Source: Selenomonas sputigena ATCC 35185 | GTDB taxonomy: Bacteria; Bacillota; Negativicutes; Selenomonadales; Selenomonadaceae | NCBI RefSeq assembly: GCF_000208405.1 | Contig: NC_015437.1 | Coordinates: 2,225,501 to 2,289,500, forward strand | Reading direction: 5' to 3' | Length of the DNA stretch: 64,000 nucleotides | Part shown: positions 1-64,000 of the stretch, in pieces | How the letters are laid out: every line of letters starts with the position of its first letter | Position numbering within the stretch: position 1 is the first letter of the stretch | Position numbers and translations under genes: made by a program | Notes under the pieces: model-generated | Databases searched by the model: none | Seen by the model: only the letters and a program-made list of their open reading frames with translations | Told to the model about the DNA's origin: nothing

Positions 1-532
1 CATTATTCGTCGTGATGCCGCGGTAGATGGCGATGCCGAGGCCGCCCGCACCGATGAAGGACGCGATGCCCGCGAGCGCGATCGTCATCGTCGTCATGTT
101 GCGGATGCCTGCGAGAATGACGGGCATGGCGAGCGGCAGGGCGATGCGCCTGAGCACCTGGAAGCGCGTCGACCCCATGCCGACCGCCGCTTCGATGAGG
201 AGCGGATCAACATTCTTCAAGCCCGTATGCGTATTCTTCACCATCGGCAAGAGCGCGTAGAGTGTCAAGGCGATGATCGCCGTCGTATTGCCGATGCCCG
301 AAAAAGGCAGAAGAAAGCCGAACATCGCGATCGACGGGATCGTGTAGAGAAAATTGACGACGAGAAGCGTCGGCTGCGCCATGCGGTCAACCTCGGCAAT
401 CAAAATGCCCATCGCGCCGCCAATCACGATGGCGAGGACGATTGCCACCAGCGCTATGGCAATATGCTCCAGCGTAAGCTGCAGGAAAAAATCGCTGCGC
501 TCATGGAAAAGTCGTATCATCTCTGCAAACAT
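1..532 (-). CDS. Osmoprotectant (glycine betaine/choline) ABC transporter permease, partial
   Basis: N-terminal 177 codons of an inner-membrane permease; the C-terminus lies beyond the left edge. The ATG follows a GAGGAGGAA site by a few bases. The protein shows hydrophobic membrane segments and the EAA-type cytoplasmic loop (EAAVGMGSTRFQVLRRIALP), followed by a segment ending in SFIGAGGLG. This is the OpuBB/OpuCB/ProW pattern of permeases that import glycine betaine, carnitine or choline. The partner ATPase and binding protein should lie further left. The family is clear; the exact substrate is not visible. Confidence 0.85.
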   Translation of the reverse strand, partial: MFAEMIRLFHERSDFFLQLTLEHIAIALVAIVLAIVIGGAMGILIAEVDRMAQPTLLVVNFLYTIPSIAMFGFLLPFSGIGNTTAIIALTLYALLPMVKNTHTGLKNVDPLLIEAAVGMGSTRFQVLRRIALPLAMPVILAGIRNMTTMTIALAGIASFIGAGGLGIAIYRGITTNN

Positions 533-548
533 GGGGATTCCTCCTCAG

Positions 549-1178
549 TCAGTGCGCCTCGCTGTCCAGCCTTTCGATCGCTTCCACAGGACAGCTTTCA
601 AAACAAAGTCCACAGTGCAGGCAGTGCGCGGCCGCAATCTTGTACGGCTCGCCTTCCGCGATGCACTGCTGCGGACAGACCGCCGCGCAGGTGCCGCAGC
701 CAATGCAGTCCTCGGTGATGCGAAAGCCCTTTTCTTCGCGCTCTGCACGGCCGAAGGAACTGCTCTCACGACAGATTGGACTCTTGCCGAGGTCAAAAAA
801 TTCGAGTCTGCCCTCCGCGATGACGAAGGCTTCGAGGATGTAACGCGCCTCGCCCGGATAGACGCCCTCCATCGAGGGATTCTCCTGAAAGATACGGTCG
901 ATCATCGCCTTCTGCTCGCCGTCCGCAAGCCTTTCGGCGCGTCCCATAAGACGTACCGTCTGCCACTCCTTGTTGAGTCCCGTAACAGCGACGGCGGGAT
1001 TCGCCATAAGTTCGGCATAGAAATTCTTGCCGCGCGCCGTGCAGAAGTAAAGCCGCCCCTCTTCCACCAACATCACGTCGATGATGCGCACGGCGGGCGC
1101 TCCCGTGCAATCGACGGTCGCAAAGGCGCAGTCGCGGATATTGCGCAGGATTTCCAGATACTCTTGAACGCCCATCAT
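549..1178 (-). CDS. PNPOx-like flavin-binding protein fused to a 2[4Fe-4S] ferredoxin domain
   Basis: 209 aa. Residues 1-140 resemble the split-barrel flavin-binding domain of the pyridoxamine 5'-phosphate oxidase family (ATVDCTGAPAVRIID, LYFCTARGKNFYAEL). The C-terminus holds two ferredoxin-type cysteine clusters (CIGCGTC...CP and CLHCGLC...CP) for two [4Fe-4S] centres. The fusion suggests a cytoplasmic flavin/Fe-S electron-transfer protein; the substrate is unknown. Two adjacent ATGs compete for the start behind a GGAAG site. A plausible TACAAT -10 preceded by TGC lies at 1211-1216, so the gene is probably transcribed alone. Confidence 0.85.
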   Translation of the reverse strand: MMGVQEYLEILRNIRDCAFATVDCTGAPAVRIIDVMLVEEGRLYFCTARGKNFYAELMANPAVAVTGLNKEWQTVRLMGRAERLADGEQKAMIDRIFQENPSMEGVYPGEARYILEAFVIAEGRLEFFDLGKSPICRESSSFGRAEREEKGFRITEDCIGCGTCAAVCPQQCIAEGEPYKIAAAHCLHCGLCFESCPVEAIERLDSEAH

Positions 1179-1285
1179 GCTATCGCTTCCTTTCGGTGAT
1201 TTATATACTCATTGTAGCATAAAACTCGCCATACGAAACATTTTTTCTCTTATCGGCTTCGTCCCCATTGTCACTCGAAAAACAG

Positions 1286-1322
1286 AAAACCCGCCTTCGA
1301 CTCACAATCGTAGGCGGATTTT
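1286..1322 (-). terminator. Terminator of the sucrose operon
   Basis: On the minus strand CCGCCT and AGGCGG arms flank a short loop, with A and T tracts on the two sides. It lies just beyond the stop codon of the LacI-type regulator and also shields the PNPOx/ferredoxin gene. Confidence 0.7.
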
Positions 1323-1333
1323 CTTCATCTTGC

Positions 1334-2350
1334 TTATCCCTCGCTGCCCCAAAGCACCTTGCCGACGCTGCCGCGCTCGATGAGTTGGGCGGGGAAGTCG
1401 CTGACGGATTCGACGACTTCTCCTGCAAGCATCTTCAACAGCATCTTCGCCGCGCGGCGGCCGAGCGCTTCGTAGTCGAAGGCGACGGTCGTCAGCGGCG
1501 GATACGTCACAGCGCCCAGTTCGTAGCCGCCGAAGCCCACGACAGAGACTTCTCCGGGCACGGCGACGCCGTTCTCATGCAGCGCACGCATAACGCCGAC
1601 GGCCAGTCCGTCCGTCGCGCAGATGACGGCGCTCGGCTGATAGGCGAGAATCTCCTCGCTCTTTTTATAGGAGTCGTCGAAGCCGAAGTCCGTCTCCACG
1701 AAATTCACGCTCGCGTTGCGGTTGCCGCGCGAGAAGACCTCGATGAAGCCGTCCTTGCGCGCGACGCCGACGGCCTTGTCCTTCTCCGTGACGCCCACGA
1801 AGACGACGCGCTCATGCCCCATGCGGCGGATGTAGTCGCCGAGCAGGCGTCCCGCGCCGAAATCGTCGGCCTTGATATAGCGCACCTTCTCATGCTGCTG
1901 TCCGATGAAGAGCACGGGAATGTCCCGCTCTTTCAGTTCCTTGACAAGCGCGATATGCTCGTCCGTGATGCCGAGAGACGATACAAGGATGCCGTCGACG
2001 CCGAACTGCGCGAGATGCTCGATATTCTTGATTTCACGCGGCATTTCCAGAAACGAGGATTCGAACAATGTCCGGCAGCCGACCTCGTCGAACGCCTTCG
2101 CAATTCCCGTGAGCAGCTTGCCGCCCGTCGGCGAATCGACGCGCGGCATGACGATGCCGATCACACCGCTCTTCTTCGCCTTCAGCCGACGCGCGAAGGC
2201 GTTCGAGGAAAATCCCGTCGCCGCGATCGCCTTCTGGATGCGCTCCGCCTTCTCCTCGCTCACATAGCCATGGTTCAAATAGCGCGAAACCGTGCTTTTC
2301 GACACCTCGGCAATCGCTGCGATATCCTGGATCGTCACCTTGCGTTCCAT
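1334..2350 (-). CDS. scrR: LacI-family sucrose operon regulator
   Basis: 338 aa from the ATG at 2350, which follows a GGGGGGA site; an upstream in-frame start is less well placed. The N-terminus is a LacI helix-turn-helix (KVTIQDIAAIAEVSKSTVSR) followed by the hinge helix region. The rest is a periplasmic-binding-protein-like ligand domain. It is the last gene of the sucrose operon and overlaps the end of scrB by 16 nt. It is expected to bind the palindrome at 5721-5736 and repress the operon until a sucrose-derived ligand binds. The symbol is inferred from context. Confidence 0.85.
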   Translation of the reverse strand: MERKVTIQDIAAIAEVSKSTVSRYLNHGYVSEEKAERIQKAIAATGFSSNAFARRLKAKKSGVIGIVMPRVDSPTGGKLLTGIAKAFDEVGCRTLFESSFLEMPREIKNIEHLAQFGVDGILVSSLGITDEHIALVKELKERDIPVLFIGQQHEKVRYIKADDFGAGRLLGDYIRRMGHERVVFVGVTEKDKAVGVARKDGFIEVFSRGNRNASVNFVETDFGFDDSYKKSEEILAYQPSAVICATDGLAVGVMRALHENGVAVPGEVSVVGFGGYELGAVTYPPLTTVAFDYEALGRRAAKMLLKMLAGEVVESVSDFPAQLIERGSVGKVLWGSEG

Positions 2351-3804
2351 GTAAATCCCCCCAATTCCCACAAACTTCCCTCTATGCGTTCGAGCTTCCT
2401 GTCCGCCGAGATCACGAGCTTCGGCTTCTCCTCCTTCATTGGAAAGACGAAGAAGGAAGCAGCTTCCTCGCCGTCTTGGAAGAAGACCTCGACGGCGGTC
2501 TTGTCCTGATAGATGTGCAGTCTCAGCGAATCGCGCACGGCGAGCCGGAAGCGGCGCACGCCGCGCCCGCCGAGCCGCATTCCCGTACGGTCGAGCGTCA
2601 TGACGGCAGTGCGCCGCGCGTAGGAAAAGCGCATGTATTCGCCCGTTTCCATATAAGCGAAATCGATGTGAACCTCCTGCGCCTCACCAAAAGCAACCTC
2701 AAGCTCGATTTCCGACTTTGGCGCGAGTTCCTGTCCAAGCTCCTCCACTTGGGATGCACCGAACTTCTGCGCCGCACCGTTGCGAAGAGCCTTCATCTCT
2801 TCGAGCGGCGCGTAGAAGAGCCTGCCGTCCGCGAGGCGCAGTTCGCGCGGCATCGTCAGAGAGAAGAGCCAGCCCTCTTCGCGTGTCGGATACTCCGCCT
2901 CACGCTCGGGCATACCCATCCAGCCGAAGAGAATCGCACGCCCCTCGTGCACGAACGCCTGCGGCGCATAAAAATCGAATCCTTGATCAAGCTCATGAAA
3001 TGCGCCGTGCTGCAGCTTCAGTGAATCGACGTCGAGCTTTCCTGCGACGTAGCCCGACTGGTAGAGGTTCTGCCAGCGATAGGCCTCGGCGCCAAGCCCC
3101 TGCGGCGAGAAGAGCAGCACATCGCCTTCCGCAAGCGGCAGAAGCGTCGGGCACTCCCACATGTAGCCGAAGTCCGATAGCTCCGTCTCAATCTCGCCCG
3201 CAAGCTGCCACGCGCCCTCCTTTTTTTCGTAGAGCACGGCGCGTCCCTTCTCTTCTGTCGTCTGCGCACCGAGCACGAGGAACTCGCGCCCATCTTTTAC
3301 GAAGCGGCTCGGATCGCGAAAATGCGCCGTAACCCCCCGCGGCTCGTGCTCGATGATGATTTCATCCTTTACGGCGATCCCCTTTTCCGGCTGCCACGTG
3401 GCGAGTCTCTGCGCAGGCGTGCGCACGCCGTCCTCCTTGCGGTTGCAGGTGTAGACGAGGCGCAGGGCGTCATCCTCGACGAAGCCCGCGCCCGAGTAGC
3501 AGCCGTCCTTGTCGTGCACGTCGCTCGGCCAGAGCGCAAGCTCAGGCAGGCGATAATGCACGAAGTCTGCCGTTTCCACATGTCCCCAGCACTTGTGCTT
3601 GTGCTCGACGCCCAAGGGATTCCACTGAAAGAAGATGTGGTACTTTCCCGCGTACCACGAAAGCCCGTTGGGATCGTTGACGAGGCCGAACGGCATTTCG
3701 AGATGAAAGTCGTTGTGCCAGCGGTGCTGCAGGGGAAATCCCTCGCGCACCTTCGCGTCGATCGCTTCCTTGTCAAACGCCTTGTCGAACGCTTCGTTTG
3801 CCAT
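2335..3804 (-). CDS. scrB: Sucrose-6-phosphate hydrolase (GH32)
   Basis: 489 aa. It hydrolyses intracellular sucrose-6-phosphate, delivered by the PTS, to glucose-6-phosphate and fructose. All three GH32 active-site blocks are present: NDPNG with nucleophile D44, FRDP with the transition-state Asp D164, and WECP with acid/base E217. A beta-sandwich C-terminal domain follows. The start has a GGAGTG site that overlaps the 3' end of the PTS gene (4-nt gap), so translation is probably coupled. A degenerate paralogue lies at 58158-59639. Confidence 0.93.
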   Translation of the reverse strand: MANEAFDKAFDKEAIDAKVREGFPLQHRWHNDFHLEMPFGLVNDPNGLSWYAGKYHIFFQWNPLGVEHKHKCWGHVETADFVHYRLPELALWPSDVHDKDGCYSGAGFVEDDALRLVYTCNRKEDGVRTPAQRLATWQPEKGIAVKDEIIIEHEPRGVTAHFRDPSRFVKDGREFLVLGAQTTEEKGRAVLYEKKEGAWQLAGEIETELSDFGYMWECPTLLPLAEGDVLLFSPQGLGAEAYRWQNLYQSGYVAGKLDVDSLKLQHGAFHELDQGFDFYAPQAFVHEGRAILFGWMGMPEREAEYPTREEGWLFSLTMPRELRLADGRLFYAPLEEMKALRNGAAQKFGASQVEELGQELAPKSEIELEVAFGEAQEVHIDFAYMETGEYMRFSYARRTAVMTLDRTGMRLGGRGVRRFRLAVRDSLRLHIYQDKTAVEVFFQDGEEAASFFVFPMKEEKPKLVISADRKLERIEGSLWELGGFTWNAR

Positions 3805-3808
3805 GATC

Positions 3809-5704
3809 TCACTCCTTCGGATCGAAGAGCGTGTACGTCAGGCCGAAGGCGATGCTGAAGCCGATGACGTTGACGATCAGGTATTCGAGGAGATGATCCA
3901 TGTAGAGCAGCGTGCCCGGCAGAACCGTCACGCCCATGCCCGTGCCCGCGAGGTGCATGATGCCCGACGCCGCGCCGGCGCAGGCGCCGCCCGCGAGCGC
4001 GTAGAGGAACGGCTTCATGAAGCGCAGATTGATGCCGAAGATCGCCGGCTCCGTGATGCCGAGAAACGCCGGGATCGCCGACGAGATGTAGAGAGCGCGC
4101 TTCTTCTTGTTCTTCGTGCGCGCCGCGACGGCGACCGCAGCGCCGCCCTGCGCGATGATCGCGCCCGTGATGATCGCGTTGAAGGCGTCGCGTCCCGTCG
4201 AAGCGAGAAGCTGGATCTCCAGCGCGTTGAACACATGGTGGATGCCGCTGACGACGATGACCTGATGCAGACCGCCGACGATGAAGCCGCCGATGCCGAA
4301 CGGCAGCTCAAGGAACGCACGCACCGCGCCGAACACGGCAAGCTCCAGCGTATGCATGATGGGTCCGACCACGAGAAGTCCGACGATCATGCACGAGAAG
4401 AGCGTGAGGAACGGCGTGAAGATGAGGTCGACGACGTCGGGGATGAACTTCTTGAGTCCCGCTTCAACCTTTGCGGCAAGGATGCCGAGGACGAGCGCCG
4501 GCAAGACCGATCCTTGGTAACCGACGACGGGAATCGAAAGCCCCAAGAGATTCATGTAGATGGGCTGCGCTTCCCCGCTCGCGATCGCGTAGGCATTCGG
4601 CAGCTGCGGCGCAACGAGCATGAGTCCGAGGACGATGCCGATGACAGGCGTGCCGCCGAACTTCTTCATCGTTGACCAGCAAACGAGCGCCGGCAGGAAG
4701 GCGAACGCCGTATCCGTCAGGATCTGGCTCATGCGCACGAGGTTGTCGCTCATCTCGACGCCGAGGTTCTGCAGCATGCCGCGCAAACCCATGAAAAGAC
4801 CGGTAGCGACGAGCACGGGAATGATCGGCACGAAGACGTCGCCGAACGTGCGCGAGATCTTCTGCGCCGTCGTCATCTGCTCGTATGCAGCTTCCTTGTT
4901 GGAGCCGCCCACAAGCGCGGGATTCATGCCGACGAGCACGTCGTAGACCTTGTTGACGAAGCCCGTGCCGAGAATGATCTGGTACTGCGCCGCCGCGAAG
5001 AACTGCCCCTTGACGCCGTCGATGTTCTCGACCGCCTTGTCCTCGATCTTATCCTTGTCGTTCAAGATTAGCCGCAGGCGCGTCGCGCAATGCTCGGCGG
5101 AGCGGATGTTCGCCATGCCGCCGATGTGGTCGAGAATCTCTCGCGCCACGCGCTCCTCGGCAGGCATCGAGGCATAGGCGGGATTCGGCCCTGCCGGTGC
5201 TGCAGCCGCCGCAGGTGTTCCCGCCGCCGCAGGCGCTGCCGCCTCGCTTGCCTCTTCCTCGCCTTCGCCCGGCGAGGAGACCTTCTGTGCACCCAAAGAG
5301 AGCGTAATCGTGCCGTAGTCCGCCGCATTCGTCACGACGACGGGCGTCGTCGTATCGTAACCGGCCGCGCGGATCGCCGCCTCGTCAAACTCGATGAGGA
5401 GATCGCCCTTCTTGATCTCGGCCCCCTGCTCCACATGCGCCGTAAAGTGCTTGCCCTCAAGGTTCACCGTGTCGAGTCCGACGTGAATGAGCAGGTCGAC
5501 GCCCGCCGTCGAATGAAGGCCGATCGCGTGCTTCGTCGGAAAGAGCACCGTGACCTCGCCGTCGAACGGCGCGCGAACCTTGCCCTGCGGATTCTTGACC
5601 GCAGCACCGCGCCCCATGAGCTCGCCGGCGAACGCAGGATCGTTGACCTCCTTGAGGGCGATGAGCTCGCCCTCCAAGGGGCTTTCCAACAATAATTCCG
5701 CCAT
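3809..5704 (-). CDS. scrA: PTS sucrose transporter subunit EIIABC
   Basis: 631 aa from the ATG at 5704, seven bases after AAAGGGG; an ATG two codons earlier is too close to that site. Domains run A-B-C. EIIA of the glucose type has H59 and phospho-acceptor H74 (LIHVGLDTV). An Ala/Glu/Pro linker spans about residues 141-180. EIIB carries C206 in EHCATRLRL, and the remainder is a polytopic EIIC. It imports and phosphorylates sucrose at the membrane, inferred from scrB and scrR next to it. Many sucrose EII proteins are BC or BCA, so the N-terminal EIIA is a less common order. Confidence 0.88.
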   Translation of the reverse strand: MAELLLESPLEGELIALKEVNDPAFAGELMGRGAAVKNPQGKVRAPFDGEVTVLFPTKHAIGLHSTAGVDLLIHVGLDTVNLEGKHFTAHVEQGAEIKKGDLLIEFDEAAIRAAGYDTTTPVVVTNAADYGTITLSLGAQKVSSPGEGEEEASEAAAPAAAGTPAAAAAPAGPNPAYASMPAEERVAREILDHIGGMANIRSAEHCATRLRLILNDKDKIEDKAVENIDGVKGQFFAAAQYQIILGTGFVNKVYDVLVGMNPALVGGSNKEAAYEQMTTAQKISRTFGDVFVPIIPVLVATGLFMGLRGMLQNLGVEMSDNLVRMSQILTDTAFAFLPALVCWSTMKKFGGTPVIGIVLGLMLVAPQLPNAYAIASGEAQPIYMNLLGLSIPVVGYQGSVLPALVLGILAAKVEAGLKKFIPDVVDLIFTPFLTLFSCMIVGLLVVGPIMHTLELAVFGAVRAFLELPFGIGGFIVGGLHQVIVVSGIHHVFNALEIQLLASTGRDAFNAIITGAIIAQGGAAVAVAARTKNKKKRALYISSAIPAFLGITEPAIFGINLRFMKPFLYALAGGACAGAASGIMHLAGTGMGVTVLPGTLLYMDHLLEYLIVNVIGFSIAFGLTYTLFDPKE

Positions 5705-5720
5705 TCCCATTCCCCTTTCT

Positions 5721-5736
5721 ATGAAATCGGTTTCAT
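5721..5736. promoter_or_regulatory. LacI-type operator (probable ScrR site)
   Basis: A 16-bp near-perfect palindrome, ATGAAATC/GGTTTCAT, with the central CG typical of LacI-family operators. It lies between the -10 box of the sucrose promoter and the ribosome binding site, where bound repressor would block transcription. Confidence 0.75.
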
Positions 5737-5748
5737 AATTCCACTTTT

Positions 5749-5777
5749 ATCTTACCCCGCGCAAGAATCATTGTCAA
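5749..5777 (-). promoter_or_regulatory. Sucrose operon promoter
   Basis: On the minus strand TTGACA (5777-5772), a 17-bp spacer, then TAAGAT (5754-5749). The predicted start point is immediately upstream of the palindromic operator. Confidence 0.8.
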
Positions 5778-5820
5778 TAGATTAGAAGGAATGCGCAGCA
5801 AAAAGAATTTTTTCGCCCCA

Positions 5821-5849
5821 TTGACATGTAATCCAGTATGTTATATTAT
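5821..5849 (+). promoter_or_regulatory. Promoter of the CooS-like/ABC transporter operon
   Basis: TTGACA (5821-5826), 17-bp spacer, TATTAT (5844-5849), about 60 bp before the start codon. Two copies of the palindrome-containing heptamer ACATGTA (5824-5830 and 5866-5872) lie 42 bp apart on either side of the -10. They could be paired operator half-elements, but this is speculative. Confidence 0.7.
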
Positions 5850-5907
5850 CTTTATTGTATACTAAACATGTATGAATAATACCTTCTACAAAAAAGGAGC
5901 TGCCGCC

Positions 5908-8091
5908 ATGAAGAAGACGATTGACAGCCACGAGCACACGCACAGCCACGACCATAGCCACGACCACGAACATGCACATGGCCACACGCACGACCATGTG
6001 CACACACATGATCACGACCACGCACACCCTGCCTGGCAGCCGCACACGCACGACGCGGCGCATCCGCACACGCACGGCGGAGTCAACGACTACATGCAGG
6101 CGGTTTCCGCCTACCGCAAGACGTTCGCCTCGAAGCAGGATGTGCTCGACAAGACGCCCGATCCCGCCGTGCGCGAGATGCTGCTGCACATGGAACAGAT
6201 CGGCTGTGATACGGCGTTCGACCGCTTCGATCAGCAGAAGCCGCAGTGTTCTTTCGGCCTCGCCGGCGTCTGCTGCAAGAACTGCAACATGGGGCCGTGC
6301 AAGATCACGGCGAAGAGCCCGCGCGGCGTCTGCGGCGCCGATGCCGACCTCATCGTCTCGCGCAACCTCCTTCGGAGCGCTGCGGGCGGCGTCGCCCAGC
6401 ACGGCGCACACGCGCGCGAAGTGCTGCTGTCGCTGAAGTTCGCCGCCGAAGGCAAGCTCAAACTGCCGCTCCTCGGAGCAAAGCGCATCCGCGAGGTCTG
6501 CCGTGCCTTCGGCATCAATACGCGCGGTCAGAGCACGCGCCGCCTCGCGAGCCGCCTTGCCGACGTGCTGCTCGCCGATCTCTCGCGCGCCCTGCCCGAA
6601 GAGTATCGCTCCATCGCTGCACTCGCCCCCGCCGAACGAAAAGAAGTCTGGCAGAAACTCGACATTCTGCCGATCAGCGCCTACAACGAGGTCTTCGACG
6701 CCTTCCACCGCACGGGCTGCGGCACGGACGGCGATTGGCAGAGCGTCATGAAGCAGTTCCTGCGCTGCGGCCTCGCCTTCTGCTACACGGGCGTCGTCGC
6801 CGCCAACATCGCGACCGACGCGCTCTTCGGCGTCGGTCATCGCGCGACCTCGAAGGTCAACGTCGGAGCACTCAAGAAAGGCTGGGTCAACATCGCCGTG
6901 CACGGCCATCTGCCGACGCTCGTCAGCGAAATCGTGCGTATCGGCCGCACGCAGGAATTCATCGACCTCGCGAAGAAACACGGCGCAGAGGGCATCCAGT
7001 TCTACGGCATCTGCTGTTCGTGCCTCGCCGCCATGTACCGCTACGAAGGCGTCATCCCGCTCTCGAACGCCGTCGGCGCAGAACTCGTGCTCGGCACGGG
7101 TGCGCTCGACCTCTGGGTCGCCGACGTGCAGGACGTCTTCCCCTCCATCATGGACGTGGCGCGCTGCTTCAAGACGACCGTCGTCACGACGAGCGATGCG
7201 GCGCGTCTGCCCGGTGCGGAGCACTACGCCTACGACCACCATCACTCGAACGTCGCCGACACGGAGAAGCTCGCGCGCAAAATCGTCACGCGCGCCATCG
7301 AAAGCTTCGCCGCGCGGCGCGACGTGCCCGTCTTCATCCCCGCCTACGAAGTCACGGCGGAAATTGGCTTCAGTGCCGAATCCGTCAGCGATCGCTACAA
7401 GGGATTCGGCGCGATTGCAGAAGCGCTGAAGAGCGGCAAGATCCGCGGCATCGTCAACATGGTCGGCTGCAACAACCCGCGCGTCGTCTACGAGCGCGCC
7501 ATCATCGACATCGCTGAGGAGCTGATAAAGAACGATGTCCTCATCTTCACCAACGGCTGCGCCTCGTTCCCGCTCTTGAAGCTCGGCTACTGCAGCCTCT
7601 CGGCGCTCACCAAGACGAGCAGGAATCTGCGCGAATTCCTCGGCGAAGACCAGCCGCCCGTATGGCACATGGGCGAGTGCGTCGACAACACGCGCGCCTC
7701 GACGATCCTCGGCGGCACGGCAGCAGCGGCAGGCAAGGACATCAAGGACATGCCGTTCGCGTTTGCGAGTCCCGAGTGGGCGAACGAGAAGGGACTTGAC
7801 GCCTCGCTCGCCTTCCGCCTCTTCGGCATCAACTCCTACCACTGCGTCGAACCGCCCGTACAGGGCTCGACGAACGTCGAGAACTTCCTCAAGAAGGACA
7901 CGCAGGAAACGCTCGGCGCCGTCATGACGGTCATCACCGATCCCAAGGCGCTCGCGAAGAAAATGCTCGAAGACATCGACGAAGCGCGTCGGGCGCTCGG
8001 CTGGAAGACGTGCGCACCGCTGCAGCTTTCCGCCTCGGAAGCGAGCGGCGAGACGGATTCCATACCGGCAGCGAAGGCGGCAAACGCATGA
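5908..8091 (+). CDS. CooS-family (Ni-CODH-like) protein with His-rich N-terminus and altered C-cluster
   Basis: 727 aa from the ATG at 5908, which follows AAAAAGGAG; an earlier in-frame ATG lacks a site. Residues 8-56 hold 22 histidines, like nickel-storage tails. D- and B-cluster cysteines are all present (C114; C122, C123, C126, C131, C142). C-cluster equivalents retained are H332/H334, C370, C521 (GCNN), C551 (GCAS), C591 (CVDN), K628 and H165/H168. The cubane ligand matching C. hydrogenoformans CODH-II Cys333 is D409 (VADVQDV, where the family has DYQC). The usual CCTGNE block is CCSCLA, with an extra C372. Membership of the anaerobic CODH family is firm; CO oxidation is doubtful. No cooC, cooF, hydrogenase or acetyl-CoA synthase gene is nearby. 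It is translationally coupled (ATGA) to the binding protein. Confidence 0.85.
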   Translation: MKKTIDSHEHTHSHDHSHDHEHAHGHTHDHVHTHDHDHAHPAWQPHTHDAAHPHTHGGVNDYMQAVSAYRKTFASKQDVLDKTPDPAVREMLLHMEQIGCDTAFDRFDQQKPQCSFGLAGVCCKNCNMGPCKITAKSPRGVCGADADLIVSRNLLRSAAGGVAQHGAHAREVLLSLKFAAEGKLKLPLLGAKRIREVCRAFGINTRGQSTRRLASRLADVLLADLSRALPEEYRSIAALAPAERKEVWQKLDILPISAYNEVFDAFHRTGCGTDGDWQSVMKQFLRCGLAFCYTGVVAANIATDALFGVGHRATSKVNVGALKKGWVNIAVHGHLPTLVSEIVRIGRTQEFIDLAKKHGAEGIQFYGICCSCLAAMYRYEGVIPLSNAVGAELVLGTGALDLWVADVQDVFPSIMDVARCFKTTVVTTSDAARLPGAEHYAYDHHHSNVADTEKLARKIVTRAIESFAARRDVPVFIPAYEVTAEIGFSAESVSDRYKGFGAIAEALKSGKIRGIVNMVGCNNPRVVYERAIIDIAEELIKNDVLIFTNGCASFPLLKLGYCSLSALTKTSRNLREFLGEDQPPVWHMGECVDNTRASTILGGTAAAAGKDIKDMPFAFASPEWANEKGLDASLAFRLFGINSYHCVEPPVQGSTNVENFLKKDTQETLGAVMTVITDPKALAKKMLEDIDEARRALGWKTCAPLQLSASEASGETDSIPAAKAANA

Positions 8092-9047
8092 AACAAGCAG
8101 CAAGAAAACGCATCCTCGTCCTCGCTTCACTCCTTGCCGTCGTCGGCGCACTCGCCATCTTCGGCAGCTACCGAAGCGAAGCCGAGCCGCGAGACGTGCG
8201 CACCGTGCGCCTCGCCTACCTGCCGACCACCCATGCCCTGCCGCTCTTTGCCCAAAAGGAAATGGAATCGCCCGACGGTCCCGTCCGGATCGAGCTGATC
8301 AAGTACGGCTCATGGCCCGAGCTTATGGACGCGCTCAACACAGGGCGCGTCGACGGCGCCTCGGTGCTCATCGAGCTTGCCGTCAAAGCGCGCGAACAAG
8401 GCATCGATCTCAAGGCGGCGACCCTCGGGCACAAGGACGGCAACATCGTCGTCACCCTGCCCGAGATCGAACGCGTCGAAGACCTCAAGGGCAAAGTCTT
8501 CGCCATCCCGCACAAGCAATCGACGCACAAGCTGCTCCTCGACGAGCTTCTCGCCGCTCACGGCATGACGGAACGCGATCTGAAAGTCGTCGAGATGACG
8601 CCGCCCGAAATGCCCGCCGCACTCGCGCAGAAACAAATCGCCGGCTACTGCGTTGCCGAGCCTTTCGGCTCGCAGGCCATCGCTCTCGGCGTGGGAAAAC
8701 TCTTCGCGCGTGATGACGAACTCTGGAACGAAAGCCCGTGCTGCGCCCTCGTTTTCAACGGCAGCTTCGTGCGCGAAAATGAGGAACTTGCACGCGCGAC
8801 GGTCAAGGCATACATGGAGGCGAGCGAGCATCTGAGCGAACATCCTGAAAGCCGGCCGGAGATCGCCGGCCATTTTCTCAAGACGAAGCCCGCCGTACTG
8901 GAAAAATCCTTCGGCTGGATCTCCTACGACGATCTCGCCATCAGCGAAGAGACCTACGATGCATTGACCGCACGCATGAAAGCGGCGGGGCTGCTGCAGA
9001 AAGCGCCGCCCTACGAAGACTTCGTCGACCGAAGCCTTCTCCCTTGA
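8088..9047 (+). CDS. NitT/TauT-family ABC transporter substrate-binding protein
   Basis: 319 aa from the ATG at 8088, whose ATGA overlaps the CooS-like stop codon. Residues 9-27 form a hydrophobic signal or anchor without a lipobox cysteine. The mature part has the SsuA/TauA/THI5-like fold signature: RLAYLPTTHALPLF near the N-terminus, then TGRVDGASVLIEL, and later YCVAEPFGSQA. Relatives bind nitrate, cyanate, sulfonates, taurine or thiamine precursors, and the ligand here cannot be read from sequence. Tight linkage to the CooS-like gene suggests the imported solute is its substrate, cofactor or regulator (inference). Confidence 0.85.
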   Translation: MKQAARKRILVLASLLAVVGALAIFGSYRSEAEPRDVRTVRLAYLPTTHALPLFAQKEMESPDGPVRIELIKYGSWPELMDALNTGRVDGASVLIELAVKAREQGIDLKAATLGHKDGNIVVTLPEIERVEDLKGKVFAIPHKQSTHKLLLDELLAAHGMTERDLKVVEMTPPEMPAALAQKQIAGYCVAEPFGSQAIALGVGKLFARDDELWNESPCCALVFNGSFVRENEELARATVKAYMEASEHLSEHPESRPEIAGHFLKTKPAVLEKSFGWISYDDLAISEETYDALTARMKAAGLLQKAPPYEDFVDRSLLP

Positions 9048-9061
9048 AAGGTTTGTGATTT

Positions 9062-9823
9062 ATGAAAAACGTCCGGCATCTTATCGGCGCAGCCGCCGTC
9101 ACTCTCCTCTTTTGGCAGGCGATCTGTGCGTTCGGCGGCTGGCACGAAGCGCTTTTCCCCTCACCGCTCGCCGCCATCCTGGGATTTGTCGAGCTCCTCA
9201 AGGACGGTGTGCTCTTCGAGGATGTCGCGGCGAGCCTCGTGCGCTTCGCCGTCGGCTACCTCGCCTCCGTCCTCCTCGCGCTCGCTGCAGGTCTCATTCT
9301 CGGCTGGTACTCCAAGGTATGGGCGTACCTCAACCCCATCGCGCAGGTTCTTCGCCCCGTCTCACCCGTCGCCTGGCTGCCCTTCATCGTACTCTTCTTC
9401 GGCATCGGCGAAGCGCCTGCCATCGTCATCATCTTCCTCGCAGCGTTCTTCCCCGTGCTGCTCGCGACTGTCGCCGCCGTGCAGAAGCTCGACCCCGTCT
9501 ATCTGAAGGTCGCGCAAAACTTCGGCATCAAAGAGCCTGCCGTTTTCACGAAGATCATCCTGCCCGCCATCTTCCCGCAGATTGCCACGGGGCTTCACCT
9601 CGCCCTCGGCACGGCCTGGGTCTTCCTCGTCGCCGGCGAGATGGTCGGCGCCCAATCGGGGCTGGGCTTCCTCATCATCGATGCGCGAAACAATCTCAGA
9701 GCCGACCTCCTGATGGCAGCAATCCTCACCATCGGACTTCTCGGACTTCTCTTGGACAGCGCCATGAGCCTCGCCGAGAGGCAGCTTTACCGCGCCTGGG
9801 GCATACGAGGAAGGAAATCATGA
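9062..9823 (+). CDS. NitT/TauT-family ABC transporter permease
   Basis: 253 aa inner-membrane permease of the SsuC/TauC type with about six membrane segments. The cytoplasmic EAA loop is visible around residues 140-170 (VAQNFGIKEPAVFTKIILP). It starts 14 nt after the binding-protein gene and its TGA overlaps the ATG of the ATPase gene. It forms the channel for whatever the binding protein delivers. Confidence 0.9.
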   Translation: MKNVRHLIGAAAVTLLFWQAICAFGGWHEALFPSPLAAILGFVELLKDGVLFEDVAASLVRFAVGYLASVLLALAAGLILGWYSKVWAYLNPIAQVLRPVSPVAWLPFIVLFFGIGEAPAIVIIFLAAFFPVLLATVAAVQKLDPVYLKVAQNFGIKEPAVFTKIILPAIFPQIATGLHLALGTAWVFLVAGEMVGAQSGLGFLIIDARNNLRADLLMAAILTIGLLGLLLDSAMSLAERQLYRAWGIRGRKS

Positions 9824-10593
9824 GCTACATCGAAATACGAGACGTCTGCCGCCACTACGAACAGAAGGGCGCACGCTTCACGGCGCTCTCCCACGTCGAC
9901 CTAGCCATCGAGCACGGCGAATTCATCTGCCTCCTCGGCCCCTCGGGCTGCGGCAAGAGCACGCTCCTCGCAGCGCTCGCGGGCTTCGACCGCGTATCGA
10001 GCGGCAGCGTGCGCATCGCGGGCGAGGAGGTCACCTCACCGTGCATCAAGAACGTCACGATCTTCCAGAACTACGGGCTCCTGCCGTGGCGCACGGTGGA
10101 AAAGAACGTCGAACTGGGGCTCGAAAGTCTCGGCACAGCGCCCGAAGAGCGCGCAAAGATCGCGCGCCGCTACCTCGCCCTCGTCGGCTTGGAGCGCTTC
10201 GCCTCGCACCATCCCGCAGAACTCTCGGGCGGCATGCAGCAGCGCGTCGCCATCGCGCGCGCCCTCGCCGTCGATCCCGACATCATCTTCATGGATGAAC
10301 CGTTCGCCGCCCTCGACGCCATCACGCGCATGAGCCTGCAGGACGAGATCTCCGCCATCTGCCGCAGGCAGGGCAAGACCATCATCTTCGTCACGCACGA
10401 CATCGACGAAGCCGTCGTGCTCGCCGACCGCGTCGTTGTCATGACGCCGAACCCCGGCAAGGTCAAGAGCATCATCGAGGTCGACCTCCACGGCAAACGT
10501 GACCGCACAAGTCCCGACTTTCTCCACATCCGTGACCGCATCTTCCGCGAATTCTCCCTGAAGCCCGCCGACAAGACGGAATACTACATATAA
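9820..10593 (+). CDS. NitT/TauT-family ABC transporter ATP-binding protein
   Basis: 257 aa from the ATG at 9820 (ATGA overlap with the permease, GAGGAAGG site). Walker A is GPSGCGKST (residues 40-48). The Q-loop region is TIFQNYGLLPW, the signature is LSGGMQQR, Walker B runs into DEPFAALD, and the switch histidine lies in VTHDIDEA. This is the nucleotide-binding subunit of the SsuB/TauB/NrtD type. It is the last gene of the operon and is followed directly by a strong terminator. Confidence 0.92.
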   Translation: MSYIEIRDVCRHYEQKGARFTALSHVDLAIEHGEFICLLGPSGCGKSTLLAALAGFDRVSSGSVRIAGEEVTSPCIKNVTIFQNYGLLPWRTVEKNVELGLESLGTAPEERAKIARRYLALVGLERFASHHPAELSGGMQQRVAIARALAVDPDIIFMDEPFAALDAITRMSLQDEISAICRRQGKTIIFVTHDIDEAVVLADRVVVMTPNPGKVKSIIEVDLHGKRDRTSPDFLHIRDRIFREFSLKPADKTEYYI

Positions 10594-10639
10594 AAAGGGA
10601 AGAGGCTTCCTCTGCGCGCAGAGGAAGTCTCTTCCCTTT
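10594..10639. terminator. Bidirectional terminator
   Basis: A nearly perfect 46-bp palindrome centred on GCGCGC with A-rich and T-rich ends. It separates the CooS/ABC operon (plus) from the convergent flavodoxin gene (minus) and can serve both. Confidence 0.9.
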
Positions 10640-10648
10640 CCCATATCC

Positions 10649-11290
10649 CTATTCGCTTTTCGCAGCTTCTTTCCAGTTGAGGTTGTCGAGCCATTCCTTG
10701 ACCAAGGGCTTCACGAGCCTCGGCGTATCGTGGACAAACTTCCCTTCAAGGCCGAGACCGTCGAGAACCTTCGCGCCCTTCGCATGGAGCGGGATGTTCT
10801 TCTCATTTCCCGTCAGAGCATCCGTCAGGGACGTCGAAAACGGAATGATCGTCTTGCCCTCGAAATCGTTCGTTTCGAGGAACGTATAGACCGCCATCGG
10901 CATATCGCTGCACCAGTTCGGGTAGCCGAGGAAGATGATGTCGTAGTCGGCGAGATTCACCTTCTCCGCAAGCTCCGGCCGCGCGTTCTCCTTCTGCTCA
11001 CGACGTGCGACCTCAAGCACCTCCTTGAGCTTCTCCGGATACGCCTCCTTCGTCTTGATCTCAAAAAGATCGCCGCCTGTTTCGTCGGCGATGATCTCCG
11101 CCAGTGCCGCCGTATTGCCCTTCTCGGTGCGGCCGACAGCATAATTCTCACCCGCGCGGGAGAAATACGCGACAAGCACCTTAGGACCGCCAAAACCGAA
11201 ACCGGCAAAGGAACCTTGCAGACTGTACGCCGCAGCAGCCAGGACAGTCAGCAAGACAGCGCCGATCAGCATTGCTTTTCTCAAATTCAT
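10649..11290 (-). CDS. Membrane-anchored or exported flavodoxin
   Basis: 213 aa from the ATG at 11290 behind GAGGAGG. Residues 5-25 form one hydrophobic segment (signal or anchor). A flavodoxin domain follows: VLVAYFSRAGEN..., an FMN phosphate loop modified to TEKGNTAALAE, then IFLGYPNWCSDMP. Such Flavodoxin_4-type proteins are often extracytoplasmic in anaerobes and probably shuttle electrons at the membrane surface. A TATAAT box at 11318-11323 (minus) may drive it, with a weak -35. Confidence 0.85.
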   Translation of the reverse strand: MNLRKAMLIGAVLLTVLAAAAYSLQGSFAGFGFGGPKVLVAYFSRAGENYAVGRTEKGNTAALAEIIADETGGDLFEIKTKEAYPEKLKEVLEVARREQKENARPELAEKVNLADYDIIFLGYPNWCSDMPMAVYTFLETNDFEGKTIIPFSTSLTDALTGNEKNIPLHAKGAKVLDGLGLEGKFVHDTPRLVKPLVKEWLDNLNWKEAAKSE

Positions 11291-11342
11291 GATGGCCTCC
11301 TCTCTCTTTCCTCCTCCATTATAACCTACATGATGGAACAAG

Positions 11343-11373
11343 AAAAGGGGCGGCCTGCCCATGCCGCCCCTTT
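11343..11373 (-). terminator. serA terminator
   Basis: GGGGCGGC and GCCGCCCC arms with A and T runs on the two sides, downstream of serA on the minus strand. It is symmetrical enough to work in both directions. The bases between it and the serA stop (11374-11462) hold no recognisable feature. Confidence 0.8.
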
Positions 11374-11462
11374 TTGAGGAAACTTCTCTCCACCGTGTTT
11401 TTCATCACGCCTGCAGCCTTCATCAGCGTTCACCGCAGACGAGCATCTGCCGCATCCAAGCC

Positions 11463-13046
11463 TCAGATGGCGTGGAAGTTCACGAGGCGCGCGCCGAAGA
11501 TGCCGTCGACGGCGGTGATCTGCTGCAGCAGATCTTCGGGGATGTCGTGATCGACGGTCAGCACCATGACGTTCGTTCCTTCCTTGTCCGTGCGGCCAAC
11601 CTGCATGCTCGAAATGTTGACGCCGCGCTCGCCCATCATCGTGCCGACCGTGCCGATGACGCCGGGGCGGTTGATGTGCGGGCAGATGAGAATGCGATCG
11701 TGCGGATCGACGTCGACGCGGTAGCCGTTGATCGAGACGATGCGGCCTTCCGTGCCGAAGAGCGTGCCCTTGACGACCGTTTCTCCCTTCGCCGTCTTGA
11801 CGCAGACGGAGATGAGGTTCTGGAAGTCCTGCGACTCCTTGTGCTTTACCTCGCGCACCTTGATGCTGCGCTCCTTGGCAAGGCTCGGTGCGTTGACGTA
11901 ATTGACGTTGAATTCCAGGACGGGGTTCAGCATGCCCTTGATGACGCCCGTCGTGAGCATCTGCGTGTTGACCTCGGTGATGTCGCCGCTGTACTCGACG
12001 GCGAGCTCCGTGATCGCGCCGTCAGCCAGCGAGCATACCGTACAGCCAAGACGCTCGGCGAGGTCGAGATAGGGACGGATGACGTGCATGACGTCCGCCG
12101 ACACGGGCGCCATGTTGACTGCCGTCAAGACAGGCTCGCCCGAAAGCGCCGCGCGGATTCCCTCCGCCACGTCGAGAGCGACGCCGATCTGCGCCTCGAC
12201 CGTCGATGCGCCAAGATGCGGCGTGAGGATGATGCCCGGCACGCCGACGAGCGGATTTCCCTCTTCCAAAGGCTCGCTCGTGAAGACGTCAATCGCCGCG
12301 CCTGCGACATGCCCCGCCTTCACAGCGTCGGCGAGATCCTGCTCGTTGATGATGCCGCCGCGCGCGCAGTTGACGAGGCGCACGCCCTTCTTCATGCGTG
12401 CGATCGCCTTCTTGTCGAGCATGTCCTTCGTATCGGGATTGAGCGGCATGTGCACCGTGATGAAATCCGACTTCTCGATCACTTCATCGAGCGTGCCGAC
12501 GACGACGCCCATCGCCTTGGCGCGCTCCTCGTTGATGTACGGATCGTAGCCGATGACGTTCATATCGAAGGAGAGCGCACGCTTGGCGACGCCCGAGCCG
12601 ATGCGCCCCATGCCGATGACGCCGAGCGTCTTGCCGCGCAGCTCGACGCCGACATACTTCTTGCGGTTCCACTCGCCCTTCTGCATCGTCTCGTTGGCTA
12701 TGGGGATGTTACGGCTCATCGCGAGCATCATCGCCATCGTGTGCTCCGTCGCCGCGATCGTATTGCCGCCCGGCGAATTGATGACGATGATGCCGCGCGC
12801 CGTCGCCGCCGCCACGTCGATGTTGTCGACGCCGACGCCGGCGCGGCCGATGATCTTGAGCTTCGCCGCCTTGTCGATGACGTCCTTCGTCACTTTCGAT
12901 GCCGAGCGCACGATAACAGCCTCGAAATCGCCGATGATGTCCAGAAGCTCCTCATGCGAAAGCTTCGGCTTCTCGACAACCTCAAACTTCGGGGAAAGGA
13001 TGTCAATCGCCTTCTGAGATACGCCGTCTGCTACGAGAATTTTCAT
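11463..13046 (-). CDS. serA: D-3-phosphoglycerate dehydrogenase
   Basis: 527 aa from the ATG at 13046, eight bases after GAGGAG; an ATG two codons upstream is too close. It oxidises 3-phosphoglycerate to 3-phosphohydroxypyruvate, the first step of serine synthesis. The NAD-binding loop is GVIGMGRIGSG, the catalytic His lies in LTPHLGAST, and there is an Arg-bearing NCARGG loop. The intervening ASB domain and a C-terminal ACT domain (RPGVIGTVGTMMGERGVNISSM) match the long serine-regulated class. serC is divergently placed beyond the repeat pair. Confidence 0.95.
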   Translation of the reverse strand: MKILVADGVSQKAIDILSPKFEVVEKPKLSHEELLDIIGDFEAVIVRSASKVTKDVIDKAAKLKIIGRAGVGVDNIDVAAATARGIIVINSPGGNTIAATEHTMAMMLAMSRNIPIANETMQKGEWNRKKYVGVELRGKTLGVIGMGRIGSGVAKRALSFDMNVIGYDPYINEERAKAMGVVVGTLDEVIEKSDFITVHMPLNPDTKDMLDKKAIARMKKGVRLVNCARGGIINEQDLADAVKAGHVAGAAIDVFTSEPLEEGNPLVGVPGIILTPHLGASTVEAQIGVALDVAEGIRAALSGEPVLTAVNMAPVSADVMHVIRPYLDLAERLGCTVCSLADGAITELAVEYSGDITEVNTQMLTTGVIKGMLNPVLEFNVNYVNAPSLAKERSIKVREVKHKESQDFQNLISVCVKTAKGETVVKGTLFGTEGRIVSINGYRVDVDPHDRILICPHINRPGVIGTVGTMMGERGVNISSMQVGRTDKEGTNVMVLTVDHDIPEDLLQQITAVDGIFGARLVNFHAI

Positions 13047-13090
13047 ATCCATCGCTCCTCTACGACTAGATGTTCACTCCATAAGCAAGT

Positions 13091-13193
13091 TACACGCACA
13101 AACGTCCACTCTGTGGACATTGTGCGCCGCCCTTAATGAAAGTTATCCAATCAGTCTGCGCCTTCGGCTTGACTTCTTGGACTTTCATAGTAA
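13091..13193 (+). repeat. Structured intergenic repeat, copy 1
   Basis: A 103-bp element. It begins with a hairpin (CGCACAA...GTCCAC-TCT-GTGGAC...TTGTGCG) and continues with a second stem (ATGAAAG...TCCAA / TTGGACTTTCAT) containing an inner GTC...GCC-TTC-GGC...GAC helix. It is identical to copy 2 and related to an inverted copy at 47141-47239. Confidence 0.9.
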
Positions 13194-13195
13194 AC

Positions 13196-13298
13196 TACAC
13201 GCACAAACGTCCACTCTGTGGACATTGTGCGCCGCCCTTAATGAAAGTTATCCAATCAGTCTGCGCCTTCGGCTTGACTTCTTGGACTTTCATAGTAA
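13196..13298 (+). repeat. Structured intergenic repeat, copy 2 (tandem)
   Basis: Base-for-base identical to the preceding copy, with only AC between them (period 105 bp). Both sit in the 412-bp interval between divergent serA and serC, which otherwise holds only the serC promoter. Confidence 0.9.
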
Positions 13299-13376
13299 TA
13301 TCATATCATTTTTTCAGCAACTTATCCAGTGGACAATCGTATGGCAAGCATACTTACCGAGAAAACAAAGATTCAC

Positions 13377-13406
13377 TTGACGAAAACACGAAAAAGGGGG
13401 TAGAAT
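13377..13406 (+). promoter_or_regulatory. serC promoter
   Basis: TTGACG (13377-13382), 18-bp spacer, TAGAAT (13401-13406), about 50 bp before the serC start codon. Confidence 0.65.
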
Positions 13407-13458
13407 TGAGTGTATATTTGTATAGGAGTCACTTTTCACTCTGTCAGGAGGTCTTTCT

Positions 13459-14547
13459 GTGGAAGCGAATCGCATTTACAATTTCAATCCCGGCCCTGCC
13501 GCTCTGCCGCTTGAGGTGCTCAAGGAAGCGCAGGCGGAGTTTCTCAATTTCGACAACTCGGGCATGTCGATCCTGGAGGTTTCGCACCGCGCCAAGGCGT
13601 ATGACGAGGTGCACAACCAGGCGAAGGCGGACATCCTCTCGCTCATGGGACTCGGCGACGACTACGACGCGCTCTTCGTGCAGGGCGGCGCAAGCCTCGC
13701 TTTCGCCATGATTGCGATGAACTATGCGACGAAGGAGAAGAAGGGCAGCTATGTGCTGTCGGGCAGCTTCGCGACGAAGGCTTACGAAGAGGCCGCACTC
13801 CTCGGCGTCGGTGAGATCGCGGCTTCCTCGAAGGACGGCGGCTTCCGCCATGTGCCGACGCAGGAAGAAATCAAACTCGATCCGAATGCAGCGTATCTTC
13901 ATCTGTGTTACAACAACACGATCTACGGCACGGAGTATCACTACATTCCCGAGACGGGCGAAGTTCCGCTCTTTGCCGACATGTCGTCCGACATGCTCTC
14001 GCGTCCCCTCGACTTCAAGAAATTCAGCTTCATCTACGCAGGTGTGCAGAAGAACCTCGGCCCCGCCGGAACCTGCCTCGTCGTCGCGAAGAAGTCGCTG
14101 CTCGAAAAGAGCCCCGAGACGCTCCCCACAATGCTTCGCTACTCGACGCACTACAAGAAGAACTCCCTCTACAACACGCCGCCCGCTTTCGGCATCTACA
14201 TGGTCGGCAAGGTCGCCGCATGGATCAAGGCGCAGGGCGGTCTCGCCGAAATGGCGAAGCGCAACGAGAAGAAGGCTGCGCTGCTCTACGATGCAATCGA
14301 CAGCTCCGACGGCTTCTACAAGGGACATGCGGACAAGGACAGCCGCTCCTTCATGAACGTCACCTTCCGCCTGCCGAGCGAGGAGCTTGAGAAGAAGTTC
14401 GTCGCCGAAGCCGCAGAATACGGACTTGGCGGCGTCAAGGGACACCGCTCCGTCGGCGGCATGAGAGCGTCGATCTACAACGCGATGCCCTACGAAGGCG
14501 TCGCCGCTCTCGTCGACTTCATGCAGAAATTCCGCAAGGAAAACTAA
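13459..14547 (+). CDS. serC: Phosphoserine aminotransferase
   Basis: 362 aa starting at GTG 13459, eight bases after AGGAG. It is a PLP-dependent aminotransferase converting 3-phosphohydroxypyruvate plus glutamate to phosphoserine. It begins with the family-typical YNFNPGPAALP, has LFVQGGAS for phosphate/PLP binding, and the PLP lysine in IYAGVQKNLGPAG; GHRSVGGMRAS lies near the end. It is divergent from serA, so the first two serine-pathway steps sit side by side. No serB is seen here. Confidence 0.95.
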   Translation: MEANRIYNFNPGPAALPLEVLKEAQAEFLNFDNSGMSILEVSHRAKAYDEVHNQAKADILSLMGLGDDYDALFVQGGASLAFAMIAMNYATKEKKGSYVLSGSFATKAYEEAALLGVGEIAASSKDGGFRHVPTQEEIKLDPNAAYLHLCYNNTIYGTEYHYIPETGEVPLFADMSSDMLSRPLDFKKFSFIYAGVQKNLGPAGTCLVVAKKSLLEKSPETLPTMLRYSTHYKKNSLYNTPPAFGIYMVGKVAAWIKAQGGLAEMAKRNEKKAALLYDAIDSSDGFYKGHADKDSRSFMNVTFRLPSEELEKKFVAEAAEYGLGGVKGHRSVGGMRASIYNAMPYEGVAALVDFMQKFRKEN

Positions 14548-14557
14548 AGGAAACACG

Positions 14558-14600
14558 AAAGAGCCGCCCGAAGCTGGAATCCAGCTTCGGGCGGCTCTTT
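14558..14600. terminator. Bidirectional terminator
   Basis: A perfect 20-bp stem with a 3-nt loop, AAAGAG and CTCTTT at its ends, between convergent serC and the DUF4127 gene. Confidence 0.9.
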
Positions 14601-14617
14601 TCTATGCGTTTCTTACA

Positions 14618-16225
14618 TCACTGTGCCGTCACGATGTCGGCTTCGAACATGCGATTCCATGGGAAGTTGACCTTTATCTCGCGCAGTGCGGGCAGGGGCG
14701 GCAGATTGTTGTCGGCGAACTCGCGCATCATGCGGTCGGCGCGGTACTGAACGCCGAGGATCTTGTCGTCGAGGCTCATGTAGACGCCGCTGCCGCGCAG
14801 CCAGCCGAGCTGACGCGCGATCTTGTTGCGGACGTTCGCCTGATACGCCCAGTCGTCGAGGTAGCGCGTGAGCAGGAGGCTGTCCCGCGCGTCGTCCGTC
14901 ATGCGCTCGGCAAGCAGCCCCTCAGCGACGGCAAAGCCCGTGCTGTTCGTCGGCGTATTCCAACCGGAATACGCACGCAGCTTGAACAGCAGATCTTCGC
15001 GCTTCAGGCCTTCCATGAGTGCGTTGTCCGCGCCGTTCGCATAGGCGACGTCGGCGATGCCGACGGGATAACCTTTAGCGATGTAGTCCTTGAGCAGATC
15101 GAGGAAGTACTGCGTGCCATCGCGCACCTTGCCGTCGTTCGTGCGCTCGTTCGCTTCATACGTCTTGCCGTTGGGATTCGTGTTGACGAGCAGGACGTAC
15201 TCCGACGTCTCGGGGCGCTGAATGAGGACAGCCCCCGCCGCCGTGGCAGCGGCGCGCACCGAATCCTGGATGTGCTCGTCGGAGTAGGCGGGCACGGTGC
15301 GCCCGCCCGTTCCCTTGTTGTAGCGAACGTGAATGAAGGGCATCTTGTGCTCGATGTTGTTGACGGCGCGCGAAAGCAGGAGAAGCCCCACCTCATCAAT
15401 GCCCGACATCGTCTGAAACTTCGAGGAGCCCAGTCCTGCGCTGTAGGCAAGGAGCTTCCGGCCTTCCATGTGCGTCTGCGAGTACGGCGCATTGTCGTCG
15501 CGCCCGAGCACGAAGTAGTCAAAGACGCCGCTCTTCGTATAGTCGATGAGTTTTTCGTTCGCCGCGAAATTCTTCGTGCGGCGGCTCATCCAGTCTTCCA
15601 TGGACTTTTCGGGAATCAGCTCCTTCAAGAAGGCATATTCCTTCTTTTCCCTCGACGTCAGTCCTTCGACTTCCTGCTTGTCCGTCAGGAGCGTGTAGCG
15701 AAAGATGTCCGCGCCGTAGTTCTTGTAATAGCCCGGCTCTTCCGATCCCGACGCCTCGCCCGAGCGCGGCGTGCGCATGATCGAGCCGAAGACGTAGAGC
15801 GGCAGCGCGGGATGCGCTGCGCGGAAATCCTCGAAGTTCTTGAGGCGCGCCATGATCTCGCCGCGCGTGCAGTCGTGCTTCCTTGAGCCAACGAGACTGC
15901 CGTAGAGCATCGAGTCCGACGAGATGACGGCGGCGCTGACCCCGGACGCATTTTCCTCCGCCCAAGTCCAAAGCTCCTCGGGATGCCCGAGGTCGGTGCG
16001 GCTGCCGAGCATGTCGTCGGGCGGCACGATGACCTCATAGCCAAGTTCGCGCACGACGTCCGCCGTCTGCTTGTCCGAGATCGGACGGTTGTCGTGCGGA
16101 ATGAACATGATGCGCTTCTGGCGCGGCATCTCTTCCGCCTTGTCCTTCCTGCCGGCCTCAGCAGCAGGAAGGGCGAGGAAGGCGAGCGCGAGCAAAAGCG
16201 CTAAGACCTTGTATGTTTTCTGCAA
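14618..16225 (-). CDS. DUF4127 family exported protein
   Basis: 535 aa starting at TTG 16225 behind GGGAAG. Residues 1-24 are a signal peptide ending AEAG. The body matches DUF4127, a family seen mainly in Firmicutes and of unknown function: IMFIPHDNRPIS near the start, SSDSMLYGSLVGSR, YFVLGRDDNAPYS and IADVAYANGADNALM. The conserved acidic and His residues could suit a metal-dependent hydrolase, but no activity is known to me. The next gene upstream on this strand is the DUF2225 gene (18-nt gap), so the two are probably cotranscribed. Confidence 0.8.
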   Translation of the reverse strand: MQKTYKVLALLLALAFLALPAAEAGRKDKAEEMPRQKRIMFIPHDNRPISDKQTADVVRELGYEVIVPPDDMLGSRTDLGHPEELWTWAEENASGVSAAVISSDSMLYGSLVGSRKHDCTRGEIMARLKNFEDFRAAHPALPLYVFGSIMRTPRSGEASGSEEPGYYKNYGADIFRYTLLTDKQEVEGLTSREKKEYAFLKELIPEKSMEDWMSRRTKNFAANEKLIDYTKSGVFDYFVLGRDDNAPYSQTHMEGRKLLAYSAGLGSSKFQTMSGIDEVGLLLLSRAVNNIEHKMPFIHVRYNKGTGGRTVPAYSDEHIQDSVRAAATAAGAVLIQRPETSEYVLLVNTNPNGKTYEANERTNDGKVRDGTQYFLDLLKDYIAKGYPVGIADVAYANGADNALMEGLKREDLLFKLRAYSGWNTPTNSTGFAVAEGLLAERMTDDARDSLLLTRYLDDWAYQANVRNKIARQLGWLRGSGVYMSLDDKILGVQYRADRMMREFADNNLPPLPALREIKVNFPWNRMFEADIVTAQ

Positions 16226-16243
16226 TTTGCACTTCCCTTCTTT

Positions 16244-16966
16244 TCACTCTGCAGGAGACGCATCGTCCGACGTCTCGGCACGCTCTTCCTTCATCTTGTC
16301 ACGCATGTCTGACCACAGATCCTTCGCGCGGTCGACGGTCACGCGTTCCTTCGTCTCAAGCTCCTTGTTGTGCATGAGCATCGACAGGTAGCGGCCAGCC
16401 GTATCGTAGTCGCCGAGGCGGAAGTGGATCGCACCGATCAGGTAGATGCAGTCGGCTTCCGTCATCTGTCCTTGCGGGAAAACCTCGCGCGAGCGCGACT
16501 CGATGTAGAGCTTGCCGGCTTCCGCGAGGAACTTCTCCTCGTTCTCCTTGTCGCCTGCCTCACGGTAGATCCATGCGAGCGTGAGGTTCAGTCCCGCCTT
16601 GTGGGCGAATGTCTCCGTCGTGAACTTCGTGTAGAAGATCGCGAGCTTCAGCGCCTTGATGGCATCGTCGCGCGTGCGCTGCTCCTTGAACTCGCTCGTT
16701 CCATTATGTCCAGCGAGGAAGTCCTGAATCTCCTTCTTCGCCTTCGGTGCGACGCCGTTCAGGAAGTGGCGTTCGTCCTCGGCGTAGCCGCAGTGCTCAC
16801 AGACCCAGATGCGGTAGTAGTAAGGATTGATGTCCTTGTAGTGCGTGCAGAGGTCATTGTCGACCGTCTCGGTAATGAGGCGCGAGCGCACCTTCGTCGC
16901 ACGCGTTTCCATGCTGCAGATCGGGCAGGGCTTCTTCACCACATAGAGATAATCCTTTTCAGCCAT
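16244..16966 (-). CDS. DUF2225 zinc-binding protein
   Basis: 240 aa with an AGGAG site before its ATG. N-terminal CPIC (C14, C17) and CEHCG (C56, C59) pairs form the predicted zinc site of DUF2225. Residues about 95-220 are helical and resemble TPR-like repeats (AGLNLTLAWIYREAGDKENEEKFL). The role is unknown; the family is common in Firmicutes and is presumed cytoplasmic. Confidence 0.82.
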   Translation of the reverse strand: MAEKDYLYVVKKPCPICSMETRATKVRSRLITETVDNDLCTHYKDINPYYYRIWVCEHCGYAEDERHFLNGVAPKAKKEIQDFLAGHNGTSEFKEQRTRDDAIKALKLAIFYTKFTTETFAHKAGLNLTLAWIYREAGDKENEEKFLAEAGKLYIESRSREVFPQGQMTEADCIYLIGAIHFRLGDYDTAGRYLSMLMHNKELETKERVTVDRAKDLWSDMRDKMKEERAETSDDASPAE

Positions 16967-17003
16967 TGTATCAGATCTCCTTTGCTGTAATCATATATCT
17001 GCA

Positions 17004-17030
17004 GGGACGGCGGATCTTTTCCGCCATCCC
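17004..17030 (-). terminator. Possible terminator hairpin
   Basis: GGGA-GGCGGA / TCCGCC-TCCC arms with one mismatch, just past the GH13-GH77 stop codon. There is no clear T tract, so this is a weak candidate. Confidence 0.4.
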
Positions 17031-17040
17031 ATTGCATACG

Positions 17041-20000
17041 CTACCTTTCGTACAGCTCGCACAAGCCCCTAAGGCGCTTCGCGTCCTCTTCGGCATGTGC
17101 GAAGTCCTTGAGCCGCCAGCGCCAGTTGATGCCGACGGTGCCGGGCACGTTCATACGGCTGCGGCTGTCGAGGGCGCGTACATCCTGCATGGGGACGATG
17201 ACGAGACGCGCGTTCGACGCATAGGCGAACTCGACGAGCTTATCGCAGATGTCCTTCGGCCGGTCGGCGTGTGCGTTCAAAAGCTCCGCGACCGCCGCCC
17301 GCTCGGGGGCGTCGAGATCCTGCGTGAACCAGCCGACCGTCGTATTGTTGTCGTGCGTGCCCGTGTAGACGATGGAGTTTTCGGGCACGGCGATTCCGAC
17401 GCGGCGCATCTCGTTGAAGTTCAGGCAGAAGTGCAGAACCTTCATGCCCGGATAGCCGCAGTCGTCGCGCAGTTTTTCGACTTCGTCGGTGATGATGCCA
17501 AGATCTTCGGCGACGATGGAAAGATTCTCGACCGACTTCTCCATCTCTTCGAAGAATGCCTTGCCAGGCCCCTTGCGCCAGCAGCCGTTGACCGCCGTCT
17601 TCGCCTTGCCGTCGATCTCCCAATACGCCTCGAAGCCGCGGAAGTGATCGAGGCGCACGATGTCGACGAGCGAGCAAAGCTTCCGGAAGCGAGCCTTCCA
17701 CCAGCCGTAGCCGTCCTCCTTCATCGCCGTCCAGTCGTACTGCGGGTTGCCCCACAGCTGTCCCGTCGCGCTGAAGTAGTCGGGCGGCACGCCCGCGACC
17801 GTCTTCGCCGTGCCGTCCTCGTTGAGCGAGAACAAGCCTTGGTTCGCCCAGACGTCGACACTGTCGTGCGAGACGAAGATGGGCATGTCGCCCATGACTT
17901 TGACGCCCTTCTTTCGCGCGTAGTCGTGCAGGTGTTTCCACTCTTTGTCAAACAGATACTGCCAGAACTTCTGGCAGCCGATCTCGTCCGCCAGGCGCTC
18001 TCGCGCCGCACGAAGCGCAGCGTTCTGTCGCTCCTTCAGCTCTGGCTTCCACTCGAACCACGGCGCTTTCTTGTTCTCAGCCTTCAAGGCCTCGAAGAGC
18101 GCGTAGTCGTCAAGCCAGGCTGCCTCCTTATCGCAGAAATCCCGGAAAGCGTCGCTTTCTCCCTGTTTCTGGAAGTTCTTCCACGCACGCTCCAAATGCT
18201 TCTTCTTGAACGCCCATGCCCGCTCATAATCGATGAAAGCGGTCGCACTGTCGGCCGCCGCCTTCACGTCACGCGCCGCGAGCAGTCCGTCGTCGATGAG
18301 CATGTCGAGCGAAATGAGCATGGGATTGCCCGCGAACGCCGACGGCGATTGATAAGGCGAATAGCCGAAATCGCTGACGGGGCACAGCGGCAGAACCTGC
18401 CAGACCTTCTGCCCGGCGGCGGCGAGGAAATCGACGAAGCGATAAGCGTCGCCGCCAAGATCGCCGATGCCGTACTTTGACGGCAGGGATGTCGGATGAA
18501 GCAGGACGCCCGCTTCGCGCGGGAAGCGCCTCTCCTCCTGCACGGCCTCGTAGATGCGCGCCGAAAGGGGCGGGAGCTTCACGGTCAGGACGCCGCGCTG
18601 AACCTGCACGCGTTCCTCCCCTTCGAGAGCTTCCTGCAATGTTCCCTGCAGGAAATCGCCGACATTGAGCATGACCTTCTCCTCCTGCGTACGACTGCGG
18701 TTGATGATGACGACGAAGGCCTCGTTCTTCGCGGGTGCGCCGAACTCGTCCGTGCCGCTTCGGATCGTGCGCGCATAGGCGAGAATGTTGCCCTCGCCCG
18801 CGAGCGGCAGGAGGTCGCCCGTTTGAAGCGCCGTATGCTCGTTTCGCAGGCGTATGAGCTTCTTGTACCAGTCGCGCACGGAGGCATCCGGATTCTCCCA
18901 TGCGTACGGGCTGCGGTTGTACGGGTCGCGGAATCCCTGCATGCCGATCTCATCGCCGTAGTAGATGCACGGCATTCCCGGATACGTCATCTGCAGAAGC
19001 GCCGCGAGGCGCAGCCGATCCGTGCCGAGTTTGTAGTGCTCGGCGTCGAGTTTGAAGCGCGACTGATGGATCGCCGGCATGCCGTCGTAGAACGGCGCCT
19101 CGCCCAAGAGCGTGATCGCTCGCTCGACGTCGTGGCTGCCGATGAGGTTCATCATCACGTAGAAATTTTCCTTCGGGTAATTCTCTCGGAGGCTCTCCAG
19201 AAGGCGCATCGCCTGGCGTCCGTCAACGTAGTTGAGCAGGAAGTCCAAGACCGTCTTGCGGAATGGATAGTTCATCGCCGAGTCGATTTCCTGCCCGCAG
19301 AGGTACTCGCGCGGCACGCCGTAGCTGATCTTGTTCGACGCGTCCTCCCAGACCTCGCCGATGAGAATCGCATCGGGATTCATCGCCTTGAGTTCGCGGT
19401 AGAAGCCTTGCGTGAACTTCGCGGGCAGTTCGTCGACGACATCGAGACGCCAGCCGCCGATGCCCATCTTCGTCCAGTAATGCAGCACGCTGTTCTCGTC
19501 GCGGATCACGAAGTCCATGTAGGAAGGCGTCGTCTCCGTCACGTTCGGCAGCGTGGAAAATCCCCACCAGCTGTCGTATTCGTAAGGATACTTATGGAAG
19601 TTGTACCAGCTGTAATAGGGCGACTCCTGCGACTGGAACGCGCCTAAGCTATCGTAATTGCCCTCGCGGTTGAAGTAGATGCTGTCGCTTCCCGTATGGC
19701 TGAATACGCCGTCGAGGACGATGCGGATGCCCTCGGCCTTCGCCGCCTTCACGAGGTCTTGAAACTCCTCGTTCGTGCCGAAGATCGGATCGATCTTGTG
19801 GTAGTCGCCCGTATCGTAGTGGTGGTTGCTCGGCGACTCGAAAACGGGATTGAGGTAGATGACGGAAATGCCAAGCTCCCTCAGGTAGGAAAGCTTCGAC
19901 TTCAGCCCCTTGATATTGCCGCCGAAGAAATCGTACTGCACGATTTCCTTGGTATCGACATCCTTGTAGTAGCAGGGCTGGTCGCCCCAGTGCGCGTGCA

Positions 20001-20490
20001 CGACGGCGCCCTTCTTCTCGACGATCGCATCGCCCTCGCGGCAGAAGCGATCGGGGAAGATCTGGTACATGACGGCATGCTTCGCCCAGTCAGGGGTCTT
20101 CGCGCCCTTGTTGAACACGGTGATCTGGAACGACGGCGGTGCGTTGTCGTAAATGCCGCCCATGCCGCCCAGATGCTCGTTGTTGTTGCCGTAATACCAT
20201 GTGCCGGAACTCGTGGCAACGATGAAATAGTACCATAGCAGGCAGCCGGTATCGGGCAAATCGATGCGCGCGACATAAAAGCGGTCCTGGACGCCTTCCG
20301 CCGACTTCGTCTCCAGCTCGATGAGCCTTTCCCCCGCGCCTTCTCGCCAAAGGCGCAGAATGACCTTCGATACTTCGTCCTGCGTTCGGATGCGAATGCC
20401 GAGTTGGACGGAGGATGATGCCTCGGCGGGTCCCACGGGCGAGCGGTAAAACACATCTTGCGAGTTGTGCTCCGCTTCTCGCTGCGCCAT
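17041..20490 (-). CDS. Alpha-amylase family (GH13) / 4-alpha-glucanotransferase (GH77) fusion
   Basis: 1149 aa from the ATG at 20490 (AGGAGG, 7-nt spacing). Residues 1-125 form a CBM34-like beta domain. Residues about 130-650 are GH13 of the neopullulanase/maltogenic type, with D350 (GGWRLD), E379 (GEVW) and D454 (GSHD). Residues about 659-1149 are a complete MalQ-type GH77: LLHPTSLPSKYGIGDLG, RLDHFRGF, VAEDLG and GTHDNNT. It would cleave or transfer alpha-1,4 glucans and disproportionate maltodextrins in the cytoplasm. It is last in the glg cluster but lies behind the terminator at 20628-20653, so it may have its own promoter. An unusual fusion. Confidence 0.9.
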   Translation of the reverse strand: MAQREAEHNSQDVFYRSPVGPAEASSSVQLGIRIRTQDEVSKVILRLWREGAGERLIELETKSAEGVQDRFYVARIDLPDTGCLLWYYFIVATSSGTWYYGNNNEHLGGMGGIYDNAPPSFQITVFNKGAKTPDWAKHAVMYQIFPDRFCREGDAIVEKKGAVVHAHWGDQPCYYKDVDTKEIVQYDFFGGNIKGLKSKLSYLRELGISVIYLNPVFESPSNHHYDTGDYHKIDPIFGTNEEFQDLVKAAKAEGIRIVLDGVFSHTGSDSIYFNREGNYDSLGAFQSQESPYYSWYNFHKYPYEYDSWWGFSTLPNVTETTPSYMDFVIRDENSVLHYWTKMGIGGWRLDVVDELPAKFTQGFYRELKAMNPDAILIGEVWEDASNKISYGVPREYLCGQEIDSAMNYPFRKTVLDFLLNYVDGRQAMRLLESLRENYPKENFYVMMNLIGSHDVERAITLLGEAPFYDGMPAIHQSRFKLDAEHYKLGTDRLRLAALLQMTYPGMPCIYYGDEIGMQGFRDPYNRSPYAWENPDASVRDWYKKLIRLRNEHTALQTGDLLPLAGEGNILAYARTIRSGTDEFGAPAKNEAFVVIINRSRTQEEKVMLNVGDFLQGTLQEALEGEERVQVQRGVLTVKLPPLSARIYEAVQEERRFPREAGVLLHPTSLPSKYGIGDLGGDAYRFVDFLAAAGQKVWQVLPLCPVSDFGYSPYQSPSAFAGNPMLISLDMLIDDGLLAARDVKAAADSATAFIDYERAWAFKKKHLERAWKNFQKQGESDAFRDFCDKEAAWLDDYALFEALKAENKKAPWFEWKPELKERQNAALRAARERLADEIGCQKFWQYLFDKEWKHLHDYARKKGVKVMGDMPIFVSHDSVDVWANQGLFSLNEDGTAKTVAGVPPDYFSATGQLWGNPQYDWTAMKEDGYGWWKARFRKLCSLVDIVRLDHFRGFEAYWEIDGKAKTAVNGCWRKGPGKAFFEEMEKSVENLSIVAEDLGIITDEVEKLRDDCGYPGMKVLHFCLNFNEMRRVGIAVPENSIVYTGTHDNNTTVGWFTQDLDAPERAAVAELLNAHADRPKDICDKLVEFAYASNARLVIVPMQDVRALDSRSRMNVPGTVGINWRWRLKDFAHAEEDAKRLRGLCELYER

Positions 20491-20627
20491 AATATCGCCT
20501 CCTAAATTATTCGAAAAAGCAGGGAAATCCGCTAGGAAAGCACCGATAGAAAACGCACTTCCCTCTTCCCCTTCTCTACTTTGTTTCGTCTTTTCTTCGC
20601 AGAAAATTAATAGGCGAGAAAGGCAAG

Positions 20628-20653
20628 AAAGCCCAACGCAAGCGTTGGGCTTT
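20628..20653 (-). terminator. glg operon terminator
   Basis: AAAGCCCAACG and CGTTGGGCTTT with a 4-nt loop, a few bases after the glgA stop codon and followed by a T-rich stretch on the minus strand. Confidence 0.85.
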
Positions 20654-20661
20654 GCCAAATC

Positions 20662-22098
20662 TCACTTCGCCAATAATTTCTCATAGAGCGCCTTGTACTC
20701 TCCTGCCGATTTCTTCCAGCTGAAGTCCGCCTGCATGGCGTTCTTGACGATCTTCTGCCAGATTTCGAGCGTGCTGCATTCGCGGATGGCGCGCTTGACG
20801 GCGTACATCATTTCGTGCGCGTTGTAGTTGCTAAAGAGGTAGCCCGTGCCCTCGCCCGTCTTGTTGCTGAACTGCGTGACCGTGTCCTTGAGTCCGCCCG
20901 TCTCGCGCACGACGGGAATCGTGCCGTAGCGCATGGCGATGAGCTGGCCGATGCCGCACGGCTCGTAGTTCGACGGCATGAGGAAGACGGTCGCGCCCGC
21001 ATAGATGCGCTGCGCAAGCTCGTTCGAGAAGCGGATGTTCGCCGAAACCTTGCTCGGGAAACGCCACGCGAGCCCCTTGAACCAATCCTCATAGACCTTG
21101 TCGCCCGTGCCGAGGACGACAAACTGGATGTCCTCGTGCTGCAGGATCTCATCCATGACGCGCACGATGAGATCGAGACCCTTGGGCGGCACGAGTCGCG
21201 AGACGAGCGCGACCATCGGGATCTGACGATTTACGGGCAGTCCGAGCTGCTTCTGCAGCGCGACCTTGTTGTCGATCTTGCGGTCGATGGACGTAATGTC
21301 GAACGTCTCATAGATCGCCTTGTCCGTCGCCGGGTTGTAGACTTCGTAGTCGAGTCCGTTGACAATGCCGTAGATGTCCGCGCTCCTCTTCCTAAGAAGC
21401 CCGTCGAGCATCTCGCCGAAGTATTCGTACTGGATCTCCTCGGCGTAGGTGCGCGACACCGTCGAGATATAGTCGGCGTAGGTCAGGCCGCCCTTCATGA
21501 AGTTGACGGCATCGTAGAACTCCAGATCGCCGTTCGTGAAATACTTCCAGTCGAGTCCCAAGACGTCCTGCATGACGTTCTTCGGGAAGACGCCTTGATA
21601 CTTGAGGTTGTGGATCGTGTAGATCGTGCGGATCTTCTCGTAGCGCGCATCTCCCATGTGCTCAAGCTTCAAGAGCACGGGAACGAGTCCCGCGTGCCAG
21701 TCGTTCGCATGGATGATGTCGGGCCAGAAATCCATCGCCTCCAAGAGGTTCAGGACGGCGCGCGCGAAGAAGGAGAAGCGCTCCGCATCGTCATCGTAGC
21801 CGTAGAAGCCCTCGCGGTAGAAGTATTCTTCATTGTCGATGAAGTAGTAGGTCACGCCGTCCATGACGAGTCGGTCAACGCCGACGAACTTGTCACGCCA
21901 CGCAACATTGAGCGTGCCGTCGTAAAGATGTTCCATCTTGTCGATGTATTCCGCTGAAATCTTGCCGAACTTCGGCATGACGACGCGGATGTCGACGCCC
22001 TGCTTGACGAGTTCCTTCGGGAGAGATCCCGCAACGTCTGCCAGGCCCCCGGTCTTGGCGAACGGCACCGCTTCAGCAGCAACATAAAGTACCCGCAT
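20662..22098 (-). CDS. glgA: Glycogen synthase (GT5)
   Basis: 478 aa from the ATG at 22098 behind AAGGGGG. It transfers glucose from ADP-glucose to the growing alpha-1,4 glucan. The start MRVLYVAAEAVPFAKTGGLA carries the ADP-glucose-binding KTGGL motif (K15). The C-terminal domain has FLMPSNYEPCGIGQL, with the catalytic Glu of the EPCG motif, and RETGGLKDTV. Length is standard. It lies downstream of glgB across a GC-rich hairpin. Confidence 0.95.
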   Translation of the reverse strand: MRVLYVAAEAVPFAKTGGLADVAGSLPKELVKQGVDIRVVMPKFGKISAEYIDKMEHLYDGTLNVAWRDKFVGVDRLVMDGVTYYFIDNEEYFYREGFYGYDDDAERFSFFARAVLNLLEAMDFWPDIIHANDWHAGLVPVLLKLEHMGDARYEKIRTIYTIHNLKYQGVFPKNVMQDVLGLDWKYFTNGDLEFYDAVNFMKGGLTYADYISTVSRTYAEEIQYEYFGEMLDGLLRKRSADIYGIVNGLDYEVYNPATDKAIYETFDITSIDRKIDNKVALQKQLGLPVNRQIPMVALVSRLVPPKGLDLIVRVMDEILQHEDIQFVVLGTGDKVYEDWFKGLAWRFPSKVSANIRFSNELAQRIYAGATVFLMPSNYEPCGIGQLIAMRYGTIPVVRETGGLKDTVTQFSNKTGEGTGYLFSNYNAHEMMYAVKRAIRECSTLEIWQKIVKNAMQADFSWKKSAGEYKALYEKLLAK

Positions 22099-22169
22099 GA
22101 TATGAACCCCCTTCTCTTCTGCGGGGCTTCCAGCCCCTGCCCCGCAGCGCACCATCTTCTATATCGCCC

Positions 22170-22211
22170 GCGTCCGCCTCGGAAGGCTCACGCCTTCCCC
22201 AAGGCGGACGC
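22170..22211 (-). other. Intercistronic hairpin glgB-glgA
   Basis: GCGTCCGCCT...GGAAGGC / GCCTTCC...AAGGCGGACGC with a TCAC loop and no T tract. It may stabilise mRNA or tune expression within the glg operon rather than terminate it. Confidence 0.55.
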
Positions 22212-22230
22212 AGCTGTCATTTCCCCACGA

Positions 22231-24504
22231 TCATTGGGCAGCCGCTTTCTTCTTGCTGCTCTTCTTCGGCGGTTTCGCCGTCTTCGTCGCGCCTTTCGCC
22301 GTCTCCGCCTTGCGCGGACGAGCCTTGACGGACTTTTTCGCTTCGCCGCCCTTCGGCTTCTTCTGCGGGGCAGCGGACGACTTCTTCACCGCCTCGGCCT
22401 TGGAAGGCGCCGCCTTCCCTTCGTGCGCCTTCTTCCCCTCTGCCGCTTCGCGGGGCGATTGCTCTGCCTTCGTCGCTTCTTTCTGCGCCGAATCGCTCAC
22501 CTTCGCCGCCGGCTTCTTCGGCTCTTTTTCCTTCTTCGTCTCCACACCTTTGACGACGAGGACGTCCGTCTCCTCTTCAGGCGTGGAGCGTTTGACAAAA
22601 GGGAGCGTGTCTTTGTGCCTCAAATAGATCGTGGCCATCGGCGGCACCGTGATGACGAGCGACTGCTCGCGGTCGTGCCAGGGGACGTCCTCCGTATGGA
22701 GAGCGCCCTCGTTTTTCACGCCCGAGCCGCCGAACTCCTCGGCATCGCTGTTGAAGACCTCGCGGTATTCGCCCTTCTTCGGCACGCCGATGCGGTAGTC
22801 ATGCCGCACCTCAGGCGTGAAGTTGCAGAGGACGACGAGGAAGTCCGCAGCATTGTCGGCCTTTCGGACGAAAGTGATGATGGAGTTCTCGCTGTCGTTG
22901 CAGTCGATCCACTCGAAGCCGTTCCAGTCGAAGTCGACTTCCCAGAACGGGCGGTTTTCCTTGTAGAACTTGTTCAAGGCGCGCGAGTATTCGAGCATCT
23001 TCGTGTGCATCGGGTACTCCTCGACGAGGTGCCAATCGAGGCTGTCGTCGTAATTCCACTCGATGAACTGCGCGAACTCGCCGCCCATGAAGAGGAGCTT
23101 CTTGCCGGGATGCGCCATCCAGTAGCCGAAGAAGCCGCGCAGTCCCGCGAACTTCTGCCAGTAGTCACCGGGCATCTTGCTCACGAGCGAGCATTTGCCG
23201 TGCACGACCTCGTCGTGCGACAGAGGCAGCACGAAGTTCTCGCTGAAGGCATACATGAAGGAGAACGTGACCTTGTCCTGATTCCACTTGCGGTAGATGG
23301 GGTCGAGACTCATGTACGAGAGCATGTCGTTCATCCAGCCCATGTTCCACTTGTAGTTGAATCCCATGCCGCCCATGTAGACGGGCTTCGAGATCAGAGG
23401 CCAAGCCGTCGACTCCTCAGCGATCATCAAAGCGTCGGGATGGAACTTGAAGATCGCCTCGTTGAGCTTCTTGATGAAGTCCATGGCTTCCAAGTTGCCC
23501 GTGTCTCCGTACTTGTTCGGCTGCCACTCGCCGTCCTTCCTGCCGTAGTTCAGGTAGAGCATGTTGGCGACGGCGTCGATGCGCAGGCCGTCGATATGGT
23601 ACTCCTCGAACCAGAACATGGCGTTCGAGATGAGGAAGCTCTGCACTTCCGTCCGACCGTAGTCGAAGTTCGTCGTGCCCCACTCCCAGTTCTCGGCACG
23701 CTGTTCGTTGTCCGATTCGTAGAGCGTCATGCCGTCGAAGTGGCGAAGCCCCTGCTCGTCCTTGCAGAAGTGGCCGGGCACCCAGTCCATGATGACGGCG
23801 ATACCGTTCGCATGTGCCGTGTCGACGAAGTAGCGGAAGTCATCCGGCTCGCCATAGCGGCTCGTGACCGCGTAGTACCCCGTCGCCTGATAGCCCCACG
23901 ATCCGTCGAACGGATGCTCGCAGAGCGGCATGACCTCGATGTGCGTATAGTTCATCTTCTTCGCGTAGCCGATGAGCTGGTCGGCAAGCTCGCGATACGA
24001 CAGATAGCCGCCTTCAAGCGTGCGCCGCCACGAGCCGAGATGAACCTCGTACGTCAGCATGGGGTTGGAGTACGACGGATGCGTCTTCTTGCGCTCCTGC
24101 CATGCGGCATCGTTCCACTGATATTTGCTCAAGTCGTAGAGGCGCGATGCCGTCTTGGGCTTCTTCTCCGCGTAGAAGCCGTAAGGATCGGCCTTCATGA
24201 TGTGCGGGCCGCCCCACTGCGGCTCGATCGCATACTTGTAGACCTCACCCTCTTCGAGTCCCTCGATGAACGTCACCCAGATCTCACCGTCGCCGATCCT
24301 TTCCATCGTGTGCGTGCGCGTGTCCCACGCATTGAAGTCGCCGACGACGCTCACGGACTTCGCATGCGGCGCCCAGACAGCGAAGCGCACGCCGTTTTTG
24401 CCGTCTTTCTCCATGAAGTGGGCGCCGAGCATCTCGTAAGCGTGGTAGTTGGTCCCTTGGTGGTATAAGAATAAATCGAACTCACTCAAAGCAGATACGT
24501 TCAC
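22231..24504 (-). CDS. glgB: 1,4-alpha-glucan branching enzyme (GH13) with Lys/Ala-rich tail
   Basis: 757 aa starting at GTG 24504 behind GGGAGGAA. It introduces alpha-1,6 branches into glycogen. An N-terminal CBM48 (VRFAVWAPHAKSVSVVGDFN) precedes the catalytic barrel with DGLRIDAVANM (nucleophile near residue 309), MIAEES (acid/base near 361) and LSHDEV. The enzyme proper ends near residue 635. About 120 further residues are low-complexity Lys/Ala/Pro/Glu, resembling histone H1-like tails and rich in KK and PKK. This tail is not part of ordinary GlgB. Confidence 0.94.
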   Translation of the reverse strand: MNVSALSEFDLFLYHQGTNYHAYEMLGAHFMEKDGKNGVRFAVWAPHAKSVSVVGDFNAWDTRTHTMERIGDGEIWVTFIEGLEEGEVYKYAIEPQWGGPHIMKADPYGFYAEKKPKTASRLYDLSKYQWNDAAWQERKKTHPSYSNPMLTYEVHLGSWRRTLEGGYLSYRELADQLIGYAKKMNYTHIEVMPLCEHPFDGSWGYQATGYYAVTSRYGEPDDFRYFVDTAHANGIAVIMDWVPGHFCKDEQGLRHFDGMTLYESDNEQRAENWEWGTTNFDYGRTEVQSFLISNAMFWFEEYHIDGLRIDAVANMLYLNYGRKDGEWQPNKYGDTGNLEAMDFIKKLNEAIFKFHPDALMIAEESTAWPLISKPVYMGGMGFNYKWNMGWMNDMLSYMSLDPIYRKWNQDKVTFSFMYAFSENFVLPLSHDEVVHGKCSLVSKMPGDYWQKFAGLRGFFGYWMAHPGKKLLFMGGEFAQFIEWNYDDSLDWHLVEEYPMHTKMLEYSRALNKFYKENRPFWEVDFDWNGFEWIDCNDSENSIITFVRKADNAADFLVVLCNFTPEVRHDYRIGVPKKGEYREVFNSDAEEFGGSGVKNEGALHTEDVPWHDREQSLVITVPPMATIYLRHKDTLPFVKRSTPEEETDVLVVKGVETKKEKEPKKPAAKVSDSAQKEATKAEQSPREAAEGKKAHEGKAAPSKAEAVKKSSAAPQKKPKGGEAKKSVKARPRKAETAKGATKTAKPPKKSSKKKAAAQ

Positions 24505-24674
24505 AATAATTCCTCCCAGCTTAGAAAAACTCTAAGGAGCACGAATAAGGTACTGAATGTGTCGGTCATTCCTTTATCCGTGATTCCTTTCCGTCGCCCT
24601 TACTTCAACGCGGGAAGGCTCTCCCACCGTGCGGGCTTGCGGCTTGCCTCGTTCCTTACTTACCTGCGGGCGCC

Positions 24675-24699
24675 GCCCCCGCGTCTTCGCGCCGGGGGC
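24675..24699 (-). other. Intercistronic hairpin glgP-glgB
   Basis: GCCCCC...CGGGGGC arms in the 210-bp gap between glgP and glgB; no T tract. Nothing else was recognised in the gap apart from further GC-rich inverted bits. Confidence 0.45.
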
Positions 24700-24716
24700 A
24701 GCAAACCGGTCTTCCG

Positions 24717-27158
24717 TCAGACGATGATCGCGGGCTTCACATGCCAGATGTCGTCCGCGTACTCCTTGATCGTGCGATCCGAAGAAAATACGCCCGAGTT
24801 GGCGATGTTGATCGCCGACGACTTGAGCCATGCAGCCTGATCCTCGTACTTGCGATTCATGTTCTTGTGCGCCCTGTCGTACGCGCTGAAATCCTTCAAC
24901 ACGAAGAATTCGTCGTTGCCCTGAATCAGGTAATCGCGCAGCGAGTGGAAGTCACCGTAGGTGCCGTCGACGAGCTGCGAGACGACGAGGCGCACGGCGG
25001 GATTCGTGTTGTACTCGTCCCACGCCTTGTAACTTCCCGTCGCGTAGTAATTCAGAACCTCCTCTGCACGAAGGCCGAAGATCTCGCAGTGCTCGCGGCC
25101 GACCGCCTGGCTGATCTCAACGTTCGCGCCGTCGAGCGTGCCGAGCGTCAGAGCGCCGTTCATCATGAACTTCATGTTGCCCGTGCCCGAGGCTTCCTTC
25201 GAGGCCGTCGAGATCTGCTCGGAGATGTCGGCGGCCGGATAGACGATCTCACCGATGGAAACGCCGAAGTTCTCGATGAAGACGACCTTGAGCATGTCGC
25301 TGACCGCCTTGTCGTTGTTGACCTTGTCGGCGACGGCGTTGATCAGGCGGATCGTCTCCTTCGCGATGTAGTAGCCGGGCGCCGCCTTGCCGCCGAAGAA
25401 TCGCGCCGTCGGCGGGATGCGGAAGCGCTTGTTCGTCTTCAGCTCATGGTAGAGGTACATGATGTGCAGGATGTTCATGATCTGGCGCTTGTACGAATGG
25501 ATGCGCTTGACCTGGACATCAAAGATCATGTCGGGATCGACGAGGATGCCGCCGTGCGTGTGGATATAGTCGGAAAGATCGACCTTTCTGAGGCGCTTGA
25601 TCTTCGAAAGTTCCGCCAAGAACGCTTTGTCCGTCACATGATCGTTGAGGTGCGAGAGCTGATCTGGCGCCTTCTGCCATGCGTCGCCGATCGTCTCGTC
25701 GATGAGCGCGGTCAGCTCTGGATTCGCACCGATGAGCCAGCGGCGATGCGTGATGCCGTTCGTCTTGTTGTTGAACTTCGTCGGATAATAGCGATGGAAG
25801 AACTTCAACGTGTCTTTTTTCAGGATGTCCGTATGGATTGCCGCAACGCCGTTGACGCTGTGACTGCCGACGATGGCGAGCCGCGCCATGTGCACCTGCC
25901 CGTCCTCGATGATGGAAAGCTCGTGCACCATCTGCTCGCCGTTCGGGAAGCGCCTGCGCACCTCCTCAAGGTGGCGGCGGTTGATCTCCTCGACGATCAT
26001 ATAGATGCGCGGCAGGAGAGGGCGGAACATGTCGATCGGCCACTTCTCCAAAGCTTCCGGCATGATCGTGTGGTTCGTGTACGCCATCGTCTCGCGCGTA
26101 ATCTCCCACGCCTCTTCCCAGTCCATCCTCTCTTCATCGACAAGGATGCGCATGAGCTCGGCGACGGCGACCGCCGGATGCGTGTCGTTGATGTGGATGG
26201 CGATCTTCTTCGCGAAATCCTTGATATCCATGCCCGCGAGCAGGTAGTGGCGCACGATGCTCTGCACGCCCGCCGACACGAAGAAGTACTCCTGGATGAG
26301 GCGCAGGCGGCGGCCTTCGTAGGAGCTGTCGTCGGGGTACAAATACTCCGTGATACTCTCGACGAAGTTGCGGTATTCCTTCTTCGCCTGAATCTGCTCG
26401 CGCGTCATTGTTCCATAGTCGGAAAAATCGCGGTTGACTTCGGCGTTCCACAGGCGCAGCGTGTTGACCGTATTGTTGCGGAAGCCGACGATCGGCACGT
26501 CGTAGGGAACAGCCATGACCGTCATGTAGTCTTCGTGTACAAGAGAGAGGCTGCCGTCCTCCTCCTCCTTCATGTAGGCATTGCCATTGAACTTGACGTT
26601 GACCGCCTTATCTGCCTTGCGATACTCCCACTCGAAGCCGTTGCCGAGCCAATTGTCGGGAATCTCGACCTGGTTACCCTTGATGATCTTCTGCTCGAAG
26701 AGTCCGTACTGGTAGCGTATGCTGCAGCCGTGACCGGGAAGCCCCAACGAGGCCATCGAGTCGATGAAGCAGGCCGCGAGACGCCCAAGGCCGCCGTTGC
26801 CGAGACCCGCGTCCGGCTCCTCGGGAAACACTTCGTCAAGGTTGACGCCGAGTTCTTCCAAAGCATCGGAGAAAAGCTCCATCTCGCCCAAGTTGACGAG
26901 ATTCGAGCGCATGAGCCGCCCGAGCAGGAATTCGATCGAAAAATAGTAGATCTGCTTGTCACGGCGCTTCGTGTACGCCTTGTTCGTCTTGACCCAGTTC
27001 TCGCTGATGTACTGTTTCACGACGGCAGCAATGGTCGCATAAACCTCATGCGACGTGAGGTCGGCGAAATCGCTGCCCCACAGGATATGCGCCGTAGCCA
27101 GAAACCTTTGTTTCAAACCTTCCTTTGCCAGCCCCAGCTCATTCCTCTTGTTTGCCAT
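24717..27158 (-). CDS. glgP: Glycogen/starch phosphorylase (GT35)
   Basis: 813 aa with a GGAGG site before the ATG. It releases glucose-1-phosphate from glycogen ends using phosphate and PLP. The PLP-lysine block EASGTGNMKFMMNG (K near residue 665) and the upstream SIEFLLGRLM and GNGGLGRLAACF blocks are intact, and length is typical. The 250-bp gap to glgD (27159-27407) contains no gene, only an imperfect GC-rich inverted repeat around 27354-27394. Confidence 0.95.
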   Translation of the reverse strand: MANKRNELGLAKEGLKQRFLATAHILWGSDFADLTSHEVYATIAAVVKQYISENWVKTNKAYTKRRDKQIYYFSIEFLLGRLMRSNLVNLGEMELFSDALEELGVNLDEVFPEEPDAGLGNGGLGRLAACFIDSMASLGLPGHGCSIRYQYGLFEQKIIKGNQVEIPDNWLGNGFEWEYRKADKAVNVKFNGNAYMKEEEDGSLSLVHEDYMTVMAVPYDVPIVGFRNNTVNTLRLWNAEVNRDFSDYGTMTREQIQAKKEYRNFVESITEYLYPDDSSYEGRRLRLIQEYFFVSAGVQSIVRHYLLAGMDIKDFAKKIAIHINDTHPAVAVAELMRILVDEERMDWEEAWEITRETMAYTNHTIMPEALEKWPIDMFRPLLPRIYMIVEEINRRHLEEVRRRFPNGEQMVHELSIIEDGQVHMARLAIVGSHSVNGVAAIHTDILKKDTLKFFHRYYPTKFNNKTNGITHRRWLIGANPELTALIDETIGDAWQKAPDQLSHLNDHVTDKAFLAELSKIKRLRKVDLSDYIHTHGGILVDPDMIFDVQVKRIHSYKRQIMNILHIMYLYHELKTNKRFRIPPTARFFGGKAAPGYYIAKETIRLINAVADKVNNDKAVSDMLKVVFIENFGVSIGEIVYPAADISEQISTASKEASGTGNMKFMMNGALTLGTLDGANVEISQAVGREHCEIFGLRAEEVLNYYATGSYKAWDEYNTNPAVRLVVSQLVDGTYGDFHSLRDYLIQGNDEFFVLKDFSAYDRAHKNMNRKYEDQAAWLKSSAINIANSGVFSSDRTIKEYADDIWHVKPAIIV

Positions 27159-27407
27159 GAGATCAGTCCTCCTAACTTACATTGGCAGTCACTTGGATCT
27201 ACACGCCTTTCACAAAACGAGTCCTCGCGCAGTGAAATTTCCCCGAGTGCTTCGCGCACCAAGATGCGACCGAAATGCAGACTGCTTTCTTGCTTTTCCT
27301 GCTTCATGATTCCATTGACGAAAAGCCGCCCCGTGCGCCCCGCCTTTTCCAACAGGCAAGCGCCCAGGAGCGGCTTCCTTGCGGGTGCGCTGCCGGCGCG
27401 CCCTTCC

Positions 27408-28514
27408 TCAGACTACGGCATTCTTGCTGACGATCAGCGGGTAGTTCGGCGCCCCCTTGAGCCAGCGACCCTTCGTGATCACGACGTTCTTGTCGCAGAT
27501 CACATTTTCGACGAGCGCATCGTCCTCAAGGTCGCACTTCTCCATGATGATGGAATTTCGGATCTTGACGCCCTTGCCCACCGTCACGCCGCGGAACAGG
27601 ATGCTGTTCTCGACCTCGCCGTAGACGACGCAGCCGTTCGCGACGAGCGAGTTCTGGACGTGTGAGGACTCCTTGTACTGCACGGGCACGCCGTCCTTCG
27701 ACTTCGTGAAGATGAAGCCGTTCTGCATGAAGAGCTCTTCCCAGTTCGCAGGTTCGAGCGCCTCCATGTTGGCGCGGTAGTACGAGGCGGTCGAGGCGAC
27801 ACACGCCGTATAGCCCTCGTGCATACAGCCGTACATTGTGTAGCGATCGGCGCGGCGGATGATGCCGTCGAGCACGAGATCCGTGCCGCCGTGCTCGTAC
27901 GTCGAGCGCACCATATCGACGAAGATGCGCTTCTCCATGAGCAGCGCTCCGTTCGACACCTTCGACCCCTGATAGACGACGGGCTTCATGGCGATGTCCT
28001 CAATGAGGCCGTTTTCCGCCGTCTCAATGACGATGCTCTCGCCCGGCACTTCCTCCCTCACGATGTTGTAGACCATCGTGATGTCCGCGTTCGTGTTCTG
28101 ATGGAAACGCAGCACGGGCGCGAAGTTCATGTTGTAGATGTAGCTCGCGTTTGCGAGAAGCACATACTTCTGTGCGCTGTGCTCGACGAAGTCGATGTTC
28201 TGGTAAAAGGTCTTGAGGTCGCCGGGGCGCGTGTCCTTGTCGCCCTTTGCGGGCGGCAGATAGAACATGCCCTCGTGACGCCTCGCAAGATCCCAGTCCT
28301 TGCCCGAGCGCAGGTGATCCATGACGGAACGAGACTGCTCAGGCAGCACGATGCCGACATGACTGATACCGGAGTTGACCATGCTCGAAAGCGCGAAGTC
28401 AATGACGCGGTAGCGTCCCGCAAACGGCATGGAGCCGATGGGCCGGCTCTCGGTCAGCTCCTTGATGCGCCCGCTGTCTTCCTGCAGGTTGATGAGTCCC
28501 ATGACCGTGTTCAC
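27408..28514 (-). CDS. glgD: Glucose-1-phosphate adenylyltransferase regulatory subunit
   Basis: 368 aa from GTG 28514. It is related to GlgC but has lost the catalytic GGxGxRL pyrophosphorylase loop: the N-terminus reads GLINLQEDSGRIKELTESRP. It keeps the left-handed beta-helix C-terminal domain. In Firmicutes GlgD pairs with GlgC and modulates ADP-glucose synthesis. It lies 39 nt downstream of glgC. Confidence 0.92.
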   Translation of the reverse strand: MNTVMGLINLQEDSGRIKELTESRPIGSMPFAGRYRVIDFALSSMVNSGISHVGIVLPEQSRSVMDHLRSGKDWDLARRHEGMFYLPPAKGDKDTRPGDLKTFYQNIDFVEHSAQKYVLLANASYIYNMNFAPVLRFHQNTNADITMVYNIVREEVPGESIVIETAENGLIEDIAMKPVVYQGSKVSNGALLMEKRIFVDMVRSTYEHGGTDLVLDGIIRRADRYTMYGCMHEGYTACVASTASYYRANMEALEPANWEELFMQNGFIFTKSKDGVPVQYKESSHVQNSLVANGCVVYGEVENSILFRGVTVGKGVKIRNSIIMEKCDLEDDALVENVICDKNVVITKGRWLKGAPNYPLIVSKNAVV

Positions 28515-28553
28515 AATGTTTCACTCCGTTCCTCGAAATCTTGCTGCAAGGTT

Positions 28554-29708
28554 TCAACCGGCCTGCTTGCTGCCCGCTTCCGCCGTGATAACCTCATTCT
28601 CGGGAATGACGGCGATCGCGCCTTCCTCGCCCTCGACCTTCGCGCCGGCTGCAATCGTCGCCCCCTGCGCGAGGATTGCATGATCGACGACGGCGCCTTC
28701 CTCTATCTTCGCGAACGGCATGATGACCGAATTCGTGACGCGTGCGCCCTTGCCGATGCGAACGCCCTGGAAGATCACGGAGTTCTTCACCTGGCCAAAG
28801 ACCATCGAGCCTTCGCTCACCATCGAGCGGCTCACATGCGCCTCGCGGCCGACGTAGTGCGGCGGCAGCGAGGGATTGGACGAATAGATGCGCCAGTTGC
28901 CGTCGAGGGCGAAGGGCGGCTCATCCTGCAAAAGATCCATGTTCGCCTGCCACAGGCTCTCGATCGTGCCGACGTCCTTCCAATAGCCGTCGAAGGCGTA
29001 GGTGAAGAGACGCGCTTTGTCGGCGAGCATCTTCGGGATGATGTTCTTGCCGAAGTCGTGGCTCGACATGGTGTCCTTCGCATCCTCTTCCAGGTACTGC
29101 TGCAGGAACTTGCGGTTGAAGATGTAAATGCCCATCGAGGCGAGGTTCGACTTCGGCTCGGACGGCTTCTCCTCGAACTCAAGGATGCGCCCATCCTTGT
29201 CGGCGTTCATGATGCCGAAGCGCGACGCCTCTTCCCACGGCACCTCGATGACGCCGATCGTCGCCTCCGCCTTGTGCCCCTTGTGCGCCTCAAGCATCCA
29301 CGAGTAATCCATCGTGTAGATATGGTCGCCCGAAAGAATCAGCACATATTCGGGATCGACGATGTCGATGAAGTTGATGTTCTGATAGATGGCGTCCGCC
29401 GTGCCCTGATACCAGTCGGCGCCCTTCTCGCGCGCATAGGGCGGCAGAATGAAGACGCCGCCGTCCTTCTTGTCGAGATCCCACGCGCTTCCCGTCCCGA
29501 GATAGTTGTGAAGCTCCAGCGGACGATATTGCGTGAGGACGCCGACCTTGTCGATGCCGGAATTGGCGCAGTTGCTCAAGGGAAAATCAATGATGCGGTA
29601 CTTGCCGCCAAACGGTACGGCGGGCTTTGCGATCTTCTTCGTCAAGGCGCCCAGGCGGCTTCCCTGTCCGCCCGCCAAGATCATGGCCAGATACTCTGTT
29701 TTTCTCAT
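28554..29708 (-). CDS. glgC: Glucose-1-phosphate adenylyltransferase
   Basis: 384 aa, GAGGAGGG site. It makes ADP-glucose from glucose-1-phosphate and ATP, the committing step of glycogen synthesis. The nucleotide loop [27 protein letters not shown], and the Glu-Glu-Lys sugar-phosphate motif (FEEKP) are intact. It is the first gene of the glg operon. No confident promoter was identified in the AT-rich region 29709-29926, which holds no gene. Confidence 0.95.
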
Positions 29709-29926
29709 AAGAATCCCTCCTCGGGGCGCACTTCGCCGCGCCCATATTTCACCTTGCTAACCATCGCGCTTTTCCGCCCATGCGGAGGAAACGAATGTCT
29801 TGCTCTTTCGCATTTTCTTACGTTTTTATATCTATTCCACAAAACACGAAGATTTCCTGCTGTAATAGCCGTGGAAAATGTTTTTTTCTCGATTTTTCAA
29901 ACTCTTGTCCACGGAACGCAGCACAT

Positions 29927-29951
29927 AAAAAAGGGCGGCCGCACGCCGCCC
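29927..29951 (-). terminator. Terminator of the envelope operon
   Basis: On the minus strand GGGCGGC-loop-GCCGCCC followed by TTTTTT, directly after the stop codon of the 98-aa membrane protein. Confidence 0.85.
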
Positions 29952-29952
29952 G

Positions 29953-30249
29953 TCAAAGGAAAAGCATGGCGATCGCCCCGATGAAGAGCGCTATGCCGAT
30001 GCCGCGCAAGAAGCCCGATGTCGCCTTGCCGAAGCTCCCGAGGTACTTTTCCGCAAGCGGCTGCAGGAAGAAGAGCAGTATGGAAACCGCAGCGATGAGA
30101 AGCGGCACATCATGCGTGTAGAGTGCGTAGCCAAGTCCGAGGATGACGAGCGCGAGGTTGCGCTTCGTGTTTCGTCCGCGCGTCTTTTCCTGCGCCTTCG
30201 CCTCCGGCGGCGGCTTCGGGATTCTCCGATAATGATACGATTCGCTCAT
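29953..30249 (-). CDS. Small membrane protein of unknown function
   Basis: 98 aa. The N-terminal 30 residues are basic and proline-rich. Two or three hydrophobic segments follow (LALVILGLGYALYTH, LLIAAVSILLFFL and FLRGIGIALFIGAIAML). No family recognised. It starts 10 nt after the amidase gene, so it is the last gene of that operon. Confidence 0.7.
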   Translation of the reverse strand: MSESYHYRRIPKPPPEAKAQEKTRGRNTKRNLALVILGLGYALYTHDVPLLIAAVSILLFFLQPLAEKYLGSFGKATSGFLRGIGIALFIGAIAMLFL

Positions 30250-30258
30250 GTCGTCCTC

Positions 30259-30834
30259 CTACAGGCGCGAAGCGCTCGCACAAATCCCGGAGAGCTTCGC
30301 GTAGAGGTTCTTGCCCGGGCAGAGCGTCGAGTTGAAATCACGATGTCCGAAGACCGTACCCGCGCCGGGCTTTAGCTTGTAGCGATGCGAAAGTTCCGCG
30401 ATGAGGCGCATGGCGGAATCGAGCTGCACGGTCGTCGGCTCCGCCTGCTCGAAGTTGCCGACAAGGTTGATGCCGATCGACGTCGCGTTGTGATGCCAGC
30501 AATGCGCGCCAACGGCGTCGAGCGGACGCCCGCGCTCAATGATGCCATTCTTGTGCACGACGAAGTGATAGCCGATGCCCGACCAACCGTTCTGCAGATG
30601 CCACTGGTGAATCGTCGCTGCCGACACATCTCGATCCGTGTCGCCGATATGGTGCAGGATGATGCTGTCCGTGAAGCTTCGCTTATCAAGCTCCAAGAAC
30701 GTCAGATTCGTCTCCACGACATGCACGCCGTTCGAAATGGCTGCCTTCGCTTCCTCGGGCACAAGGAGACTCGGCGCGACATAGGCGCCCGCGGCAAGAA
30801 GGACGGCGCTCTTGAGGAAATTTCTGCGATTCAT
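30259..30834 (-). CDS. Tat-exported N-acetylmuramoyl-L-alanine amidase (Amidase_2/PGRP-like)
   Basis: 191 aa if started at ATG 30834, which puts the twin-arginine motif NRRNFLK at the N-terminus followed by a hydrophobic run ending before AKAA. A GTG at 30867 adds 11 residues; neither has a strong ribosome site. The domain is a PGRP/Amidase_2 zinc amidase: zinc His in ILHHIGDT, then YHFVVHKNGIIERGRP, HCWHHNATSIGINLVG, and GHRDFNSTLCPGKN with the second His and the Cys. It should cleave the MurNAc-L-Ala bond of peptidoglycan in the periplasm. Confidence 0.85.
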   Translation of the reverse strand: MNRRNFLKSAVLLAAGAYVAPSLLVPEEAKAAISNGVHVVETNLTFLELDKRSFTDSIILHHIGDTDRDVSAATIHQWHLQNGWSGIGYHFVVHKNGIIERGRPLDAVGAHCWHHNATSIGINLVGNFEQAEPTTVQLDSAMRLIAELSHRYKLKPGAGTVFGHRDFNSTLCPGKNLYAKLSGICASASRL

Positions 30835-30885
30835 ATAGGAGATACCCGCTTTCTGTTTCTGGTTCACTCTTGGTTCATTTTGGGT

Positions 30886-32601
30886 TCATGCTGATTCCGT
30901 GAGCACGCGCGTCGAAAAGCTGCCCGCCCCGCCCAAGTGAAGTTCCTTTTCGTGCTGCTCTCGAAGCGTCGAGCGATGCCCGACGCTCACGATGCCCATC
31001 TCGGGCAGCTCGTGCGCGAGCATTTCATACAGTTCCTTCTCGCGCGCCTCGTCGAGCGCACTCGTCGCCTCGTCGAGGAACACCCACGCCGGGCGCACGA
31101 GCAGGATGCGTGCAAAGGCGATGCGCTGCTGCTCGCCAAGCGAAAGGATGTGACTCCAATCGGCAGCCTCGTCGAGACGCGGGAGAAAGGCTTCCATGCC
31201 GACGAGCCGCAGCGCACGTTCCATCTCCTCGCGCGGGCCTTGCGCCGTCAAAGGATACGCTACGGCGCGCGCCAGCGTGCCGAGCGGCAGATAGGGGCGC
31301 TGCGAGAGGAAGAGCCGCTTTTCATTCGCTGGGAACGCTGCGCGGCCACGCGCGAACGGCCAAAGCCCTGCAAGAGCGCGAAGAAGCGTCGACTTGCCCG
31401 CGCCCGACGCGCCCGTGACGAGAAGCGCTTCGCCCGGCGCGAGCGAAAATGAGCAGCCTTGCAAAAGCTCCGTGCCGTCGGGCAGGGAGACGCAAAGTCC
31501 CTCCACGTCAAGACCGCCTGAAGACGTCGAAAGCGTGACAGCGCTCTCCTTGGCATCGACCTCTTCCATGTGCGCCGTGAAGCCGCTCAGTCGACGCACG
31601 ACAGCCGCATACTCGGCAATCGATCCGTATGCCTCGACGAAGTAGGAAAGCGCGTCCTGCACCTTGCCAAAGGCCGAGATCGTCTGCATGAGTCCGCCCA
31701 AGGCCATCTCCCCGCCGAAGTAGCGCGGCGCCGCCATGACGAGCGGCACGATGATCGCGAGCTGCGCGTAGCCGTTGATGTAGAAGTTCAGGATCTTCGT
31801 CTGACGCATGAGTTCGCGGAAGTTGCCGATGACACGCGCGAAGCGCTCGGAAAAGCCGCGCACCTCCTGCGTTTCACCGCCGTAGAAGGCGACGCTCTCG
31901 CTGTTTTCGCGCACGCGCATCATGCTGAAGCGAAAGTCCGCCTCGAAGCGCTGCTTCTCGAAGTTCAGCCCGATGAGCTTTCTGCCGACGCGGTGCGCGC
32001 CGACCGTGCCCAAGACGGAGTAGATGAGCGAGAACCACAGCATGTAGCCGTAGATGTGAAACTCCCAGCTGCCGACAGGAACGGTCAAAACGCCTGACAG
32101 ATTCCACAAGACGACGGCAAACGCCGCGAGCGTCGTCAGCTGCTTCAAGAAGCCTACGGAGAGCGTGAGCGTCAGCTCGACGAACTGCCCGATGTCCTCC
32201 GATATTCGCTGGTCGGGATTGTCCGTGCCCTCGGCAAGCGTTTCGAGCTTGTAATAGGCGCGATTCTCCATCCAGCGTGCGAGGTAGCGATCCGTGAGCC
32301 ATGTGCGCCACTTGATCTGCAGCATCTGCCGCAGATAGATGGCGTAGACGGCGACGGCGATATGCACGAAGGCGAGAAACGCGAACTTGCCGACGAGCGG
32401 CCAGAAAAGCTCGTACTCGTAAGCCTGCAGCGCGTTGTAGAACTCGTTGTACCAATCGTTGATCAGGACGAGCATGCCGACCGCAACGAAATTCAGCGCG
32501 ATGACGACGGCGAGAAGCCCTCGCGCCTTCCACTTCTCCTCGGAAAACCAATAGCCGCGAACAATCGCGCGGCATATACGCCAGACGCTCTTCTTCTCCA
32601 C
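30886..32601 (-). CDS. SbmA/BacA-like ABC transporter, fused membrane and ATPase domains
   Basis: 571 aa from GTG 32601 behind GGGGAGA. The N-terminal about 340 residues form an ABC_membrane_2 (YddA/SbmA-type) domain. The C-terminal ATPase has Walker A GASGAGKST, the signature LSLGEQQR and Walker B FLDEATSALD. Relatives take up or export peptides, vitamin B12 or long-chain acyl compounds; the substrate here is unknown. Cotranscription with an amidase and a GT/methyltransferase protein points to an envelope role (inference). Confidence 0.88.
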   Translation of the reverse strand: MEKKSVWRICRAIVRGYWFSEEKWKARGLLAVVIALNFVAVGMLVLINDWYNEFYNALQAYEYELFWPLVGKFAFLAFVHIAVAVYAIYLRQMLQIKWRTWLTDRYLARWMENRAYYKLETLAEGTDNPDQRISEDIGQFVELTLTLSVGFLKQLTTLAAFAVVLWNLSGVLTVPVGSWEFHIYGYMLWFSLIYSVLGTVGAHRVGRKLIGLNFEKQRFEADFRFSMMRVRENSESVAFYGGETQEVRGFSERFARVIGNFRELMRQTKILNFYINGYAQLAIIVPLVMAAPRYFGGEMALGGLMQTISAFGKVQDALSYFVEAYGSIAEYAAVVRRLSGFTAHMEEVDAKESAVTLSTSSGGLDVEGLCVSLPDGTELLQGCSFSLAPGEALLVTGASGAGKSTLLRALAGLWPFARGRAAFPANEKRLFLSQRPYLPLGTLARAVAYPLTAQGPREEMERALRLVGMEAFLPRLDEAADWSHILSLGEQQRIAFARILLVRPAWVFLDEATSALDEAREKELYEMLAHELPEMGIVSVGHRSTLREQHEKELHLGGAGSFSTRVLTESA

Positions 32602-32611
32602 AAACTCTCCC

Positions 32612-33955
32612 CTATCTCTTCTTTGCTACGACCTTCCATTGATAAGCGTGAAGCTCCTCCGGATCGACGCCCGTTGCCAAAAGGGCGGCAAGCTGCGCGA
32701 TAAATGCCTGATCGTGCTCCGTTTCCTCCCTTGACTCAAACACCTTCTGCGGCTCCAAGCCTGCCGCCTCCAAAAGCGCAAGGAGCTCCGTGCGCGTGAA
32801 AAAGCGCAGGTGCGTGCGGTCGAGAATGCCCGCTTCCTCATACTTCCAGCGCCCCGCAAGCATCATGCGGAATACGGAGAAATGCATGACGTTCGGCGTG
32901 CTGACGAGGACGCAGCCGCCCGGCTTCAGGAGAAGCGCGAGATTCGTCATCGCTCGCTGCGGCTCACGCAAATGCTCGATGACATCGCCCAAGATGATGT
33001 AATCGAACTTTTCATGCCACTCAGGCCGATCGAGCGTCTCCACATCGAGCGCCTCGACAACGGAGAAATGGCGGGCGAACGCTGCCGCCTGCTCGTCAAA
33101 TTCGATGCCGTACGTCTTCGCCCCAAGATTCGCATTACGCACGGTGAGAAGCGTCACGCCACAGGCACAGCCAACCTCAAGTACGCTAAGCGAAGGCTTC
33201 TGCAGATCCATCATCTGCAGAAGATCCAGCCGCGGATTGAAGGAGTACGGATATTTCAAGCCGTGCTTGCGCGTAAAATTCTCATCATCTTCCTGATCAT
33301 AGGATAGCCGCAGCTCATTTCGATGGACGAACGCTCCGTGCGCGACAATGCACGGCCGCTCTATCTGCCAGAAGCGCAGGCAAATGTCAAGCATGAGGAA
33401 CGGCGTCGTATGAAACTCCTCTGAAAAGCCGCCCATATCGAGCAACACCTGACGCTGCGCGAGGACGCAGAACTCCAAAACGGCCGAAACAAACGAAACG
33501 TCCAGATTCGCGGACAACTCTTCAGCAAAGAGCCCCATCCCCTCGGCATCTTGATAGGGGAGACGCTGGTCTTTGAACAACTCCTGCGCCTTGTCCACAC
33601 CCACGGGAGCCTGCAGCATCGGCACGACGAGCGAAACTCCGCCACTGCCGTCTGCGGCCCGTTTCATGGAGCGGAGCGCTGCCGGCACAAGGACGTAGGG
33701 CGCTGCTGAAAACAAAATTTCCCGTCCGCTCGCATATTGAAGCGCCGCGTTGCAAGAAGCCGCTATACCTGCTCCCCTGCCGTCGAAGAGCACCGCAGAA
33801 GGATCTTGATCCAAAAAAGTCACGGCCTCCGCATTCTCGCCGCAGTAGACAAGGATGCGCTCGTATTCCTCTCCCGAATAATTTTCTTGCAGGTATGCCC
33901 GCACCATGCGCGCTTCCTGCACATCCCCCGTCAAAAGCATAACGATCGTCAGCAT
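32612..33955 (-). CDS. Glycosyltransferase-like / SAM methyltransferase fusion
   Basis: 447 aa from the ATG at 33955, behind AAAGGTGG. The first about 230 residues resemble a family-2-type glycosyltransferase fold (TIVMLLTGD start, ILFSAAPYVLVPAAL, then VLLDMGGFSEEF), but no clear DxD sugar-nucleotide motif was seen, so that half may be non-catalytic. The second half is a class I methyltransferase (LEVGCACGVTLL, FDYIILGDVIEHLREP, LLLKPGGCVLVSTPN). It is the first gene of an operon with the SbmA-like transporter. Likely modifies a surface polysaccharide or lipid (inference). Confidence 0.75.
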   Translation of the reverse strand: MLTIVMLLTGDVQEARMVRAYLQENYSGEEYERILVYCGENAEAVTFLDQDPSAVLFDGRGAGIAASCNAALQYASGREILFSAAPYVLVPAALRSMKRAADGSGGVSLVVPMLQAPVGVDKAQELFKDQRLPYQDAEGMGLFAEELSANLDVSFVSAVLEFCVLAQRQVLLDMGGFSEEFHTTPFLMLDICLRFWQIERPCIVAHGAFVHRNELRLSYDQEDDENFTRKHGLKYPYSFNPRLDLLQMMDLQKPSLSVLEVGCACGVTLLTVRNANLGAKTYGIEFDEQAAAFARHFSVVEALDVETLDRPEWHEKFDYIILGDVIEHLREPQRAMTNLALLLKPGGCVLVSTPNVMHFSVFRMMLAGRWKYEEAGILDRTHLRFFTRTELLALLEAAGLEPQKVFESREETEHDQAFIAQLAALLATGVDPEELHAYQWKVVAKKR

Positions 33956-34002
33956 GCGCTTCCACCTTTCCGCGCGAATCTTTCTCACGTCCACACTGTT
34001 TC

Positions 34003-34031
34003 AGTATAACGGCTTTCATCGCTTCACGCAA
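34003..34031 (-). promoter_or_regulatory. Promoter of the envelope operon
   Basis: Minus strand TTGCGT (34031-34026), 17-bp spacer, TATACT (34008-34003). Its -35 overlaps that of the divergent promoter, so the two polymerases may exclude each other. Confidence 0.6.
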
Positions 34032-34051
34032 GGACTTCCTTATGTTACAAT
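34023..34051 (+). promoter_or_regulatory. Promoter of the 34100 membrane protein gene
   Basis: TTCACG (34023-34028), 17-bp spacer, TACAAT (34046-34051), about 50 bp upstream of the start codon. Confidence 0.6.
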
Positions 34052-34099
34052 GGAGGAAAGTTTTGTCTGCTGCTCCTCCCTCCCCGAAAGGAAAAACCT

Positions 34100-34756
34100 A
34101 TGCCATCATACAAATACATCCTGCTCGCTCTCATCTTCCTATCCCTCGTGCTGCTCTACCGCTGGCTTCCCAACCGAAAGATCTGGGCACTCTTCTCCCT
34201 CACGCTCCTCTTCGCAGGAGCAGCGGCGTTCTGGAGCTTCCCGCCGCCGCCCGCGTCCAAGATGACGGAAGAAGAACGCAGCGAGATTCATCAGCAGCAG
34301 GAAATCTTCACCGCCTGGTACGACGAGCACAAGAAGAACATCACACAGCTCGACTACAACTGGCAGCAGTACCACAACATCCTTGAGAGCTTCAAAGAAG
34401 GCGCGATCGACATCCAGACGGCCTACGTGCGTCTCACGCAGCTCGCCGAAGACGCCAAGCACACGCGTGACGCCGTCGACGCGCACATCCCGCCGCTCGC
34501 GCTCAGCGGCATCAACTACGACCTCTGCGCCGCCGTGCGGCAGAAGACGCTCGCCTACGCCGAAGCGCAGCAGCAGGTGATCAGCCGCACGAAGAACGCC
34601 GCCGACCCCGCGCAGCTCCTCACGCGCGACGTCGCCGAGCAGAGCCGCATCCTGGAGGACACGATGATCCGCGAATCGCCGCCCGGCCTCTTCCTCGCCG
34701 AAGAAATCAGCGCACTGCGCGAAAATCTCACGATTCCGCCGGAAAAGGACGAATGA
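34100..34756 (+). CDS. Bitopic or two-TM membrane protein of unknown function
   Basis: 218 aa. Two hydrophobic segments (about residues 6-22 and 28-46) precede a mostly helical, charged domain, probably extracytoplasmic, rich in Gln/Glu and coiled-coil-like between about 60 and 115. No family recognised. It has its own promoter and is followed by the long inverted repeat, so it appears monocistronic. Codon usage matches the GC-rich neighbours. Confidence 0.7.
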   Translation: MPSYKYILLALIFLSLVLLYRWLPNRKIWALFSLTLLFAGAAAFWSFPPPPASKMTEEERSEIHQQQEIFTAWYDEHKKNITQLDYNWQQYHNILESFKEGAIDIQTAYVRLTQLAEDAKHTRDAVDAHIPPLALSGINYDLCAAVRQKTLAYAEAQQQVISRTKNAADPAQLLTRDVAEQSRILEDTMIRESPPGLFLAEEISALRENLTIPPEKDE

Positions 34757-34761
34757 CGAAT

Positions 34762-34940
34762 CGTGCTGCACCGTCCATAAGCGAAGCCTTTTTGGAGCGA
34801 GCGTCAAAAAGCCCGCCCATTCCCCCTTCGACCAAGATTCTCGTTCAAGCGAAGCGCGTTTGAATCTTGGTCGTTCTTTAGGGGAATGGGCGGGCTTTAG
34901 CTCGCGGAAATATTGCCTTCGCATTGGGCGGTGCAGCACG
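34762..34940. repeat. 179-bp imperfect inverted repeat
   Basis: Two arms of roughly 85 bp face each other across a short centre. Outer matches are CGTGCTGCACCG / CGGTGCAGCACG, middle matches are AAAGCCCGCCCATTCCCC and its complement, inner matches are CGACCAAGATTC and its complement. It lies between convergent genes. It could be a MITE-like insertion or an oversized bidirectional terminator. Confidence 0.85.
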
Positions 34941-34973
34941 CGTGCCTCTTATGTTGGTTCTTGGCTCTACGAT

Positions 34974-36353
34974 TCAGCCATTTCTCGCCGCTGCGACGCG
35001 TGCGCGGTACAGACTGCGCAGCCTATGCCAGAGCATCGGCACGACGAGCATCGGCACGCCCATGTAGAAGGCCTGCCGCAGGTCGGGCGTGAAGGCGAGC
35101 ACGACGAGGCAGAAGACCTGCGCCCAGATGCCGAAGAGCGTCACATAAGGAAAGAACGGCGTCTTGTAGCGCAGGGTATGCTCCAGCCCCTCGGCGATGA
35201 GGCGGCGGCGGAAGCGATACTGACTCCAGCAGATCGAAATCCACGCGATCGCCCCCGTGCAGCCCGATACAGCGAGAAGATACGTATAGACCGCCGAATC
35301 GGGATTGAACGTGTAGAGCAGGATGACGAGCCAGCACGCCGAAACCGACATGAGAATGGAATTGCGCGGCACGCCCTTGCTGTTGATCTGGGCGAGAAAT
35401 GCCGGCGCCATGTCCATGCGAGCGAGCGAATAGAGCGCCCGCGCACTCGAATAAAGACCCGAGTTCGAGCACGACACGGCGGCCGTCAGAACGACGAAGG
35501 CGAGCGCGGCCGCCAAGGAGTCGAGGCCGTGCGCGGCGAGCGCCGCCGCAAAGACGCTTTCGGAGATGCTCGCCTCTTCCCACGGCAGAATGGAGATCAG
35601 AAGGGAGATCGGGACGATGTAGAGCGCGATGATGCGCCACGTCACGTTGCGCACGGCGATGGGGATGCTCTTCTCCGGCTCTTTGCACTCGCCCGCCGCA
35701 AGGCCGATGATCTCCGTGCCTTGGAAATTCACGAGGATGATGACCATCGTCAGGACGATCGCCCACCAGCCGTTCGGCGTGAAGCCGCCGCTCGAAAGGA
35801 GGATGCGCGTGCCGATGAATCCCTCTCCGCCGAAAAGCCCGAGACAGATGAGCGCCGCCACGACGCTGAAAGCAACCAAGGCCAGGATCTTCACAAGGGA
35901 CAGCCAGAACTCGCTCTCGCCGAACTTGTCGACGCGAAAGAGGTTCAGCACGGTCACGACGAGGCCGAAGAACACGGCCCACCACAGCTGGCTGACTTCG
36001 GGCACAAAATTGTTCATGATGATGCCCGCGGCGATCATCTCGGACGGCACATACGCCATCCAGTTGAGCCAGTACGCCCAGCCCACGCCGCACGCCCACG
36101 TCGAAGAGATGTTCTCGCGCGCATAGGCGACAAAAGAACCCGAAACAGGCTTGGCGACCGCCAGCTCCGCCAAGGAGAGCATGACGCAGAGCACGATGAC
36201 TCCGCCCAAAAGATACGCCAGGATCGCCGCCGGCCCTGCCTTTTCCAGCACATACCCCGTGCCGAGAAAATAGCCGCTGCCAATGACCCCGCCGAGCGAA
36301 ATCATCTGCACATGCCTGTTCTTCAACCCTCTGTTCATCTGCGTCCCATTCAT
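34974..36353 (-). CDS. APC-superfamily amino-acid permease
   Basis: 459 aa with about 12 membrane segments. The start (MISLGGVIGSGYFLGTG) is the conserved first helix of amino-acid/polyamine/organocation transporters, and VNFQGTEIIGLAAGE in the middle is the AAT-family consensus. It is close to the aromatic/neutral amino-acid permeases of Firmicutes, but specificity cannot be read. ATGs at codons 1 and 6 are both possible starts. It is monocistronic, from the promoter at 36434-36462. Confidence 0.88.
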   Translation of the reverse strand: MNGTQMNRGLKNRHVQMISLGGVIGSGYFLGTGYVLEKAGPAAILAYLLGGVIVLCVMLSLAELAVAKPVSGSFVAYARENISSTWACGVGWAYWLNWMAYVPSEMIAAGIIMNNFVPEVSQLWWAVFFGLVVTVLNLFRVDKFGESEFWLSLVKILALVAFSVVAALICLGLFGGEGFIGTRILLSSGGFTPNGWWAIVLTMVIILVNFQGTEIIGLAAGECKEPEKSIPIAVRNVTWRIIALYIVPISLLISILPWEEASISESVFAAALAAHGLDSLAAALAFVVLTAAVSCSNSGLYSSARALYSLARMDMAPAFLAQINSKGVPRNSILMSVSACWLVILLYTFNPDSAVYTYLLAVSGCTGAIAWISICWSQYRFRRRLIAEGLEHTLRYKTPFFPYVTLFGIWAQVFCLVVLAFTPDLRQAFYMGVPMLVVPMLWHRLRSLYRARVAAARNG

Positions 36354-36433
36354 GGCCTTGATAACACAACCTTCCGTATGATGAAGTTAAAACCCCCTAG
36401 AGAAACTCTCTGCACGAATACAGCTTAAGGACA

Positions 36434-36462
36434 ATACTACACCAAACGCAGGGAAATGCCAA
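36434..36462 (-). promoter_or_regulatory. Promoter of the amino-acid permease gene
   Basis: Minus strand TTGGCA (36462-36457), 17-bp spacer, TAGTAT (36439-36434), leaving a leader of about 75 nt with a small AGAG/CTCT hairpin. Confidence 0.6.
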
Positions 36463-36611
36463 GCGAATATTTCTGAGAAATCGCAGGATTTTTTGACATC
36501 CCGATCCCCCTCGTCTTTCACCGGGAGATGTGTTACTATATATAGTATATAGTAGACAAGCGTCCGCAACGAACATTGCGGAATTGAATCATAAGGAAGA
36601 GCAGAAAGCAC

Positions 36612-37241
36612 ATGGAAAATTTCACGACGATCGAAACGGGCGGCACAGCCGAATATGAGATTCAGCGATCGCGCTTCATCGCCGAAGCCGCTCACGCGGC
36701 GACGGAAGAGGAAGCGCGCGCCTTCCTGCTTTCCTGCAAGAAGAAGTATTACGACGCACGCCACAACCCAAGCGCCTGGGTGCTCGGCGCAGGCGGCGAA
36801 AAGCAGAAGTCGAACGACGACGGCGAGCCGGGCGGAACCTCGGGCAATCCCATCTTAGAAGCGATCAAGAAGCGCGGCCTCGTCGATACCGTCGTCGTCG
36901 TCACACGCTACTTCGGCGGCATCAAGCTCGGTGCGGGCGGCCTCATCCGCGCCTACGGCCACGCCGCACACCTCGCGCTCGAAGCCTCCTCCCTCGTGCG
37001 CTCTATGCAGCTTGCGCGTCTCGCCGTGACAGTCGACTACACGCTTCTCGCACTCGTCGAAAACTTCGTGCGGCAGGAGAATCTTCGCACGGAGGATGCG
37101 ATTTACGAGGAAAAGGTCACCTTGCTGCTGCTGTTGGAAGAGCATCAGCTCGCTCCCGTTCAGGCGACTCTGACAGACCTCACTGCGGGCAGAGCCATCT
37201 TTGAGGAGCGCGGCACGGTTTGGGGCAAGGCGACGGTCTAA
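36612..37241 (+). CDS. yigZ: YigZ/IMPACT family protein
   Basis: 209 aa. The N-terminal UPF0029 domain carries the family blocks SRFIAEAAHA, KKYYDARHNPSAWVLG, DDGEPGGTSGNPIL and VVVVTRYFGGIKLGAGGLIRAYG; a DUF1949-like ferredoxin-fold domain follows. Members are proposed regulators of translation or proteolysis; the biochemical role is not settled. A hairpin (CCGCAA/TTGCGG) and AT-rich promoter-like sequence precede it at 36534-36581. Confidence 0.9.
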   Translation: MENFTTIETGGTAEYEIQRSRFIAEAAHAATEEEARAFLLSCKKKYYDARHNPSAWVLGAGGEKQKSNDDGEPGGTSGNPILEAIKKRGLVDTVVVVTRYFGGIKLGAGGLIRAYGHAAHLALEASSLVRSMQLARLAVTVDYTLLALVENFVRQENLRTEDAIYEEKVTLLLLLEEHQLAPVQATLTDLTAGRAIFEERGTVWGKATV

Positions 37242-37288
37242 AAAACGCAAAACCTGCCGGAAAGCAGGGCAAAGCCACTATATTCAAC

Positions 37289-37318
37289 TTGCATGAAAAC
37301 AGTAAAGTATGCTATACT
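37289..37318 (+). promoter_or_regulatory. Promoter of the antitoxin RNA (Fst-type locus)
   Basis: TTGCAT (37289-37294), 18-bp spacer, TATACT (37313-37318) with an extended TGC. It drives a short transcript toward the terminator at 37358-37390. Confidence 0.75.
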
Positions 37319-37328
37319 GTGACTGGCG

Positions 37329-37354
37329 AATGTACCTAGTATCATAACCGATAC
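37329..37354 (+). repeat. Direct repeat DR1 (antitoxin side)
   Basis: AATGTACCT...ACCGATAC; shares both ends with DR2 and differs in the central 3-8 bases. Confidence 0.85.
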
Positions 37355-37357
37355 GCG

Positions 37358-37390
37358 AAAATCCCCCAAGATTGCAGCTTGGGGGATTTT
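37358..37390. terminator. Shared bidirectional terminator of the Fst-type locus
   Basis: A perfect 13-bp stem (AAAATCCCCCAAG) with a 7-nt loop and A/T runs on both sides. It ends both the antitoxin RNA (plus) and the toxin mRNA (minus), and so also provides base pairing between them. Confidence 0.9.
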
Positions 37391-37413
37391 CTATTCCCTT
37401 ATTGCAGGTGGGC

Positions 37414-37518
37414 TTACTCCCTAGGCTCGTCGCCGTCGTTCTCCCTCTCATCGAGCCATTTGCTAATGTGATTGGCAATTACACCAGCCAAGATGGAGAG
37501 AATAAATGTACCTAACAT
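37414..37518 (-). CDS. Fst-family type I toxin peptide
   Basis: 34 aa, with a GGAGG site nine bases before the ATG. One hydrophobic helix (FILSILAGVIANHI) is followed by SKWLDE and a charged tail. This matches the layout of Fst from pAD1, where ISRVLDE follows the helix and the tail is DDSRK-like. Such peptides insert into the membrane and are lethal when unpaired with the antisense RNA. The toxin mRNA is predicted at about 37560 to 37358, roughly 200 nt, as in par. Too short for routine gene calling. Confidence 0.8.
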   Translation of the reverse strand: MLGTFILSILAGVIANHISKWLDERENDGDEPRE

Positions 37519-37527
37519 CACCGATAC
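37505..37527 (+). repeat. Direct repeat DR2 (toxin translation start)
   Basis: AATGTACCT...ACCGATAC copy covering the toxin start codon, its first codons and the bases between the ribosome site and ATG on the minus strand. Confidence 0.85.
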
Positions 37528-37565
37528 CCTCCTTCCCGTGCCAGTCTGGAGGCGGCAACGCATAA

Positions 37566-37571
37566 AGTATA
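37566..37571 (-). promoter_or_regulatory. Extended -10 of the toxin mRNA promoter
   Basis: TGC-TATACT on the minus strand, the same extended -10 as the antitoxin promoter; no good -35 at standard spacing. The start point would give a 5' leader of about 40 nt. Confidence 0.55.
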
Positions 37572-37625
37572 GCATAGTTCGGAGCAACATTCCACAAACT
37601 TTGCCGACCACGGGATTCAGACAGA

Positions 37626-37668
37626 ATAAGAGCCGCCCGCGCAGACAACGCGGGCAGCTCTTATTCCG
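37626..37668 (-). terminator. Terminator after the SGNH hydrolase gene
   Basis: GAATAAGAGC-GCCCGCG and CGCGGGC-GCTCTTATTC arms around a 7-nt loop, 14 bp past the stop codon, isolating the toxin locus from upstream transcription. Confidence 0.8.
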
Positions 37669-37681
37669 GAAACTCCCTTCT

Positions 37682-39166
37682 TCACACTCTCGGCTCGCGC
37701 AAAATCGGCTCGACCACCTGCGGAAATCTCGCACGCAGGTAGTTGCTGATCGTCTCGCCGATGAAGCGCTTCGCCGCGCTGTCGGGATGCAGGCCGTCAG
37801 TTGTGTAAATATCCTCAAGCTGCCCTCGCTCATCGGAGAGAACCGTCGTGATGTCGACGCAGTAGGGCTGCGACAAGATCCAGCGGTTGAGCGCCGCCTG
37901 CTCGTCGCTCCAGTTGGCGGGCGGATTCTGCGCATACTGCAGCTTCGCGATCTTCGCGGGATTGAGCGAAGTGACCGTAGAGAAGACGGGCGTGATGCCG
38001 TGCGCCGTGCACTTGTCGCGGATGCGTGCGAGCACGATGATGATATCCGTCGCCCTGCCGCCCACGCGATAGTTGTTCACGCCGCCCATGATGACGAGAA
38101 TCTTCGGGCGGAACGGCAGCACGTCGCGCTCGAAACGCGCTTCCATCGCCTCGACGGTATCGCCCGAGTAGCCGAGGTTCTTGATGGGAAATGCCGCGTA
38201 CGTTTCCCAATCGTAGATTGCGCGGTCGGGGCCGTAGACGATGGCGCCGCCGCCGTGCGTGATGCTGTCGCCGAGCGCGGCGACGGTGACGGGAGACTTG
38301 ACCTCGAACGGCACGTTCTCCGACCAGCCGCTGATGGGCTGGCGTGCAGCGTCAAGGGCACGCACCTTCCAGTAGTAATTGCCGGGCGTCGCAAAACCGT
38401 AGGTATCGTAACAAGTGAGATCGGTCGCGTAAAGCATGTGCAGGAGCGCGGGCTCCGTCCTGCCTCGCTTCCAGACGGAGACCTCGTACTCAGCAGCCCC
38501 CTGCACAGGAATCCACGAGTACGTCGGATAGAGCGGCACATAGTCCATCTTCTGGAACTCGCTCGTCGGATGCGGCGCCGCCGGATCCTTCTCGGCCAGC
38601 TCGACGGCGGCAGGCGGCGTGAAAGCCGAGCGTGCATTGCCGTCGTAATCGAGCGCACGCACGCGCCAATAGTGGTTCGCATCGAGCCAGCCGCGTCCTG
38701 CGAGCGCGATTTCCACGCCGTTGTTGAACACATGCGTGTCGCGGTAGACAGCCTTCGCCTTCTCTCCCGCGCCTTCTTCGATGACGAACTCGTAGCGCAC
38801 GGCGTCGGCGACGGGCTGCCACAAGAAGCGCAGCTTCTTCGGCAGCCTGCGCACCGTTTCCTTCCCCTCGGGATTCACGGACATCGGCGGCCTCGTGCCT
38901 GCCGCCGCCCTCTCGTCCATCTGTTCATTCCTTGCATTCGCATCCTCCTCCATGGGAGCGCCCGCCTCCTTCTGCGCCGCATCACGTTCCAGCACGATTG
39001 TACGGTCCTTCGTCGCGGCATACGCCGTCATGTGCACTTCGCCCAAGGTCGCTGCAGCCTCCGCGCGCTCCGCTCCCTGCGGCGAAAGTGCCGCCGCCGC
39101 AAGGCACAAAGCCAGGGCGGCGGCACTTTTTTTCCAATAGCAATGATAGTTTTTCTGCAAGTTCAA
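37682..39166 (-). CDS. Exported SGNH/GDSL hydrolase with fibronectin-III-like domains
   Basis: 494 aa starting at TTG 39166, seven bases after GGAGG and overlapping the NDH-2 stop codon. Residues about 10-35 are a signal peptide (LALCLAAAAL...AEA). Two FnIII-like beta domains follow, each with a YEF/YEVSV...YYWKVRALD pattern. The C-terminal SGNH hydrolase has block I ALGDSITHGG, block III GGVNNY and block V DGLHPD. Probably an extracytoplasmic esterase acting on polysaccharide or lipid acyl groups; the substrate is unknown. Translationally coupled to the NDH-2 gene. Confidence 0.85.
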   Translation of the reverse strand: MNLQKNYHCYWKKSAAALALCLAAAALSPQGAERAEAAATLGEVHMTAYAATKDRTIVLERDAAQKEAGAPMEEDANARNEQMDERAAAGTRPPMSVNPEGKETVRRLPKKLRFLWQPVADAVRYEFVIEEGAGEKAKAVYRDTHVFNNGVEIALAGRGWLDANHYWRVRALDYDGNARSAFTPPAAVELAEKDPAAPHPTSEFQKMDYVPLYPTYSWIPVQGAAEYEVSVWKRGRTEPALLHMLYATDLTCYDTYGFATPGNYYWKVRALDAARQPISGWSENVPFEVKSPVTVAALGDSITHGGGAIVYGPDRAIYDWETYAAFPIKNLGYSGDTVEAMEARFERDVLPFRPKILVIMGGVNNYRVGGRATDIIIVLARIRDKCTAHGITPVFSTVTSLNPAKIAKLQYAQNPPANWSDEQAALNRWILSQPYCVDITTVLSDERGQLEDIYTTDGLHPDSAAKRFIGETISNYLRARFPQVVEPILREPRV

Positions 39167-40473
39167 CCCTTCTCCTCCGGATCGAGCGGCATCGGCCGAA
39201 GCTCGCGCGACTCGTCGTATTGCATATTCGTGATGATGCGGCCAAGACGCGTGCCCGACAAGAGGTTCCATGTCCATTTCAAGAGCACCGTCGTGTTCGT
39301 ATGTGCGCCCGCGAGACGCAGGAGGTGGACGAACATCCAGACGACCCAAGCGATGAAGCCCTTCATCTTCGTGCCGTTCATATTGACGACGGCCTCCGTC
39401 CTGCCGATCGTCGCCATCGCGCCCTGATCCTTGTAGTGGAACGTTTCCAAATTCTCATCGCCCGCGATCAAGCGCTTGATATTGCGCGCAGCGACGGCGC
39501 CGCCCTGCGTCGCGACGGGCGCGACCGTCGCCAGCGGACGCTCCGTGCCGTGGCAGAAGGAGGCACAGTCGCCGATGGCGAAGATGTCACGCTCGCCCTC
39601 GACCTGCAGTTTCTCGTTGACGATGACGCGTCCTGCGCGGTCGCACGCGAAACCGAGCTTACTGATGATCGGCACCGCCTTGACGCCCGCCGCCCAAATG
39701 ACCGTATTCGTCGGAATGACCCGACCATCCTTCAAGATCAGGCTGTTCTTGTCGCAGCCTGCGACCTGCGTGTTGAGCATGACGTCGATGCCTTTCTTCT
39801 CCAAGACGCGCACCGTTTCCTGCTGCAGATCAGGCGGCATCATGGGCAGAAGCCCGCCCGTCGCCTCGACGAGCTTGACGCTGATCTCATCGGGCGAAAG
39901 ATTGTGATACTCGTCCTTCATGATGAGGTTGATGACCTCGGCCAGAGAGCCTGCGAGCTCAACGCCCGTCGGGCCGCCGCCGACGACGACGAAGCTCAGC
40001 ATGCGGCGGCGCTCCTCCTCGTTATGCTCGATCTTGTTGGCGCGCTCGAACATGTGGATGACATGATTGCGGATGTGCAGCGCCTCCTGCAAGGTCTTCA
40101 TCGGGAAGGAATGCTCCTCGACGCTCTCCATGCCAAAGAAATTCGTCGTCGCGCCCGCCGCGAGAACCAGATAATCGTAGGGAATCTCGCCGTGATTCGT
40201 GATGACGACCTTGCGCTCCTTGTCGAGACCGCGAAGCTTCGCCATGAAGAGATCAACATTTTTGTTATGGCGGAAGAAGGAGCGGATCGGATAGGCGATC
40301 TCATCGGTTGAAAGAAGTGACGTCGCGAGCTGATAGAGCAGCGGCTGAAAAAGATGGAAGTTGCGGCGGTCGACGATCGTGATGTCAAGGCTCTTATCCT
40401 TTGCCAGTTCGCGTACGACCTTGACTCCGCCGAAGCCTGCGCCAACGACGACGATACGTGTTTTCTTGCTCAT
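39163..40473 (-). CDS. ndh: Type II NADH dehydrogenase (NDH-2)
   Basis: 436 aa. Single-subunit, non-proton-pumping NADH:quinone oxidoreductase at the inner membrane face. It has FAD loop VVVGAGFGGVKVV, NADH loop VVVGGGPTGVELAG, and the FAD-contacting segments FAIGDCA and VAPVATQGG. The C-terminal stretch (WVVWMFVHLLRLAG) is the usual membrane-binding helix. A GAAGGGAG site precedes the ATG. It recycles NADH in organisms with quinone-linked respiration. Confidence 0.93.
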   Translation of the reverse strand: MSKKTRIVVVGAGFGGVKVVRELAKDKSLDITIVDRRNFHLFQPLLYQLATSLLSTDEIAYPIRSFFRHNKNVDLFMAKLRGLDKERKVVITNHGEIPYDYLVLAAGATTNFFGMESVEEHSFPMKTLQEALHIRNHVIHMFERANKIEHNEEERRRMLSFVVVGGGPTGVELAGSLAEVINLIMKDEYHNLSPDEISVKLVEATGGLLPMMPPDLQQETVRVLEKKGIDVMLNTQVAGCDKNSLILKDGRVIPTNTVIWAAGVKAVPIISKLGFACDRAGRVIVNEKLQVEGERDIFAIGDCASFCHGTERPLATVAPVATQGGAVAARNIKRLIAGDENLETFHYKDQGAMATIGRTEAVVNMNGTKMKGFIAWVVWMFVHLLRLAGAHTNTTVLLKWTWNLLSGTRLGRIITNMQYDESRELRPMPLDPEEKG

Positions 40474-40606
40474 GTTCTTTCTCCCTTCCTGGGTGCGGGA
40501 AACTCCCCGACTTGGCAGCGGCGCGAAAGTGCCTCGGCTTCTTCGACAGCCGTCATTCGTTTCGCGCCAGAAAAACTTATCAACATATAAATTTTATATA
40601 TAGAAA

Positions 40607-40641
40607 AAGCGGCGCGGAGACTCATGCCGTCCGCGCCGCTT
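40607..40641 (-). terminator. Terminator after the VOC gene
   Basis: AAGCGGCGCGGA / TCCGCGCCGCTT followed by T on the minus strand, between the VOC gene and NDH-2. Bases 40474-40606 and 40642-40731 hold no gene. Confidence 0.8.
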
Positions 40642-40731
40642 TCGTTCCCTTATGACTGTTCGTCTTATCTCTCATATTCTGCATCCTTGCCGTGCCCCTT
40701 CCCCATACGCCAGTCCGCTCGAACTGCGCGA

Positions 40732-41097
40732 TCACCATTTCGGCAAGACTTCGAGCCAATAGCCGTCGGGATCGCTGATGAAGTAGATGCCCATCGCCGC
40801 ATTCTCGTAGCAGATACAGCCCATCTCCTCGTGCAGCTTGTGCGCCGCCGCAAAGTCGTCGACGCCGAAGGCGAGGTGGAACTCATTGTCGCCGAGATTG
40901 TACGGCGTCTCGCGATCCTTGAGCCATGTCAACTCAAGCTCGTGCGGCGTCGAGCCGCCGTCGCCCAGGTAGACGAGCGTGAAATCGGGCATCTCCATGC
41001 GGCTCACTTCCTTGAGACCGAGCGCCTTCTCATAGAAGGCGAGCGAACGCGCGAGATCGCGCACGTTGATGTTGTTATGCAAAAACTTGAATTTCAT
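40732..41097 (-). CDS. VOC-family protein (lactoylglutathione lyase-like)
   Basis: 121 aa, single-domain glyoxalase/bleomycin-resistance fold: NINVRDLARSLAFYEKALGLKE at the start, ELELTW and a C-terminal YFISDPDGYWLEVLP with a metal-ligand Glu. Most like glyoxalase I proteins that detoxify methylglyoxal, but the thiol co-substrate in this organism is unknown. Ten nt downstream of the HsdR-like gene. Confidence 0.85.
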   Translation of the reverse strand: MKFKFLHNNINVRDLARSLAFYEKALGLKEVSRMEMPDFTLVYLGDGGSTPHELELTWLKDRETPYNLGDNEFHLAFGVDDFAAAHKLHEEMGCICYENAAMGIYFISDPDGYWLEVLPKW

Positions 41098-41106
41098 AAA
41101 CTTCCC

Positions 41107-43335
41107 TCACTTCTCCATATCGAAGAATGTAAAATTCTTGCAGTAGTCCATGACGAGGAACTTTTCCTTGTCCTTTCCCGCACCGTTCAAGTCGGCGCAG
41201 AAGCGCATGCCCCTGCCGAGCATTTGACTGAACTTGCTCAGCGAATGCACCTTGCGGAAGAAGACGAGATTCTCGACGGAAGGAATGTCAAAGCCCGTGT
41301 CCAAGACGTCGACGGAAACAGCGATCGTCAGCTGCTCATCGGACAGCGAAAAAGCCTGCACCGCCTCGGCAAGATCGGGCGTACGGGCATCGAGCGCACG
41401 GATGAAGTCTGCACCGTACTCGGGATGGAGCCGCTGGAAAATGAAGGCGATCGCCTTCGCCTGCAGACTGTTCTTCGCAAAGATGATCGTCTTGCCGAGC
41501 TTGCCGTCCGGCGTTTTGAGACCATGCTGCAAAAGGTTTTCGAGCATCGCCTGGATCGTTTCCTCGCTGAAGAGCCAGTTGTTCACGGCCGGCACGTCGA
41601 AATCCTTGCTCGCGATCGCGCCCGTATCGGAATACTCCATCTCCGCGATCGTTCGCTGCTCCTCCGTGAGATCGGCATAGAGAAGGCGTGGTTCCATGAC
41701 GCCCTCGGGCGCTTCGTCGCGCAGCGTGAAGTCGACGAGCCATCCATCGCGCAGCGCCTCTGCCAGACTGTAGGCAAAGGTCGGCTTGCCCGGTGCAAGA
41801 TCGTAGAAGCGGTAGACCTCCGCTTCACCCGGAGCTGTCGGTGGAAGCGACGAGAAACCCAAGAGGATCGCATCGAAGTAGTTGAGGATGACAAGATGGT
41901 CATCGTAGATGCTCGGGTGCGACTCGTCAATGATGACGAGATCGAAGTGCGCCGGATCGTAGAGACGCGCCCCCGTTTCTGTCCGACTCTCGTTCACGGC
42001 GTCCATCATGATGGTCGCCGTCGCGAAAACGATGTCTGCCTGCGCCTCTTCGCGCACATCGCCGAGAAGGTCGACGAGCTTCGCGTCGGGCAGCAGCATG
42101 CGAAATTGCTCGTAAGCCTGATGCACAAGTTCCTCGCGATCAGCAAGGTAGAGCACCTTGCTGACGGCTTTCTGGTGGAGCAATGCCTCAATGGCGCCCG
42201 CCGCCATGCGCGTCTTCCCTGTGCCCGGCGGCGTGGAAACGAGAAGCCGGCGCACGCCCCGATGCACATCCTCGCATATACGCCAGACGGCTTCCTGCTG
42301 ATACGGGCGGTTCACAATGTCCCCGGCAAGATCCGGATGTCCGTCCGGATCGTAAAGGCGGCGGAAGCGCAGGCGCCGCTCCAAACCGGCGCGCGAAAAG
42401 CATCCATGAATCGGACGCAATGTGCCGCTCGCCTCATCCAGATAGCAGTATCCTCCCTCGCGCAGAAGAAAAATATAGGGACGTTCGCCGTACTTCTGTT
42501 CCACGAGCGTCGCCCATTCCTTCGCTTGAGCGACGCCGTCTTCTGCGGAATGCTCCGCCGCCTTGACCGCCATGACGGCCAGCGGTTTCTTCTCGGCGTC
42601 GGTGAAGAGGATGTCGATGGTCGGCGTCTTTTTTCCCGCGCCCTCGATCTGCGCGTTCATGAAGAAGTCCTCGCCCAGAGTCCATCCCGCCTGCGCACTG
42701 TCCACCAAGATGTAGCGGCCGCGCGTCTCAGCAAGGAGGTCGGCAGGCACCTCGACGACGCTGCCGTTCCTATTTTTTTCCCGCAGGGCGGCAAACTTCT
42801 CCGAAGCCTCGCGGTTCTTCTTGCGCCGCGGCAAAAGGGCGCCGCCTTCGAACGGCTCCTTGTAGAGCTCCAAAAGTTTCAGAGGATTCGCATTGTGTTC
42901 CTTGCCGCCCGTCGGCAAAAGGCTCTCATCGAAAGGAGTCGGCGAAAAACCTTCCTCGTAGCACGCCGCCAACCATGAAAGGGCTGCGTGCAGTCCGCGC
43001 AGTGCGAGCAAGGCCTCCTCGCGTGAGACGTCCATGCCGCGATAAGCGACGACATTGCCGAGATGCAGGATGTAATGCACGAGAGAATTCATTCCAGCCG
43101 GACGGAGTTTCTTGAGCGTCGGCTCATGAATGAGGCGAGCGATCGCCTCGCGATACGGCAGCGCGAGTCCCGCATCGTGCGTAAACATCCAGCGCACCGC
43201 CAGCTTGACTGCACGCTCCGCCAAGATCGCACACTCCGGATATGACGTGCCGAAGCGCCGCTCCGCCTCCATCGCCGTCTTCGCGATCGCCTTGTAATCC
43301 TTTCGCGCCATCAAGAAATCAAAATTTGATGCCAT
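41107..43335 (-). CDS. Orphan HsdR-like SF2 helicase with degenerate nuclease motif
   Basis: 742 aa. A DUF4145-like N-terminus precedes a PD-(D/E)xK-like region in which D241 is present but the ExK motif reads AVK (A256-V257-K258). The helicase is complete: Walker A TPPGTGKT, DESH box IIDESH, and motif VI QMLGRGMRF. The protein stops soon after motif VI, without the C-terminal domain that binds the methylase in type I enzymes. No hsdM or hsdS is in the window. Probably not a working restriction subunit; a stand-alone helicase or a decaying remnant. Confidence 0.8.
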   Translation of the reverse strand: MASNFDFLMARKDYKAIAKTAMEAERRFGTSYPECAILAERAVKLAVRWMFTHDAGLALPYREAIARLIHEPTLKKLRPAGMNSLVHYILHLGNVVAYRGMDVSREEALLALRGLHAALSWLAACYEEGFSPTPFDESLLPTGGKEHNANPLKLLELYKEPFEGGALLPRRKKNREASEKFAALREKNRNGSVVEVPADLLAETRGRYILVDSAQAGWTLGEDFFMNAQIEGAGKKTPTIDILFTDAEKKPLAVMAVKAAEHSAEDGVAQAKEWATLVEQKYGERPYIFLLREGGYCYLDEASGTLRPIHGCFSRAGLERRLRFRRLYDPDGHPDLAGDIVNRPYQQEAVWRICEDVHRGVRRLLVSTPPGTGKTRMAAGAIEALLHQKAVSKVLYLADREELVHQAYEQFRMLLPDAKLVDLLGDVREEAQADIVFATATIMMDAVNESRTETGARLYDPAHFDLVIIDESHPSIYDDHLVILNYFDAILLGFSSLPPTAPGEAEVYRFYDLAPGKPTFAYSLAEALRDGWLVDFTLRDEAPEGVMEPRLLYADLTEEQRTIAEMEYSDTGAIASKDFDVPAVNNWLFSEETIQAMLENLLQHGLKTPDGKLGKTIIFAKNSLQAKAIAFIFQRLHPEYGADFIRALDARTPDLAEAVQAFSLSDEQLTIAVSVDVLDTGFDIPSVENLVFFRKVHSLSKFSQMLGRGMRFCADLNGAGKDKEKFLVMDYCKNFTFFDMEK

Positions 43336-43412
43336 GTCCTCACCGTTCTTTCCCTGATCGGGCTGCTTCGCAACCTTCTCCTGCGCCAGCCCCGGCTTCC
43401 CTTACGAGAATC

Positions 43413-44825
43413 TCAATTCACGCGGACGCCCTTTCCATCCCTGCGGCGCCCGCTCATATATCTTATGCCGTCGGTCTTGCGCGACTGCGTGAGATCGACG
43501 ATCTCGTCATGCTCCTTCTGCAGCTCTCGCCCAAGGCGGCAGAGGACGCGCGTGATGCGCACGCCCTCCGTTTCCTCGACGAAGAACTGTGCATCGCCGA
43601 ACGCCGCCTTCTGTCCGATGCGCGGCGGATTGTCGACATGCGCCGAAAGCCAGCCGCCCACGCTGTCGATCTCCTCCTCGTCGATCGCGACCTCCAGGAT
43701 GTCCTCAAGTTCCTCCAAGAGCATCTTGGCGTCGACAGAGTAAAGACACGCGCCCTTCTTTTCCACCAGCGGGCGATCCGTATCGAACTCGTCCTGAATA
43801 TCTCCGACGATTTCCTCGATGACGTCCTCGATCGTGACCATGCCCGCCGTGCCGCCGTACTCATCGACGACGATGGCAAGCTGCGAGCGCTCCTGCTGCA
43901 TCGTCTGCAAAAGGCGGCTGACGGCCATGGCCTCGGGCACGACGAGCGCATGACGAGCGAGCTTCCGAAGATCGGGCTCTTCTTTCTTGTAAAGCGTTTG
44001 TAAAAAGTCCTTGATATGCAGGAAACCGATGATGTTGTCCTTGCCCCCGTCGCAGATCGGATAGCGCGTGAGCCTCTCCTCCATCGCCATCTCAATGCTC
44101 TCTTCCAAGGAATCCTCAAGGTCGAGGCAGACCATGTCCGTGCGCGGAATCATGATCTCGCGCACGGAGAGATCGGCGAAGTCAAAGACGTTGTCGACGA
44201 ATTCCAATTCCGTCTTATCGATGAAGCCTTGGCGATGACTCTCCTCCATGAGGACGCGGATCTCCTCTTCCGTATGCGCCACATCCTCCTCCTTCGTCAC
44301 GACGGAGAAGCCCATGCGTTCCTCCGCCCAGTTCGCGACGTGATTCAGCAGCCAGACGAAAGGATACATGATGCGCTGGAAGACGAGGAGCGGCAAGGCG
44401 ACCGTGAGCGCGACACTCTCGACCTTGCGGATCGCGACGTTCTTCGGAATCAGCTCGCCGCCCACGATGTGCAGCGAGGTGATGAGGAAAAACGCGATGG
44501 CGAAGGAGACGGTTTCAACCGCGCTCTCGGGCACGCCGAACCACGAAAATGCCGGATGCAGCAAGGAAGCGACGACAGGCTCGCCGAGCCAGCCCAAGCC
44601 CAGGGAAACGATGGTGATGCCAAGCTGCGTGACGGAAAGCGCCACGTCAAGGCGATCGGCCAGCTTCTTCGCATACGATGCGCGGCGGTTGCCCTCGGCG
44701 ATGAGCACGTCGAGCCGCGAACTGCGCATCTTGACGATGGAAAACTCCGCCGCAACGAAGAACGCATTGCCGAAGACGAGCAGAAAGACGACAAGAATTT
44801 TCAAAGACAATAAAAAAGGATCTTC
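43413..44825 (-). CDS. CNNM/CorC-type hemolysin family membrane protein
   Basis: 470 aa if started at TTG 44825, close behind GGGGGAGAG; an ATG at 44858 adds 11 residues but has a weak site. An N-terminal DUF21/CNNM transmembrane domain (NAFFVAAEFSIVKMR, HIVGGELIPKNVAIRK) precedes two CBS domains (REIMIPRTDM, VVDEYGGTAGMVTIEDVIEEIVG) and a C-terminal CorC_HlyC domain. Relatives are linked to Mg/Co efflux. The start is the main uncertainty. Confidence 0.88.
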   Translation of the reverse strand, partial: EDPFLLSLKILVVFLLVFGNAFFVAAEFSIVKMRSSRLDVLIAEGNRRASYAKKLADRLDVALSVTQLGITIVSLGLGWLGEPVVASLLHPAFSWFGVPESAVETVSFAIAFFLITSLHIVGGELIPKNVAIRKVESVALTVALPLLVFQRIMYPFVWLLNHVANWAEERMGFSVVTKEEDVAHTEEEIRVLMEESHRQGFIDKTELEFVDNVFDFADLSVREIMIPRTDMVCLDLEDSLEESIEMAMEERLTRYPICDGGKDNIIGFLHIKDFLQTLYKKEEPDLRKLARHALVVPEAMAVSRLLQTMQQERSQLAIVVDEYGGTAGMVTIEDVIEEIVGDIQDEFDTDRPLVEKKGACLYSVDAKMLLEELEDILEVAIDEEEIDSVGGWLSAHVDNPPRIGQKAAFGDAQFFVEETEGVRITRVLCRLGRELQKEHDEIVDLTQSRKTDGIRYMSGRRRDGKGVRVN

Positions 44826-44871
44826 CAAGAACTCTCCCCCATCAAAATGCACTGACATATCTTACTTTCGT

Positions 44872-47106
44872 TTATTCTACAACCGCTTTTGCTTTTCCTG
44901 CTCCCTTTTTGCCGTCCGAAGGGGAATTCATCATCTCTTGTGCGGACGGCAGCGGCGCATACTCGGCGAGGAATGCCGCCATCTCCTCCTCCGAAAGCGC
45001 GGGCGCGCCAAAATTGCGGGCGGGGCGCACATCCTTCTGACCTGCGCGAGACGGTGCAGACCTCGCCGAAGCTGCCCGTGGCGCACGCGAGCCGAGATCG
45101 GGCTTTCCCTCCTTGTCGTCGCAGCTCATGCGGCAGCGCGGGTAGTTCGAGCAGCCCCAGAAGTCGCCGTTTTTGCCGCGGCGCTTCACGAGGACGCCGT
45201 TTTGGCAGCGCGGGCACGGATGCTCGCCCCCGCGCTCGATCTTCGCGTCGAGCGCCTTCGCCACAAGGCGGCGCGTGAAAGCGACCTGCGCCGACAGAAA
45301 CTCTTCGAGCGTGCCCTCGCCGTCTGCCATCGAGTGCAGCTTGTCCTCCCAAAGCGCCGTGGCGTCGGGATAGACGAGATCGTCGGGCAGGGCGTCGACG
45401 AGGAGGTACGCCGTATCGGTCGGATAGAGCAGCTTCTTCTTGCCCTTCGCCGAAAGGAAGCGCCGCTTGATGAGATCGTCGATGATCGCCGCACGCGTCG
45501 CCTCCGTGCCGATGCCGTAGACATCCTTGAGGCGTTTCTTCGCCTCGGGGTCGAGCACGTACTTGTGGATCTCCTTCATGCCCTGCAGGAGCGTCGCCGG
45601 CGTGAAGCGCGGCGGCGGCTTCGTCGCACGCTTCTTGAGCGCGCCGCTCAAGTACGTCACGGCGTCGCCCTTCTTCAAGGGCGGCAGGACGCCGCCGTCT
45701 TCTTCCTCGCCGTCTGCATCGCCCGCATCAGCTTCTTCACCCGCGCCCTTCTTCGCCGTGCGGTAAATGGCACGCCAGCCCGCCTGAATCTCGCGCCGCC
45801 CATTCACGGCAAACACCTCGCCGTGATAGTCGAGAACCGCATGCGTCTTTTCGTAGACATGTTCGGGATAGAATTGCGCGATGAACGCCTGCGCGATCAG
45901 GCGGTAGATGTTCTCTTCCGTCTCCGTGAGCGTCCCGAGCCGCGCACGCACGCGCGTCGGAATGATCGCATGATGCGCCGTCACCTTCTTGTCGTTCCAT
46001 GCGCGGCTCTTGATCTTCGCGTCCGCGCCGCCCGCCCAATGCGACAGAGCCGCATCGTCGCCGTCCCTGAGATGCGCGAGGATCGCGGACGCATCCTTTC
46101 GCTGGTTCAGCGGCAGATATTCCGAGTCCGAGCGCGGGTATGTCGTGAGCTTCTTCTCATAGAGCTTCTGCGCCGTATCGAGCACGAGCTGCGGCTCGTA
46201 GCCGTACTTCCTGCCCGCGAGCACCTGAAGCGATGAAAGCGAAAACGGCAGTCGCTGTCCCTCCGTCTTCTTCGCGCGATGCAGCTCCGTCACGTGCCCG
46301 TCTGCAGGCGGCTCGGCGAAACCCGCGAGGCGCGCCTGTGCCGCCGCCTCGTCGACGAGCCTTCCCTCGCGGTCAAGCCCCGGCTCCTCCTCGCGCGGCT
46401 TCCAGACGGCTGTGAAATCCCCATCTGCATGGCGGAACTTCACACGAATCTCGAAATAATCTACGGGCTTGAAGCCCTCGATCTCACGCTCGCGGCGCAC
46501 GACGAGCGCCAAGGTCGGCGTCTTGACCCTGCCCACGGGCAGAACGAGCTTCTTGTGCCCCGCACGGCGTGCCGCGAGCGTATAGGCGCGCGAAAGGTTC
46601 ATGCCGATGAGCCAGTCGGCGCGGGCACGCGCCAGCGCCGACTGCTTGAGCGCGTAGAAGTCGCTGTTCTCGCGAAGATCCGCATTCGCCTCGCGGATGC
46701 TCTTCTCGTCGAGCGCGTTCAGAAGGATGCGCTTGACGGGCTTTTCGTTGCCGACGAAGTCGAGCACCTCGTCGATCAGAAGCTGCCCCTCGCGGTCGGG
46801 GTCGCCCGCATGGACGATCTCATCGGCACGCGCGATGAGATCCTTGACGATGCGGAACTGCCGCGCTGCCGACGGCGCGACGACGAGCTGCCACTCGGCG
46901 GGCACGATGGGCAGATCCTCCGTGCGCCAGAACTTGTACTTCTCGCTGTACTCCTCCGGCTCCTTCTGTCGCAGGATATGACCGAAGCCCCACGTCACCG
47001 CGCCTTCCGCCGTTTCCAGCCAGCCGTCGTGCGCGCGCACAGGGCCTTCGAGGCACTTGGCAATCTCGCGCCCCATGCTCGGTTTCTCCGCAATGTAGAG
47101 CCGCAA
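44872..47106 (-). CDS. topB: DNA topoisomerase III
   Basis: 744 aa starting at TTG 47106, seven bases after AGGAGG. Type IA topoisomerase that decatenates and relaxes single-stranded-gap DNA. The Toprim domain starts LYIAEKPSMGREIAKCL, the active-site Tyr lies in TTYPRSDSEYLP, and IPTRVRA is a conserved partner. A C-terminal zinc ribbon (CPRC...GCSNYPRC) and a basic Ala/Lys tail follow. Longer open frame upstream runs into the repeat element and is not coding. Confidence 0.93.
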   Translation of the reverse strand: MRLYIAEKPSMGREIAKCLEGPVRAHDGWLETAEGAVTWGFGHILRQKEPEEYSEKYKFWRTEDLPIVPAEWQLVVAPSAARQFRIVKDLIARADEIVHAGDPDREGQLLIDEVLDFVGNEKPVKRILLNALDEKSIREANADLRENSDFYALKQSALARARADWLIGMNLSRAYTLAARRAGHKKLVLPVGRVKTPTLALVVRREREIEGFKPVDYFEIRVKFRHADGDFTAVWKPREEEPGLDREGRLVDEAAAQARLAGFAEPPADGHVTELHRAKKTEGQRLPFSLSSLQVLAGRKYGYEPQLVLDTAQKLYEKKLTTYPRSDSEYLPLNQRKDASAILAHLRDGDDAALSHWAGGADAKIKSRAWNDKKVTAHHAIIPTRVRARLGTLTETEENIYRLIAQAFIAQFYPEHVYEKTHAVLDYHGEVFAVNGRREIQAGWRAIYRTAKKGAGEEADAGDADGEEEDGGVLPPLKKGDAVTYLSGALKKRATKPPPRFTPATLLQGMKEIHKYVLDPEAKKRLKDVYGIGTEATRAAIIDDLIKRRFLSAKGKKKLLYPTDTAYLLVDALPDDLVYPDATALWEDKLHSMADGEGTLEEFLSAQVAFTRRLVAKALDAKIERGGEHPCPRCQNGVLVKRRGKNGDFWGCSNYPRCRMSCDDKEGKPDLGSRAPRAASARSAPSRAGQKDVRPARNFGAPALSEEEMAAFLAEYAPLPSAQEMMNSPSDGKKGAGKAKAVVE

Positions 47107-47140
47107 GACTTCTCCTCCTTTCCGCGCACAGCGATATTTT

Positions 47141-47239
47141 ATGAAAGCCCACGAAGCCCAGCCGAAGGCGCAGGCTGATTGGGTAACTTTCCTTAAGGGC
47201 GGCGCACGTTTGTCCACGAAGCGGACGTTTGTGCGTGCA
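47141..47239 (-). repeat. Structured intergenic repeat, copy 3 (inverted)
   Basis: Divergent copy of the 13091-13298 repeat on the opposite strand, between topB and lysA. Both stem regions persist, and at two paired positions both partners differ from copies 1-2 (T:A to C:G). Confidence 0.85.
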
Positions 47240-47291
47240 GTTTCTCATGCAAATCAAATATTTTCTTCTATTATACCACAAATCGCCTTCA

Positions 47292-47320
47292 TTGACAGCC
47301 CTGCGCTGCATTGTTATAAT
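47292..47320 (+). promoter_or_regulatory. lysA promoter
   Basis: Consensus TTGACA (47292-47297), 17-bp spacer, TATAAT (47315-47320), 70 bp upstream of the start codon. Confidence 0.85.
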
Positions 47321-47335
47321 GGCGAAAGAATCAGC

Positions 47336-47356
47336 GCCGCCGCACAGGCGGCTTTT
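47336..47356 (+). promoter_or_regulatory. Possible attenuator hairpin in the lysA leader
   Basis: GCCGCC-GCACA-GGCGGC followed by TTTTC, lying just inside the predicted leader. It resembles a small intrinsic terminator. No lysine riboswitch would fit in the 60-nt leader. Confidence 0.35.
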
Positions 47357-47389
47357 CACTCCATCAGAAACATTTTGGGAGGCATCCTT

Positions 47390-48658
47390 ATGACAGAAAA
47401 AGTTTTCCCCATAAGCCGCGAGAGGCTTGAGGAAATCATCGAACAATATCCGACGCCCTTTCACATCTACGACGAAAAGGCCATTCGCGAGAACTTCCGC
47501 CGCTTCAAGCGAGCCTTCTCGTGGGCGCCGAACTTCACCGAGCACTTCGCCGTCAAGGCAGCGCCAAATCCGCGCCTCCTGCAGATTCTGCACGAAGAGG
47601 GCGCGGGCACGGACTGCAGCTCCATCGCCGAACTCCTTCTCTCCGAGGCCGCCGGCATCAAGGGCGAAGAGATCATGCTGACCTCGAACGACACGCCCGC
47701 CGAGGAATTCCAGAAAGCGCGCGAACTCGGCGCCATCATCAATCTCGACGACATCAGCCACATCGACTACCTCGAAAAGTGCGCGGGCTTCCCCGACTGC
47801 CTCTCCTTCCGCTACAATCCCGGCCCGCTCATCGAAGGCAACGACATCATCGGCAAGCCGACCGAGGCGAAGTACGGCCTTACGCACCACCAGATCTTCG
47901 ACGCCTACAAGATCGCACGCGAAAAGGGCGTCAAGCGCTTCGGCCTGCACACCATGGTCATATCGAGCGAGCTTAGGAATGAAGCCTTCCTCTTCACGGC
48001 GGAACTCATGTTCAACCTCGCCGTAGAAATCAAGAAGCGCCTCGGCATCTCGCTCGAATTCGTCAACCTCGGCGGCGGCTTCGGCATTCCCTATCGCCCC
48101 GAAGAAGAAGCCATCGACGTCGAGCGCGTCGGAAGCGGCATCGAAGCGCTCTACAAGAAGATCATCGAGCCGGCGGGACTCGCAGGCCTCGCCATCAAGG
48201 CAGAATCTGGCCGCTACATCACCGGCCCCTACGGCTGGCTCGTCACAACGGCGCTGCATGAAAAGAAGACGTACAAGGACTACATCGGCCTCGACGCCTG
48301 CATGGCGAACCTCATGCGCCCCGCACTCTACGGCGCGTATCACCACATCACCGTCGTCGGCAAGGAAGACGCCTTCTGCGATCACATCTACGACATCACC
48401 GGCTCGCTCTGCGAAAACAACGACAAATTCGCCATCGATCGCAAACTGCCCAAGATCGACATCGGCGACCGCATCGTCATCCACGACACCGGCGCACACG
48501 GCCACGCCATGGGCTTCAACTACAACGGCAAGCTCAGAAGCGCGGAACTGCTGCTCCGAGAAGACGGCAGCGTCGAACTCATCCGCCGCGCCGAAACCTT
48601 GGGCGACTACTTCGCCACCCTCGACATCCCCGGCGGCCTGATGAAGCCGCACGCTTGA
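47390..48658 (+). CDS. lysA: Diaminopimelate decarboxylase family protein
   Basis: 422 aa from the ATG at 47390 (GGGAGG site). Fold-III PLP decarboxylase converting meso-diaminopimelate to lysine. PLP Lys56 lies in HFAVKAAPNP, the phosphate-binding glycines in NLGGGFGIPY, ESGRYITGPYG follows, and SLCENND provides the Cys at the dimer active site. An Orn/Lys or carboxynorspermidine decarboxylase of the same fold is the main alternative. Its last bases contain the -35 of the antisense RNA promoter. Confidence 0.88.
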   Translation: MTEKVFPISRERLEEIIEQYPTPFHIYDEKAIRENFRRFKRAFSWAPNFTEHFAVKAAPNPRLLQILHEEGAGTDCSSIAELLLSEAAGIKGEEIMLTSNDTPAEEFQKARELGAIINLDDISHIDYLEKCAGFPDCLSFRYNPGPLIEGNDIIGKPTEAKYGLTHHQIFDAYKIAREKGVKRFGLHTMVISSELRNEAFLFTAELMFNLAVEIKKRLGISLEFVNLGGGFGIPYRPEEEAIDVERVGSGIEALYKKIIEPAGLAGLAIKAESGRYITGPYGWLVTTALHEKKTYKDYIGLDACMANLMRPALYGAYHHITVVGKEDAFCDHIYDITGSLCENNDKFAIDRKLPKIDIGDRIVIHDTGAHGHAMGFNYNGKLRSAELLLREDGSVELIRRAETLGDYFATLDIPGGLMKPHA

Positions 48659-48683
48659 CAGGAACTTGCGAAAAATCTATAAT
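48655..48683 (+). promoter_or_regulatory. Strong promoter of the second antitoxin RNA
   Basis: Perfect consensus TTGACA (48655-48660), 17-bp spacer, TATAAT (48678-48683), overlapping the lysA stop codon. No protein-coding gene follows on this strand. Confidence 0.85.
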
Positions 48684-48689
48684 GACAAA

Positions 48690-48783
48690 AGAAGAGTGAC
48701 TGGCGTTTGGTCGCGTCGGTCTCTCCCTTGAATTTTTAGTTCTTGAAAGAGGAGCCGCCGTAACCGCGCTGCGGTTCTTTTTT
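48690..48783 (+). ncRNA. Antisense RNA opposite a holin-like toxin mRNA
   Basis: About 95 nt from the consensus promoter to the intrinsic terminator AACCGC-GCT-GCGGTT plus T run (48762-48783). It would be complementary to the 3' untranslated part of the toxin mRNA, an arrangement like RatA/txpA or SR4/bsrG. Near its 5' end it carries AGTGACTGGCG, also present at the 5' end of the toxin mRNA. Confidence 0.7.
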
Positions 48784-48787
48784 CTAC

Positions 48788-48877
48788 TTACATATCAAGC
48801 AGATGAAAAGTGATGTCGACTGCAAGCGCAAGCGCTGCAATCAGGAGTGACAGCTTTTCATAGAGCGTCACGCGCAT
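48788..48877 (-). CDS. Holin-like type I toxin peptide
   Basis: 29 aa with GGAGGTG directly before the ATG. The pattern YEKLSLLIAALALAVDI is that of the short Firmicute 'putative holin-like toxin' peptides (YEALSLMIAFA-type), a single hydrophobic helix with short ends. It has its own promoter at 48925-48953 and an antisense RNA, which supports a type I toxin. Below the size limit of most gene finders. Confidence 0.7.
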   Translation of the reverse strand: MRVTLYEKLSLLIAALALAVDITFHLLDM

Positions 48878-48924
48878 CACCTCCTCGCATGGAGGAGAAC
48901 CGACTGTCGCCAGTCACTGGGGCG

Positions 48925-48953
48925 ATTATAGCATGTGACGCCACGCAGCGCAA
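48925..48953 (-). promoter_or_regulatory. Promoter of the holin-like toxin mRNA
   Basis: Minus strand TTGCGC (48953-48948), 17-bp spacer, TATAAT (48930-48925) with an extended TGC. The predicted start is the A of AGTGACTGGCG. The toxin mRNA then has this 11-mer at its 5' end and the complement CGCCAGTCACT near its 3' end, allowing end-to-end pairing. Confidence 0.75.
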
Positions 48954-48994
48954 CAAGAAGGGCGCCGTCCGTCGACGGCGCCCTTCTTGTTGCG
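48949..48994. terminator. Strong hairpin/terminator
   Basis: A perfect 20-bp stem with a 6-nt loop followed by TTTT on the plus strand. On the minus strand it shields the toxin promoter, whose -35 lies in its base, from upstream transcription. Confidence 0.75.
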
Positions 48995-49002
48995 TTTTGC
49001 GC

Positions 49003-49230
49003 TCACGCATCTACATTCGGCACACCATGCTCTTCGAGCAGAGACAATATTGCCTGAACCTCTGCTAGATGAGTTTCGGTGAAACAAATGACCTAATCTC
49101 CTGGAAGGAATACCTCCCATACACCATCCGAACTTTCCTGACAGGTGTTCTGCAATGCTTCTTTGAGCTCTGCCTTGAACGATTCCTTCTTTCCATCACG
49201 CAGTCCCCGATATCGCGCAGAGTTCGGCAT
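49003..49230 (-). pseudogene. Small ORF interrupted by an in-frame amber codon
   Basis: 45 codons from the ATG at 49230, then TAG, then 29 more sense codons to TGA in the same frame. Both halves look protein-like (LRDGKKESFKAELKEALQ; AEVQAILSLLEEHGVPNVDA). A single G-to-T change at a GAG codon would explain it. No family recognised, and the ribosome site is poor. It belongs to the AT-rich island downstream of DUF1653. Either a recent pseudogene or chance. Confidence 0.4.
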
Positions 49231-49314
49231 AAACTTATTGGATTACGCCTCTTACAAAAATGCTTGATCACAATCTTTAAGCATGGGAATTTCGAGTTGA
49301 TAAGCAATGCTGAC

Positions 49315-49557
49315 CTATTGTGCCACAATCTTCTCAAACCTGTATTTCTGTTTTACCGTTGGATATTTCTCATGATCTACTTCACTCATGAACATTTCCA
49401 ACGGTCTGGCATAAATTCCATACCCTCCGTACAAAGCTTGATAGACGACTAATCGCGTGTCTGTCTCCGTATGCTCCGCAATCGCGATAATTCGATAATC
49501 ATTCTGTTTGAAATGCCGCCATATTTCACCATGCATCGGCAAGGCTCTATCAATCAT
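49315..49557 (-). CDS. DUF1653 domain protein
   Basis: 80 aa. It matches DUF1653 across nearly its whole length: [40 protein letters not shown] and a closing KYRFEKI. Function unknown. Its ATGA overlaps the end of the upstream 2TM gene, indicating translational coupling. The frame stays open for 20 more codons past the TAG, probably without meaning. Confidence 0.8.
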
Positions 49558-50000
49558 TCCTCATTAGTCTCCCTCAAAATTTTTTCCAACATTTTATCTG
49601 CAATTGCAAAGTACTCACTTCTGAATATAGCATATACTGAGGCAAGGAGCAAAGCGAGCGCCCCTATCGTCCCCATCCAGAATGCATCCGCGCTATTCTT
49701 AAGAGCACTAATCATTTCTGTAAATTGATTTCCGACCATCCCCACCAACAGGCCAAGTATAACGACGATAAAAAACGCACGCTGTGCGTCCTGCAACTTC
49801 CTCACCATCTCTTGTCGGCGTACAGAAGTCAACCTTTTCTTCTCTCTATCTGCAGCAACCTTTGCAATTTCATTCGCTTTCAACGATACAATCTCTTGTA
49901 TTATCTCGGCCTCCAATTGTTTCAATGCCCGACTTTTTAATTCAGCATCGCCATCTTGCGTAGATATATACTTTCTTAAGGTATCGTGCAGTATCGACAT
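49554..50000 (-). CDS. Coiled-coil plus two-TM membrane protein
   Basis: 148 aa. Residues 1-70 are charged and helical (probable coiled coil, [16 protein letters not shown]). Two membrane segments follow (about 75-93, [15 protein letters not shown], and 109-126, [17 protein letters not shown]) and a short helical C-terminus. The layout resembles SLATT-type two-TM effectors of nucleotide-sensing conflict systems, though no family match is certain. It begins one base after the Dcd-like gene. AT-rich codon use unlike the core genes. Confidence 0.65.
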
Positions 50001-50001
50001 C

Positions 50002-50607
50002 CTATCTCCCTACCAGCGCATTGATAAAAGCATCGACTTTTTTTCTTTCAGTGTCTGATATATCATCATCTAGGCTAGGCGTGACAAAATCATCCTCATC
50101 CTGATACTTCGCCGCCTTTTTACGGTCATATAATTTTGTTTCCGTAATATCCCCTGTCACTTCTTCAAAAACCATCTGAGCAATTGCCAAATCAGGATAA
50201 ATATCTATGATATTAGGGGTAGCATTGTACAAGCCAAGATACAAATACCCTTTGAAGTTCGGGTTCATATGCTGATCAGACACCACAAGACCAAACCGGT
50301 TAAACGTCGTACGCGGGCGAACATGAGCTGTCATATTTGCGGGAATGAAAAATTTTTCTTTCGTCTTTACCAACAGATATTCGTTCGGTTTGATATGATA
50401 GCCTTTCGTGATGTCTATCTTGCGGGTAACAAGCTCCATCTGTTTCTTATTGCGCAAATCTACAGCTTTATCTAAAGATTGATACGCCATAACAATGTCA
50501 CTGGACGAAATATCATAAGATACCGCCTGCAATTTCTTTTCATCAAAAGGTACGATCATGGCCTTTTCTTTGACCAATTTCCTTATCTCCGTATCAGCCA
50601 ATATCAT
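50002..50607 (-). CDS. Dcd/dUTPase-fold protein lacking the catalytic glutamate
   Basis: 201 aa from the ATG at 50607 behind GAGGTG. It aligns with dCTP deaminase: SYDISSSD, the triphosphate-binding RTTFNRFG in place of RSSLARLG, and YPDLAIAQMVFEEV. The catalytic Glu (E138 in E. coli Dcd, in a V/TLEFYN block) is Gly125 (YLGLYN). It probably binds a nucleotide without deaminating it. An acidic tail of about 40 residues follows the fold. First gene of the three-gene island operon with the 2TM and DUF1653 genes. Confidence 0.75.
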   Translation of the reverse strand: MILADTEIRKLVKEKAMIVPFDEKKLQAVSYDISSSDIVMAYQSLDKAVDLRNKKQMELVTRKIDITKGYHIKPNEYLLVKTKEKFFIPANMTAHVRPRTTFNRFGLVVSDQHMNPNFKGYLYLGLYNATPNIIDIYPDLAIAQMVFEEVTGDITETKLYDRKKAAKYQDEDDFVTPSLDDDISDTERKKVDAFINALVGR

Positions 50608-50779
50608 AAAAAACACCTCGTTAAAAGAATATGCTTGACTTTCCTTTATCTATAATTTCCATACTACATTTATGTCGAAAATCCTGCTTGCTTAAAAAAA
50701 ATCTATTTTAGATGTTTTTAATTATCGCAACAATATCATCAAGCATGCGATGAGCACTACATGCAGCATTGCCGATACA

Positions 50780-50818
50780 CAAGAGCGCCTAGGCAGAGAA
50801 GCCGTCTAGGCGTTCTTG
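50780..50818. repeat. Inverted repeat in the island flank
   Basis: CAAGA-CGCCTAG / CTAGGCG-TCTTG around a 13-nt loop. No T tract on either strand. The rest of 50608-50874 is AT-rich and shows no gene. Confidence 0.5.
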
Positions 50819-50874
50819 CAAAATTCACTGCTCGCTCTCCTTGAATCATCAGCTTCTGTTGTGATCAAGTTTTT

Positions 50875-51122
50875 TTATAACACGAGTATCCAATCAACAT
50901 ATGTCAAATTTCTCACTTCAAATAGCGTACGATATCCGTTATAAGAATGCGGTCGTACATGATTGTATGTGGTATAAGCAAAATATTCCACGGTACGGCA
51001 GGAAGGCTACTCATCTCGGCGCTCGCGAAGATAAGTTCTTCGTTCTTCAGCGTATTGAAATAGCGCTCCCTAGGGGCGTTATCATACGGGCATCCAGCCG
51101 TTCTCAGGTTTTGCCTCAAGTC
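50875..51122 (-). pseudogene. IS3-family transposase remnant
   Basis: Two frames together give the C-terminal end of an IS3-family (IS150-group) OrfB. GCPYDNAPRERYFNTLKNE lies in one frame, and VEYFAYTTYNHVRPHSYNGY through the normal stop lies in the next, with a frameshift around 51000. The DDE catalytic Glu region is included, but the N-terminal two thirds, OrfA and the ends are absent. A dead fragment marking past insertion at this edge of the island. Confidence 0.85.
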
Positions 51123-51210
51123 ACGTTCCTCGCAAAAGTGGGTAATCGACTTTCTTGCTGCTCAGGTGCAGCTTCACTCTCGCCACTATTGAGCCGTCCA
51201 TATATAATGT

Positions 51211-51239
51211 TTAACAATCGCCGCCTTTTCTGCTATAAT
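51211..51239 (+). promoter_or_regulatory. Promoter of the yybS-gdpP-rplI-lonC-dnaB operon
   Basis: TTAACA (51211-51216), 17-bp spacer ending TGC, TATAAT (51234-51239). The leader contains a hairpin AGCCGC/GCGGCT at 51259-51285. Confidence 0.8.
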
Positions 51240-51305
51240 AGGGTATCGCGACAAAAATAGCCGCAGCTTGAAAAGAGCGGCGGCTTGATTCAGAGAGGAT
51301 GGAAT

Positions 51306-52265
51306 ATGACGATGCGACAGATCTCGCCGGGGCAGGAGCGTTGGGCGCTCCTCATCATGGCGTTTCTCTTTGCGCTTGCCGCACCGTTCCTGCCGGTTTT
51401 GGGCGTGGTCTTTCTTCTAGGCTGGACGGCGCCGCTGGTCGTCTTGATCGTGCGCCACGGCTACGGCTACGCCGTGCCCGGCGTCGTCCTTGCGGCAGGT
51501 TTCTACTATGCCGTGCTCGGCGCTCTGGGGGCACTGCATACGCTTTTTCTCGTCGTGCCGCTGGCGTTCTTCCTAGGATTCGGCCTTCGCCGCAAATGGG
51601 AGGCGGTGCGCCTCATCAAGTGGGGGCTCGTGATCTCGCTTTCGGGCACGCTCGTCTCGCTGCTCTTTGCAGCGCTCATCTTCGGCGTTGACCCTCTGGC
51701 GCCCTTTATCGAAGCTGTGCGCGAGTCGTACCAAGGGCTCGGCTCTGCCATGCGGTCGAGCGGCAGCCTTACCCCGGCCGAGACGCAGGCTTTGGAGAAG
51801 CAGGTCGCCTCGCTCGTCGAGACGGTCTCTCTGATCGCGCCGACGATCTTCGTCGTGGAGTCGACTCTCGCCGTCCTCGTGAACTTCGTCGCCGCAGGCG
51901 TCCTGTTCTCTCGTATTGGTCAGAAGATGCCGTCCTTGCCGCCGTTTCGCGAGTGGCGCTTTTCCGTCTACTTTCTCTTCCTCTTCGGCTTTTCCCTCGT
52001 GGGGCTTTACTGGGGCGGCACGCGCCACATCCCGCTTCTTTACGAGGCATCGCTCAACGGCGACATCATTGCGACGTTCGCAGGTCTCATCCAGGGCTTT
52101 TCGCTCTTGTGGTATGTGGCCGATCACTGGAAGATCGGACGCTTCTGGCGCTGGACGATCGTCGCCTTCGCCGTTTTGAGCGCATTCCTCATGCAGCTCA
52201 TCGCCTTTACGGGGCTTTTCGATATGTACTTCGACTACCGCCGCCGCTTCAGCCGTCGGCGCTAG
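51306..52265 (+). CDS. yybS: YybS family (DUF2232) membrane protein
   Basis: 319 aa from the ATG at 51306 with GAGAGG seven bases upstream. Polytopic, about eight membrane segments, with a C-terminal basic end (RRRFSRRR). Members are always found beside gdpP and rplI in Firmicutes; the role is unknown, possibly an energy-coupling-type transport component. Confidence 0.85.
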   Translation: MTMRQISPGQERWALLIMAFLFALAAPFLPVLGVVFLLGWTAPLVVLIVRHGYGYAVPGVVLAAGFYYAVLGALGALHTLFLVVPLAFFLGFGLRRKWEAVRLIKWGLVISLSGTLVSLLFAALIFGVDPLAPFIEAVRESYQGLGSAMRSSGSLTPAETQALEKQVASLVETVSLIAPTIFVVESTLAVLVNFVAAGVLFSRIGQKMPSLPPFREWRFSVYFLFLFGFSLVGLYWGGTRHIPLLYEASLNGDIIATFAGLIQGFSLLWYVADHWKIGRFWRWTIVAFAVLSAFLMQLIAFTGLFDMYFDYRRRFSRRR

Positions 52266-52313
52266 GAGATGCCGTCCCAGCGGCATTTTCCAATCTCATA
52301 GGAGGTGGCTTTC

Positions 52314-54347
52314 TTGCCCCGAAATCTGTCGGCGTGGGTGGATGCCTGCGTCCATCTCGCCGCTTTGCTGGCACTCGTTTTGGTGCTGTCTTATTACAAC
52401 ACTTATGTAGCTTCGATCGCTTTCGTCGTCTGGCTGCTCGTCGCGCTCTTCGCGCGCGAGCGCTGCCGTGCACGGCACTTTGCTTTCGACACCTACTGCC
52501 GCGACGTCGTGCGCAACGTCAGCGAGGTGACGAACTTCGCGATCGAGCGTCTGCCGCAGGCAGTTGTCATCGTCAACCCCGAGGGGCGCATCGCTTGGAC
52601 GAACAGCATCGCCAAGGAGTATCTGGGGGAAAATCCCGAACCGGGGCTTTCTCTCAAAGATTTCTGGCCGGGCATCATCTTAGAGCCAATCTGGGGCGCA
52701 TCGGGCGAGTATGTCTTCGCCCATGAAGCGCACTATTACAAGGTGCGCTACCGCCCCATCGTGACCTCGGACGACATCCAGGGTCTCATGGCGCTCTATG
52801 TAGAGGACTGGACGGAATACGAGGAGATGCGCATCTTCTTCAAGAACAGCCGCGCCGTGCTCGCCTACATCCAGATCGACAATTTCGACGAGGTCATGCA
52901 GGGACTTTCCGAGGCGGAGCGCACGGCGCTGCTCTTCGAGGCGAACCGCCGTCTCGACGAATGGCTCAAGGGACTCGGCGGCTTCATGCGACGTGTGAGC
53001 GATGATCTCTACGTCGCCGTACTGGAGCGAAAATCCCTCGACCGCGCGATCGAGGAGCACTTCGACATCCTCGACCGCGTGCGCACCCTGCAGAGCACGA
53101 ACCGCCTGCCGCTGACGCTTTCCATGGGGCTTGCCGTCGCGGAAGAGCAGTCGATGGAAGAGCTTGGCCGAGAAGCGCAGGCGGGACTCGACCTCGCGCT
53201 CGGGCGCGGCGGCGACCAAGTCGCCGTGCGCATGGGCGGCAAGAACCAGTTCTTCGGCGGCAAGGCGAAGGCGGTCGAGAAGCATACGCGCGTCAAGGCG
53301 CGCGTCGTCGCCCATGCCGTGCGCGAGATCATGGAGAATGCTGACGAAGTCTTCATCATGGGACATCACAACGAGGACTTCGACTGCTTCGGCGCAGCGA
53401 TCGGCGTGGCAAAGATGGCGCACGAACTCAAGAAGCCCGTTCATATCGTCTTGAGCGATATGAACGATGGCATCGACAAGCTCACCGATCTTTTGCGGGA
53501 CGCGCCCGAATACGAAGGCCTGCTCGTTCGTGCCGAGGACTTGGAGACAATCGATTCCTTGAATCCCGTGCTCTTCGTCGTCGACACGCACATCCCGCAC
53601 CTCGTCGCCGCGCCTGTGCTCCTAGAGCGCATCGCGCAGGTCATCGTCATCGACCACCATCGCCGCTCGGGCGAGAGCTTCATCAAGTCGCCGCTGCTCG
53701 TCTACATCGAGCCGGCATCGAGCTCGACGAGCGAGCTTGTGACAGAGCTTTTGATGTACTTCAACGACGACCTCGTGCTCTCGCGCCTCGCGGCGACGGC
53801 GCTCTATTCGGGCATCGTCGTCGATACGAAGAACTTTACCGTGCAGACGGGCATCCGCACCTTCGAGGCGGCGGCGTACCTTCGGCGAGGCGGCGCGGAT
53901 CCCGTCGTCGTGCGTCACCTTTTCCGCGCGGACTTCGATACAGAAAAGGCGCTGTCGACGGCGAAAGCGGGAGCGCGTCTTTTCCCCGGCGGACTCATCA
54001 CGGCACGATTCCCTGCCGCCATCCCGAATGTGCAGGCGATCGCAGGCCAGGTTGCAGACGCACTCCTTCGCATCGAGGGCGTGCGCATGAGCCTCGTCTT
54101 CTTCCAGCTCGACGCTAACACCGTCGGCATCAGCGCCCGCTCGACGGGCGAGCTGAACATGCAGGTCATCATGGAAAGCTTCGGCGGCGGCGGTCATCAG
54201 AACGTCGCGGGCGCACAGGTCAAGGGCGAGCCGCTCGCCTCGATCGAGGAACGCGCCATCGCCATCAGTGAGAAACATATAGAGGAGAATGATAAAGATG
54301 AAAGTGATATTGCAGCAGGACGTCAAGAAGGTCGGAAGCAAGGGTGA
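52314..54347 (+). CDS. gdpP: Cyclic-di-AMP phosphodiesterase GdpP
   Basis: 677 aa from TTG 52314, eight bases after AGGAGG; the upstream GTG overlaps that site. Two N-terminal membrane helices, a PAS domain, a degenerate GGDEF domain and a DHH/DHHA1 module: MGHHNEDFDCFG, VIDHHRR and SFGGGGHQNVAGA. It hydrolyses c-di-AMP to pApA and so controls potassium and cell-wall homeostasis. Its last 50 nt overlap rplI in another frame. Confidence 0.93.
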   Translation: MPRNLSAWVDACVHLAALLALVLVLSYYNTYVASIAFVVWLLVALFARERCRARHFAFDTYCRDVVRNVSEVTNFAIERLPQAVVIVNPEGRIAWTNSIAKEYLGENPEPGLSLKDFWPGIILEPIWGASGEYVFAHEAHYYKVRYRPIVTSDDIQGLMALYVEDWTEYEEMRIFFKNSRAVLAYIQIDNFDEVMQGLSEAERTALLFEANRRLDEWLKGLGGFMRRVSDDLYVAVLERKSLDRAIEEHFDILDRVRTLQSTNRLPLTLSMGLAVAEEQSMEELGREAQAGLDLALGRGGDQVAVRMGGKNQFFGGKAKAVEKHTRVKARVVAHAVREIMENADEVFIMGHHNEDFDCFGAAIGVAKMAHELKKPVHIVLSDMNDGIDKLTDLLRDAPEYEGLLVRAEDLETIDSLNPVLFVVDTHIPHLVAAPVLLERIAQVIVIDHHRRSGESFIKSPLLVYIEPASSSTSELVTELLMYFNDDLVLSRLAATALYSGIVVDTKNFTVQTGIRTFEAAAYLRRGGADPVVVRHLFRADFDTEKALSTAKAGARLFPGGLITARFPAAIPNVQAIAGQVADALLRIEGVRMSLVFFQLDANTVGISARSTGELNMQVIMESFGGGGHQNVAGAQVKGEPLASIEERAIAISEKHIEENDKDESDIAAGRQEGRKQG

Positions 54348-54744
54348 CATCGTCGAGGTTTCGGAAGGCTACGGCAGGAACTTCCTGCTGCCCAAGAAGC
54401 TCGCCGTCGAAGCGACGGCAGCGAACCTTGAGACGGCGAAGCAGAAGGCGAATTCCGCCGCAAGGAAGAAGCAGCAGGCGACCGACGAAGCGCGTCTTCT
54501 GGCCGCGCAGCTCGAAAAGGTCAGCGTCAAGGTCGCCGTGCGCATCGGTGAAGGCGGCAAGCTCTTCGGCTCGGTCACGGGAAAAGACGTCGCCGACGCG
54601 CTCGCCAAGGAGCACGGCATCGACGTCGACCGCCGCAAGATTTCGCTGAAGAGCGAGGTCACGGGCGCGGGCGAGTACGAGGCAGTGATCAAGGTGCATC
54701 CCGAGATCCAGAGCACGATCCGCGTTCTCGTCGTCGCCGAATGA
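54298..54744 (+). CDS. rplI: 50S ribosomal protein L9
   Basis: 148 aa from the ATG at 54298, ten bases after GAGGAG; an ATG three codons earlier is too close. MKVILQQDVKKVGSKGD and GYGRNFLLPKKLA are the L9 signature. A long helix links the two globular domains. It lies inside the 3' end of gdpP, so the two are translationally linked. Confidence 0.96.
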   Translation: MKVILQQDVKKVGSKGDIVEVSEGYGRNFLLPKKLAVEATAANLETAKQKANSAARKKQQATDEARLLAAQLEKVSVKVAVRIGEGGKLFGSVTGKDVADALAKEHGIDVDRRKISLKSEVTGAGEYEAVIKVHPEIQSTIRVLVVAE

Positions 54745-54760
54745 AGAGGAAAGAGGTATC

Positions 54761-56815
54761 ATGCTGAAATTTTTCAAGCGTCTTTTCTCAAGCCCCGCAG
54801 CGCCCGCGCCTGAACCTCAGGCCGACGCGGCGGCAGAGCGCCTCGACCGCGAGATCGACGCGCTCTATTCGATTCTCGCCGACGAGGCGGGATCGGACAG
54901 GCTCGTCATCAAGGCGGGCAAGATGGACGCCATGCGCCTCATGCGCTCGCCCGTTCGCGGCGAGCGCGTTCTTGCGCTTGAGCGCATCGTTTACGAGAAC
55001 CCGACGATCGAGCGCGTGCCGACGGAGTCGGAGATCCCCGCCATCCTCGTCGAACTTTCCGAGCGCATCGCCGACATCATGGCGCGGCGCAGCATGGAGG
55101 ACAAGATCGAGCAGAAGATCCAAGAAAAGCTTGAAGAGAACCATCAGGACTATGTGCAGGACATCCGCATGCAGGTCTTGAAGGACGAGAAGAGCGCGAT
55201 CGAGTCGCCGCAGGCTGCGAAGAAGCGCGAGGAACTCGAAGCGCTCGAAAAGGTTCATCTCACGCAGTCCGTCATGGAGCTTCTGCGCCCCAAGACGCTC
55301 GAAGAGGTCGTCGGCCAAGAGCGTGCCGTCAAGGCGCTCGCTTCGAAGCTCGCCTCGCCCTACCCGCAGCACCTCCTGCTCTACGGGCCTCCGGGCGTCG
55401 GCAAGACGACGGCGGCGCGCATCGTCCTCGAAGCCGTCAAGAAGGAGGCGCACTCGCCTTTTGCCGAGAACGCGCCCTTCGTCGAGACGGACGGCACGAC
55501 GCTGCGCTGGGATTCGCGCGACATGACGAACCCGCTCTTAGGCTCGGTGCACGACCCGATCTATCAGGGCGCGCGCCGCGACCTCGCCGACGGCGGCATC
55601 CCCGAGCCAAAGCCCGGCATGGTCACCGAAGCGCACGGCGGCATCCTCTTCATCGACGAGATCGGCGAGATGGACGAAATGCTGCAGAACAAGCTCCTGA
55701 AGGTGCTCGAAGACAAGCGCGCCTTCTTCGAGTCCGCCTACTACGACCATACGGACGAGAAGGTGCCGCCCTACATTCGGAAGCTCTTCGAGGAGGGCGC
55801 ACCGGCCGACTTCGTGCTCATCGGCGCGACGACGCGCGACGCCTCGCACGTCAACCCCGCGCTTCGCTCGCGCTGCGCGGAAATCTACTTCGAGCCTCTG
55901 ACGCCCAAGCACATCGAGGAGATCGTGCAGAATGCGGCGAAGAAGCTCAAAGTCGAGGTCGCAGAGGAAGTCGTGCGCCTCATCAGCGAGTATACGACGG
56001 AAGGCCGCAAGGCGATCAACATCCTCGCCGACGCCTACAGCCTCGCGCTCTCGCGCACGAAAGAAGGCGAAGACGTCAAGATCTCCAAGGGCGACATCTA
56101 CGAGGTCGCACAGGTCAGCCGCCTCTACCAGTTCGTGACGAAGAAGGCTTCGAAGAAACCCGAGGTCGGGCACGTCTTCGGACTCGGCGTCGCGGGATTC
56201 CTAGGCTCTGTCATCGAGATCGAGGCCGTCGTCTTCCCCGCCGAGGAAAAGGGCAAGGGACAGGTGCGCTTCAACGAGACGGCGGGCAGCATGGCGAAGG
56301 ACTCCGTATTCAACGCGGCCTCCGTGCTGCGCCATCTGACGGGCAAGAGCATCCACGACTACGACGTGCACATCAACGTCATCGGCGGCGGCAACATCGA
56401 CGGCCCGAGCGCGGGCACGGCGATCCTCGCGGCGCTCGTCAGCGCCGTGACGGAGAAGCCGCTCAGGCAGGACGTCGCGGTCACGGGCGAAATCTCGCTC
56501 GCCGGACGCGTGCGCCCCGTCGGAGGCGTCTTTGAAAAGGCGTACGGCGCAAAGCAGGCGGGAATCCGGACGCTCGTCATCCCGAAGGAGAACGACAAGG
56601 ACATCCCCGAGGGGCACTTGGGGCTTGACATCCACGCCGTCGAGACGGCGGAGGAAGCCTTCGCCGTGCTCTTTGCGCCCGAGGCGGACGGCGAGCCGCT
56701 GCGGCTGAAACTCGAAAAGCCGCAGAACAGCGAAAAAGGCCGCGCCGACAACGCGACGATCGACGCGGAAAACTTCGCTGAATCATCGCTCGAAAAGCCA
56801 AAGGAGGCCGTCTGA
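54761..56815 (+). CDS. lonC: ATP-dependent protease LonC
   Basis: 684 aa. Lon-family protease of the LonC/LonB-like type, without the large Lon N-domain. AAA+ core with Walker A YGPPGVGKTT and Walker B GGILFIDEIGEM. The C-terminal serine protease has Ser in GPSAGTA and Lys in FEKAYGAKQAG. A coiled-coil-like segment (about 100-165) precedes the AAA module. Cytoplasmic quality-control or regulatory proteolysis. Located between rplI and dnaB, as in other Firmicutes. Confidence 0.92.
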   Translation: MLKFFKRLFSSPAAPAPEPQADAAAERLDREIDALYSILADEAGSDRLVIKAGKMDAMRLMRSPVRGERVLALERIVYENPTIERVPTESEIPAILVELSERIADIMARRSMEDKIEQKIQEKLEENHQDYVQDIRMQVLKDEKSAIESPQAAKKREELEALEKVHLTQSVMELLRPKTLEEVVGQERAVKALASKLASPYPQHLLLYGPPGVGKTTAARIVLEAVKKEAHSPFAENAPFVETDGTTLRWDSRDMTNPLLGSVHDPIYQGARRDLADGGIPEPKPGMVTEAHGGILFIDEIGEMDEMLQNKLLKVLEDKRAFFESAYYDHTDEKVPPYIRKLFEEGAPADFVLIGATTRDASHVNPALRSRCAEIYFEPLTPKHIEEIVQNAAKKLKVEVAEEVVRLISEYTTEGRKAINILADAYSLALSRTKEGEDVKISKGDIYEVAQVSRLYQFVTKKASKKPEVGHVFGLGVAGFLGSVIEIEAVVFPAEEKGKGQVRFNETAGSMAKDSVFNAASVLRHLTGKSIHDYDVHINVIGGGNIDGPSAGTAILAALVSAVTEKPLRQDVAVTGEISLAGRVRPVGGVFEKAYGAKQAGIRTLVIPKENDKDIPEGHLGLDIHAVETAEEAFAVLFAPEADGEPLRLKLEKPQNSEKGRADNATIDAENFAESSLEKPKEAV

Positions 56816-56816
56816 A

Positions 56817-58142
56817 ATGGATCGCATGCCGCCCGCAAGCATCGAGGCCGAGCAGGCCGTTCTCGGCGCAATGCTCTTAAAGCCCGACGCCGTGACGACC
56901 GCCGCCGAAGAACTGTCGGCGGACGACTTCTATCGCGAGACACATCGGCTGATCTTCGAGGCCATGATGGAACTCAAGGAGCGCACGGAGCCTGTCGACC
57001 TCGTGACCTTGACCGAGCAGCTAAAGAAGGCAGACAAGCTCGCGAAGATCGGCGGCATCCCCGCGCTGTCCCTGATCGCGAACTCCGTGCCGACGGCGGC
57101 GAACGTGCATTACCACGCGCGCATCGTGCATGAGAAAGCGCAGCTTCGCTCGCTGATCAACGCCGCGACGGAGATCGCGGGTGCCGCCTATGAGAGCGCC
57201 GACGAAGTCGAGGACATCATGGACAGCGCGGAAAAGCGCATCCTAGCTGTCTCTTCGGGAAAGCGCAGCAAGGACTTCGTGCCGCTGCAGGACATTCTTC
57301 TCGACACCCTGGAGCAAATCGATCTGCGCTACAACAACAAGGGCAGCATCACGGGACTGCCGACAGGCTTCACGGAGCTTGACCATCTGACAGCGGGGCT
57401 GCAGAAATCCGACCTCATCCTCGTCGCCGCACGCCCCTCGATGGGCAAGACGGCATTCACGCTCAACATCGCGGCGCACGTCGTACTGCGCGCGAAAGAG
57501 CCCGTCGCCTTCTTTTCCCTGGAAATGAGCAAGGAGCAGCTCGTGCAGCGTCTCCTGTGCTCGGAAGGGCGCATCGATTCGCAGCGCCTGCGCGTCGGCG
57601 AGCTTGAGGAAAAGGAGTGGGGCGACCTCATCGACACGGCGAACCGCCTTTCCGCCGCACCGCTCTACATCGACGACACGCCGGGCATCACCGTCATGGA
57701 ACTGCGCTCGAAAGCGCGCCGCCTGAAGGCCGAGCACGGGCTTTCGCTCATCGTCATCGACTATCTGCAGCTCATGCAGGGGCGGGGGAATAAGAGCGGC
57801 GACAACCGCCAGCAGGAGATCTCGGAGATCTCGCGCTCCTTGAAGGCGCTCGCGCGTGAGCTGAACGTGCCCGTCATCGCGCTCTCGCAGCTTTCGAGAA
57901 GCGTCGAGTCGCGCCAGATCAAGCGTCCGATGCTCTCCGACCTGCGCGAATCCGGCTCTTTGGAGCAGGACGCCGACATCGTCATGTTCCTCTACCGCGA
58001 GGACTACTACGATCCCGAAACGGAGAACAAGAACATCACGGAAGTCATCATCGCCAAGCACAGGAACGGCCCCGTCGACACCGTCGATCTCACGTTCCTC
58101 AAACAGTTTACGAAGTTCGGCAATCTCTCACGCATGCAATAG
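56817..58142 (+). CDS. dnaB: Replicative DNA helicase
   Basis: 441 aa, AAGGAGG site inside the end of lonC. N-terminal DnaB_N domain (PPASIEAEQAVLGAMLL), linker, and RecA-like C-terminal domain with Walker A ARPSMGKTAF, Walker B IVIDYLQLM and QEISEISRSLKALA. Hexameric 5'-3' helicase at the replication fork. Standard length, no intein. Confidence 0.96.
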   Translation: MDRMPPASIEAEQAVLGAMLLKPDAVTTAAEELSADDFYRETHRLIFEAMMELKERTEPVDLVTLTEQLKKADKLAKIGGIPALSLIANSVPTAANVHYHARIVHEKAQLRSLINAATEIAGAAYESADEVEDIMDSAEKRILAVSSGKRSKDFVPLQDILLDTLEQIDLRYNNKGSITGLPTGFTELDHLTAGLQKSDLILVAARPSMGKTAFTLNIAAHVVLRAKEPVAFFSLEMSKEQLVQRLLCSEGRIDSQRLRVGELEEKEWGDLIDTANRLSAAPLYIDDTPGITVMELRSKARRLKAEHGLSLIVIDYLQLMQGRGNKSGDNRQQEISEISRSLKALARELNVPVIALSQLSRSVESRQIKRPMLSDLRESGSLEQDADIVMFLYREDYYDPETENKNITEVIIAKHRNGPVDTVDLTFLKQFTKFGNLSRMQ

Positions 58143-58157
58143 ACCTAGGAGGACACG

Positions 58158-59639
58158 ATGGAATACGACAAGAAGGAACTTGACTCTCGCTTGCAGGATG
58201 AGCTGCACCACGCGGGTCACCGCTGGCGCAACCGCTTTCATCTGGAACTGCCCTTCGGCTTCACAGGCAGTGTGAAGGGACTCGTTTTCTTCCAGGGCGA
58301 GTACCATCTCTTCTGCCAGTGGAATCCCTTTTCGACTGAAGACAAGAACAAGGGCTGGGTCGAATTCAAGACGCGCGATTTCGTCTACTGGACCGATCCG
58401 AAGCTCGTCCTGTGGCCGACGGACGACAACGATAAGGGCGGCTGCGGCTCCGGCTGCGCCTTCATCAACGGCGGAAACTTGCGCGTCCTCTACACGGGCA
58501 GACGCGAGGAAGAAGGAAAGCGTGCGAACCGCCAGATTCTCGGCACGATGACAAAAGAAGGCGTCATCCGCAAGGACATGGTGCTCATCAAGGAGCAGCC
58601 CGAAGGATATACCGACCTCTTCCAGGGGCCGCACTTCTTCGTGCGCGACAGCCACGCCTACGCGCTCCTCGGCGCACAGGCGGCGCCCGCAGACGACGCA
58701 CGCGGCTGCCTTCTGCTCTATCGCGAGGAGAAGGGACTCTTCCACTTTGCCGGCGAGCTGAAGACGCAGCTCGGCTTCTTCGGCAAAGTCTGGGAATGCC
58801 CGGCACTCCTCTCCTTCGGCAAGCACGACGTGCTCTTCTTCTCGCCGCGCGGTCTCTCTGATCGCGAGTTCGACTGGCAGAACCTCTTCCAGTCGGGCTA
58901 CATCGTGGGGCATCTGTCTCTTGCGGGACGCGAGATGATTCACGGCAAATTCCACGAGCTCGACCGCGGCTTCGACTTCTTCGCGCCGCATGTGGGCGTG
59001 CACGAGGGGCGTGCGCTGCTCTTCGGCTGGCTGAGCATGCCGCACAAGGACGAGGACTATCCGACGGGAAAGCACGGCTGGATGCACACCTTGACCCTGC
59101 CGCGCGTCCTGACGCTCAAGCAGGGCAAGATCTTCTCAAGACCCGCGCCCGAACTCAAGGCGCTTCGCGTAGCGAGAAGCGCACGCGAGCTTTCGGGACG
59201 CGCCGTGCCGTCCCTCAAGACGGAGCTTGCCTACTGTTCGGAAATCCTCATGAACATCGTCTTGGGCGTCGCCCAGCGCATCAAGATCGAGCTTCGCTAC
59301 GGCAGGGAAAAAGTGAAGGTCAGCTACAATCGCGAGACGGACATCGTCGAGATCAGCCGCGAGGGAATGAAGCTCGGCGGCCGCGGCGTGCGAAGCTTCA
59401 AGCTCTACACCTATCACTCGCTCGCCATGAACATCTTCATCGACCGCACGGCCATCGAGATCTTCTTCCAAAACGGCGAGGAGGTCGCCTCCTTCCTCGT
59501 ATTCCCCGAAGAGGACGTCGCTCCCGTCTTCTCTGTCGAGGCCGACGCCCCGATGGAAAAGGTCATGGGATCGATCTGGGATCTCGACCGCCTGCGCTAC
59601 GGAGAGCTCAAGCCGCAGAAGAGGAAGTATGTGTTCTAG
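58158..59639 (+). CDS. GH32-like protein with substituted catalytic residues
   Basis: 493 aa, GGAGGAC site, 15 nt after dnaB. It is clearly homologous to ScrB along its whole length (FHLELPFGF, YHLFCQWNP, FGKVWECPALL, and a conserved C-terminal sandwich). Two of three catalytic positions differ. The NDPNG block reads GSVKG, putting S38 where the nucleophile Asp belongs. The FRDP block reads FQGP, with G157 for the stabilising Asp. E213 of WECP is kept. Fold length and sequence look maintained, so it is probably a non-hydrolytic sugar-binding or regulatory protein rather than a fresh pseudogene (inference). Confidence 0.88.
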   Translation: MEYDKKELDSRLQDELHHAGHRWRNRFHLELPFGFTGSVKGLVFFQGEYHLFCQWNPFSTEDKNKGWVEFKTRDFVYWTDPKLVLWPTDDNDKGGCGSGCAFINGGNLRVLYTGRREEEGKRANRQILGTMTKEGVIRKDMVLIKEQPEGYTDLFQGPHFFVRDSHAYALLGAQAAPADDARGCLLLYREEKGLFHFAGELKTQLGFFGKVWECPALLSFGKHDVLFFSPRGLSDREFDWQNLFQSGYIVGHLSLAGREMIHGKFHELDRGFDFFAPHVGVHEGRALLFGWLSMPHKDEDYPTGKHGWMHTLTLPRVLTLKQGKIFSRPAPELKALRVARSARELSGRAVPSLKTELAYCSEILMNIVLGVAQRIKIELRYGREKVKVSYNRETDIVEISREGMKLGGRGVRSFKLYTYHSLAMNIFIDRTAIEIFFQNGEEVASFLVFPEEDVAPVFSVEADAPMEKVMGSIWDLDRLRYGELKPQKRKYVF

Positions 59640-59647
59640 GAAATGAG

Positions 59648-59696
59648 CAAAAAAAGCCGCAGTCCACGCAATTTTGCGTCGGCTGCGGCTTTTTTA
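59648..59696. terminator. Bidirectional terminator
   Basis: AAAAAAGCCGCAG...CTGCGGCTTTTTT with an inner ACGCAA/TTGCGT stem. It serves the GH32-like gene (plus) and the candidate small RNA (minus). Confidence 0.88.
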
Positions 59697-59756
59697 TGCG
59701 TAACTACTTCCACCCGACCACTTATATACCGCATATCGGTCAGCGGGATACTTTCT
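59648..59756 (-). ncRNA. Candidate small RNA with its own promoter and terminator
   Basis: About 109 nt. Promoter TTGACA (59792-59787), 18-bp spacer, TATAAT (59768-59763). It ends in the hairpin at 59648-59696, which has GCCGCAG...ACGCAA / TTGCGT...CTGCGGC and T runs. An internal stem pairs CCC-GACC with GGTC-GGG around an ATAT/ATAT loop. No start codon with a ribosome site lies in it. The promoter overlaps the end of the AhpF-like gene. Confidence 0.65.
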
Positions 59757-59762
59757 ACGCTC

Positions 59763-59792
59763 ATTATAGCAAAGCTTCAAACACTTTGTCAA
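59763..59792 (-). promoter_or_regulatory. Promoter of the candidate small RNA
   Basis: Consensus -35 and -10 hexamers separated by 18 bp on the minus strand, immediately downstream of the AhpF-like stop codon. Confidence 0.8.
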
Positions 59793-59793
59793 T

Positions 59794-61458
59794 TCATGCG
59801 TTCGCTTCTTCCTGTTCGAGCAGGTCGAGGAGCTGTGAGATGTTCTTCTTGCCGAAGTGGAATTTCGCGTCGTCGTCGATGAAGAAGCACGGCACGCTCA
59901 TGATGTTGTACTGCTCCTTGATCTCGGGGAAGAGGCTCAAGTCGTAGACATCCGTCTTGACATGCGGGTTGAGCGTCGCGATGCGCTGAGCGCTCGTGAC
60001 GAGCTCAGGGCACATCGTGCACGAGAGGCTTACCATGATGGTGATATGGTGATCTTCCTTGATTTTCTCAATGCGCGCGAGATCCTCGTCGGCGACCTTC
60101 TGTCCGGCGCTCGAAGCGTTGTAGAGACCGAGCACGAAGCTCGTGAACTCGTGCCCGCCCGGGACGCCGTGGAAGGCGAGTCCCGCCCAGCTGCCGTCCG
60201 CATTGTAGATGCGCACGTTCGGCACGCCCATGCCGCCTGTGATCTCGACGGACAGCTTGTCCGTCATCTCTGCGAGCTGCGTCATGAAGTCGAGAAGCTC
60301 GCTGGAGCGCGGATCGTCACTCAGCGCGACCTCAAGGTGCAGAGGACGCTCCATGCGATCAAAGACCGTCATGAGCTGCTTCTTCATATCGGCCGTGAAG
60401 GGGCCGCTCGTCGAGGCCGTCGCCGCTCCCTTCCCCGTGTCCTTCCCCGTATCCTTCGCCGTGTGCTGCGCGGCGCGGCACACCTTGTGGTTCGTCTTCC
60501 GCCCCGTCTTTTCTTCCATCTTCATGGCGTACTTTTCCATCTCGGTCGCGGCGAGAGCACCGTCGCCCGTCGCCGTCACGACCTGCCTGAGCGGCTTGAT
60601 GCAGACGTCGCCCGCCGCATAGAGCCCTTCGACCGTCGTCCGCTGCTGGCGGTCGGTCACGATGTAGCCATGCTCGTCAAGCTCCGCCAGTCCCTTGACG
60701 AGATCGGTCGACGGCTGGTAGCCCGCGAACACGAACACCCCGAAGGAATCTCCGCCTTCGGGTGTAAACACCGTTCGCTCGCCCGTCGCGAGGTTCTTCC
60801 ATGTGAGCTTGCGCGGCAGGGCGTCTCCCTCGACCGACTCGACCTCCGACTGGAAGTGAATCGAAATTTTCTCATTGTCGCGTGCGGGCTGCGCCGTGGC
60901 GGGAGCACATGTGAAATCCTCCTCGCGCACGAGGATCGTCACATGCTTCGCATACTTCGTGAGGAAGACGCTCTCCTCCGCCGCTGCGAAGCCGCCGCCG
61001 ATGACGAAGACATCCTTGCCCGTGAAGAACTCGCCGTCGCACGTCGCGCAGTAGGCGACGCCGTGCCCGCGAAATTCCTTCTCGCCCGCAAAGCCGATCT
61101 GGCGCGGATGTGCGCCCGTCGCGAGCAGCACGGTAAAAGTTTCATAGTCGCCGCGGCTCGTATGCACATGCCAAGTATCGCCCTTCTTTTCGAGCGAATT
61201 GACTTCGGCGAGCAGGAACTCCGCGCCGAAGCCTTCCGCCTGACGGTGCATCTTCGCCGTGAGGTCAGCGCCGCTCGTAGGGTCGCTGCCCGGATAGTTC
61301 ACGACCTCCGCCGTCAGAGCGATCTGACCGCCAAAAGTCTCCTTCTCCACCACGAGCACACGGCAGCAGGCTCTTGCCAAGTAAAGCGCGGCGGTCAGCC
61401 CCGCAGGGCCGCCGCCGATCACTACTGCATCATAAAGCTCGTTTTTTTCCGCCGCCAT
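59794..61458 (-). CDS. AhpF-like peroxiredoxin reductase, TrxR domain first
   Basis: 554 aa. Residues 1-310 are a thioredoxin-reductase flavoprotein: FAD loop VVIGGGPAGLTAALYLA, redox pair CATC, NADPH-type loop VIGGGFAAAEES, and GLYAAGDV. A Thr/Lys/Gly-rich linker follows, then a tandem thioredoxin-fold module like the AhpF N-terminal domain, with the CTMC redox pair. The order is the reverse of E. coli AhpF. One base downstream of ahpC, so it should be the dedicated AhpC reductase. Confidence 0.9.
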   Translation of the reverse strand: MAAEKNELYDAVVIGGGPAGLTAALYLARACCRVLVVEKETFGGQIALTAEVVNYPGSDPTSGADLTAKMHRQAEGFGAEFLLAEVNSLEKKGDTWHVHTSRGDYETFTVLLATGAHPRQIGFAGEKEFRGHGVAYCATCDGEFFTGKDVFVIGGGFAAAEESVFLTKYAKHVTILVREEDFTCAPATAQPARDNEKISIHFQSEVESVEGDALPRKLTWKNLATGERTVFTPEGGDSFGVFVFAGYQPSTDLVKGLAELDEHGYIVTDRQQRTTVEGLYAAGDVCIKPLRQVVTATGDGALAATEMEKYAMKMEEKTGRKTNHKVCRAAQHTAKDTGKDTGKGAATASTSGPFTADMKKQLMTVFDRMERPLHLEVALSDDPRSSELLDFMTQLAEMTDKLSVEITGGMGVPNVRIYNADGSWAGLAFHGVPGGHEFTSFVLGLYNASSAGQKVADEDLARIEKIKEDHHITIMVSLSCTMCPELVTSAQRIATLNPHVKTDVYDLSLFPEIKEQYNIMSVPCFFIDDDAKFHFGKKNISQLLDLLEQEEANA

Positions 61459-61459
61459 C

Positions 61460-62023
61460 TCAGAGCGCTCCCACGAGGTCGAGCGTCGGCTTCAGCGTCT
61501 CAGCGCCGGGCTGCCACTTCGCCGGGCAAACCTCGTCGCCATGCTCCGCGACGAACTTGCAGGCCTGAAGCTTTCTCAGAAGCTCGTCCGCGTTGCGGCC
61601 GACATTGCCCGCGTTCACCTCGTAGGCGACGATCTTGCCCTCGGGGTTCACGATGAACGTGCCGCGCTCGGAAAGGCCGGCGTCCTCGATAAGTACATCA
61701 AAGTCACGCGCAAGGACGTGCGTCGGATCGGCGAGCATCGGGTAGGTGATCTTCTTGATGCGCTCGGAATGGTCATGCCATGCCTTGTGCACGAAGTGCG
61801 TGTCGCACGAGACGGAATAGACCTCGCAGTCCGCTTCCTTGAACTTCGCGTAGTTGTTCTCCAAGTCTTCAAGCTCCGTCGGGCAAACGAACGTGAAGTC
61901 TGCCGGATAGAAGAAGAATACGCTCCACTTGCCGAGCACATCCGCCTTCGTCACCGTGCGGAAGGCCTCATTCTGGTAAGCCTGTACAGCAAAATCTCCG
62001 ATTTCCTTGTTGATTAACGACAT
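61460..62023 (-). CDS. ahpC: Alkyl hydroperoxide reductase subunit C (2-Cys peroxiredoxin)
   Basis: 187 aa from the ATG at 62023 behind AGGAGTG; an ATG two codons upstream is too close. Peroxidatic C47 lies in FTFVCPTEL and the resolving Cys in EVCPAKW near the C-terminus. It reduces H2O2 and organic peroxides, recycled by the AhpF-like protein. Transcription starts from the promoter at 62072-62100, next to a PerR-like palindrome. Confidence 0.95.
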   Translation of the reverse strand: MSLINKEIGDFAVQAYQNEAFRTVTKADVLGKWSVFFFYPADFTFVCPTELEDLENNYAKFKEADCEVYSVSCDTHFVHKAWHDHSERIKKITYPMLADPTHVLARDFDVLIEDAGLSERGTFIVNPEGKIVAYEVNAGNVGRNADELLRKLQACKFVAEHGDEVCPAKWQPGAETLKPTLDLVGAL

Positions 62024-62042
62024 TTTCAATCACTCCTAGCGA

Positions 62043-62053
62043 ATAATTATTAT
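62043..62053. promoter_or_regulatory. PerR/Fur-type operator candidate
   Basis: Perfect ATAAT-T-ATTAT core of the PerR box in the ahpC leader, just downstream of the -10. The outer positions match poorly. Peroxide-responsive derepression is likely but inferred. Confidence 0.55.
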
Positions 62054-62071
62054 TTGTTAGCTGATGAATAA

Positions 62072-62100
62072 AGAATATCACAACATACGGCGGCTGTCAA
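62072..62100 (-). promoter_or_regulatory. ahpC promoter
   Basis: Minus strand TTGACA (62100-62095), 17-bp spacer, TATTCT (62077-62072). Confidence 0.75.
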
Positions 62101-62179
62101 GCATTTTTTGAAATAAATTTTCATTCACGTCTACTTCCATCCTCCATCGGTCAACTCTCCTCTTAAAATTCGCTAAGGT

Positions 62180-62956
62180 TCAGCAATATTCCTTCCTGCG
62201 GGCAAAAAAAGTTACGACACGAAGCCCGAGAGATTCTGCCATCTCGTGCGCTTCACGAAAGGCGAAGCCGATCGCGGCCGCATTGTGCGCATCCGAGCCG
62301 AGCGTCACCTCGCGCCCGCCCATCTCGCGGTAGCGACGGAAGATCGGCACGAGCGACGACTTGCCCTGCGGCGCGTCGAAGCGGCGCGTGTTCAGCTCAA
62401 GCACGGTGTCCGTCTCAATGAGCGCTTTGAGCACCTCGTCGATTTCTTCGCCGTAGGCCGCATAGGTCAGTTCCGTATCAAGGTAGGCGGCATAGCGCGC
62501 AATATAGTCGATGTGCGCGAGGATGTCGATGAACTCGCCGTGCGAGCGCACGCAGTGCGCCATCGTTTTGAGGTAGAGCCGGTAGACCTCGTCCTTTTCG
62601 CGCCCCTCGTAGAGGGCTTCATAGTAGAGGTCGAAGCCCAGCAGCGTGTGAATCGAGCCGATGACCTGATCGAAGGGCGCTCGAAGGAGGAAGGCGCGGT
62701 TCTTTTCGGCAAGGTCTTCCTGCATGCCGAGTTCAACGCCGAGTCGAAGCCGCTCTCCCTTGCCGCGAAGCGCCTCGTACTTCTTCCAGTAGTCTTCGGG
62801 CGAAAAGGTGAAGTCTTTCTCGCCCGGAAAGTCCATGTCCTCATGCTCGGTGAATACCGCGCCGATGCCGAGCTTTGCGGCTCTTTCGAGTGCGACCTCG
62901 GCCTTCATCGCGGAGTCAGCGGAGACTTCCGTGTGCATGTGGCTGTCGAATATCAT
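62180..62956 (-). CDS. PHP-domain phosphatase (histidinol-phosphatase family)
   Basis: 258 aa. Metal-binding PHP motifs: DSHMHTEVS at the start, FTEHEDMD, VIGSIH, ILAHIDYIAR and GSDAHN. These supply the trinuclear metal site of HisK-type phosphoesterases. It may complete histidine synthesis or act on another phosphomonoester; no his genes are nearby. Its ATG overlaps the rsmA stop by four bases. Confidence 0.85.
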   Translation of the reverse strand: MIFDSHMHTEVSADSAMKAEVALERAAKLGIGAVFTEHEDMDFPGEKDFTFSPEDYWKKYEALRGKGERLRLGVELGMQEDLAEKNRAFLLRAPFDQVIGSIHTLLGFDLYYEALYEGREKDEVYRLYLKTMAHCVRSHGEFIDILAHIDYIARYAAYLDTELTYAAYGEEIDEVLKALIETDTVLELNTRRFDAPQGKSSLVPIFRRYREMGGREVTLGSDAHNAAAIGFAFREAHEMAESLGLRVVTFFARRKEYC

Positions 62957-63819
62957 CGTTCTCCCTCCGTTTGCATGGCAGAAAAGGCGTCGGCAAGGCG
63001 CGCGAATTCGGCAAGGCTCAGCGTCTCACCGCGCCTTTTCTCGTCGATCGCGGCCGCGTCCAGCGCACGGCGCACGGCGTCCTTCGACGCTCCCGTGCCG
63101 AGGAGCGCGTTGGCGAGTGTCTTGCGCCTCTGGCCGAAGGAGGCGCGCGCGACGCGGAAGAACATGCGCTCGTCGGTTACCTCTACCGGCGGTTTCCCAC
63201 GCTTTTTGCACGCGATGACGGAGGAGGCGACCTCGGGCGCAGGAATGAAGGAGCGCGGCGCGACCTCGCGCACGATGCGCGGCTCCGTATGGTACTGCAC
63301 GGCGACGGAGAGCGCACCGTAGATCTTCGAGCCGGGCGCGGCAATCATGCGCTCCGCCACTTCCTTCTGCACCATGGTCACGATGTGCGTGATGGGCAGA
63401 TGCTGCTCAAGGAGCGCGAGGAGAATCGGCGTCGTGATGTAGTAGGGCAGATTCGCCGCGACCTTGAACGGCTGATTTTCCATGAGGGCGCGGATGTCCG
63501 TCTTCAAGATGTCGCCGGGCACGATGCGCAGATGATCGTAGGCGGCGAGCGTCTCGGCGAGGACGGCGGGCAGCTTCTTGTCAAGTTCGACGGCGGTGAC
63601 GTGTGCGCCGGCTTCGAGAAGCCCCTGCGTCAGCGTGCCGATGCCCGGGCCGATCTCCAAGACGCGGTCGCCTTCTTCAATTTCCGCCGCCGCCACGATG
63701 TCCTTGACGACAGAGCCGTCGACGAGGAAGTTCTGCCCGAGCCGCTTCGAGGCGCGAAGGCCGAAAGCCTTCAGAATATGGCGCGTGACGGCGGGGCTGG
63801 CAATCTCGGGAGCGATCAT
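62953..63819 (-). CDS. rsmA: 16S rRNA dimethyladenosine transferase
   Basis: 288 aa. It dimethylates two adjacent adenosines in the 3'-terminal helix of 16S rRNA. N-terminal KRLGQNFLVD, SAM loop VLEIGPGIGTLT, catalytic ANLPYYI and FIPAPEVASSV are all family blocks. The start overlaps the upstream rnmV stop (ATGA), the classical Firmicute rnmV-rsmA pair. Confidence 0.95.
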   Translation of the reverse strand: MIAPEIASPAVTRHILKAFGLRASKRLGQNFLVDGSVVKDIVAAAEIEEGDRVLEIGPGIGTLTQGLLEAGAHVTAVELDKKLPAVLAETLAAYDHLRIVPGDILKTDIRALMENQPFKVAANLPYYITTPILLALLEQHLPITHIVTMVQKEVAERMIAAPGSKIYGALSVAVQYHTEPRIVREVAPRSFIPAPEVASSVIACKKRGKPPVEVTDERMFFRVARASFGQRRKTLANALLGTGASKDAVRRALDAAAIDEKRRGETLSLAEFARLADAFSAMQTEGER

Positions 63820-64000
63820 AATGCGCCTCCTTTCGCGGCTGCTTTCGGCTCGTCATTTCGCACGGCAGCCGTTTCAGCGCCGTCTTCCGCGTTCCGTACG
63901 GCAGCCGTTTCATTGCCGTCCTCCAATGACGTCAGCGCCGCCTCGAACTCCTCACGCGTCACGCCGTAGCTGTTGAGGCGCTTGCAGAATGTACGCGCGT
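63816..64000 (-). CDS. rnmV: Ribonuclease M5, C-terminal end (partial)
   Basis: Last 61 codons; the Toprim catalytic part lies beyond the right edge. The stretch FCKRLNSYGVTREEFEAAL is the conserved end of RNase M5, which matures 5S rRNA. It is followed by an unusual tail with two tandem copies of an ETAAVRN unit (36-bp DNA period). The identity rests on this short segment plus the rsmA neighbour. Confidence 0.75.
   Translation of the reverse strand, partial: ARTFCKRLNSYGVTREEFEAALTSLEDGNETAAVRNAEDGAETAAVRNDEPKAAAKGGAL

Follow-up and report, generated by a model that had tools for sequence, protein, structure and literature searches.

A near-palindrome of 179 bases lies between two convergent genes of Selenomonas sputigena ATCC 35185, at positions 34762-34940 of the 64,000-nucleotide stretch of contig NC_015437.1 that we analyzed as a whole (hereafter, the window). 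Its size raises the question of whether it is a transcription terminator, a structured RNA or a piece of mobile DNA. The first-pass annotation had offered a MITE-like insertion or one long hairpin; both descriptions hold in outline and they are not alternatives, and the window copy itself has neither terminal repeat nor target duplication. In our assessment, the hairpin is probably one copy of a non-autonomous, MITE-like family of mobile DNA that is conserved in fold rather than in sequence.

The window hairpin and its neighbors

Pairing of the two arms extends over the whole element, as had been annotated, and its F strand (the + strand of the window, to which all positions of the hairpin refer) is predicted to fold as one long hairpin. 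When positions 34740-34960 were folded as RNA, the minimum free energy was -114.1 kcal/mol, compared to -72.9 kcal/mol (sd 5.0) for 200 dinucleotide shuffles, none of which matched it (z -8.2). The fold consists of stems of 16, 6+1, 6, 18 and 10 bp and a 7-bp apical stem. The outer 16-bp stem joins 34762-34777 to 34925-34940 and varies from copy to copy; the terminal CGTGCTGCACC, which had been proposed as a shared transposon end, is therefore not common to the copies. Further inward, 34797-34802 pairs with 34900-34905 (6 bp), 34808-34825 with 34881-34898 (18 bp) and 34829-34838 with 34864-34873 (10 bp). The conserved apical loop, GTTCAAGCGAAGCGCGTTT, occupies 34843-34861 and encloses a GCGAAGC motif at 34849-34855. 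Another GCGAAGC, at 34781-34787 in the 5' arm, is paired in the predicted fold with 34915 and 34917-34922 of the other arm.

Upstream of the element is a 218-aa ORF with no assigned function (34100-34756, + strand), matching only DUF4131, below the curated cut-off, and downstream is the convergent gene of an amino-acid permease (34974-36353, - strand; PF00324, E 5.6e-101). Comparison of 34691-34770 with 34931-35010 gave no target duplication around the window copy, in line with the earlier reading: the longest words common to both flanks were two 7-mers, and the left copy of both lies inside the upstream gene. An Rfam 15 scan of the window returned no family at the gathering score, the 179 bases had no match in the plasmid and phage records searched, and the exact loop pattern did not occur in the viral contigs searched.

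Presence and absence at matching sites

The window's genome (G000) was compared with a second genome of its genus (G001), the only other one examined; G and L numbers here designate genomes and loci. G001 has 56 bases, among them an ordinary terminator hairpin of 23 bp, in the place of the 217 bases at 34755-34971, between flanks that are 95 and 97% identical. Because its nearest relative has no element at the same place, the behavior of the window element is that of small mobile DNA and not of a fixed terminator. At this site a clean insertion cannot be claimed, since the entire intergenic stretch differs from that of G001. The window's genome has a second copy (contig 2207932-2208063) with an inner part 93% alike and a different outer stem, and its counterpart in G001 is a 20-bp hairpin. 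Conversely, a copy in G001 lies between a gene for a small Cys-rich peptide and a radical-SAM gene (named by eye), where G000 has a terminator. Single-copy status and conservation in place had been named in advance as signs of a terminator or regulatory structure; instead, the element has a second copy in its own genome and many in relatives, and an ordinary terminator takes its place in the sister genome.

At three of three sites compared in the window's genus, then, one genome has the element and the other an ordinary terminator hairpin. This could also mean that the element is an enlarged transcription terminator or 3'-end RNA structure, of which the related species retains a shorter hairpin. 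Consistent with that explanation, the R strand of the window copy presents a GC-rich stem followed by TTTTT, usable for the permease gene, and one comparison found that, at the L063 site, the element's place is taken in L179 by a terminator-like hairpin. However, among 12 perfect hairpins in 100 kb of G001, five remain hairpins in G000; one (27763) is aligned in G000 without being retained as a perfect hairpin, and the other six comprise two opposite an element, one in a G001-only insert and three outside the aligned part. Given the five that are kept in both genomes, we rejected random swapping of long perfect terminators between G000 and G001. Separately, G001 is longer by about 770 bases at window 14546-14557, and this additional stretch contains its own perfect hairpin of 20 bp.

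In genus g9, comparison of flanks shows that some loci have gained about 205 to 232 bases net where relatives have about 8 to 13 bases (L186/L218, L085/L180 and L179/L063). Further observations argue against an enlarged terminator. Some elements sit next to an intact terminator (L186, L217), and the pair L179/L063 is also cited as an empty site free of any hairpin. Elements occur at sites of every gene orientation, divergent ones included: by longest-ORF gene calls, 27 of 30 loci in G117 gave (--) 9, (++) 8, (-+) 5 and (+-) 5, with no marked preference, and 113 other loci gave (+-) 33, (++) 29, (--) 28 and (-+) 23. By the same gene calls, the family as a whole does not keep the fixed place downstream of genes that characterizes intrinsic terminators. 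In addition, the loop is common to host groups though the arms differ. Taken together, we regard an enlarged terminator as improbable.

The radical-SAM site was followed in 12 genomes. Three of them (G001, G117 and G071) hold three different elements; G000, G018, G135 and G127 have none, with only a terminator in G135 and G127; and G084 and G139 have other hairpins that lack the loop. The sequences of G122, G053 and G112 at this site are read as decayed remnants. The proposal that the outer stem is a target palindrome split by insertion was discarded, since the empty site L063 lacks such a palindrome and the terminators of G001 differ in sequence. Like MITEs, the elements occur as multiple dispersed copies that are present or absent between relatives.

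Copies, covariation and ends of the family

A search with the element as DNA query matched six of 41 genomes, several by the apical loop alone. Loci matched in this way still fold into hairpins as long as that of the window with different arms, which identifies the loop as the conserved part. Allowing up to one mismatch, the loop pattern was found in 37 of 151 genomes of the host family, with 0 to 61 matches per genome within a single genus. Five of the 37 had a single match only, and lone matches prove nothing because the reversed-pattern control gave one match each in 8 of the 151 genomes and none elsewhere. Scanning of genome contigs for the loop, with N fixed as A and chance coding matches included, so that the resulting collection of loci is biased, returned at least 120 stretches. 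Among the matches listed, 70 were titled Selenomonas, Mitsuokella, Centipeda or other Selenomonadaceae/Veillonellaceae (hand count); the other 50 were chiefly Lachnospiraceae, Eubacterium and other clostridial assemblies with a few Bacteroidales, and those outside the family included scattered titles resembling chance coding matches. Of 143 distinct cores among the matches listed, 114 were enclosed by 45 or more pairs in their folds, and the other 29 by fewer. Loop-bearing loci sit mostly on equally long hairpins with unlike arms, including those of clostridial and Bacteroidales assemblies. Twelve genomes holding such loci (one of them Mitsuokella) had 1 to 33 loop matches against none in any control, and the genome of Eubacterium sp. 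AF22-9 had 13; outside the host family, these counts come from genomes picked for having a match, most records are metagenome bins, and mis-binning is possible.

Several variant arrangements were seen. L070 and L156, from clostridial assemblies, have the identical loop sequence within another surrounding fold. Pairs of oppositely oriented hairpins, whose cores are separated by about 270-420 bases, occur at L056, L059, L068, L075, L082, L083, L086, L093 and L104, that is, in several Selenomonas and one Eubacteriales assembly. In Selenomonas infelix (L058, 6169-6336), a repeat of ~165 bases with TTAA at each end lies within the inner stem, and similar repeats of ~170 bases adjoin other loci; in L180 and L201 of G117, the 5' arm is interrupted by similar nested inserts of roughly 115 bases, each of which includes a hairpin. 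At 2351399 in the window's genome (L226, about 970-1045), a 35-base arm-like stretch adjoins a short hairpin that resembles a terminator; this may be an element in the course of being reduced to a terminator.

Fifty elements of genus g9, picked by motif, were aligned over 148 columns (alignment A1). Their consensus fold has 39 pairs, and 98.4% of cells are paired compared to 88.9% after shuffling. Pairs changed on both sides numbered 17 against 11.2 in shuffled alignments, and double-sided cells 227 against 74.6; because the copies share descent, such shuffle counts, like the sign counts for the motifs below, are not independent trials. The covariation score was 0.334, compared to 0.153 for shuffles, which keep relatedness, and 0.018 to 0.082 for slid structures, a control that flatters the consensus since it was taken from the same rows. 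Further pair types scarcely exceeded the shuffled number (43 vs 40.2, reached in 17 of 500 shuffles).

The covariance model built from these 50 elements (R1), none of which comes from the window's genus, matched the window copy over its full length (model positions 1-145 of 145 at window 34780-34927, + strand) with 77.7 bits and an E value of 1.2e-20. Run against 32 other element loci, R1 matched 30 at E up to 1, and for 21, some of them clostridial, the match covered the full length with E below 1e-6; the strong hairpins L074 and L101 gave no match at E up to 1. Seven of eight chance-match loci had no match, one had a 21-base match at 14 bits, and none was matched in full. Covariance-model searching found two copies in the window's genome, one in G001 and none in G106 or G009.

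Such strong covariation of the arms would also be expected of a structured RNA, mobile or conserved, that is transcribed from the F strand as a ribozyme-like molecule or a small RNA. The predicted hairpin is obtained by RNA folding at the z score given above, the short motifs described below are confined mostly to one strand, and GT-type mismatches slightly exceed AC-type ones among isolated arm mismatches (119 vs 92, p 0.07; 91 of 178 elements, those with strong arms). Against this, 355 of the 566 isolated mismatches in the arms belong to neither type, orientation relative to genes is not fixed, and the window has no Rfam match. We judge a structured RNA to be about as improbable as an enlarged terminator. 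The arms show no strong GT-over-AC bias, and so slight a strand preference counts against the MITE-like reading. Orthologous pairs of elements (L204/L077 and L184/L096) show uncompensated changes, as judged by eye, which fits selection on spreading and not on each resident copy.

The flanks of 171 elements were compared for direct repeats. Direct 8-mers flanked 29 of them, whereas 40 shuffles gave 13.8 on average and 24 at most; several of these 8-mers are self-complementary or within simple sequence. Flanking 7-mers were found for 67 (47 shuffled, maximum 62), and flanking 9-mers, in the same 171 elements, showed no excess beyond chance (9 vs 4.6, shuffled maximum 11). Three of the 8-mer-flanked elements, L137, L143 and L186, have identical ends, and elements of a Selenomonas/Centipeda subgroup carry inverted repeats of ~20 bp at their ends, accompanied by target duplications of 8 bp. 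The end pattern of this subgroup was matched 23 times in G117 (control 5), 45 times in G127 (control 4) and 16 times in G053 (control 7); in the window's genome it showed no excess (5 matches, control 3). Sixteen elements bounded by these ends had, at a fixed position outside them, exact 8-base duplications in 3 cases, at least 7 of 8 bases in 7 and at least 6 of 8 in 11, and mismatched pairs gave 0, 0.45 and 2%, respectively. Without L143 and L186, from which the end pattern was derived, the numbers were 1, 5 and 9 (n=14). Of these 16 elements, three measure 74-126 bases, and these short ones have no loop.

Relatives with resolved ends therefore carry the target-site duplication of a MITE. 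The window copy has no recognizable terminal repeat and no duplication, and because it fails these two tests we withhold formal MITE membership from it. Ends vary between host groups, just as outer stems vary between copies: the copies of rumen-type Selenomonas, often inverted pairs, have ends unlike those of the subgroup, and some clostridial palindromes extend to about 190 bases each side. Common ends were rejected for the rumen type: its copies share a AATTRCAGTTTG end with no clear duplication, and some of the flank that they have in common resembles repeated context.

Palindromic structure, intergenic location, strand polarity and the paired inverted copies of some Selenomonas would suit a REP/REPIN-type element moved by a Y1 (RAYT or IS200/IS605) transposase, and the window's genome has six Y1_Tnp matches (G001 has none). 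Y1_Tnp matches, however, were found in 10 of 23 element-rich genomes compared to 13 of 23 element-free ones, and in none of G117, with its 57 loop matches, and the element-rich G139, G135, G095 and G114, which rules out a Y1 transposase as a requirement. Y1 enzymes are not known to make 8-bp duplications, and one subgroup has them. A REP/REPIN origin is accordingly very unlikely.

ISL3 likewise does not track the element (12 of 23 element-rich vs 7 of 23 element-free genomes). One end of an ISL3-family copy in G139 resembles the subgroup end at 17 of 22 positions; this was the best of 13 loci and two end versions, was equalled in 1 of 200 shuffles of that locus and is not significant after 26 comparisons, and the other end of that copy was not found. 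ISL3 as the parental enzyme is thus only a weak lead. For the subgroup with resolved ends, the best lead is a DDE transposase that makes 8-bp duplications, perhaps ISL3-like. No parental transposase with the same ends, as the first-pass annotation had envisaged, was identified, and terminal repeats with 8-bp duplications were seen only in a subgroup of another genus.

Motifs on the F strand and a proposed mechanism

The apical loop holds GCGNAGC, which agrees with the sequence pattern of GNA mini-hairpins, in which GC pairs close G-N-A and N is free. In 195 distinct cores, the closing letters covaried (G-C in 175, A-T in 11, C-G in 1, G-T in 5 and A-C in 3), and N could be any base, being A in 167, C in 18, T in 9 and G in 1; the patterns used for collection favored N = A and largely restricted the closing letters to purine and pyrimidine. 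The 57 cores of G117, gathered by a pattern that accepted A, C or T at N and tolerated two mismatches, had A in 39, C in 12, T in 5 and G in 1 (hand count).

Related motifs in the arms, taken as 100 bases on each side of the loop, are strongly biased to one strand. GYGNAGY occurred 216 times on F and 18 times on R, and 139 of 190 elements were richer on F compared to 2 richer on R; the strict GCGNAGC gave 61 against 1. The broader RYGNAGY gave 254 and 49 in the arms, and 120 and 95 in flanks 500-700 bases away. Much of the GYGNAGY signal is a GTGRAGC motif of g9 elements that is partly paired in the predicted fold; leaving out the 68 g9-type elements, the remaining 122 still gave 114 vs 14 for GYGNAGY and 57 vs 1 for GCGNAGC. 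In predicted folds several motifs, among them the 5'-arm GCGAAGC of the window copy, pair with the other arm, and a DNA folding program paired the apical loop otherwise than in the GNA fold, at an ordinary energy (z -0.83). The weight that we give to both the MITE-like and the fold-recognition readings is tempered a little, because some of the GNA motifs counted are paired in predicted folds and the program selects another fold.

The ERIC, Correia, RUP and YPAL families are defined by conserved sequence. In the present family, by contrast, arm sequence is free across host groups, the fold and short loops persist, and the motif bias is one-stranded. Integron attC sites are recognized as single strands by their fold, with arms free to vary, a resemblance in principle only. 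A paper on intrastrand triplex repeats could bear on such hairpins as well. No description of the present family was found in the open-access literature searched.

In general form, the family resembles ERIC/IRU/RU-1, Correia/NEMIS, RUP and YPAL, which are non-autonomous, multicopy elements of about 100-200 bp with a long stem-loop; most of these MITE-like intergenic palindromic repeats carry terminal repeats and target duplications (PMC2229807). With REP/REPIN sequences it shares extragenic palindromes, opposite-orientation pairs and, for some families, the absence of a dedicated transposase. REPs are defined by a GTAG or CGTC tag next to a palindrome of 20-40 bases (PMC3733652 for both points), whereas the present elements measure ~180-230 bases, have no Y1 association and, in one subgroup, have 8-bp duplications. 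GNA mini-hairpins and phage N4 hairpins are alike in having a closing pair, fixed loop G and A and a free middle base (PMC4686876 and PMC4496689). GNA loops closed by GC pairs form DNA mini-hairpins of very high stability, whichever base stands at N (PMC4686876). Phage N4 promoters need the closing pair and the loop G and A for extrusion, their strands differ, and their hairpins extrude at physiological supercoiling (PMC4496689). Such hairpins are short, and those of N4 serve a phage polymerase as promoters; in the present family the motif is part of a much larger hairpin and is known as a sequence pattern.

The simplest account would be a small parasite of another element's transposase, whose copies spread, insert between genes and decay. 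Conservation would then act on the F-strand fold, a large hairpin built of several segments, in which bulges recur along with short motifs of the GNA type (GCGNAGC and variants), and the arms would drift with complementarity kept in the lineages still spreading. Arms may covary and loops stay because, over long times, only lineages that fold would keep spreading. The F strand may fold as DNA, either in a cruciform or as single strand at replication, and this fold might be the feature recognized by a mobility enzyme or host factor. Copies would settle between genes, where they may be able to stand in for a terminator; the position of the element opposite the sister's terminator at three of three sites might reflect deletion on insertion, a preference for terminators or recombinational replacement. 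A bolder proposal, which we put forward tentatively and consider rather unlikely, is a new kind of mobile element with the folded DNA strand as its identity, in which one enzyme, or several unrelated ones, would read a large single-strand hairpin by its GNA-type nodes and bulges instead of by sequence.

If that proposal is true, arms and even transposon ends would be exchangeable while the fold persists across phyla. A repeat family kept by fold and not by sequence would evade ordinary repeat finders. Its elements occupy places where a sister genome carries a terminator, and through the family one could test whether DNA secondary structure is the selected feature of mobile DNA.
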